DNA of 28,989 nucleotides from a virus (IMGVR_UViG_3300030419_004887:1-28989); one strand, 5' to 3'; shown: positions 1-28,989, counted from the stretch's first letter. Notes: generated by a model not told the origin, from the sequence alone. Translations and numbers: made by a program.

Positions 1-28
1 AACAGGAGTTCGATTCTCCTATCGGCTA
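1..28 (+). tRNA. tRNA, 3' end only (window edge)
   Basis: The T arm is visible: stem AGGAG (4-8), seven-base loop TTCGATT (9-15) and matching stem CTCCT (16-20). It is followed by a seven-base acceptor strand ATCGGCT (21-27) and discriminator A (28). The missing 5' acceptor strand should read AGCCGAT. No complete CCA follows (only CA), so CCA is probably added after transcription. The anticodon lies outside the window, so the amino acid cannot be given. tRNA genes are common in large T4-like phages. Confidence 0.8.
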
Positions 29-46
29 CATATAACTTATAGAAAC

Positions 47-77
47 AAAAAAAGGGAAGCATTCACTTCCCTTTTTT
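47..77. terminator. Bidirectional intrinsic terminator
   Basis: A perfect six-base stem GGGAAG/CTTCCC (54-59 with 66-71) encloses a six-base loop. It is flanked by an A-run (47-53) and a T-run (72-77), which extend the stem and give a U-tract on either strand. It sits between the tRNA on the plus strand and the end of the minus-strand gene at 118-339, so it can end transcription from both sides. Confidence 0.88.
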
Positions 78-83
78 AGTGTC

Positions 84-104
84 CAATAGTGTAGGAAACT
101 ATTG
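84..104. repeat. Short inverted repeat (7-bp stem, 7-nt loop)
   Basis: CAATAGT (84-90) pairs exactly with ACTATTG (98-104). It lies between the terminator and the stop codon of the minus-strand gene. No T-run follows it on either strand, so it is probably not a terminator itself; it could be an mRNA 3' stabilising hairpin for the minus-strand transcript. Role unknown. Confidence 0.45.
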
Positions 105-117
105 TACTATTTCGCTC

Positions 118-339
118 CTACTTTCGAAATAAACCCACCAACACCAACAAGGCGACGAGTCCAGCGAATCCCGACTCGCCGAAACTGTTTATGATGGATG
201 TCAGGTTACCTATAACATTGACACCAAAGATACCACTTCCAAAGATAACTTCAGAAACAGCACCTATGGCTACAAAAGATAACATTAGATGAACTAAGTC
301 ATCAAGCCATCCTTTGACCGTTGTTATGATTTCCTTCAT
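118..339 (-). CDS. Small two-helix membrane protein
   Basis: This 73-residue protein has two hydrophobic segments (about residues 17-40 and 55-71) and a short charged N-terminus with a WLDD motif. A clear ribosome site, GGGAGA, lies just upstream of the ATG on the minus strand. It is the only gene here on that strand, and its stop faces the bidirectional terminator. Its base composition is visibly richer in G+C than its neighbours. Small proteins of this shape occur in marine myoviruses; the function is unknown, and a holin-like or membrane-modifying role is possible but not shown. Confidence 0.72.
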   Translation of the reverse strand: MKEIITTVKGWLDDLVHLMLSFVAIGAVSEVIFGSGIFGVNVIGNLTSIINSFGESGFAGLVALLVLVGLFRK

Positions 340-512
340 GGTTTTCTCCCGTTAGTTAGAAAATAAAAAGGTCACCTAGTATCGCAACCAAGTAACCCTC
401 AGTAATAATAACTATATATGTTAACAAATAATAAATTCTAATATATATTTATATATAGAAGTTTTTTGGTTATACTATATTTATTATTGAGTAATAACAT
501 TTAAGGTGAATT
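340..512. promoter_or_regulatory. Divergent intergenic region with AT-rich promoter-like elements
   Basis: This gap separates the minus-strand membrane gene from the plus-strand virion operon. It holds TATATTTATAT at 444-454, an 11-mer I also see before the export block (16295-16305) and near 28247-28257. Its reverse complement contains TATAAATA, the core of T4 late promoters, so orientation is uncertain. TATACT at 471-476, within GGTTATACT, lies 36 nt before the start at 513 and resembles a -10 box. GTTATACT recurs before the gene at 12767. AAGGTG at 504-509 is the ribosome site for 513. No coding sequence is seen here. Confidence 0.45.
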
Positions 513-908
513 ATGGCTATAGATTATGAAATCTTTGATGGTAAATCATTATCATCATTATTTAAAGACATTTACGATAATACAGAATATAATAGAAAAC
601 AACTTGATGTGTTGACTAAGGAATTAGTTCAATTCATCAAAGATGGTGATACAGCAGTTCAAATTGTTCCTATGATAAAAGAGTATTTAGAAATAAATGT
701 TAAGAACGATGACCAACTTGTTAAGATGGCTGGTATTGTTCAAAGACTTATTTCTGCGGAAGGGAAAGGTGGTTCAGATGATGAGTTTGGTTTATCTGAT
801 AAAGAAAAAGAACAATTAATTGCAGGTATGGAAGATACTATAAAAGATATACAATTAGAATCAGATAAAATACAAAATAAAATAGAATCAGTAAAAAAGG
901 TAGATTAG
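513..908 (+). CDS. Hypothetical protein heading the baseplate operon
   Basis: This 131-residue, mostly helical, acidic soluble protein has no signal peptide or membrane segment. The C-terminal third (about residues 97-131) is rich in E, K, D and Q and looks like a coiled coil. It starts after an AAGGTG ribosome site and abuts the next gene directly (TAG then ATG). As first gene of a run of virion genes it is probably a structural or assembly protein, but I do not recognise the family. Confidence 0.8.
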   Translation: MAIDYEIFDGKSLSSLFKDIYDNTEYNRKQLDVLTKELVQFIKDGDTAVQIVPMIKEYLEINVKNDDQLVKMAGIVQRLISAEGKGGSDDEFGLSDKEKEQLIAGMEDTIKDIQLESDKIQNKIESVKKVD

Positions 909-1856
909 ATGGCTAATAGAAGAAAAAGAACTATAGATTCATCTACATCTATACCATTGACTCGTGTAGCTAGACCTGAAGATATTAGTTCTTATGTAAA
1001 AAAGGTTATTAATGCATCTTTATATGATTTCTATGAATCAGAAGCATTTGAAGTTACAGAAGTAATATTAAATGATGCGGTTAATCACGGTGCAGTCATA
1101 GGTACATTTATAGATAATCCAAATCAACAAGTATTGGGTGATGTAGTTTTACCTTTGATGCCTAATATAACTAATATACCTGTTGTAGGTGAACACGTGG
1201 TAGTGGTTGAATATAATGGACAACATTATTATACAAGTATTATAAATAGAAGAAATTCACCTAATGAAAATTCTATACCTGGTACTGGTGGTAGTTATAA
1301 AAAAAATACTAAATATGGTGATACATTTAAAAGAAAAGATATTCGTAAAGTTGAAGTAAATGAAGGTGATATTGTTTATGAAGGTAGATTTGGTAATTCA
1401 ATAAAACTTGGTAGTGACCCTACTAATAATTCACCAGTAATTAAAATAAGAGCTGGACAAACACTTGATAATGATACATTTGGAAAACCAGTAAAAGAAA
1501 ATATTGATGAAGATTCTTCTTCAATATATTTAATATCAGATGGATTAAAAGGTGAAAGTTTTGATGAACGTAAAATAGAAGGAAAAAAAATACTAATAAA
1601 ATCAGACGGTATATTTATTAAAGGAAGTGATATTAGATTAGGGAGTGTAATTGAAGGTAATTTACAACCAGTAGCTAAAGGAAATGATTTAGTTGAAATA
1701 TTAGATAAAATAATGGATTTATTTAGTACACTTTTTTTAACGGCTCCAATAACTGGTACACCGTTAAAATCAACAAATCCGTTACTTGATACTAAATTAA
1801 AGTCACTAAAACCAAAAATTAAAAATATATTAAGTGATAAAGTAAAAACAACATAG
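909..1856 (+). CDS. Baseplate spike/hub-like protein with gp5-type OB fold
   Basis: This is a 315-residue protein. Residues about 77-115 (LGDVVLPLMPN, then VPVVGEHVVVVEYNGQHYY) have the pattern of the OB-fold domain of phage spike and hub proteins (gp5/VgrG/gpV type). After a G/S/N-rich linker, the C-terminal half contains IKIRAGQ, IYLISDG and KILIKSDGIFIKGSDIRLG, a beta-rich pattern like the needle part of spike proteins. No lysozyme domain is visible, unlike T4 gp5. It lies four genes upstream of gp6, in the expected baseplate context. Assignment to the gp5 family is from pattern recognition and is moderately secure. Confidence 0.62.
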   Translation: MANRRKRTIDSSTSIPLTRVARPEDISSYVKKVINASLYDFYESEAFEVTEVILNDAVNHGAVIGTFIDNPNQQVLGDVVLPLMPNITNIPVVGEHVVVVEYNGQHYYTSIINRRNSPNENSIPGTGGSYKKNTKYGDTFKRKDIRKVEVNEGDIVYEGRFGNSIKLGSDPTNNSPVIKIRAGQTLDNDTFGKPVKENIDEDSSSIYLISDGLKGESFDERKIEGKKILIKSDGIFIKGSDIRLGSVIEGNLQPVAKGNDLVEILDKIMDLFSTLFLTAPITGTPLKSTNPLLDTKLKSLKPKIKNILSDKVKTT

Positions 1857-1864
1857 GAGTTATT

Positions 1865-2302
1865 ATGACTAAAAAAGACCTTGTAAAAATAATACGAGAA
1901 GTAGTCCGTAGAGAGGTTAAAAAAGAAGTAGGAAAGATATTTATAAAAGAGGAGACTTCTTCTAAATTAGAAGATATCATTCCTGAAATTTCTGAAAAAA
2001 AAGAACCAAAAAAGTTTACGGACAACGAAGCATTAAACAAAGTTTTAAATGAAACCGTTGGACTTTCAAGTAAAGAAAATATGGAAGAGTATCCAACTGT
2101 AAGTGGTAAAGGGTTTGATACAAGTCGGATGGCCGAACTTATGGGTTATGGTAAATCAGAAGAAGTAAAACGAGATATGGTAGCGGTTGATACTATGAAG
2201 AAAGCTGGAGTTACTTCTGAACAAGTACCTAAAGGTGTATTAAACGCGTTGACTCGTGATTATAGTGATTTAATGAAACACGATAAAATGAAGAGAAAGT
2301 AA
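1865..2302 (+). CDS. Conserved marine-phage virion-region protein, function unknown
   Basis: This 145-residue, highly charged protein starts with an amphipathic helix (KKDLVKIIREVVRREVKKEV). That opening is familiar from hypothetical proteins next to baseplate genes in marine T4-like phages. The middle is low-complexity and K/E-rich, and the C-terminus (about 105-145) looks like a small helical domain. A ribosome site (GGAG, 1857-1860) precedes the ATG, and the stop abuts the start of the gp25 gene. It may be a small baseplate or assembly factor; no enzyme motif is seen. Confidence 0.75.
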   Translation: MTKKDLVKIIREVVRREVKKEVGKIFIKEETSSKLEDIIPEISEKKEPKKFTDNEALNKVLNETVGLSSKENMEEYPTVSGKGFDTSRMAELMGYGKSEEVKRDMVAVDTMKKAGVTSEQVPKGVLNALTRDYSDLMKHDKMKRK

Positions 2303-2728
2303 ATGCCGGGAGCACAACAAAAAGATTTAGACCCTAACACTTATATTGGTTTATCTTTTCCAATACGAAGAGATGATAATAATGATTTTAAATTAACAAA
2401 AAATTCGTTAGAACAAGCGAAACATAATTTAAAAAATTTATTATTAACACATCCTGGTGAAAGAGTAGGACAACCTGAATTTGGTAGTAGATTACGAGAA
2501 ATTTGTTTTGAACCAATAGATTCTAACTTACCAACTAGAATAGAAGAAACAGTTAGGAAAGATATTTCAACTTGGTTACCGTATATTAATGTACAAGAAG
2601 TTAATACTCTTAATGAAGAAGGTGATGAAAATAAAATTTTTGTACAAATAAAATATTCTACAACATTAAATCCAACTACCTTAGAATCAATAACAGTAGA
2701 CGCGTCTTATACCGCCACTAGATATTAA
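2303..2728 (+). CDS. gp25: Baseplate wedge protein gp25 (W-lysozyme family)
   Basis: At 141 residues it is close to T4 gp25 in length. Diagnostic features are the NNLLLTHPGERVGQPEFGSRL-type core (here KNLLLTHPGERV then QPEFGSRLREICFEP, residues about 48-74) and the following RIEETVRKDISTWLPYI segment (about 80-96). gp25-family proteins sit in the conserved wedge core of contractile machines, including type VI secretion TssE, and contact gp6 and the sheath. The gene directly precedes gp6, the normal order. It starts immediately after the upstream stop without a strong ribosome site of its own, suggesting translational coupling. Confidence 0.92.
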   Translation: MPGAQQKDLDPNTYIGLSFPIRRDDNNDFKLTKNSLEQAKHNLKNLLLTHPGERVGQPEFGSRLREICFEPIDSNLPTRIEETVRKDISTWLPYINVQEVNTLNEEGDENKIFVQIKYSTTLNPTTLESITVDASYTATRY

Positions 2729-2741
2729 TTGGAGTAATTAA

Positions 2742-4727
2742 ATGGCAAGAACAAGTGTAAAAAAGAATATGGTAAAACAAGTTAATTATCTTAATAAAGA
2801 TTTTAGTGATTTTAGAGATAATTTGATTGAGTTTGCTAAAGTATATTTTCCAAACACATACAATGACTTTAATGAATCGTCACCTGGTATGATGTTTATT
2901 GAAATGGCGGCGTATGTAGGAGATGTACTTTCATATTATATTGATTCTTCATTTAGAGAATCACTTCTAGCATATGCTGAAGAAAAAAGAAATATTTATA
3001 CTATAGCTCAATCATTTGGTTATAAACCAAAAGTAACTTCACCAGCATCAGCTGTATTAGATGTATTTCAAAGTGTTCCAGCGTTAAATGAAAAACCAGA
3101 TATGAGATACGCATTAAATGTTAAAGCTGGAAGTACTGTTAACGCGTCAAGTACAGGTACAACATTTAGAATATTAGAGGATTGTAATTTTAACTTTTCA
3201 AGTTCATATGACCCACGTGAAGTTACAATATTAGAAAGTGATAGTGGAACTATAACTAAATTTTTATTGAAGAAAAAAGTAAAAGCTGAAAGTGGTGTTA
3301 TAGTAACAGAAAAATTTACATTTAGTTCAGCAGAAAAATATTCACAAATTAAATTAGCTAATTCAGACGTTATAGAAATAATTTCTTGTACTGATAGTGA
3401 TGGAAATAAATGGTATGAAGTTGATTCTTTAGCAAGAGATACAGTTTTTGAAGATATGGAAAGTAATACTTTAAATTCACCAGATTTAGTTGAAGATAGA
3501 GAAACAGTTCCATACATATTAAAACTTAAAAAAGTATCTCGTAGATTTACCACTTTTATTAATGAGAATGACCAAACAGTTTTAAGGTTTGGAGCTGGTA
3601 TATCAGATAATCCAGATGAAGAAATTATTCCAAACCCTGATATGGTTGGTTCTAATTTACCAGGTAGTCCATCTAAATTAACATCAGCGTTTGACCCAAG
3701 TAATTTTTTAAAAACAAAAGCTTTTGGTTTAGCTCCATCTAATACAACTCTTACAATTAAATATTCGTATGGTGGTGGTATAGATGATAATGTAAATTCA
3801 GGTGATATAGTTAACATATCAAGTATAAGTTATGATATACAAGACGCTTTACTATCGGCTGATACAGTACAAGATACCAAAGATTCTGTAGTTTTTACTA
3901 ATCCGAATCCAGCTACTGGTGGTTCATCTGGACAAACTATACGAGAAGTTCGTGAAAGTGCTTTAGCATATTATCAGTCTCAACAAAGGTCAGTTACTAA
4001 AGAAGATTATATTGTAAGAGCTTATTCATTACCACCAAAATATGGTAATATTGCGAAAGTTAATTTAGTACAAGATGACCAACTAAACAAATCCGCAGAA
4101 TCAATAGATTTAGATAGAAAAGTTACACTAAATGATGTTGAAGCTGGAAGAACAATTAGGTCATTTCAAACTGGAAGATTTTTAAATCCATTAGCAATGA
4201 ATATGTATACTTTAGGATATGATTCAAATAAAAAATTAACAAAAATGAATCAGACTAGTAAAGAAAACTTAAAAACTTATTTATCACAATTTAGATTAGC
4301 TACTGACGCTATAAATATAAAAGATGCATATGTTATTAACATATCTGTAAGTTTTGCGATATTAACAAAAGTTGGATTCAATAAAAATGATGTTCTTTTA
4401 AGATGTGTTTCTTCTGTTCAAGATTTCTTTGATATTGATAGATGGCAAATTGGCCAACCAATTGTTTTATCTGATATTGCATATGAACTATCATTAGTTG
4501 ATGGTGTAGCGTCTGTTGTTCCACCAGTTGGTTCTGATACTGTAATAAAAATTGAAAATAAATATAAATTGGAAGATGGTTACTCTGGTAATTTTTATGA
4601 TATAGATAGTGGGTTAATTGATGGTGTACTTTATCCTGCATTAGACCCAAGTATATTTGAAATAAAATATCCTAATTCAGATATTAAAGGTAAAGTTATT
4701 GGTGATAATCTAGGTATAACGGAGTAA
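2742..4727 (+). CDS. gp6: Baseplate wedge subunit gp6 (gpJ/TssF-like)
   Basis: This 661-residue protein matches T4 gp6 in size. The N-terminus carries the family signature: YLNKDFSDFRDNLIEFAKVY, then SSPGMMFIEMAAYVGDVLSYYID, then a helix ending YTIAQSFGYKP (residues about 10-95). The C-terminal half holds REVRESALAYYQSQQRSVTKEDYIVRAY (about 405-435), typical of gpJ-family proteins. gp6 dimers form the inner ring of the baseplate. GGAG lies 11-14 nt upstream of the ATG. A gap of only 4 nt separates it from the next gene. The long minus-strand frame at 3068-3817 is an antisense shadow. Confidence 0.93.
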   Translation: MARTSVKKNMVKQVNYLNKDFSDFRDNLIEFAKVYFPNTYNDFNESSPGMMFIEMAAYVGDVLSYYIDSSFRESLLAYAEEKRNIYTIAQSFGYKPKVTSPASAVLDVFQSVPALNEKPDMRYALNVKAGSTVNASSTGTTFRILEDCNFNFSSSYDPREVTILESDSGTITKFLLKKKVKAESGVIVTEKFTFSSAEKYSQIKLANSDVIEIISCTDSDGNKWYEVDSLARDTVFEDMESNTLNSPDLVEDRETVPYILKLKKVSRRFTTFINENDQTVLRFGAGISDNPDEEIIPNPDMVGSNLPGSPSKLTSAFDPSNFLKTKAFGLAPSNTTLTIKYSYGGGIDDNVNSGDIVNISSISYDIQDALLSADTVQDTKDSVVFTNPNPATGGSSGQTIREVRESALAYYQSQQRSVTKEDYIVRAYSLPPKYGNIAKVNLVQDDQLNKSAESIDLDRKVTLNDVEAGRTIRSFQTGRFLNPLAMNMYTLGYDSNKKLTKMNQTSKENLKTYLSQFRLATDAINIKDAYVINISVSFAILTKVGFNKNDVLLRCVSSVQDFFDIDRWQIGQPIVLSDIAYELSLVDGVASVVPPVGSDTVIKIENKYKLEDGYSGNFYDIDSGLIDGVLYPALDPSIFEIKYPNSDIKGKVIGDNLGITE

Positions 4728-4731
4728 ATAA

Positions 4732-6207
4732 ATGCATTATTTTATATTTTCAGACGAAGACACAACTCTATACCAAGCGAGCTCAAGTTTAAATTCAGGT
4801 ATGGATGAAATACTTGAAGTACGTAAAGATGTAAGTGATACAGGTGCTACTGTAAATTCGTCACGTATATTGGTTAAGTTTGATTTAACTTATATATCAC
4901 AATCGGTAGTTTCAGGTATAATAACAAATCCAACATATTATTTGAATTTATATGATGCTCATCCTACTAATTTATCTATATCACAAAGTTTATATGCTTT
5001 TCCAGTAAGTCAGTCTTGGATTGTAGGTGAAGGACATAGTTACGATGTACCAATAAATAAAGAGGGTACAAGTTGGAATTTTAAAAAGGGACAAAACGAT
5101 GGTACATTATGGAATCCAGAATTAAGTGCGTCAGGTGGTTCTTGGTGGGTTAATTACGCAAGTGGTTCATTAGATTTTATTGAGGGTTTTGGTATGTCAG
5201 CTACAGCCTCTAATGAAGTTCAACTTACTGTTAAAGGAACTGAATACAATTTTGTAGCTTCAGCTTCAGTTGACGCTAATGGAACAGGTTCTATACCATC
5301 AGATTCAGGAGTAAATTATTATTTTTCAACAGGTTCATCTACAACAGATTTTAATAGTAATTTAGTTGATGAAATAAATAGTGCAGCTCTAGGAGTTACA
5401 GCTTCTTATGATGGTGTTACTTTACAATTAACAGCGTCATCCATTGAAACGGCCGGACTCACAGATATTTCTGTTGATACTGGTTCAAGTGGAACTTATT
5501 CTGATATATTAACATTGGGTGGTGGTGGAGTACCATATAGAGCGTCACAATCATTAAATCAAAATTCAACTGATATTCGTATGGATGTGACTGAGATTGT
5601 AGATGCTTGGTTTAGTGGTTCAATTGATAACGAGGGATTTATTGTCAAACGATTGGGTAATATTGGTAACTCAGATAAATTTTCAGATGAAGGTAACACT
5701 AGTAGGTTTGGTAATCTTTCATTTTTTTCATCCGATACCCATACGAAATATCCACCTACTTTAGAAGTTGTTTGGGATGACCACAAAAGAACTTTAGGTT
5801 CATTACAACCAATATCAGGTTCCGATTTAGAAGATATGGTCATTTATATGAAAGGACTTAGACCAGAGTATAAACAAAAATCAAAAGCTAGATTTAGAGT
5901 TGTTGGAAGAACAAGATTTCCAGCAAAAACATATTCAACTACACCTTCTAATTTAACTGTTAAAGCATTACCAAGTCATTCTTACTATTCAATTACAGAT
6001 GCTGAAACGGAAGATGTTATAGTTCCATTTGGTAGTGGTTCTATATTAAGTCTTGATAGTAATGGTAATTATTTTAATTTGTGGTTCGATGGTTATCAGC
6101 CAGAAAGATATTATACTCTAAGATATAGAGTGGTGAGTGGTAGTAATACAGCTGATGAAATTGACCAATACTTTGATGAAGGATTTACATTTAAGGTAAC
6201 GTTATAA
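4732..6207 (+). CDS. DNRLRE-like virion protein with an inserted beta domain
   Basis: This is a 491-residue protein. The N-terminal and middle segments (DTTLYQASSSLNSGMDEILEVRKD, residues about 10-34; SSRILVKFDL, 43-52; DVTEIVDAWFSGSIDNEGFIVKR, about 285-307) follow the pattern of DNRLRE/CBM-like beta-sandwich domains in virion and surface proteins. Between WW (about 138) and GGGVPYRASQSL (about 263) sits a roughly 125-residue S/T/A/G-rich beta segment that interrupts that fold and looks like a separate inserted fibre-type domain. The last 140 residues are another beta-rich module. Its stop overlaps the next start (TAATG). It is probably a tail or baseplate appendage protein; carbohydrate binding is an inference. 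Confidence 0.68.
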   Translation: MHYFIFSDEDTTLYQASSSLNSGMDEILEVRKDVSDTGATVNSSRILVKFDLTYISQSVVSGIITNPTYYLNLYDAHPTNLSISQSLYAFPVSQSWIVGEGHSYDVPINKEGTSWNFKKGQNDGTLWNPELSASGGSWWVNYASGSLDFIEGFGMSATASNEVQLTVKGTEYNFVASASVDANGTGSIPSDSGVNYYFSTGSSTTDFNSNLVDEINSAALGVTASYDGVTLQLTASSIETAGLTDISVDTGSSGTYSDILTLGGGGVPYRASQSLNQNSTDIRMDVTEIVDAWFSGSIDNEGFIVKRLGNIGNSDKFSDEGNTSRFGNLSFFSSDTHTKYPPTLEVVWDDHKRTLGSLQPISGSDLEDMVIYMKGLRPEYKQKSKARFRVVGRTRFPAKTYSTTPSNLTVKALPSHSYYSITDAETEDVIVPFGSGSILSLDSNGNYFNLWFDGYQPERYYTLRYRVVSGSNTADEIDQYFDEGFTFKVTL

Positions 6208-6968
6208 TGCCATATTCAAACGAAGAAAGAAATGAATTAGATTTCTACAAAGAATTTCGCAATGAATTACGGAATCAACATCTTAGAAAAATAAAAGAGT
6301 TTATTCCAAGTAAGTTTAGAAATGAAAATGGAGTCTTACAGTCATTTGAGGATATTTTAACTGGTAATGGATTAGAAGATGCTAGAGTTGAAAGTGATAT
6401 TTATAGGAATATTTTATTTAACCCTAATATTGACGCTTTACCAGAAAATGAAAAAGAAGAAGCTAAAAAATATTATGATTCAATTAGAGAATCAATATTA
6501 ACTAAACAAAATGAAAAATTAAAACAATATGTGAAATCAGAAATTTTAAATAGAACCATAGATAGGGGTTTTAGTGAGTTATTACAAGATGTTCCTTCTA
6601 CTTTACCTGAACCACCTTTGGATGACGATGGTAATATAATAAAAAGTTTAGAAGTAAAAAATGGTGATATAATAACCCCTAAAATAGAAAATGCTATGAT
6701 GCTTTGGTTAGTACAAAATAATACAAAAAGACGATTTATAACTAAAGAAGATTTTTTTAGTAGTAAGTATAGAGATAGACTAGTTAAAGTTTTACCTATA
6801 AGTATTATTAATAATATAGATGATGGAAAACTTATAGTTTCAGAATCTATACCAAACATTGATTTTCAAAAAGAAGTTAATGATATTAGTAATGATTTAG
6901 ACCCACTTGATACTTTACCACCGTATACAACTCTAGAAGATTTAGTAACTGATTATGGAGGAAGTTAA
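6207..6968 (+). CDS. Virion-region protein with a surface-type KRRF...FF domain, C-terminal DYGGS
   Basis: This is a 253-residue protein. The first 130 residues are helical and charged. Residues about 160-205 (a W-L-x-N-x-x-K-R-R-F-x-T-K-E-D-F-F segment, then VKVLPISIINNIDDGKLI) resemble the short repeat found in bacterial surface proteins, in which NGKKRxF is followed by a hydrophobic helix, a VxxV strand and IPxG. The C-terminus ends DYGGS, as does the next protein. Its codons GGA GGA AGT TA ATG place an SD-like GGAGG seven bases before the overlapping start of the downstream gene. Likely structural; exact role unknown. Confidence 0.65.
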   Translation: MPYSNEERNELDFYKEFRNELRNQHLRKIKEFIPSKFRNENGVLQSFEDILTGNGLEDARVESDIYRNILFNPNIDALPENEKEEAKKYYDSIRESILTKQNEKLKQYVKSEILNRTIDRGFSELLQDVPSTLPEPPLDDDGNIIKSLEVKNGDIITPKIENAMMLWLVQNNTKRRFITKEDFFSSKYRDRLVKVLPISIINNIDDGKLIVSESIPNIDFQKEVNDISNDLDPLDTLPPYTTLEDLVTDYGGS

Positions 6969-7747
6969 TGGCCAGATTAAACCAAAAAGATTCAGGGATA
7001 TTAAAGACAGGTAAAGATATTGATTTTCTTTCACCAGAATATGCGTATTTTAATGGTGAGTTTGGTAATGACTCAAATGATTTTGTGGAAGTTTTAGTAT
7101 ATGATGACCAAGAAAATTTTTTAGAAAGTGGAGTAGTCGATAAAGATGATTATCTAATTGAAAGTCCTGGTGTAAAGTTAAAAACAGGAAATATATTAAG
7201 AAAGATGGGTTATGATAGAGGTAGATTTGTAGTAAAATATAATTTTCTTAGAACAATTGCTGGTTCAAATGAAACTTTATTGGTTGATAAAAATAATGTT
7301 AGATATAACGGTGAATTTATTTTAAATGATGATGGTACGATAGTTAGTGAAGAAGGTAAAGAGTTATTTGTTAAAGAAAATAAATATGTTATTCAAGAGA
7401 TATCACCATCAAGGAAAGAAATTAGATTAATAGTTCAGAATATATCAGATAGACAATACTTATCAGATTTTTTTAATCTACAGAGAGATAAAAAATTAAT
7501 ATCATCTGAACGTTTAGGATTGGGTCCAGTAGAGTTTCATATTAATGAAGGCCTTTTACCTGAGAAAAAACAATATAGTCATATTATACAATTACCAATA
7601 AACGCTACTTCTAATATGATTGGTGGTTATATCTATCTTAATGATTCATATCTTGCTAAACTTAGTCAATTTGAAGTACTTAGTGAACAAGAAGAACTTG
7701 ATATACTTTACCAAGAACAAACTGATTATGATTACGGGGGTAGTTAA
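6968..7747 (+). CDS. Virion-region structural protein, C-terminal DYGGS
   Basis: This 259-residue protein has no signal peptide or membrane segment and is dominated by short beta-strand-like segments alternating with charged loops. Repeated paired segments (SGVVDKDDYLIESPGVKLK, then FVVKYNFLRTIAGSNE) suggest beta-sandwich domains. Residues about 137-160 (YVIQEISPSRKEIRLIVQNISD) are a phrase seen in marine-phage structural proteins. It overlaps both neighbours by one base (TAATG). Ends DYDYGGS; the GGG GGT AGT codons again supply a G-rich ribosome site for the following gene. A wedge-associated role is inferred from position only. Confidence 0.65.
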   Translation: MARLNQKDSGILKTGKDIDFLSPEYAYFNGEFGNDSNDFVEVLVYDDQENFLESGVVDKDDYLIESPGVKLKTGNILRKMGYDRGRFVVKYNFLRTIAGSNETLLVDKNNVRYNGEFILNDDGTIVSEEGKELFVKENKYVIQEISPSRKEIRLIVQNISDRQYLSDFFNLQRDKKLISSERLGLGPVEFHINEGLLPEKKQYSHIIQLPINATSNMIGGYIYLNDSYLAKLSQFEVLSEQEELDILYQEQTDYDYGGS

Positions 7748-8235
7748 TGATTTGGGAATATGGAAACTATAAATTTGATTGTCAATTACAACCACCAACT
7801 TTAGAAAAATTTAAAAATTGGAAAAATGATTTTTTTAAATTAAATAATGTTAATAAGTATAATGTTTGGCTTACTGGTGGATTTATTGAAGATTGGAAGA
7901 CTAAAGATGTTGATATATTATTGACTGGTGTTCTTGATTATGAAGAGTTAAAAAATATATTGATTGATGGTATTACTTTGGGTATAACTAAATATAATAT
8001 GTTTGTTGATTTACAACATTGTAATACAGAACCATCTTTATTTGGTAAAGGTAAAATTCAAAAAATAGTTTGTGCTAATAAAATAATTCAAGATGGAAAA
8101 ATGATAACGGATTGGACATTTGCAAAAGAAATTTACCCTGATTTGTATCAGTTTTCTAAGACGTATCCAACACAAAAACAGATGAAAAGAATTTATAAAA
8201 ATAAACCATTATTATTAAACCAAGGTGTAAGTTAA
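7747..8235 (+). CDS. Small nucleotidyltransferase-like protein inside the baseplate operon
   Basis: This is a 162-residue protein. VWLTGGFIEDWKTKDVDILL carries the polymerase-beta-type nucleotidyltransferase signature: G44-G45, an eight-residue gap, then D54-V55-D56. A possible third carboxylate is D88 in MFVDLQH. The spacing is short but similar to the GGxxRD...KDxD form of CCA-adding and poly(A) polymerase-type enzymes. No second domain is visible, so it would be a minimal transferase. It overlaps both virion-gene neighbours by one base and is surely co-translated with them. It might modify a tail protein or tRNA, or be a catalytically dead structural part. Fold assignment is moderate and activity is speculative. 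Confidence 0.6.
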   Translation: MIWEYGNYKFDCQLQPPTLEKFKNWKNDFFKLNNVNKYNVWLTGGFIEDWKTKDVDILLTGVLDYEELKNILIDGITLGITKYNMFVDLQHCNTEPSLFGKGKIQKIVCANKIIQDGKMITDWTFAKEIYPDLYQFSKTYPTQKQMKRIYKNKPLLLNQGVS

Positions 8236-11200
8236 TGTCTATCGTATCAAAAGATATAAAAATAGATTCAGGTGTATCTCAAGTTGAGGGTGGTGGATAT
8301 AAAGCATTTTTAGATTATCCAATCAAGATATATTATGATGTTACTCAAAGTAATACACATTTTGCAGATTTTGCAAGTGGTGATGAATTTGGTATGATTA
8401 AGTGGAATTTTTCAACACCAACTGATGATACACCAATACCTTTAATTGGAGATACTTATGGTGGCGATGAAATAGCAAACAATCAGATTTTAGTCACCGC
8501 GGTGGGGGTTGGTTCTACTAGAAAAGGTGGTTTTCAAAATTTAAACTTAATAGACCTTATTGGTGAAGATATAACAGGCGATATAGTAATAACAGCTATA
8601 CCTGTAATTGAGAATAATTCAACTCAAAGTCTAACAGATAAACCAGAATGGAAATCTACAATAACAATAAATTTTCAACACCCTTTTGATATTACGGATT
8701 CTGATAATGCTGCTTATGCAGAGGAAGCTGGGTTTGTTGGAAAACCATTTTTTGCTAAAATAATAGGGTTGAGAGATGGTAATAAAATTGAGTTAGATAG
8801 ACACTGGGATGATTTTAGAATTAATTATAATATTGTAACAAGTGAAACACTACAACCACGATTAGAACCAACTGAAGCTTTTGAATCTTGGAATATAATT
8901 CATAAATACCAAGACCCTCGTGATTTATTAACTTACATTCATTTAGGAGATGATAAAAAAGCTTTAGCTACAAATTTAAGAGAAGATAAAAAAACACTTA
9001 CAAAGTATCCGTACTCTACTTTGGTTAAATTATATGAACCTTTACCTGAAGATGTAGAAGAAAAAGATAATGTATACGTAGTCAAAGAACTTCTTCCTCA
9101 AAAAACTGAGGTAGTTGATTTAATTGCATATGACCAAGAAGATGAAGATGTATTAGTGTTACGAGTACCTAATTCAGAGTTAGTCGATTCACCGATAGTT
9201 AAAAGACCAACAAATTATAAAAGTTATAGTGATATAGTTACAACTGATAGACAATTACAAAATGATATAATTGATAAATATATTAGTGGTAGTCAAAAAC
9301 CAATTGAGTTAAATATAGATTATACTAATTATGAAAATTTTATAAATTTCTCTTCTGCAAAAACAAGGTTAAAAAACTTTAAATATAAAATGCAACAAAT
9401 AGAAAGTTATACTGCACAAAGTTCATCAAATGCAGAAATAACAAATGGTGCAGCTGATGCTTTAATTTTTGAAGGTAAAATACGAGAAATTAAAAACAAT
9501 TTTGATGGTTATGAAAATTATTTATATAATGTAAGTTCATCTTATGTTTCAAGTTCTATTGGAGTGTTTCCTGATGCAGCATGGCCTAAAACAGGAAGTG
9601 GAACTTATAGTGACCCGTTAAAACCAGTTAGTTCATCACATACAAGTTTTACAAATTGGTATGGTTCGGAAGTAAGTCGTACAGGTCAAATATATACAGC
9701 GTCTTTGTATGATATAGATAATCCAAATAGATTAGTAAACTTATTACCCATACACGTTAGAGAGGATGCTGAAAATAATCAATTCTTAGATTTTATGGAT
9801 ATGATTGGGCAACACTTTGACGAATTATGGGTATACACAAAAGCTATAGCAGATATAACAGATAGACAAAATGATTTAAGTAAAGGTTTTTCAAAAGATT
9901 TAATTTTTAATTTATCAAAAGCACTTGGTTTTGATGTACAAGATGGAAAAGATTTATTAGAATTAAGTAGAGTAGGTTTTGGACAAAAAGCTAGTGGAAG
10001 TGCATATTCTCTTTATACTTCAGGTTCTTTGAGTTCACCAGCTGAAGGCGATATATCAAAAGAAATAACAAAAAGAATTGTAGCAAGTATGCCTTATTTA
10101 CTTAAATCTAAAGGTACTGTTGGTTCTTTAAAAGGTTTAATGAACTGTTATGGTATACCAAGTTCTATACTTAGAGTACGAGAGTATGGTGGTGTACAAA
10201 AAGATAATCACAGAGCACAATTTGAAATAGCAAGAAAGTTTACAAAAGCTTTAGGATTTAATTTAAAACAATATGTAGAAACTACTTGGGTAGATGATGA
10301 TAATAGTAGTAGAAAACCAGAAACAATTGAACTTAGGTTTCGTTCACCTTCTACAGGTTCAGACCAAATTCTAATACAAAAAGATACAGATTGGGCTATT
10401 AAATTAAAAGATAATAGTTCACCTGATAAATATGGTACTGTTTCATTTATGTTATCTGGTTCAGAGGGTTATAAAGAAATTAGTTCTTCGTTATTACCAG
10501 TATTTGATGGAGAATATCATTCTGTAATGTTAAGGAAGTCAAAGATAAATACAGAATTATTTCCATTTACATCATTTGAAACAGGTTCATTGGTTAATCC
10601 ACCATTCTTAGTAGGAACAAATAGTGCTGAACGTGGTGAAGTAGAAATAGTAAGTAGTTCTAATGTTGCAAAAGTAGGAAGTAAAAGTTTAAGACATAAA
10701 CATACAGCAAATGATGGAACATCATATACATATTTTTATAGAAATCCTGGTGACGAATATTCTTCATACTCTTCAGCTCTAACAGATGTTAGCCAATATG
10801 AAACTTATTTATTTAGTGCATACGCTAAAGCGTCAGGTAGTACAGTTGATTCTTTAGCATCATTAACTTTGTTTGAATTAGACTCAGATGAAAATGTAGT
10901 AAATTGGGATGAAGAATTTGATTACTCAACAAATGAAGGTGGAATAAAATCATCTCAACGAGTTGGTTTGAATGAAACTGAATGGAAACAAATACAAGTA
11001 AAGAAAACAATTAAATTCCCTAATTCAGCAAAACTTGGTGTTCGTTTTGAAAATAATAAACCAAACTCTACAATTTTTTGGGATGATGTATCCCTAAGAA
11101 AAGTATCAGCTAATACTGATACAATAACAGATGCGTTTAGTTATGATTTATTCGTCAAAAAATATGACGCTGGTTTAGATAGAATAATACAAACTTCAAA

Positions 11201-12680
11201 AACAAATCTTACTATTTCAAGTTCAGCATCTCAGTCATATAATGCCGCTTGGACAGGTAGTGGTGATTTGTTTATTGGTGGTAATAATACTACACCGTTT
11301 AGTGCGACAAGATTATCAGGTTCATTAATGGAATTTAGATTATGGACTGAACCAGTAGAAGAAGAATATTTTGATATACACGTAGCTAATCCAAAGTCAT
11401 ATGTTGGTAATAGTGTTTCATCTTCTTATACTAATTTAGTGAGAAGATTTTCATTCGATGATAATAAAACATTATCTGATGGTGATTCACTTAGAGATGT
11501 AAGTGCTAACCAGACATATACTCAGAGTGGTAGTGCTCGTGGGTTTGGTGGTTCTAATCTTTTTGAATCAGTTATAGATAAAACAAAAACAATTATACCT
11601 AATCACGGCCCTAATCGTAGAATGGCCACAAAAATAAGAATAGAAAATAATGCATTAAGTGGTAGTGGAGCTGTATTAAATAGAAATACTAGATTTGACC
11701 AAAGTTCAAATGATTTTGCACCAATAGATTCTGCAAAATTAGGAATATACTTTTCACCTACTGATGTAATTAATGAAGATATTGTAAGTTCTTTTGCTAA
11801 CCTAGATTTTAATCAGTATCTTGGAGACCCAAGAGATGATTTTAAACAACACTATCGTGAACTAAAAGATGTGTCAGATACATACTTTCAAAAATATAGT
11901 GGTAATAATAATTTTTGGGATTATATGCATATTATAAAATATTATGACCAATCAGTATTTAAACAATTAAAAAAACTTGTACCAGCTCGAGCTAAATCTC
12001 ATATGGGAACGTTGATTGAAGGTAATATATTTGAAAGACCAAAGTCACCAGTTCAAAGAAATCAACCAAGTTTTACAAAACCTTTTTATGAGGATACAAT
12101 TAATTTTAGTCAACTTGAAACTGAACATGAAGCTAGTCGTTCATTAGTTTTAATTGAAACTCAATATCCGTCATATACGGCATCTTTAGATAGTTATGAT
12201 TTATTTAGAACACCAGCTTTATATAATCTTAGTTCGTCAAATGATAATTATGAAGATAGAAATTTATATTTAAATTCTGATGCTAAATACGGAGGCCCAA
12301 ATAAAGTATTTTCTGAAGCGACAGGTTCTATTATAATAGAAAATAGGAAATCAATACATAATAAAGAATATAGATTTTTCTATACAAGTTCAATAGAATT
12401 TGATAAGAGTTCGTTAAGTAGTACTAATAGATATGAAAATTTGTATACTTCAAAATCATTAGTAGAGTCAGATTTAGATGCCGAGTATCAATATGTTTTA
12501 CCACTTAATAGAAGTTTTTATGAGGGAGTTAAAAATACAAGATATACCACATTAGATGGTGATTTACCAATTATAGTAAGAACAACTTCACCTACAGTAG
12601 CCGTACCAACAGATTTTGGTATTTCTAAATTAAGAATTGACGATACTACTGAACAAAAAGGCCCTCAAGGGTTAGAATAA
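8235..12680 (+). CDS. Giant tail protein with tail-protein-I-like core and nested carbohydrate-binding domains
   Basis: This is a 1481-residue protein. A central segment resembles phage tail protein I/gp7-like baseplate proteins: LVNLLPIHVREDAEN (about 500), FLDFMDMIGQHFDELW, and ASMPYLLKSKGTVGSLKGL with CYGIP (about 615-645). Residues about 690-770 begin a LamG/concanavalin-like sandwich (SFMLSGSEGYKEISS, DGEYHSVMLRKS). It is interrupted at about 771-960 by a CBM4/9-like module (LFSAYAKASG; FWDDVSLRKV) and resumes at about 965-1055 (YDLFVKKYDAG; LFIGGNN; GSLMEFRLWTEPV). A late helix-rich region (about 1190-1265) has WDYMHIIKYYDQSVFKQLKKLVPARA. Probably a baseplate-to-fibre adaptor touching host glycans. 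Confidence 0.75.
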   Translation: MSIVSKDIKIDSGVSQVEGGGYKAFLDYPIKIYYDVTQSNTHFADFASGDEFGMIKWNFSTPTDDTPIPLIGDTYGGDEIANNQILVTAVGVGSTRKGGFQNLNLIDLIGEDITGDIVITAIPVIENNSTQSLTDKPEWKSTITINFQHPFDITDSDNAAYAEEAGFVGKPFFAKIIGLRDGNKIELDRHWDDFRINYNIVTSETLQPRLEPTEAFESWNIIHKYQDPRDLLTYIHLGDDKKALATNLREDKKTLTKYPYSTLVKLYEPLPEDVEEKDNVYVVKELLPQKTEVVDLIAYDQEDEDVLVLRVPNSELVDSPIVKRPTNYKSYSDIVTTDRQLQNDIIDKYISGSQKPIELNIDYTNYENFINFSSAKTRLKNFKYKMQQIESYTAQSSSNAEITNGAADALIFEGKIREIKNNFDGYENYLYNVSSSYVSSSIGVFPDAAWPKTGSGTYSDPLKPVSSSHTSFTNWYGSEVSRTGQIYTASLYDIDNPNRLVNLLPIHVREDAENNQFLDFMDMIGQHFDELWVYTKAIADITDRQNDLSKGFSKDLIFNLSKALGFDVQDGKDLLELSRVGFGQKASGSAYSLYTSGSLSSPAEGDISKEITKRIVASMPYLLKSKGTVGSLKGLMNCYGIPSSILRVREYGGVQKDNHRAQFEIARKFTKALGFNLKQYVETTWVDDDNSSRKPETIELRFRSPSTGSDQILIQKDTDWAIKLKDNSSPDKYGTVSFMLSGSEGYKEISSSLLPVFDGEYHSVMLRKSKINTELFPFTSFETGSLVNPPFLVGTNSAERGEVEIVSSSNVAKVGSKSLRHKHTANDGTSYTYFYRNPGDEYSSYSSALTDVSQYETYLFSAYAKASGSTVDSLASLTLFELDSDENVVNWDEEFDYSTNEGGIKSSQRVGLNETEWKQIQVKKTIKFPNSAKLGVRFENNKPNSTIFWDDVSLRKVSANTDTITDAFSYDLFVKKYDAGLDRIIQTSKTNLTISSSASQSYNAAWTGSGDLFIGGNNTTPFSATRLSGSLMEFRLWTEPVEEEYFDIHVANPKSYVGNSVSSSYTNLVRRFSFDDNKTLSDGDSLRDVSANQTYTQSGSARGFGGSNLFESVIDKTKTIIPNHGPNRRMATKIRIENNALSGSGAVLNRNTRFDQSSNDFAPIDSAKLGIYFSPTDVINEDIVSSFANLDFNQYLGDPRDDFKQHYRELKDVSDTYFQKYSGNNNFWDYMHIIKYYDQSVFKQLKKLVPARAKSHMGTLIEGNIFERPKSPVQRNQPSFTKPFYEDTINFSQLETEHEASRSLVLIETQYPSYTASLDSYDLFRTPALYNLSSSNDNYEDRNLYLNSDAKYGGPNKVFSEATGSIIIENRKSIHNKEYRFFYTSSIEFDKSSLSSTNRYENLYTSKSLVESDLDAEYQYVLPLNRSFYEGVKNTRYTTLDGDLPIIVRTTSPTVAVPTDFGISKLRIDDTTEQKGPQGLE

Positions 12681-12766
12681 ATTAAAATGTTTAAAAATTA
12701 TAATTTTAGATATTTATTTTTAGTGAAGTTATACTGTGTATATTTTATTTAAAGGATATTAAAATA
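12681..12766 (+). promoter_or_regulatory. Promoter-like gap before the fibre genes
   Basis: An 86-base AT-rich gap. It contains a 14-nt perfect palindrome AAAATTATAATTTT (12694-12707), then GTTATACT (12728-12735) with its TATACT 31 nt before the start at 12767. The same GTTATACT octamer precedes the gene at 513. AAAGGAT (12751-12757) is a fair ribosome site. No gene is seen. It probably allows separate transcription of the fibre genes. Confidence 0.4.
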
Positions 12767-13396
12767 ATGGGATTATATAATAGCTCAACTTTAAGCGTAG
12801 AAGCTATATTAACAACACGTGGAAAAGAATTACTTTCAACAGATGGAACTGTTAATATAACTAAATTTGCGTTAGGGGATGAAGAAATAGATTATACACT
12901 TTATGATGAAACACACCCTAATGGGACTGATTCTTTTGGAGTAGTTCTTGAAAATACTATTCCATTGGAAACATCACCAACGAGACAAAATTTAAAAAGT
13001 TACTTGTTAAATGAAGGCTTTAGTAATAAGAAATTAGTTGTACCACAAAGTACAACTTTAGAAGCGGACACAGCCTTTTTGATAAAACCAGTAACTAACG
13101 TTGATGGTAAAGTTCATAATGAAACTTACTTATTTGCAATTGATAATACAAAAATAGTAAGTTTAATGTCGATGCAAGGTATGCATGTAAAAAACGTGGG
13201 TAAAACATTTTCAGGTAAACAAGCGGCAGTTAGAGGAAACAGGATAAACCCTGGAGCAACAACTTTAATTACTGTGACAGGATTAGATACACGTTTAAAA
13301 GAAGTAATTGTTGTTACAGTTAACGCAGATTCGACTAATAAAACTCTTAGTCCATTTGATGAAACTGCAGAGGTAACAGATGCTAAATATTATTAA
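12767..13396 (+). CDS. Tail fibre/appendage-type virion protein, paralogue of the next gene
   Basis: This is a 209-residue protein. The N-terminal half carries ILTTRGKELLS, FALGDEEIDYTLYDETHPNGTD and a LENTIPLETSPTR segment, repeated almost exactly in the next protein (ILTKVGRERLS, FALSDEEIDYTLYDVTHPNGTD). The shared part covers about residues 1-75; C-termini diverge. The C-terminal part is beta-rich (ATTLITVTGLDTRLKEVIVVTVNADS) and Ig-like in feel. No signal peptide. Proteins with the DEEIDYxLYD motif occur as structural proteins in marine myoviruses. Likely a virion appendage; the binding target is unknown. Confidence 0.72.
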   Translation: MGLYNSSTLSVEAILTTRGKELLSTDGTVNITKFALGDEEIDYTLYDETHPNGTDSFGVVLENTIPLETSPTRQNLKSYLLNEGFSNKKLVVPQSTTLEADTAFLIKPVTNVDGKVHNETYLFAIDNTKIVSLMSMQGMHVKNVGKTFSGKQAAVRGNRINPGATTLITVTGLDTRLKEVIVVTVNADSTNKTLSPFDETAEVTDAKYY

Positions 13397-13415
13397 ATAA
13401 TAATGGAGTAATAAA

Positions 13416-14144
13416 ATGGGATTTTTAGATAATTCAAGTATAACAGTAGACGCGATTTTAACTAAAGTCGGAAGAGAGAGACTTTCACAAGGAGCGTTTC
13501 AAGTATCAAGATTTGCACTTAGTGATGAAGAAATTGATTATACTTTATATGACGTGACACATCCTAATGGAACTGACGCATATGGAACGGTTATTGAGAA
13601 TATGAACTTATTGGAGGCTAGTCCTAATAGAATAGGTTTCAATAGTCATCTTGTAAATGATTCAATTTCAGGTGCAAAAATAAAAATGGCAACATTAAAT
13701 TATAATGATGTTGATTCTGGTGATGTAATAATGTTATCACCATCTACAGAAGGAGCTAATGCTGAAAATTATTCTTTTGTAGTTGAGAATGTTGGTATAG
13801 CCGCATTTCAAAATACAGGTGGTACACCTGGATATAGTTCAACTGTAGCATCTTCTAAAACAGCTAAAATAGTAGCTCAAGCGTTTGGTGCACCATCACC
13901 AACAGCTACCACAAATGTTAATATTACTGGTTTACAATCTGGACTTACAGCCGTAGTGAGTATAACAGTTAATTATACACCAACAGATGGTAAAGATGCA
14001 CTTAACCCAAATAAAGATAAAATACTGAAGACGGGTGGTTCATCAAGTGGTGGTTCGGGTGCAGGACAAGGTGGAGCGTCAGGTCCTCCTGGAAGCGGCC
14101 CAGGAGCTGGAGCTAATAACCCAATGGGAAAACCTCGTGATTAA
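13416..14144 (+). CDS. Tail fibre/appendage paralogue with glycine-rich tail
   Basis: This 242-residue protein is homologous to the preceding gene over its N-terminal part (shared DEEIDYTLYD-x-THPNGTD motif), followed by a beta-rich region ending in NVNITGLQSGLTAVVSITVNY. The last about 35 residues are a low-complexity G/S/A/P tail (GGSSSGGSGAGQGG, then GPPGSGPGAG) absent from the paralogue. This could be a flexible or collagen-like tip, or a linker for an adhesin contact. GGAG (13404-13407) precedes the ATG. Tandem duplication followed by tail divergence fits host-recognition proteins. Confidence 0.72.
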   Translation: MGFLDNSSITVDAILTKVGRERLSQGAFQVSRFALSDEEIDYTLYDVTHPNGTDAYGTVIENMNLLEASPNRIGFNSHLVNDSISGAKIKMATLNYNDVDSGDVIMLSPSTEGANAENYSFVVENVGIAAFQNTGGTPGYSSTVASSKTAKIVAQAFGAPSPTATTNVNITGLQSGLTAVVSITVNYTPTDGKDALNPNKDKILKTGGSSSGGSGAGQGGASGPPGSGPGAGANNPMGKPRD

Positions 14145-14162
14145 TTATTAAGGAGTAATTAA

Positions 14163-15191
14163 ATGGCATATTATAAAAATTTAGAAGGAACTGATGTAAT
14201 TCAAAATGTAGGATTGGTAACTTCTGGAATATTTCAAGATGGAGCGTCAAGTATAACGCAATTCCATACATCTTCTACACAATATACAAACACTGGAGAT
14301 TATAGTGTTGACTCGTATAGATATAATCCAGGCACTAATGCGTCAGCATCTGTTCAGTTTGGTGTAGCGTTTGGACATGCTGAAGGAAGTGGTTCTTTAG
14401 GAACAAAAGGTTCTACTGGTGATAGACCAAGTGCAGCGGTATATGGTCAATTTAATAATTTAATTAATCCACCTCAAACAACTCGTTGGACTTTCGGACC
14501 AGTATCTGATGTAAAAAATATTTACACATTGAGTTTTAACAGAGCTAGAATGAGAGAAGAAATAGAACCTGGTGGTTGGGAATTACACGTAAAAAGTGGG
14601 ACAGGTAAAACAGTAAGATTAATTGATGATTCTTCTACGCTTGAAGGTGGTAATAATAATCAAAGAAATTTCGCACCTGAATATAATATTGTTAGTGGTA
14701 CACTTATAGGTGGTACATCAATATATAAAGCCGCCGCGTCTGAGAATGGTACATTAGGTTCATTTGGAACATTTTATCCAAAACTTGGGGTGATGGTTTT
14801 TAATCCTCAACGATTTACTAGTGGTAGTATAGCATTGGTAACTCTGAGTGGTTCTAATTCAGATGATAGAAACGCGTTAACTTTCTTCAAAGCTATTAAA
14901 GATGGTCAATATTTTCAAGCAAAAAGACAAGAACAAATAAAATCAAATCATTATTTTGTTCGTGCAACTTCCCAAGAGTTTAATGCTACAACAAATGAGA
15001 CATTCTATACTCAATCAGTATCTGGTATAAAAACAGTAATACCTGGTTTGAGAACAGACCCTAAAACATATATTACAACTGTTGGTCTTTATAATAATGA
15101 AAATGAATTGTTAGCTGTAGCTAAATTAAGTCAACCAATATTGAAATCCAAATCTAGAGAAGCTCTTATAAAAGTTAAACTTGATTTCTAA
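14163..15191 (+). CDS. Virion structural protein, first of a second paralogous pair
   Basis: This 342-residue, beta-rich protein has no signal peptide. Its C-terminus (TYITTVGLYNNENELLAVAKLSQPI, about 300-325) is clearly homologous to that of the next gene (TYVTTIGLYNDNNELLALGKTAMPI), and the N-termini also begin alike (a K-N-x-E motif, then S-S-x-x-x-F-x-x-x). It contains PPQTTRWTFGPVSDVKNIYTLSFNRARMREEI (split by natural turns at about 100-131). GGAG (14151-14154) precedes the ATG. Proteins with the VGLYNxxNELLAVAK ending are known virion structural proteins of marine phages. Probably part of the tail fibre or neck network. Confidence 0.72.
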   Translation: MAYYKNLEGTDVIQNVGLVTSGIFQDGASSITQFHTSSTQYTNTGDYSVDSYRYNPGTNASASVQFGVAFGHAEGSGSLGTKGSTGDRPSAAVYGQFNNLINPPQTTRWTFGPVSDVKNIYTLSFNRARMREEIEPGGWELHVKSGTGKTVRLIDDSSTLEGGNNNQRNFAPEYNIVSGTLIGGTSIYKAAASENGTLGSFGTFYPKLGVMVFNPQRFTSGSIALVTLSGSNSDDRNALTFFKAIKDGQYFQAKRQEQIKSNHYFVRATSQEFNATTNETFYTQSVSGIKTVIPGLRTDPKTYITTVGLYNNENELLAVAKLSQPILKSKSREALIKVKLDF

Positions 15192-15202
15192 GGGGCTAAA
15201 TA

Positions 15203-16273
15203 ATGTCATTTAGAAAAAACATTGAATCCGAAGATGTTTTACTATCGTCCTTTCAGACACATAAAGCGTTTGAGTTCAATGATTCTGATAGTGGTAGTGG
15301 ATTTTTTTCAGTTCCACTTACAAAAGGAACTGACGCGACTTTATATGGTTTTTCTGCTACTTCAGCAACTTCAACCACTATTTCAGAAAGTGTTTACTAT
15401 AAAATACCAACATATCACGAAATAAATAATCTATATTATAAAGATATTAGAAGTATGCGTGGTTACATCGATTATATTAGAGGTGTACCAACTAGTTCTA
15501 ATGCAGTTATTGATTACACATCAACTAATTTTTTAGAAGATACTACTTTACCCTTAAAAAGACCATATACCCGACAACTACACGATTCTGGTACAGTAAT
15601 TTCAGTACCTCAAAAATTTTATGGTGAATACATAAAACCAGGTTCTGTAACATTAACAGATGATAGTACAAATTCAACTTATATTTTAAAAGATGATAGT
15701 TATGGTAATCTTTATGATGTAGCATATTCTTCTAGTTATGCTAGTAGAGTTCCAGATTCTAAGTATAGTGGTAGTGTAGTAGGTAATGTTTTTTATAATG
15801 ATGGAATTATTGTTATTACTGAAACTGGTTCTTATTCATCAGTTGCAACTGGAAATGGTTCTGATGGATTTAGTTTAAAATTTAGTTCTACACAAACAAT
15901 ATATGAAAGAGAATATGTTTGTGTAGTTGGGGAAAATGAATTCCAACACACTACAAATAAAAGTTTAAAAACTGGAAGAAGTGGTAGTGTACTAATGGGC
16001 CCTTTTGTTACATCATCATTAAGAGGTACAGAACACGATGGTTTTCCATATCAAACGGTTGGTTATTCTACAAGTTCTTATGACGTAAATGGATACAATA
16101 TTGGTACTGAACTTATAGGAGAAGCAACACATTCAGATTTCGCTACTTATGTTACAACTATTGGTTTATATAATGATAACAACGAGTTATTAGCTTTAGG
16201 TAAAACCGCAATGCCAATAAAAAATGACAAGGAGTTAGCACTCACATTTGTTGTGAGATTCGACACAAACTAA
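15203..16273 (+). CDS. Virion structural protein, second of the paralogous pair
   Basis: This 356-residue, beta-rich protein is rich in S, T and Y. The C-terminal segment TYVTTIGLYNDNNELLALGKTAMPI (about 316-340) pairs it with the preceding gene; the middle has diverged, with YKIPTYHEINNLYYKDIRSMRGYI (split over about 66-90) and several glycine-rich turns. It ends the virion operon, and an AT-rich gap with promoter-like elements follows. Last in the fibre group and strongly diverged between paralogues, it is a candidate for the host-contact part, but no receptor-binding domain can be named. Confidence 0.72.
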   Translation: MSFRKNIESEDVLLSSFQTHKAFEFNDSDSGSGFFSVPLTKGTDATLYGFSATSATSTTISESVYYKIPTYHEINNLYYKDIRSMRGYIDYIRGVPTSSNAVIDYTSTNFLEDTTLPLKRPYTRQLHDSGTVISVPQKFYGEYIKPGSVTLTDDSTNSTYILKDDSYGNLYDVAYSSSYASRVPDSKYSGSVVGNVFYNDGIIVITETGSYSSVATGNGSDGFSLKFSSTQTIYEREYVCVVGENEFQHTTNKSLKTGRSGSVLMGPFVTSSLRGTEHDGFPYQTVGYSTSSYDVNGYNIGTELIGEATHSDFATYVTTIGLYNDNNELLALGKTAMPIKNDKELALTFVVRFDTN

Positions 16274-16376
16274 CTATTTTTTCATAATATATATTATATT
16301 TATATAAGAATAAAGTCTACAAGCCTTTTAAGGCCTTAAAAGGTTACTTCTTTTGAAAAATATAACGGGGATATTT
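16274..16376 (+). promoter_or_regulatory. Promoter-like leader before the export-gene block
   Basis: This 103-base non-coding stretch separates virion genes from secreted-protein genes. It carries TATATTTATAT (16295-16305), the 11-mer also found before 513 and 28266, then the 20-nt palindrome (listed separately), then ACGGGG (16365-16370), the ribosome site for the ATG at 16377. A TTG at 16353 is in frame but lacks a ribosome site and would add eight residues before the signal peptide, so I reject it as the start. Confidence 0.5.
16324..16343. repeat. 20-nt perfect palindrome in the leader of the export block
   Basis: CCTTTTAAGGCCTTAAAAGG reads identically on both strands. A23-side bases extend pairing slightly (G-T then A-T). 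As RNA it can fold into an eight-base-pair hairpin with a GGCC loop. The T-rich stretch after it is weak (TTACTTCTTTT), so it may be a partial terminator, an operator-like protein site, or an mRNA 5' hairpin protecting the long transcript that follows. Confidence 0.6.
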
Positions 16377-19115
16377 ATGCGTAAATTGTTTATATACCTT
16401 TTGGTGATGATGATGGGAGTAGCTTATTCTCAAACACCTATTATCAGATTAATGCAATCAAGAGAGTATAAAACACCAAAATATTGGTGGAGAAACCAAG
16501 AGACATTTAAATTAAGAGGATACTTAGCAGACGATACTACAGGTATGTCTACATCCAATACAGCTTCAGGCGTTGCTTATATGAATAATAACTTTGACGC
16601 TTGGAGAGATTCAGTAATGACAGTTGCTGTTACACTTGATGGAAATGGAGCTAGTGTAACTGCGTTTCGTTTAGATATTATATTCGATAATGATATATTC
16701 ACTTGGGGAGATTCTACACGAGTAGAAAAGGGCTCTCATATAAGTAGTTGGACTGAGGGAGATGAAAATGCAGGAGCACATTATTCATATGAAGTAGTTC
16801 ATTATTCAGATGTTGGATATATAGATTCACTACAAACTGCTGGACAAGAAGTATCACAAGCAAATAATCGATACGATTGGTTGAGAATCACTATGGTATC
16901 ACATAATGGAAATAATAAATTATTTAGTGGTAATAGTGGTGAACAAAAAGAACTATTAAAATTACATTTTAGAGTTGGAGATGTAAATGATAATTTTCAA
17001 CCACAATCGTTTAGAGTAGCTACAAAATATAATGGTACTACAGGATATTATACTTATGTAACTAATGGAAATTATTTAACAACTTATAAAGTTTACATAG
17101 ATGGTAATTGGGGAGATGCTACTGTAGCACATAGAACATATAATGGTGGTGCTCGTGGTGATATAACTTTACATCCAAAGTTAGTTGATATTGAAGGATA
17201 CTTTAGATACGTTCAAGGACATAGTAGAGGACAAGGTGCTGCATTTAATACAGCACTTGAAAACACATATCCATATTGGAAAATAAAATTTGAGTTAGAC
17301 CAAAATTGGGGAACTAATAACGGAAGTAATTGGTATAATATTGAAACTGTTAGTCAAGTTTCAAGTTTAACTGATGAAGATAATTCTGATGATGTTATTG
17401 GAGACCATACGTCAACATTTTATTATGATAAGAAATCAACAACTGCGGCACAAGTATTACCTAAAGAGGGATTTCTTGGTATATCTTATTATGACTCAAC
17501 TTACACCGATGATAAAGGATACTATAGTATTCAGTTACCAAGAAACAATCATTATCGTATGTCATTTTGGCCACCAGACTCAAGTGATAATATAGAAACT
17601 CATAATCAGTTAGAATTAGATAGATATGCTATTACAAATGTAAATGACGCTATAGCATCATTTAATTTTCAATCTAATAAGTTTAAATCAGTAGTTGGTG
17701 TTGATACGTTAAATTCTATAGAATATTTTATTGGTGATGTAGATGGTGATGACTTCTTTCATTTAAATGACACTTATATATTATGGGCATATGTATCACA
17801 AATATTTGATAACTATACACACCATAATGGAAACTCATATGAAGATTGGTCTACTATAGATACACTACACGCGAGTGGTAATCCACAAGCGTATGGATAT
17901 TATCAAACTATAAATGGACAATCAAGACCACAAAGATATGAGTTTACAGTATTTGAAGATGATGATTTTAATCAAGCTCAAGCATTGACATTTGGTCAAA
18001 TAGAAGTTATAAATCCTTTGATGGATGATATAAAAACAGGTTTAGATACTATGAATTATGCAGTAGGTTCTGGAACATCTACTTGGCCAGTTAATAATCA
18101 AACAAACTTAATAACTTCAGCAAGACCAAATGATGTAAATCCTGATTATACTATTGATAGTTTAGCATATTTCTTTACAGGGGATATTAATACTACAGGA
18201 ACAAAAGTTCAAGAAAGTGGTGGTGATGGATATATTAATGTTAATGGTTCAACGTTTTATCGTTGGGGAAATGGAAACCCACCAAGTACTTATGCAAATA
18301 AAATTATGATGGATGGAAGTAATTCTGATGTACATCTTTCATTACCTGCAGATTCTACTGTAAGAGTTCAAAGTGGAGACCAAATAGAAGTTCCATTAAC
18401 TATTAAACCAAATCCAGGAATTAATATAGCGGGATTTGAATTTGAAGTAGAGTTTAAAACGGATGAGTTAGAATTTATAGATGTAAAAACTGATGTACTT
18501 CCAGGCCCTTGGATGACATATTTAAATGTTCACGAACCTGTCGGTGATTGGCAAAAAATATCATTTGGTGGAATGGATTATTCACCAGGTAACGCTCCAC
18601 AAACTTATTGGATTAATCAAGAAATAGTTGGATTAAAATTAATATTTAAAGCAGATTTTCCAGAAGCAGAATGGACTGAAGCACCAATAAGATTTGTTGG
18701 TAAACATGCCGCAGGTAATCCAAGTGGAAATGATTTATTAATGAGTAGAGATGATGGAATGATAATGGTATGGAACAAATATTGGATGTTTGGTGGTGGT
18801 AAACCAGACAATAGTGAAATAACTTATAATTATCCAAACCCATTTAAAGAAAATACAAAGTTTCAATTTTATTTAGAAGAACCAAAAGATGTTAAATTGT
18901 ATATTCTGAATAGTATGGGTCAAAGAGTTGCATCATTAATGGATGAACACGTGTTACCTGGTTTACACGTATATGATTTTACTAATAAACCAACAGCGTG
19001 GTTACCAGAAGTTTCAGTTTATGAAGGTCACAAAGAATTAGAACCTGGTGTTTATGTCTTTGTATTAGAAACCGATAGAAGAATTAAAGCTAACAAATTT
19101 ACGGTAATTAAATAA
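16377..19115 (+). CDS. Exported cargo with dockerin-like loops, cohesin-like domain and type IX sorting domain
   Basis: A 912-residue protein starting at the ATG preceded by ACGGGG. Residues 1-18 (MRKLFIYLLVMMMGVAYSQ-type) are a signal peptide. A beta-rich body follows. GDVDGDDFFHLNDTYIL at about 453-469 and GDINTTG...GDGYINVN at about 602-625 resemble calcium-binding dockerin loops. Residues about 650-790 (VQSGDQIEVPLTIKP, GFEFEVEFKTDELEF) look like a cohesin domain. Residues 818-912 open with NYPNPF and contain VKLYILNSMGQRV, LEPGVYVFVLE and a final KFTVIK: the type IX secretion C-terminal sorting domain of FCB bacteria. This is very unusual in a phage. It is probably anchored on or released from the host surface; actual function unknown. 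Confidence 0.8.
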   Translation: MRKLFIYLLVMMMGVAYSQTPIIRLMQSREYKTPKYWWRNQETFKLRGYLADDTTGMSTSNTASGVAYMNNNFDAWRDSVMTVAVTLDGNGASVTAFRLDIIFDNDIFTWGDSTRVEKGSHISSWTEGDENAGAHYSYEVVHYSDVGYIDSLQTAGQEVSQANNRYDWLRITMVSHNGNNKLFSGNSGEQKELLKLHFRVGDVNDNFQPQSFRVATKYNGTTGYYTYVTNGNYLTTYKVYIDGNWGDATVAHRTYNGGARGDITLHPKLVDIEGYFRYVQGHSRGQGAAFNTALENTYPYWKIKFELDQNWGTNNGSNWYNIETVSQVSSLTDEDNSDDVIGDHTSTFYYDKKSTTAAQVLPKEGFLGISYYDSTYTDDKGYYSIQLPRNNHYRMSFWPPDSSDNIETHNQLELDRYAITNVNDAIASFNFQSNKFKSVVGVDTLNSIEYFIGDVDGDDFFHLNDTYILWAYVSQIFDNYTHHNGNSYEDWSTIDTLHASGNPQAYGYYQTINGQSRPQRYEFTVFEDDDFNQAQALTFGQIEVINPLMDDIKTGLDTMNYAVGSGTSTWPVNNQTNLITSARPNDVNPDYTIDSLAYFFTGDINTTGTKVQESGGDGYINVNGSTFYRWGNGNPPSTYANKIMMDGSNSDVHLSLPADSTVRVQSGDQIEVPLTIKPNPGINIAGFEFEVEFKTDELEFIDVKTDVLPGPWMTYLNVHEPVGDWQKISFGGMDYSPGNAPQTYWINQEIVGLKLIFKADFPEAEWTEAPIRFVGKHAAGNPSGNDLLMSRDDGMIMVWNKYWMFGGGKPDNSEITYNYPNPFKENTKFQFYLEEPKDVKLYILNSMGQRVASLMDEHVLPGLHVYDFTNKPTAWLPEVSVYEGHKELEPGVYVFVLETDRRIKANKFTVIK

Positions 19116-19216
19116 TGGAAGAGTTACAATTTATATTAATTATAATATTTGCACTTCCAGTATTTTATTATTCTATTAAATTTATAGTTTGGTTGAGTGA
19201 GAAGATAGAGAAATGA
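19115..19216 (+). CDS. 33-aa membrane microprotein
   Basis: The ATG overlaps the stop of the cargo gene (TAATG). The peptide MEELQFILIIIFALPVF plus YYSIKFIVWLSEKIEK is one hydrophobic helix with charged ends, so a single-span inner-membrane microprotein is expected. Its stop overlaps the next start (ATGA). The chain of overlaps on both sides supports translation. A small membrane subunit or lysis-related peptide is possible; no homologue is recognised. Confidence 0.6.
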   Translation: MEELQFILIIIFALPVFYYSIKFIVWLSEKIEK

Positions 19217-19362
19217 GTGAATTAGAAATAAAAGAATATATAACTACTTTACCATTAGTACTTCAAGTAGTGTTTATGATGGGTTGGACTTTAGGTTCAG
19301 TAGTTGTTATGTTCGGAACACTAATTGGATTAGCTTGGATATTTAGGAGATTTGAGAAATGA
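19213..19362 (+). CDS. 49-aa membrane microprotein
   Basis: The start overlaps the preceding stop in ATGA, and its own stop overlaps the PorV-like gene start in ATGA. The protein opens with an acidic helix (MSELEIKEYITTL) followed by a long hydrophobic stretch (about residues 14-43) and ends with FRRFEK, giving a one- or two-span membrane protein with a basic cytoplasmic end. Sandwiched between two exported-protein genes with coupled translation, it may assist their membrane biogenesis or be a small holin-like peptide. Family not recognised. Confidence 0.62.
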   Translation: MSELEIKEYITTLPLVLQVVFMMGWTLGSVVVMFGTLIGLAWIFRRFEK

Positions 19363-20225
19363 AAAAGATACTATTAAGTTTATTATTAATAAGTTCTTTA
19401 TTTGGACAGATAAATAGAATGTTAACATTATCACCAACAGCTCAAGAAGCTAGTTTGGGTAATCAATCATTAGCATTTAGAAACCCAGCTCGTAACCTTT
19501 TTAATACAGATAGTACGATTAATTTAAGTTTTACGAGAGTGGATTGGTTGAGGAATATAACTGATGATATGGGATATAATCATATTTCAGCAGCGTGGAA
19601 AGATTTTACATTTAGTTTATTACATTTTGATTATGGTGCACAAAATCATACAGATGATACTGGTATTATTTTAGGTAGTTTTAGACCTAGTACTATAGTA
19701 GCTTATGTTGGTTGGGGAAATGAATTAAAATATAAGTCAAATAAAATAGAAAATGTAGCTGTCGGTTTTGGTGGTAAAATTATAAATCACATTTTACATA
19801 CAGATAAAGCAAATGGATATTTGTTTGACGCTGGTATTCACGTGAAACAATTATGGAACATAGTTGATTTAGATGTTATGATAAAGAATTGGGGTTTCGC
19901 TCCAAAACTTAATAATTATATAACTGAATTACCAACAAGTTTAAATACTGGATTTTCAGTACCAATAAAAGATTGGAAATTTTATAATCAATGGAATTTT
20001 TACAAAGGATATTATACTCACGGACAAGGTATTAGTTACAACTATAAAAATACTATTGTTGGTAGACTTGGATATTATAATGATATAGAACACGAATTAA
20101 ATTATTCTTCACTTGGATTAAGTTTTATATATGATAGATATGATATTGGTGTTGGATATATTATAGGTGGTGATATATTTCCTTTAAGTAACACTTTACA
20201 ATTAACAATAAACCTGGAGATATAA
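19359..20225 (+). CDS. PorV/PorQ-like outer-membrane beta-barrel protein
   Basis: This is a 288-residue protein. Residues 1-16 (MKKILLSLLLISSLFG, then Q) are a signal peptide. The mature N-terminus follows the PorV/PorQ (UPF0164-like) layout: AQEASLGNQSLAF, then RNPARNLF in place of the family's NPAG motif, then INLSFTRVDWLRNITDDMGYNHIS, then alternating strands such as FTFSLLHFDYG, VAVGFGGKII, LFDAGIHVK and a closing LGLSFIYDRYDIGVGYII. In T9SS, PorV receives cargo sorting domains and passes them to the surface sortase. Here it lies three genes from a sorting-domain cargo. At 288 residues it is shorter than most PorV and nearer PorQ. Function by analogy only. Confidence 0.68.
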   Translation: MKKILLSLLLISSLFGQINRMLTLSPTAQEASLGNQSLAFRNPARNLFNTDSTINLSFTRVDWLRNITDDMGYNHISAAWKDFTFSLLHFDYGAQNHTDDTGIILGSFRPSTIVAYVGWGNELKYKSNKIENVAVGFGGKIINHILHTDKANGYLFDAGIHVKQLWNIVDLDVMIKNWGFAPKLNNYITELPTSLNTGFSVPIKDWKFYNQWNFYKGYYTHGQGISYNYKNTIVGRLGYYNDIEHELNYSSLGLSFIYDRYDIGVGYIIGGDIFPLSNTLQLTINLEI

Positions 20226-20226
20226 A

Positions 20227-20619
20227 ATGGCAAAGAAAAAAGTCGTAGATGCTGAAGAAGCATTGGAAGGTATGAAAAATAAGAAGTTTGGATTATCTAT
20301 TCAAAATATTGTAGCTATTGTAACTTTCTTGTCAACTGTTATAGCTGGTTGGTATTCTTTTACAGGAAGAATCGATTCGTTGGAAGCAGTTGTAGAAGGT
20401 TTTGCAGAAGCAAGTGATATTGAATTAGTAACTTCTAAACTTGATGGGTATGATGAGGATATTAAATATCTTCGTGATAAAGTTGATAAACTCAAAAACC
20501 CAAAAGTTAAATCTTATGATGGTGATATTATCAAACTTGAAAATAAGATTGATAAATTAAATGGTGAGATTAAACGATTAGAAAAATTACTCAAAGACCC
20601 ATTAGCAGATTTTAAATAG
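20227..20619 (+). CDS. Single-span membrane protein with C-terminal coiled coil
   Basis: This is a 130-residue protein. A lysine-rich cytoplasmic N-terminus (MAKKKVVDAEEALEGMKNKK) precedes one membrane helix (about residues 24-46, IQNIVAIVTFLSTVIAGWY). The rest is charged, with heptad-like repeats (DKVDKLKN; IIKLENKIDKLNGEIKRLEKLL) predicting a coiled coil on the periplasmic side. This N-in/C-out layout resembles inner-membrane spanins, and the next gene encodes a lipoprotein, but that lipoprotein is CsgG-like rather than a small o-spanin. It could equally link the inner membrane to the outer-membrane proteins of this block. Ribosome site GGAGAT is at 20217-20222. Confidence 0.7.
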   Translation: MAKKKVVDAEEALEGMKNKKFGLSIQNIVAIVTFLSTVIAGWYSFTGRIDSLEAVVEGFAEASDIELVTSKLDGYDEDIKYLRDKVDKLKNPKVKSYDGDIIKLENKIDKLNGEIKRLEKLLKDPLADFK

Positions 20620-20628
20620 GAGATAACA

Positions 20629-21291
20629 ATGAAAAACCATTATCGTTTTATATTGTTTGTTGTTTTGGGATTTGTAATGTCTAATATAATTGGATGTGCC
20701 GCTTCCGTTCAAACAGAACAATATGTAGGTGAATATGAAAAAGAAAAATCTTTAGATGAAATCGTAGTAACTAAAGTTGATGGATTGAAACTTTATGATT
20801 TAAAATTCAATAAAGAATTAGAAGAAAGATATCCTGAGTTAGCAGATAAAAGAGTTTCTATGGGTCTTGTTCAAGAACTTCAGAATGTAATCTCTTATGT
20901 TGGTAGATTTAATTTAGTGGAAGCTGAAAGAGATATGCAACTTTTGATTATGAATGATTTGAGAGCAAATGATGCAAAGATAACAAAAGCTAAATATTCA
21001 GCAAGTGTTAGCATTTATGATTTCGCAGTAAATCTAAAAGAAGAAATAAAGGCAGGTAAGGTGGAGACTATCAATGAAACAATAGTTGGTATTCAAGTTA
21101 AGTTAATTAACAATGAGAATACACAATATGTTGTTGGTAGTGGACAAGGAAGAGCTTCAACTATAGGTAAAGGATTTCTTATGAATCCTAATATGGCTTG
21201 GAATCAATCTTCTTTAAGTTCCGCATCGAATAAAGCTATGGAGACAGCCGTAGTCAATGTTATAAAAGCAATTGACAGAAGAGGTTGGTAA
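20629..21291 (+). CDS. CsgG-like outer-membrane lipoprotein
   Basis: This 220-residue protein has a signal sequence ending in lipobox I20-I21-G22-C23. The mature part has the CsgG/curli-assembly pattern: DKRVSMGLVQELQNVISYVGRFNLVEAERDMQLL (about 75-108), AKYSASVSIYDFAVNL (about 122-137), GIQVKLINNENTQYVVGSGQGRAS (about 153-176) and a last helix SNKAMETAVVNVIKAI. CsgG forms the outer-membrane export channel for curli; related lipoproteins have other envelope roles. No curlin gene is seen here. AGGAG (20617-20621) is a strong ribosome site. Family call fairly secure, pore formation not shown. Confidence 0.68.
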   Translation: MKNHYRFILFVVLGFVMSNIIGCAASVQTEQYVGEYEKEKSLDEIVVTKVDGLKLYDLKFNKELEERYPELADKRVSMGLVQELQNVISYVGRFNLVEAERDMQLLIMNDLRANDAKITKAKYSASVSIYDFAVNLKEEIKAGKVETINETIVGIQVKLINNENTQYVVGSGQGRASTIGKGFLMNPNMAWNQSSLSSASNKAMETAVVNVIKAIDRRGW

Positions 21292-21296
21292 AATGA

Positions 21297-22289
21297 ATGA
21301 GGCAGAGGTTACTAAGTTTTTTATTTTTATTGAGTAGTATCTCTGCCCAATCGTTCTTTTATTCTTACATAGATCCTTGTGAACAAACTATAGTTCGCAC
21401 TAATGTCGCAATTGGTGGTAATGGTGAACAAGGATTTCAAGTAACTTATTACAATCAAACTAAATTTTTTACATTAGAAGAAGTATTGAATGGTGATTTA
21501 GAAAGATGGACACAATCTGTCTTTAATGATTTCGAAGATTTATTTCCTTGTGCAGTTAAAGTAGCTGAAGAAATATTATCTTCAGTAATTGCAGAAAATG
21601 TTAGTGAACAATTTAGTAAATCAGATGAAGATATCTCATCTACACCACAGCAGGTCAATTATGCAGTTCGTTCTTCTCCAGGCCCAGATTCTACTTGGAT
21701 AACTTCATTTAATAGTGTTTATACGGCTACAAGTTTTGATGGTAGTAAACGACACGATGGTAATTTTAATTTTACAAATGATTTTAGAAAAGGTTCTCTT
21801 ACATATGGACAAGGATTTAAGTTTAAAGCTAGAAAACAAAATGTAGTATGGAACGGAAGTGCTTTAGCATATAAAACATTTGAAGGTTGGGATTGGTTAA
21901 TATCAACTTCCTATGCAAAATCATTAATAAAAAAGAATACAGAAGCATTTGTTCTTACAGGTTCATATGGAAATGTTAGTGGTAATGAGTTTGGAAATTT
22001 AACAATGGTATATGGACAAAGATTTCCACTTGATTTAGGTCAAGTTAAAGTTAGTTTTTCTAATTATATTGCTTATACACTTATGAGGTATTATGAGGGT
22101 AATAATCCCGAAGACAGATATTTATTATTGAGGAGTCCGATTATCTTTTTTCCAACTCTATCAATGGATTGGAAATTAGGTACGGCTTTTACATTTAATT
22201 TAGGTGTTTCAATGGGATATAACACCGTAGTAAATGATTATGGGGAAAGAGATAAAACATTTAGTATATTATTTGGAACATATTTTTAG
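21297..22289 (+). CDS. Exported beta-barrel-like outer-membrane protein
   Basis: A 330-residue protein with a signal peptide (MRQRLLSFLFLLSSISAQ) followed by an N-terminal domain (about 19-125) with two cysteines (C28 and one near residue 84). Residues about 130-330 alternate short amphipathic strands and turns and end in FGTYF; a terminal Phe is typical of outer-membrane barrels recognised by BAM. The ATG at 21297 is chosen because the overlapping ATG at 21293 is in a frame that stops after 14 codons. It contains one of only two GATC sites in the window. It is flanked by two CsgG-like genes; perhaps a partner or receptor-masking protein. Family unknown. Confidence 0.68.
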   Translation: MRQRLLSFLFLLSSISAQSFFYSYIDPCEQTIVRTNVAIGGNGEQGFQVTYYNQTKFFTLEEVLNGDLERWTQSVFNDFEDLFPCAVKVAEEILSSVIAENVSEQFSKSDEDISSTPQQVNYAVRSSPGPDSTWITSFNSVYTATSFDGSKRHDGNFNFTNDFRKGSLTYGQGFKFKARKQNVVWNGSALAYKTFEGWDWLISTSYAKSLIKKNTEAFVLTGSYGNVSGNEFGNLTMVYGQRFPLDLGQVKVSFSNYIAYTLMRYYEGNNPEDRYLLLRSPIIFFPTLSMDWKLGTAFTFNLGVSMGYNTVVNDYGERDKTFSILFGTYF

Positions 22290-22298
22290 GAGTATAAT

Positions 22299-22964
22299 AT
22301 GATATTTGCAAAAAATGCATTACAAACTAAGGTTTTAAATTGGGGATTAAAATTAGGTATAATAGGAGTATTAGCAATTACAATGTGTAGTGTTGTTAAT
22401 GCTCAAAACACAGCAAATCCAGCTGAGATAGAAAGATTGAAATTAGAGGCTAAAACAAGACAAGAAAAAGTAAGAGAAGAAGCCAAAATAAATAATTTAC
22501 CAGTACCAGCTATTGTAGATGCTGATTTAATTAGACCAACATTAACTATATCTAAGTTTGTTGGAACAAGTGAGAATGTCGGTATAAAAGACGATAGAAT
22601 CACTATGGGAATACAACAACTATTACAAGAGGCATTTCAAGAATCAGATTATATTCTAACTGATGAGTCAGATGCTAACTTTACAGTATCGGCTGAAATA
22701 GTTTACATTGGTAGACCTAACGAAGCATTTAGTATTGTTGGTATATTCAATCGTAGAAAAACTAAAACACAAGTAAGATTGAATGTCTTGTTAACAGAGA
22801 ATGCTACAGGTAAAGTAACCACAAGTAGAGGTACAGGTGAGATTGATACAAAAGTATCCGCTACTGGTTTACAGATTGAAGAAGATGGTGTTCCCTTTAG
22901 TAATAGTGAATTAGGTGGAGCTTTAAGAAAAGCAATAGATGATGCAACGGAGAGTTTGAAATAG
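22299..22964 (+). CDS. Second exported CsgG/FlgO-like protein
   Basis: This is a 221-residue protein. A hydrophobic signal (about residues 16-36, LKLGIIGVLAITMCSVVNA then Q) precedes a charged helix (about 42-65). The remaining domain resembles CsgG-type folds: PTLTISKFVG, then ITMGIQQLLQEAFQESDYILTDESDANFTVSAEIVYIG, then TQVRLNVLLTENATGKV, TSRGTGEID and a final helix ALRKAIDDATESL. It lacks a convincing lipobox, so it is probably periplasmic, or held in the envelope through its N-terminus. Two CsgG-like proteins flanking a beta-barrel gene suggests a complex. A good AGGAG ribosome site is at 22289-22293. Confidence 0.6.
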   Translation: MIFAKNALQTKVLNWGLKLGIIGVLAITMCSVVNAQNTANPAEIERLKLEAKTRQEKVREEAKINNLPVPAIVDADLIRPTLTISKFVGTSENVGIKDDRITMGIQQLLQEAFQESDYILTDESDANFTVSAEIVYIGRPNEAFSIVGIFNRRKTKTQVRLNVLLTENATGKVTTSRGTGEIDTKVSATGLQIEEDGVPFSNSELGGALRKAIDDATESLK

Positions 22965-22965
22965 A

Positions 22966-23685
22966 ATGACTAAATCAACGTTATTAGGTATTGCATTAAA
23001 TGTTATATTTGTTTTATCTATTTTTGCAATACGATATAAATATGCTAAACAAGAATACGACTTTCTAAAAGAAGATAGTACAAGACAAGAACAACTTATA
23101 GTTAAAAATGAATCTTCAATTGATAGTATATCTACAGTTACGAGAAGATTACAGATAGATAATGATACTCAAGAACAACAACTAAAGAGATTATCTAAAG
23201 ATTTATATGATATAGTTCGTTGGAGTAAGGAATACGAACAAAGATTACAAAATTTAATTGATACTATAGATTCTATGAAGTTAGAATTATTAAGTTATGA
23301 GTCATCTACTGTTCCATTTTTACAGGAATTTGGAACGCAAGATAATTATATTAAAGTGTTCGGTAGAACTGGTTTACGGATTAGAGATAATAAAGTAGTA
23401 GAAGCTAAGACTATAGCAGACTTTGAAGGAGAAATTACTTTAGGTGCACCTCATATAGAGGAATTAAGTAAATTTAGATATAAAGCAGTTTATCCAGATA
23501 GACAAATTCTTGGTTTGACAATTAAGGGTGGTGAAAGTAAACCAATGCAAATAAAACCACCAAGAAACCAATTGTCTATAGGTCCAATGGTTGGAATTAC
23601 TTATAATAGTGATACAGGATTGACTAATCCAATATATGGATTTGGAGTAACTTATAATTTAGTTAAACTTTGGGATTGGAATTAA
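22966..23685 (+). CDS. Membrane-anchored coiled-coil protein, possible spanin-like
   Basis: This is a 239-residue protein. An N-terminal membrane helix (about 5-22) is followed by a long periplasmic coiled coil (about 30-112, rich in Q, E, K, L). Then come a small beta domain (about 115-190) and a C-terminal pair of strands, QLSIGPMVGITYN then PIYGFGVTYNLVKLW, that look like outer-membrane-inserting hairpins. Anchor, coiled coil and membrane-active C-terminus is the logic of unimolecular spanins, and proteins of this shape occur near lysis genes of Bacteroidota phages. A candidate holin lies about 1 kb downstream. No lysin is recognised in the window, so this is tentative. Confidence 0.55.
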   Translation: MTKSTLLGIALNVIFVLSIFAIRYKYAKQEYDFLKEDSTRQEQLIVKNESSIDSISTVTRRLQIDNDTQEQQLKRLSKDLYDIVRWSKEYEQRLQNLIDTIDSMKLELLSYESSTVPFLQEFGTQDNYIKVFGRTGLRIRDNKVVEAKTIADFEGEITLGAPHIEELSKFRYKAVYPDRQILGLTIKGGESKPMQIKPPRNQLSIGPMVGITYNSDTGLTNPIYGFGVTYNLVKLWDWN

Positions 23686-23686
23686 A

Positions 23687-23995
23687 ATGGCAGGTGATTG
23701 TTATTCAGCAAATGGTAGATGGATGATTGGTAAAAGGCATTTCCAATTAGTTCATGGTGTTGGAATATTACCAAGAGATGGAAAACCATTCGGACATTGT
23801 TGGATTGAAAAAGGAGAATTGGTATTAGATTTTAGTAATGGAAATACTATTAAAATATCTAAAAAGAGATATTATGAGTTGGGTGAAATACCAGTTAAAC
23901 CATATAAACTTTATAAGTATACTCCTGAACAAGTGAGTATAAATGTATTGAAACATAAACATTGGGGTCCTTGGGATTTAAAACCGCCGAGATAA
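23687..23995 (+). CDS. Conserved phage protein with possible Cys-His-Asp triad
   Basis: This 102-residue soluble protein contains GDCY (C5), LVHGV (H23), FGHCWIE (H37) and LVLDFSNG (D48), all in the order expected of papain/transglutaminase-like thiol enzymes. The MAGDCYxANGR opening and the GHxWIE...DxSNG core are shared by hypothetical proteins I recognise from marine T4-like phages. The small size means a minimal fold. A deamidase or peptidase role is possible; the residues alone do not prove it. It is closely spaced with neighbours (1 and 3 bases). Confidence 0.62.
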   Translation: MAGDCYSANGRWMIGKRHFQLVHGVGILPRDGKPFGHCWIEKGELVLDFSNGNTIKISKKRYYELGEIPVKPYKLYKYTPEQVSINVLKHKHWGPWDLKPPR

Positions 23996-23998
23996 ATT

Positions 23999-24637
23999 AT
24001 GAAAACATTTAATATAGACGAACCGAGAGAAATCGGAAAGAAAAGAGTCAGAGTAACTGCAAAGGAGTTGAATATGGCTAAAAACGATTTAAAAGAAAAA
24101 CTTGAAGAAAAAAAGAATAAAGGCCTTTGGCACAATATTCATGCTAAAAGAAAAAGAGGTGAAAAACCTGCAAAACCTGGTGAAAAGGGATATCCAAAAA
24201 CTTTAAAAATTGAGAAAAAAGATGGAGACCCTTGTTGGGTAGGATATAAACAAATTGGAATGAAAGATAAAGATGGTAGAAAAGTTCCTAATTGTGTAAA
24301 AGAAGTTGTTGACATATATTGGGAAAATCAGAATGAAAGTTGTGGATATACATTTGAGTTTGAAAAACAACCAATGGAAGAAGCAGAGTATAAAGGTCGT
24401 AAAGTAAAACTCGGTAAACCAATGCAAGGTGATGTTAAAAAGTTTAAAGTTTATGTTAAGAATGATAAAGGTAATGTAGTTAAAGTTAACTTTGGACATG
24501 GTGGTCCAGGTGGTGGTAAAGGTATGAGTATTAAAAAATCAAATCCTGGCGCTCGTAAATCATTCAGAGCAAGACACAATTGTGATAATCCAGGACCAAG
24601 ACATAAAGCAAGATATTGGTCTTGTAGAAAGTGGTAA
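23999..24637 (+). CDS. Conserved three-module marine-phage protein
   Basis: This is a 212-residue basic protein. Module 1 (about 42-66) is GLWHNIHAKRKRGEKPAKPG, a DUF-type motif common in phages. Module 2 (about 78-100) is PCWVGYKQIGMKDKDGRKVP then NCV. Module 3 (about 128-212) runs from EAEYKGRKVKLGKP through VYVKNDKGNVVKVNFG to FRARHNCDNPGP and ARYWSCRKW, a C-terminal domain shared by many marine myovirus proteins; paired Cys and His suggest metal binding. An alternative start at 24074 (residue 26) has a much better ribosome site (AAAGGAG, six bases upstream) and still contains all modules; the 23999 start has none. Function unknown. Confidence 0.75.
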   Translation: MKTFNIDEPREIGKKRVRVTAKELNMAKNDLKEKLEEKKNKGLWHNIHAKRKRGEKPAKPGEKGYPKTLKIEKKDGDPCWVGYKQIGMKDKDGRKVPNCVKEVVDIYWENQNESCGYTFEFEKQPMEEAEYKGRKVKLGKPMQGDVKKFKVYVKNDKGNVVKVNFGHGGPGGGKGMSIKKSNPGARKSFRARHNCDNPGPRHKARYWSCRKW

Positions 24638-24657
24638 CACTATAAAAGGAGAGAGAA

Positions 24658-24888
24658 GTGGCATTTAAAGATATTTTCAAAGATGAAAATGAATTTAACG
24701 AAAAAACAATAATAGGTTTTATGTCATTTGCTGTTATGACTATGTATAGTATGACAGATTTAGTAACTGGATATTTCGGTATGGAATTACCCATAAACGA
24801 TTTTGTGTATAATAGTTTTCTATATATTACATTAGGTTGTTTCGGAATAGCTGGAGTAGAAAAAGTTATGGGTGGGAAAAGCTCATAA
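24658..24888 (+). CDS. Candidate holin-like small membrane protein
   Basis: This 76-residue protein starts with GTG after a strong AAAGGAG ribosome site (24647-24653). Charged N-terminus MAFKDIFKDENEFNEK, then two hydrophobic helices (about 17-38 and 47-68) separated by a short loop, and a basic end. Small proteins of this exact style (xFNEKTIIGFxSF...DLVTGYFG...FxYNSFxxxTLGCFGIAG) occur in marine T4-like phages near lysis genes and are often guessed to be holins. The role is inferred from topology and company only. Confidence 0.68.
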   Translation: MAFKDIFKDENEFNEKTIIGFMSFAVMTMYSMTDLVTGYFGMELPINDFVYNSFLYITLGCFGIAGVEKVMGGKSS

Positions 24889-24903
24889 TAGGAGAATAAA
24901 ATA

Positions 24904-25464
24904 ATGGTTAGCGGAAAAAAGTTAGGAGACATATTGTTAGATGGAGATGTCCTAACTAAGAGACAACTAAATAAAGCTCTTGCTATGCAAGAAACAGGTG
25001 ATGATAGAAAATTAGGTGAAATTTTAGTTGACTTAGGATATTTAACTATAGATGATATGACTGAAGTTATGATGAATAACGGTCCTAAATCAAGATGGCA
25101 AGAAAAAGAAGTTACAGAGGAAAAGGTTATGCCAAAAGAATTAAGTGAAGATACAAAGTTTTCTTTATCAATCAGAACTATGATTAGTGCTGGAGTTGGT
25201 ATTGCGACACTTGTTGGTTTTTATTATATGATGATGGGTGAGATTCAGGAGGCGAAGGAACTTCCAAAGATAGATAATATCTATGAAGAGGAGTATCCAT
25301 CAAGACATCCAGGATATAATTGGCCGAGTTCTATGGAACAATATAAAAGTCAAGTTGGTGGATTAGAAGTAGCAGTTTCAGATTTAGAAGAACAAGTTGA
25401 AAGACTTGAAGAAGAAATTGTTGAACTTAAAATTGAATTAGCTAATAAACGAGATAAGAAATAG
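24904..25464 (+). CDS. MshEN/GspE-N-like domain fused to membrane helix and coiled coil
   Basis: This is a 186-residue protein. Residues about 4-60 (KKLGDILLDGDVLTKRQLNK, then RKLGEILVDLGYLTIDDMTEVM) repeat the LGxxLxxxGxLtxxqLxxAL pattern of MshEN-type domains at the N-terminus of secretion ATPases such as GspE and PilB, known in some members to bind cyclic-di-GMP. A membrane helix follows (about 90-111), then a P/Y/W linker, then a coiled coil (about 136-182). The C-terminal two-thirds alone resembles membrane proteins of marine phages, so the N-terminal domain looks like an addition. It may link the phage membrane complex to host signalling. GGAG at 24892-24895 is the ribosome site. Confidence 0.62.
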   Translation: MVSGKKLGDILLDGDVLTKRQLNKALAMQETGDDRKLGEILVDLGYLTIDDMTEVMMNNGPKSRWQEKEVTEEKVMPKELSEDTKFSLSIRTMISAGVGIATLVGFYYMMMGEIQEAKELPKIDNIYEEEYPSRHPGYNWPSSMEQYKSQVGGLEVAVSDLEEQVERLEEEIVELKIELANKRDKK

Positions 25465-25478
25465 ATAGGACATAAGTT

Positions 25479-25892
25479 ATGAAAAAAATGTTAATGATAT
25501 TGTTGATGATTAGTTCATTAAGTGGACAATATGATGTAGTGAAAGAAAACAATCCTATAACAGATGCGGATTTCGTATCAAAAACAGCAAAAGGTTTTTC
25601 TGTAGTTGAATTTTGTGCAGGTTGGGCAGGTGTATGTAGTATTGATAACTTTATGGATATAGAGGGACATAAAGGTACAAAGATATTTCACGCAGATACA
25701 AAAGATGCACCTAAAGAAACACGTAAAAATAAATTGAGAACATTTCCATCGGTAGTTTTATATAAAGATGGTAAACCTATTGCAAAATGGAAAGCAAGTA
25801 TAGATGGTAAGAATGTGGTTACTTCAAGAGATATAAAATCTAAGATAGATAACCCACCACCACCACGAAGAAGAAGAGCGAGGACAAAATAA
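25479..25892 (+). CDS. Exported thioredoxin-fold protein lacking the CXXC pair
   Basis: This 137-residue protein has a signal peptide ending SSLSGQ (about 1-17). The fold signature is clear: FSVVEFCAGWAGVCS (about 40-54) in place of VVxFWAxWCGPC, a central HADTKD strand, and the cis-proline loop TFPSVVLYKDGK (88-99). The normal WCGPC is WAGVC (A50, C53), so the nucleophile position is lost; C46 sits seven residues earlier, giving an unusual C-x6-C pair. The C-terminus is PPPPRRRRARTK. It may act as a chaperone or binding protein rather than an oxidoreductase. Its stop overlaps the next start (TAATG). Confidence 0.72.
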   Translation: MKKMLMILLMISSLSGQYDVVKENNPITDADFVSKTAKGFSVVEFCAGWAGVCSIDNFMDIEGHKGTKIFHADTKDAPKETRKNKLRTFPSVVLYKDGKPIAKWKASIDGKNVVTSRDIKSKIDNPPPPRRRRARTK

Positions 25893-26044
25893 TGCCAAAC
25901 CGAACAGCTAAAGATAGAAAAAGAAAAAAAGCAGCATTAAACAAGAAGTGGGCTACTGAGGGTAGAACTGCAGTACAACATAAAAAATATTTAGCTAAAC
26001 AAGCTGAAAAAGGAACACAAGTTCCAGTTTGGGGAAGAAGATAG
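25892..26044 (+). CDS. 50-aa basic protein, conserved phage microprotein
   Basis: The start overlaps the preceding stop (TAATG). The sequence opens MPNRTAKDRKRKKAALNKKW and ends AKQAEKGTQVPVWGRR, about a third K/R, with helix-loop-helix potential. Short proteins starting MPNRTAKxRKRK are familiar from marine T4-like phages, so this is likely the native gene; nucleic-acid binding is a guess from charge. Its last 22 codons lie within the 92-bp repeat and recur as the C-terminus of the sulfotransferase-like protein downstream. Its stop overlaps a GTG start (TAGTG). Confidence 0.72.
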   Translation: MPNRTAKDRKRKKAALNKKWATEGRTAVQHKKYLAKQAEKGTQVPVWGRR

Positions 26045-26070
26045 TGGTTAATCTAAAAGATTTACTTGAA
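25979..26070 (+). repeat. 92-bp exact direct repeat, left copy
   Basis: Identical base for base to 27009-27100 (offset 1030). It covers the last 22 codons of the 50-aa gene, its TAG and the first nine codons of the gene that starts GTG. Sequence diverges immediately on both sides. It marks the left border of a duplication/insertion carrying the sulfotransferase-like gene. Confidence 0.95.
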
Positions 26071-26091
26071 TACTGGCGAGGAGTATTGTAA
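26044..26091 (+). pseudogene. Truncated 5' copy of the PAP2-fusion gene (15 codons)
   Basis: Starts with GTG overlapping the preceding stop. Its first nine codons (VVNLKDLLE) are identical to the start of the 27074 gene, then it diverges to YWRGVL and stops. It overlaps the next ATG in TAATG, with GAGGAG (26078-26083) serving the next gene. It is best read as the remnant left when the cassette entered, possibly kept as a short translated leader for coupling. Confidence 0.6.
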
Positions 26092-27074
26092 TGTTTGTTT
26101 GTGTAGTAGAAGTAAATAATAAAAAAATTAGATTAATTTTTCCACACAAATGTGGTTCTAGCACTTTCAGTAATTTGATTCGAAGTGGATATTTTGATGT
26201 TCCACTTATATCAACAAACGACATGGATACTCCCACCGAAGAAATTCATGTGTATGGTAGGAATCCATACAGAAAAGCAATATCTAGCTTTTTTCAAATG
26301 AAACTTATGTCAGACAGAAACATAGATAAAGATTTTTTAGATAAAATAGAAAAAGGTTTAGATTATGGTGAAAGGCCAACAGATGAGAAGGTTGATGAAT
26401 TTAGAAATTTCATCAGTAAAACCAAAAAGGTATGGGAACAATATGGTCTTATAGAAAATCACACAAAAGACTTTCCTGCAGAATTAGGAGTACATTACAA
26501 CCATATAAAATCAACATGTGTGGATATATTTGGTTGTGTTTGGAAAAATGGAGAATATGATCCTTTCAATATACCAAAACACATGGAGGAGATAAAGGAT
26601 GAAATAATTTTTTATCAACTTGAAGATGTAAGAAGTAATTTTATACTCAAGAATCATTGGAAAAAATCTACGGATTCCTTCAAACCATTCGATGACTTTG
26701 GTGATTACTTGGATAAGTATAAAGCGATGAGGCAAGATACAGACCAAGATAGATATCAACACCATGTGTATTACAATAGTACAAATATGCTTAGAAAATC
26801 TCCGTATCACATTTTTTACGATGAGGAAACCATGAGGTCGGTCAATTGGATGTTTGAGATAGATTTCAAATTTTTTAATTATCCTAAGTGTAAGTCTATA
26901 TATGATATAAAAAAATTTACAGGAGATAAAATAAATGCCAAATGGGAAAAAGAAAAAGAGATATTGCCATCAGGACATGAATGGAAAATATCAAAATTTA
27001 CAAGGTCTCATAAAAAATATTTAGCTAAACAAGCTGAAAAAGGAACACAAGTTCCAGTTTGGGGAAGAAGATAG
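26091..27074 (+). CDS. Sulfotransferase-like protein (inserted gene)
   Basis: This is a 327-residue protein. The N-terminal LIFPHKCGSSTFSNL (17-30) matches the PAPS 5'-phosphosulfate loop of sulfotransferases (PKxGSTSx form), and YGRNPYRKAISSFF (55-68) matches the 3'-phosphate binding motif (RxPxxxxxSxf). No signal peptide, so it is cytoplasmic; it could sulfate a host surface glycan, lipid or phage glycan. Its last 22 residues are encoded by the duplicated end of the 50-aa gene, so the native C-terminus was replaced. The codon run includes GATC (26559-26562), otherwise almost absent here. It ends TAGTG, overlapping the next gene. Ribosome site GAGGAG. Confidence 0.7.
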   Translation: MFVCVVEVNNKKIRLIFPHKCGSSTFSNLIRSGYFDVPLISTNDMDTPTEEIHVYGRNPYRKAISSFFQMKLMSDRNIDKDFLDKIEKGLDYGERPTDEKVDEFRNFISKTKKVWEQYGLIENHTKDFPAELGVHYNHIKSTCVDIFGCVWKNGEYDPFNIPKHMEEIKDEIIFYQLEDVRSNFILKNHWKKSTDSFKPFDDFGDYLDKYKAMRQDTDQDRYQHHVYYNSTNMLRKSPYHIFYDEETMRSVNWMFEIDFKFFNYPKCKSIYDIKKFTGDKINAKWEKEKEILPSGHEWKISKFTRSHKKYLAKQAEKGTQVPVWGRR

Positions 27075-27100
27075 TGGTTAATCTAAAAGATTTACTTGAA
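27009..27100 (+). repeat. 92-bp exact direct repeat, right copy
   Basis: Exact copy of 25979-26070. Here it encodes the C-terminal 22 residues of the sulfotransferase-like protein and the first nine codons of the PAP2-fusion protein. Length and position over a gene junction fit duplication of that junction by recombination rather than transposase target-site duplication, which is normally far shorter. Confidence 0.95.
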
Positions 27101-28228
27101 ATAAGAAATATGAAATATAGGGAAACTCCTAAAGAAAAGCATGTTAAAAGAATGACTATGGAGACACCTAACTTTGCGGATGTAATACTTCCTACTAATC
27201 CACCACATGATAATGATAGTAGAGAAACTTTGGGTGAATTAAAATATTTACAAACATTAGAAACTGATAAAGATTTCGTTAAAAAACACGATGATGTTGT
27301 AAAAGTTTTTGTTGAGTTATTAAAAGAATTTGAAGTTCATACATTACAAAGAGAAGAAGTGATAGAAGCATTAGTAGACCAATCACGCAAATTCATAATG
27401 ACAGCAAAATATAAATATAATAGACCAAGACCATATCAAGTTGCAGAGTTTTATGATATAAATTTAAATGGTACTCAATTAGATAGTATGAAAACACCGA
27501 GTTATCCAAGTGGGCACGCCACACAAGGTTACTTAATAGCAGAAGTATTAAAGAGTATGATACCACATATAGCTCCCGAATTAAATAGAGTTGCGGAAGA
27601 TATAGCTAATTCAAGAATAATAGCTAAAGCACATTTCCCATCAGACAAAGCATTTGGAAAAAAAGTAGCAAAAATTATATATAGAGGATTTAGAAAATCA
27701 TTATCAGAAGCAATTAAAATAGATGTAAATGTTGGTGATACAATTCTTACAGGTAGATTTAAAAATAAAAAGACTAAAGTTAAAAGTATTGGTAAAGACG
27801 AACATGGAATGCCAACTATCAATGGTAGAAAAGTTGTTACATTCAGAATGCCAAAACTAAAAGAATTAATTGAAAGAGTTGATTTTGTTGATACTGCACA
27901 ACAAATTATAAAACAACAAGGATTGAAATCTAAAGTAAAAGTTCAAGCAGGTTCTAATAAAGCAGATTATAATTGGAAAAAAGATATTATATATATAAGA
28001 CCACATTATGCAACTATGAAAGATTTTCTAACTACCATATATCACGAAATAGACCATGCTAAAGATAGAAAAAAGTATGGTGCAAAAACATATGAAAAGA
28101 AATATCAAAGAGCAGGAGATATTGCAGTAAATCAAGGTAAAGATTTCCACGATGACAATAAATACGAAGAAAAAGCTGAAAGATATGGTAGAAAAATGGC
28201 AGCCTTACATATGAGGAAAATAAAATAG
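27074..28228 (+). CDS. PAP2/haloperoxidase-type phosphatase fused to a C-terminal HExxH domain
   Basis: A 384-residue protein from the GTG overlapping the previous TAG, with GGGGAAG (27061-27067) as ribosome site; a TTG five codons earlier is less likely. All three PAP2 acid-phosphatase motifs are intact: K112-x6-R119-P120, P145-S-G-H148 and S180-R181-x5-H187-x3-D191. A basic linker (about 215-260) contains VNVGDTILTGRFKNK and GKDEHGMPTINGRKV, a phrase common at the ends of marine-phage proteins. The C-terminal domain has TIYHEIDHAKD, with HEIDH at 324-328, a zinc-peptidase motif. No membrane segments, so a soluble phosphatase. Substrate unknown. Confidence 0.8.
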   Translation: MVNLKDLLEIRNMKYRETPKEKHVKRMTMETPNFADVILPTNPPHDNDSRETLGELKYLQTLETDKDFVKKHDDVVKVFVELLKEFEVHTLQREEVIEALVDQSRKFIMTAKYKYNRPRPYQVAEFYDINLNGTQLDSMKTPSYPSGHATQGYLIAEVLKSMIPHIAPELNRVAEDIANSRIIAKAHFPSDKAFGKKVAKIIYRGFRKSLSEAIKIDVNVGDTILTGRFKNKKTKVKSIGKDEHGMPTINGRKVVTFRMPKLKELIERVDFVDTAQQIIKQQGLKSKVKVQAGSNKADYNWKKDIIYIRPHYATMKDFLTTIYHEIDHAKDRKKYGAKTYEKKYQRAGDIAVNQGKDFHDDNKYEEKAERYGRKMAALHMRKIK

Positions 28229-28246
28229 TTTTTGAGTTAAAAAACT
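28227..28246 (+). terminator. Weak hairpin after the PAP2-fusion gene
   Basis: AGTTTTT (28227-28233) pairs with AAAAACT (28240-28246) around a six-base loop, starting inside the stop codon. The stem is all A-T except for one G-C pair, and only a mixed T/A run follows, so termination is doubtful. Confidence 0.3.
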
Positions 28247-28257
28247 TATATTTATAT
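28247..28257. promoter_or_regulatory. TATATTTATAT element before the nuclease gene
   Basis: Third copy of the 11-mer seen at 444-454 and 16295-16305. It ends only nine bases before the ATG at 28266, too close for an ordinary forward -10 box with a leader. It may act leftward (the reverse strand reads ATATAAATATA), or mark leaderless transcription, or be coincidence in AT-rich DNA. No better ribosome site is visible for 28266. Confidence 0.35.
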
Positions 28258-28265
28258 GTGTTACT

Positions 28266-28637
28266 ATGAAAACACGTTCTGCTAAATCAAAGGGGCGAAG
28301 ACTCCAAAATCAAGTAAAAGAATTACTTCTAGAAACATTCACAGAATTAGAACCTGATGATATTCGTACAGCAATTATGGGTGAAACTGGTGAAGATATT
28401 AAATTATCACCTGCAGCAAGAAGAGAAATTCCTTTTTCATTTGAATGTAAGAACCAAGAAAAAATCAATATATGGGAATCATTAAATCAAGCTGAAGAAA
28501 ATAGCGGTGATTACCCTCCTGTTTTGATATTTAAAAGAAATCGTAGTAAGACATATGCAGTTTTAGAAATAGATGATTTTATAGATATTATTAATGAACC
28601 AAAAGTTACTGAATCTCTTAACGAGAGCAATAAATAG
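28266..28637 (+). CDS. PD-(D/E)XK nuclease-like phage protein
   Basis: This 123-residue protein has a basic N-terminal helix (MKTRSAKSKGRRLQNQVKELLL), then GEDIKLSP with candidate acid D44, IPFSFECKNQ with E60-C61-K62 (the E-x-K of the PD-(D/E)XK fold), Q75 in a following helix, then PVLIFKRNRSKTYAVLEIDDF. Small proteins of this type in phages are annotated as resolvase- or VRR-like nucleases or recombination endonucleases. It could process phage DNA or degrade host DNA. It overlaps the next start by 44 bases and opens the replication-gene side of the window. Confidence 0.72.
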   Translation: MKTRSAKSKGRRLQNQVKELLLETFTELEPDDIRTAIMGETGEDIKLSPAARREIPFSFECKNQEKINIWESLNQAEENSGDYPPVLIFKRNRSKTYAVLEIDDFIDIINEPKVTESLNESNK

Positions 28638-28989
28638 TCAAGCAACAAAAACAGGTCAAAACAATGAATATATGTTTTGGTCTCCGTTTGTTCACCATCA
28701 CAAACCCAAACTTCAAGTAAATATACAAACTCAGAAGTGGCATTGTTGGGTTTCTGAATCAGGTGGACATAACTTCTTTCAACTATTTAAAAAAATCAAT
28801 GCACCACAAAAATATTTCGATGAACTTCGTGATATAGCTGGTGATACCTATTATCCCAAATATGAAAAAACGGATGAAGTAAAAACTTTATCTCTTCCAA
28901 AAGAATTTATTCCATTATGGAATGGTGCTGATAGAAGTCCTGAATACAAGAATGCCATGAGATATCTAAAGGGAAGAGATATCACACAA
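28594..28989 (+). CDS. DNA primase, N-terminal part (runs off the window)
   Basis: The frame is open to the end and gives 132 residues. The ATG at 28594 is the first in frame and gives MNQKLLNLLTRAINSQ as an opening; the next is at 28672. YMFWSPFVHHHKPKLQVNI, then KWHCWVSESGGHNFFQLF, matches the N-terminal zinc-ribbon region of marine T4-like phage primases (DnaG/gp61 type). The usual metal-binding cysteines are mostly replaced (SPFVHH and CWVS rather than CPFC and CWVC). The catalytic TOPRIM part lies beyond the edge. It overlaps the nuclease gene by 44 bases, so they are probably translated together. Confidence 0.78.
   Translation, partial: MNQKLLNLLTRAINSQATKTGQNNEYMFWSPFVHHHKPKLQVNIQTQKWHCWVSESGGHNFFQLFKKINAPQKYFDELRDIAGDTYYPKYEKTDEVKTLSLPKEFIPLWNGADRSPEYKNAMRYLKGRDITQ

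What the first reader, a model, noticed from the sequence alone, without database searches (positions are those of the whole stretch)
16377..20225. Phage locus encoding a type IX secretion cargo and a PorV-like partner
The 912-aa protein has a signal peptide and a 95-residue C-terminal domain opening with NYPNPF and ending KFTVIK, the hallmark of T9SS sorting domains. Four genes on, the 288-aa protein has a PorV/PorQ-like layout (RNPARN in place of NPAG, barrel strands). Cargo and carrier together in a phage, joined by overlapping genes, would be a phage-supplied surface-display or secretion module that borrows the host T9SS. I know of no described phage example. It could block superinfection, alter adhesion, or help release.
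Basis: partly seen in the sequence, partly recalled or inferred. Interest (0 to 1): 0.93.

Follow-up and report, generated by a model that had tools for sequence, protein, structure and literature searches.

The report
Phage-borne surface-display module using T9SS
A family of uncultured phages carries a large exported protein tagged for the bacterial type IX secretion system, followed at once by the phage's own version of the carrier protein that normally receives such tagged proteins, so these phages appear to place a protein of their own on the surface of the infected cell.

Summary
The 912-aa protein (16377-19115) has a signal peptide, a cohesin domain and a C-terminal domain that matches TIGR04183: sub-threshold in the single-protein scan, over the curated cut-off in the whole-record scan and in all 11 related viral contigs tested. 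The 288-aa protein (19359-20225) belongs to the PorV/PorQ family (6e-21 here; over cut-off in several relatives); its predicted fold matches T9SS PorV best, ahead of FadL. The pair is not a misassembly: 43 IMG/VR contigs carry cargo then carrier, 0-241 nt apart, inside a fixed gene order that continues with a coiled-coil membrane protein, a lipoprotein with a CsgG/LptE-like predicted fold, an outer-membrane-like protein and a second, related exported protein. The cultured Flavobacterium phage immuto has a diverged form: an over-cut-off T9SS cargo and relatives of three module genes, but no PorV. Phage-encoded T9SS cargo is already published (Cryophage, 2020), so that claim of novelty fails; a phage PorV-family carrier paired with its cargo was not found in the held literature. 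Best reading: a surface-display module that borrows the host T9SS but brings its own shuttle. Biological purpose and host are unproven.

The parts
16295..16303 (+). TATATTTAT, probable phage promoter motif that opens the module
   Evidence: Of 5 plus-strand copies in the window, 4 (444, 476, 16295, 28247) lie in gaps just before genes; the 6 matches listed in an 83-kb relative also lie just ahead of genes. The same or a similar A/T-rich motif is upstream of the cargo in the 14 relatives printed. Function inferred.
16324..16343 (+). Perfect 20-nt palindrome CCTTTTAAGGCCTTAAAAGG in the leader of the cargo gene
   Evidence: Read from the sequence. Many relatives hold a hairpin of different sequence at the same place between similar flanks (by eye, not scored).
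16377..19115 (+). T9SS cargo, 912 aa: signal peptide (MRKLFIYLLVMMMGVAYSQ), N-terminal region, dockerin-like segment, cohesin domain, type A sorting domain
18327..18776 (+). Cohesin domain of the cargo, about residues 651-800
   Evidence: Pfam PF00963 at 661-706, E 1.5e-5, in 12 of 12 relatives; aligns with immuto gp015, hhalign E 5.7e-8
18828..19112 (+). T9SS type A C-terminal sorting domain, residues 818-912 (NYPNPF ... LEPGVY ... KFTVIK)
   Evidence: TIGR04183; 23 other tails 59-80% identical to the window's, with invariant N.PNPF, LEPGVY and KFT
19115..19216 (+). 33-aa small membrane protein
   Evidence: Open frame; homologues in many but not all module phages
19213..19362 (+). 49-aa small membrane protein
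   Evidence: Open frame; found in only one other locus of those tabulated, L065
19359..20225 (+). PorV/PorQ-family outer-membrane beta-barrel, the candidate carrier for the cargo
20227..20619 (+). 130-aa protein with one membrane segment and a coiled coil
   Evidence: Conserved in the module; weak matches to spanin and other coiled-coil families only
20629..21291 (+). 220-aa lipoprotein (lipobox Cys23), CsgG/PelC/LptE-like fold (tentative)
   Evidence: 71-97% identical in relatives; 28% identical homologue in phage immuto, E 3e-24, profile E 4e-32; low-confidence model, best Foldseek hits CsgG, best Z 9.8
21297..22289 (+). 330-aa exported protein, conserved YSYIDPC motif, probably outer membrane
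   Evidence: Conserved; immuto gp018 E 2e-8
22299..22964 (+). 221-aa exported protein, probably a distant paralogue of the 220-aa lipoprotein
   Evidence: hhalign E 6e-7, probability 92; immuto gp019 E 3e-14
22966..23685 (+). 239-aa protein, N-terminal membrane segment plus coiled coil, possible spanin; edge of the module
   Evidence: TIGR03495 LysB-like E 1e-4, far under cut-off; conserved order

Best explanation
A transcription unit of a contractile-tailed phage makes a large cell-surface protein and much of what is needed to install it. Shown by sequence: the cargo has a Sec-type signal peptide and a type A T9SS sorting domain, and the next sizeable gene is a PorV/PorQ-family barrel. Inferred: the cargo crosses the inner membrane by Sec, passes the outer membrane through the host's SprA translocon, is taken off by the phage PorV-like shuttle instead of (or beside) the host PorV, and is held at the surface by that barrel together with the co-encoded lipoprotein and outer-membrane protein. 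The cohesin and dockerin-like segments suggest that the displayed proteins bind one another or another surface protein. The most likely benefit is a changed surface of the infected cell (superinfection exclusion, or adhesion between cells), probably late in infection.
For: TIGR04183 over cut-off in all 12 records tested, 12 of 12 cargos hit it. PorV_fam over cut-off in several relatives. Profile hits the PorV chain of the solved translocon, 1.1e-7. Predicted barrel: first PDB hits are PorV with bound RemA CTD (8gl6_F, 1.9e-10) and 6h3i_F, Z 21.9 and 21.7, then FadL 20.6. 43 contigs with both genes, 0-241 nt apart. Immuto gp015 has cohesin plus sorting domain over both curated cut-offs, and gp017, gp018, gp019 match the lipoprotein, the 330-aa and the 221-aa genes; that module lies about 70 kb from a tail-region gene there, so it is separable from virion genes. 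Established: type A CTDs are collected by PorV; type B cargo genes usually sit just upstream of a dedicated shuttle gene needed for secretion (PMC12618676).
Against: No experiment. The host is unknown, so its SprA is assumed. Immuto has a cargo without a phage PorV, so the phage carrier is not needed in every case. The window's own scores lie under the cut-offs in the single-protein scan. Type A cargos normally share the one host PorV, so a private shuttle is not expected. The fold match does not separate PorV strongly from FadL (Z 21.9 against 20.6).
Confidence: 0.6

Rival explanations
1. Decoy: the phage PorV-like barrel and CTD protein occupy the host T9SS and stop display of host surface proteins, such as phage receptors, rather than mainly displaying a phage protein.
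For: The same two proteins would do it; PorV-family membership. Inter-strain competition or superinfection roles were also proposed for Cryophage cargo (PMC7468147).
Against: A decoy needs only a CTD, yet about 800 further residues with many invariant positions are kept, and further envelope genes travel along.
Confidence: 0.15
2. Lysis or release module: the CsgG-like lipoprotein and the barrels permeabilise the outer membrane at the end of infection, as proposed for phage CsgGF pores; the cargo is an accessory.
For: Envelope genes with a CsgG-like best hit, possible spanin next door, CsgGF pinholin proposal for phage Melnitz (PMC9004378).
Against: Does not explain a 912-aa T9SS cargo paired with a PorV-family protein in 43 contigs. 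The lipoprotein model is of low confidence (pLDDT 57). A 205-aa protein that by eye resembles a lysozyme-type endolysin lies about 50 kb away in relative G003.
Confidence: 0.12
3. The cargo is a virion protein (fibre or baseplate decoration) with an Ig-like tail, and the PorV-like barrel is a generic FadL-type channel.
For: The module lies just behind baseplate and tail genes in the window and in relatives.
Against: Signal peptide in nearly all cargos, sorting-domain model over cut-off, no PHROG match for cargo or barrel, module about 70 kb from a tail-region gene in immuto, PorV ranks ahead of FadL.
Confidence: 0.08
4. Assembly artefact that joins phage and bacterial DNA.
For: The window is a single virus record of 28989 bases, probably a fragment.
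Against: Same order in 43 diverse contigs, related module in a complete cultured phage genome.
Confidence: 0.01

Closest known systems
Cryophage T9SS cargo proteins (Nat Commun 2020, PMC7468147)
   Same: Phage-encoded proteins with T9SS type A sorting domains, proposed to hijack the host system.
   Different: Cryophage has three variable cargos (endoglucanase, GH39, PA14); no phage carrier is mentioned in the passages read. Here one conserved cargo per contig comes with its own PorV-family protein and fixed envelope genes.
Flavobacterium phage immuto (NC_055915) gp013-gp019
   Same: Cohesin plus sorting-domain cargo followed by relatives of the lipoprotein, the 330-aa and the 221-aa genes in the same order.
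   Different: No PorV-family gene in the whole genome; shorter cargo; annotated only as cohesin domain-containing protein.
Type B CTD cargo / SprF-PorP shuttle pairs of F. johnsoniae (PMC12618676)
   Same: T9SS cargo gene followed directly by the gene of a dedicated outer-membrane shuttle.
   Different: There type B CTD with SprF; here type A CTD with a PorV/PorQ-family protein, in a phage.
CsgG/CsgF genes of pelagimyophages and phage Melnitz (PMC7029224, PMC9004378)
   Same: Phage-borne outer-membrane secretion parts; the lipoprotein here may share the CsgG fold.
   Different: No Pfam or NCBIfam CsgG match here; no T9SS parts in the passages read there.

Membership tests
T9SS type A cargo (TIGR04183) | C-terminal sorting domain at or over the curated score | tested here: met
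   Window 19.2 bits in the protein scan (under 23), 24.2 in the record scan; over cut-off in all related records; all 12 aligned cargos hit the model
T9SS type A cargo (TIGR04183) | Sec signal peptide | tested here: met
   Read by eye: hydrophobic N-terminus ending in AYSQ, conserved in aligned relatives; no predictor was run
T9SS type A cargo (TIGR04183) | Secretion depends on SprA and PorV | not testable with these tools
   Needs a secretion assay
PorV/PorQ family (NF033709) | Match to the subfamily model at its cut-off | tested here: inconclusive
   Window 75.4 bits, under 90; relatives in the same gene place reach 91-98 bits
PorV/PorQ family (NF033709) | FadL-type barrel fold with N-terminal NPA motif | tested here: met
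   Best PDB matches are T9SS PorV; NPA kept, P43 and A44 invariant
PorV equivalog (NF033710) or PorQ equivalog (NF033711) | Equivalog score of 250 or 220 bits | tested here: not met
   38.8 and 46.3 bits. It is filed under the family, not as PorV or PorQ itself
CsgG | Sequence match to a CsgG family model | tested here: not met
   No CsgG match in Pfam or NCBIfam
CsgG | CsgG fold and ring pore | tested here: inconclusive
   CsgG tops Foldseek, E 8e-5, but pLDDT is 57 and LptE, PelC and Cj1090c score alike
Virus of a T9SS-bearing host | Host with SprA/T9SS | tested here: inconclusive
   A module contig is binned in a Flavobacteriales MAG that has a PorV_fam protein at 432.9 bits; binning may be wrong

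The most novel reading that the evidence does not exclude
A phage lineage has turned the T9SS into a private display route: one conserved cargo with a dedicated co-encoded PorV-family shuttle (a type A cargo/shuttle gene pair, not known to me elsewhere), plus CsgG-like lipoproteins that anchor a cohesin/dockerin-linked coat on the infected cell.
Probability: 0.35. Interest if true: 0.85.

Novelty: new variant of a known kind. Interest (0 to 1): 0.72.

Why it matters
If right, these phages not only tag a protein for the host's type IX system but also supply its carrier, which would show that the carrier step is worth controlling and that type A cargo can have private shuttles. It would give a named, testable module for how phages of T9SS-bearing bacteria remodel the infected cell surface, and the cultured phage immuto offers a laboratory entry to the diverged form. 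The module also marks a phage lineage whose host is still unknown.

Tried and rejected
A PorV scan of viral contigs with the single window protein found nothing; the alignment found 36 loci. The genome-collection scan with PorV found no cellular relative; the CTD scan gave a phage contig inside a Flavobacteriales MAG and four weak Bacteroidota hits. A lipoprotein search in 396 genomes of that order found only that contig. A PorV search in the same genomes found cellular PorV/PorQ-like proteins at 1e-10 to 1e-15; a tree keeps the phage proteins as one clade (99/99) on a long branch and cannot place it with PorV or PorQ, with a long-branch warning. Marinimicrobia as host was considered but no such genome could be reached. 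Shine-Dalgarno use is 34-44% in module phages, 2% in immuto and 19% in the MAG: it argues against a typical Flavobacterium host but does not name one. The N-terminal cargo match to immuto gp013/gp014 is below significance. tblastn of the cargo, the barrel and the 330-aa protein found nothing in the annotated phage collection. No tRNA or Rfam match. The 330-aa protein was not folded (prediction cap).

Full report
The 912-aa protein starts at ATG 16377 and begins with a typical Sec-type signal peptide. Its last 95 residues match the T9SS type A sorting domain TIGR04183. In the window the match is under the curated cut-off in the plain protein scan (19.2 of 23 bits) and over it when the record is scanned (24.2). 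Residues 661-706 match cohesin above Pfam's cut-off. The 288-aa protein matches the PorV/PorQ family model at 5.9e-21 (75.4 of 90 bits) and the PorQ and PorV equivalog models weakly.

Relatives settle the doubt that single scores leave. A scan of viral contigs with the cargo gave 32 loci; scans with the lipoprotein and with the PorV alignment gave 37 and 36 loci. The contigs tabulated together are 46. All 12 aligned cargos hit TIGR04183 and cohesin. All 12 records searched, phage immuto among them, exceed the TIGR04183 cut-off. PorV-family matches exceed their cut-off in several relatives. Forty-three contigs hold cargo and carrier, with the carrier starting 0-241 nt after the cargo stop; the two contigs with one module gene but no partner begin or end inside the module. 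The order tail genes - cargo - small membrane proteins - PorV-like - coiled coil - lipoprotein - 330 aa - 221 aa - 239 aa is fixed, with some extra small genes in between. Misassembly is excluded.

The carrier was folded from 28 sequences (pLDDT 72). The best PDB matches are PorV from the T9SS translocon with bound RemA CTD (8gl6_F, E 1.9e-10) and 6h3i_F, then FadL at 3e-7; Z-scores are 21.9 and 21.7 against 20.6 for FadL. A profile search of PDB sequences gives PorV as the only significant hit (1.1e-7). It is therefore a PorV/PorQ-family barrel, but neither the equivalog scores nor a tree make it PorV or PorQ proper.

The rest of the module is envelope-directed. The 220-aa lipoprotein and the 221-aa protein are probably distant paralogues. 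A low-confidence model of the lipoprotein (pLDDT 57) has CsgG as best Foldseek hit, but LptE, PelC and Cj1090c score alike, so 'CsgG/LptE-like' is tentative. The 330-aa protein has a signal peptide by eye and no family match.

An independent, cultured case is Flavobacterium phage immuto. Its gp015 has a cohesin domain and a sorting domain over the curated cut-offs and aligns with the cargo's C-terminal third (hhalign 5.7e-8). The genes gp017, gp018 and gp019 match the lipoprotein, the 330-aa and the 221-aa proteins in order (4e-32, 2e-8, 3e-14). Immuto has no PorV-family gene. Its module lies near 11-16 kb while the homologue of the window's 1481-aa tail-region protein lies at 86 kb, so the module is a unit of its own and not part of the tail cluster.

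Expression: a TATATTTAT motif lies just ahead of the cargo and ahead of other genes in this and a related phage, which suggests that the module has its own promoter, followed by a hairpin leader that relatives replace with other sequences. Both are by-eye inferences.

Mechanism. Shown: export and sorting signals, PorV-family carrier, strict linkage. Established elsewhere: PorV collects type A CTD cargo from SprA, and type B cargos have private shuttles encoded next to them (PMC12618676). Inferred: the phage barrel is a private shuttle for the phage cargo, and the result is display on the infected cell. The purpose (exclusion, adhesion) is a guess. Rivals are a T9SS decoy, an outer-membrane lysis aid, and a virion protein.

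Novelty. Searches of the held papers found no phage PorV-family carrier; subscription papers and preprints were not searched. Hence 'new variant of a known kind'.

Host. Unknown. Shine-Dalgarno use (34-44%) differs from immuto (2%) and from the MAG that holds one module contig (19%). No habitat metadata were available; a marine origin is a guess.

Noticed in passing
16324-16343: Perfect palindrome in the cargo leader; many relatives carry hairpins of different sequence at the same spot between similar flanks. Could be a structured leader or terminator; covariation was not scored.
   Followed up: partly
444, 476, 16295, 28247: TATATTTAT recurs just before genes; likely a phage promoter motif.
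   Followed up: partly
L042 4788-6950 (immuto gp013, gp014): C-type lectin protein and a second exported protein directly upstream of the T9SS cargo; gp013 has a dockerin-like stretch similar to cargo residues 447-481 (weak, hhalign E 0.05).
   Followed up: partly
L124: A contig binned in a Flavobacteriales MAG (NAT55) is a module phage fragment, probably contamination or a host link.
   Followed up: partly
25479-25892: Exported thioredoxin-like protein (TIGR01068 1.6e-4, far under cut-off) whose active-site region reads AGVCS, without CxxC; immuto also has a thioredoxin-domain gene just after its module.
   Followed up: no
27059-28228: 389-aa protein that by eye joins a PAP2-phosphatase-like part and a metallopeptidase-like part (YHEIDHAK); in many relatives these are two separate genes.
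   Followed up: no
2303-4727: Baseplate wedge proteins (PHROG 261, 6 and others) mark a contractile-tailed phage.
   Followed up: yes
L014, L028, L031: An extra gene of about 313 aa is inserted between the 221-aa and the 239-aa genes in these relatives.
   Followed up: no
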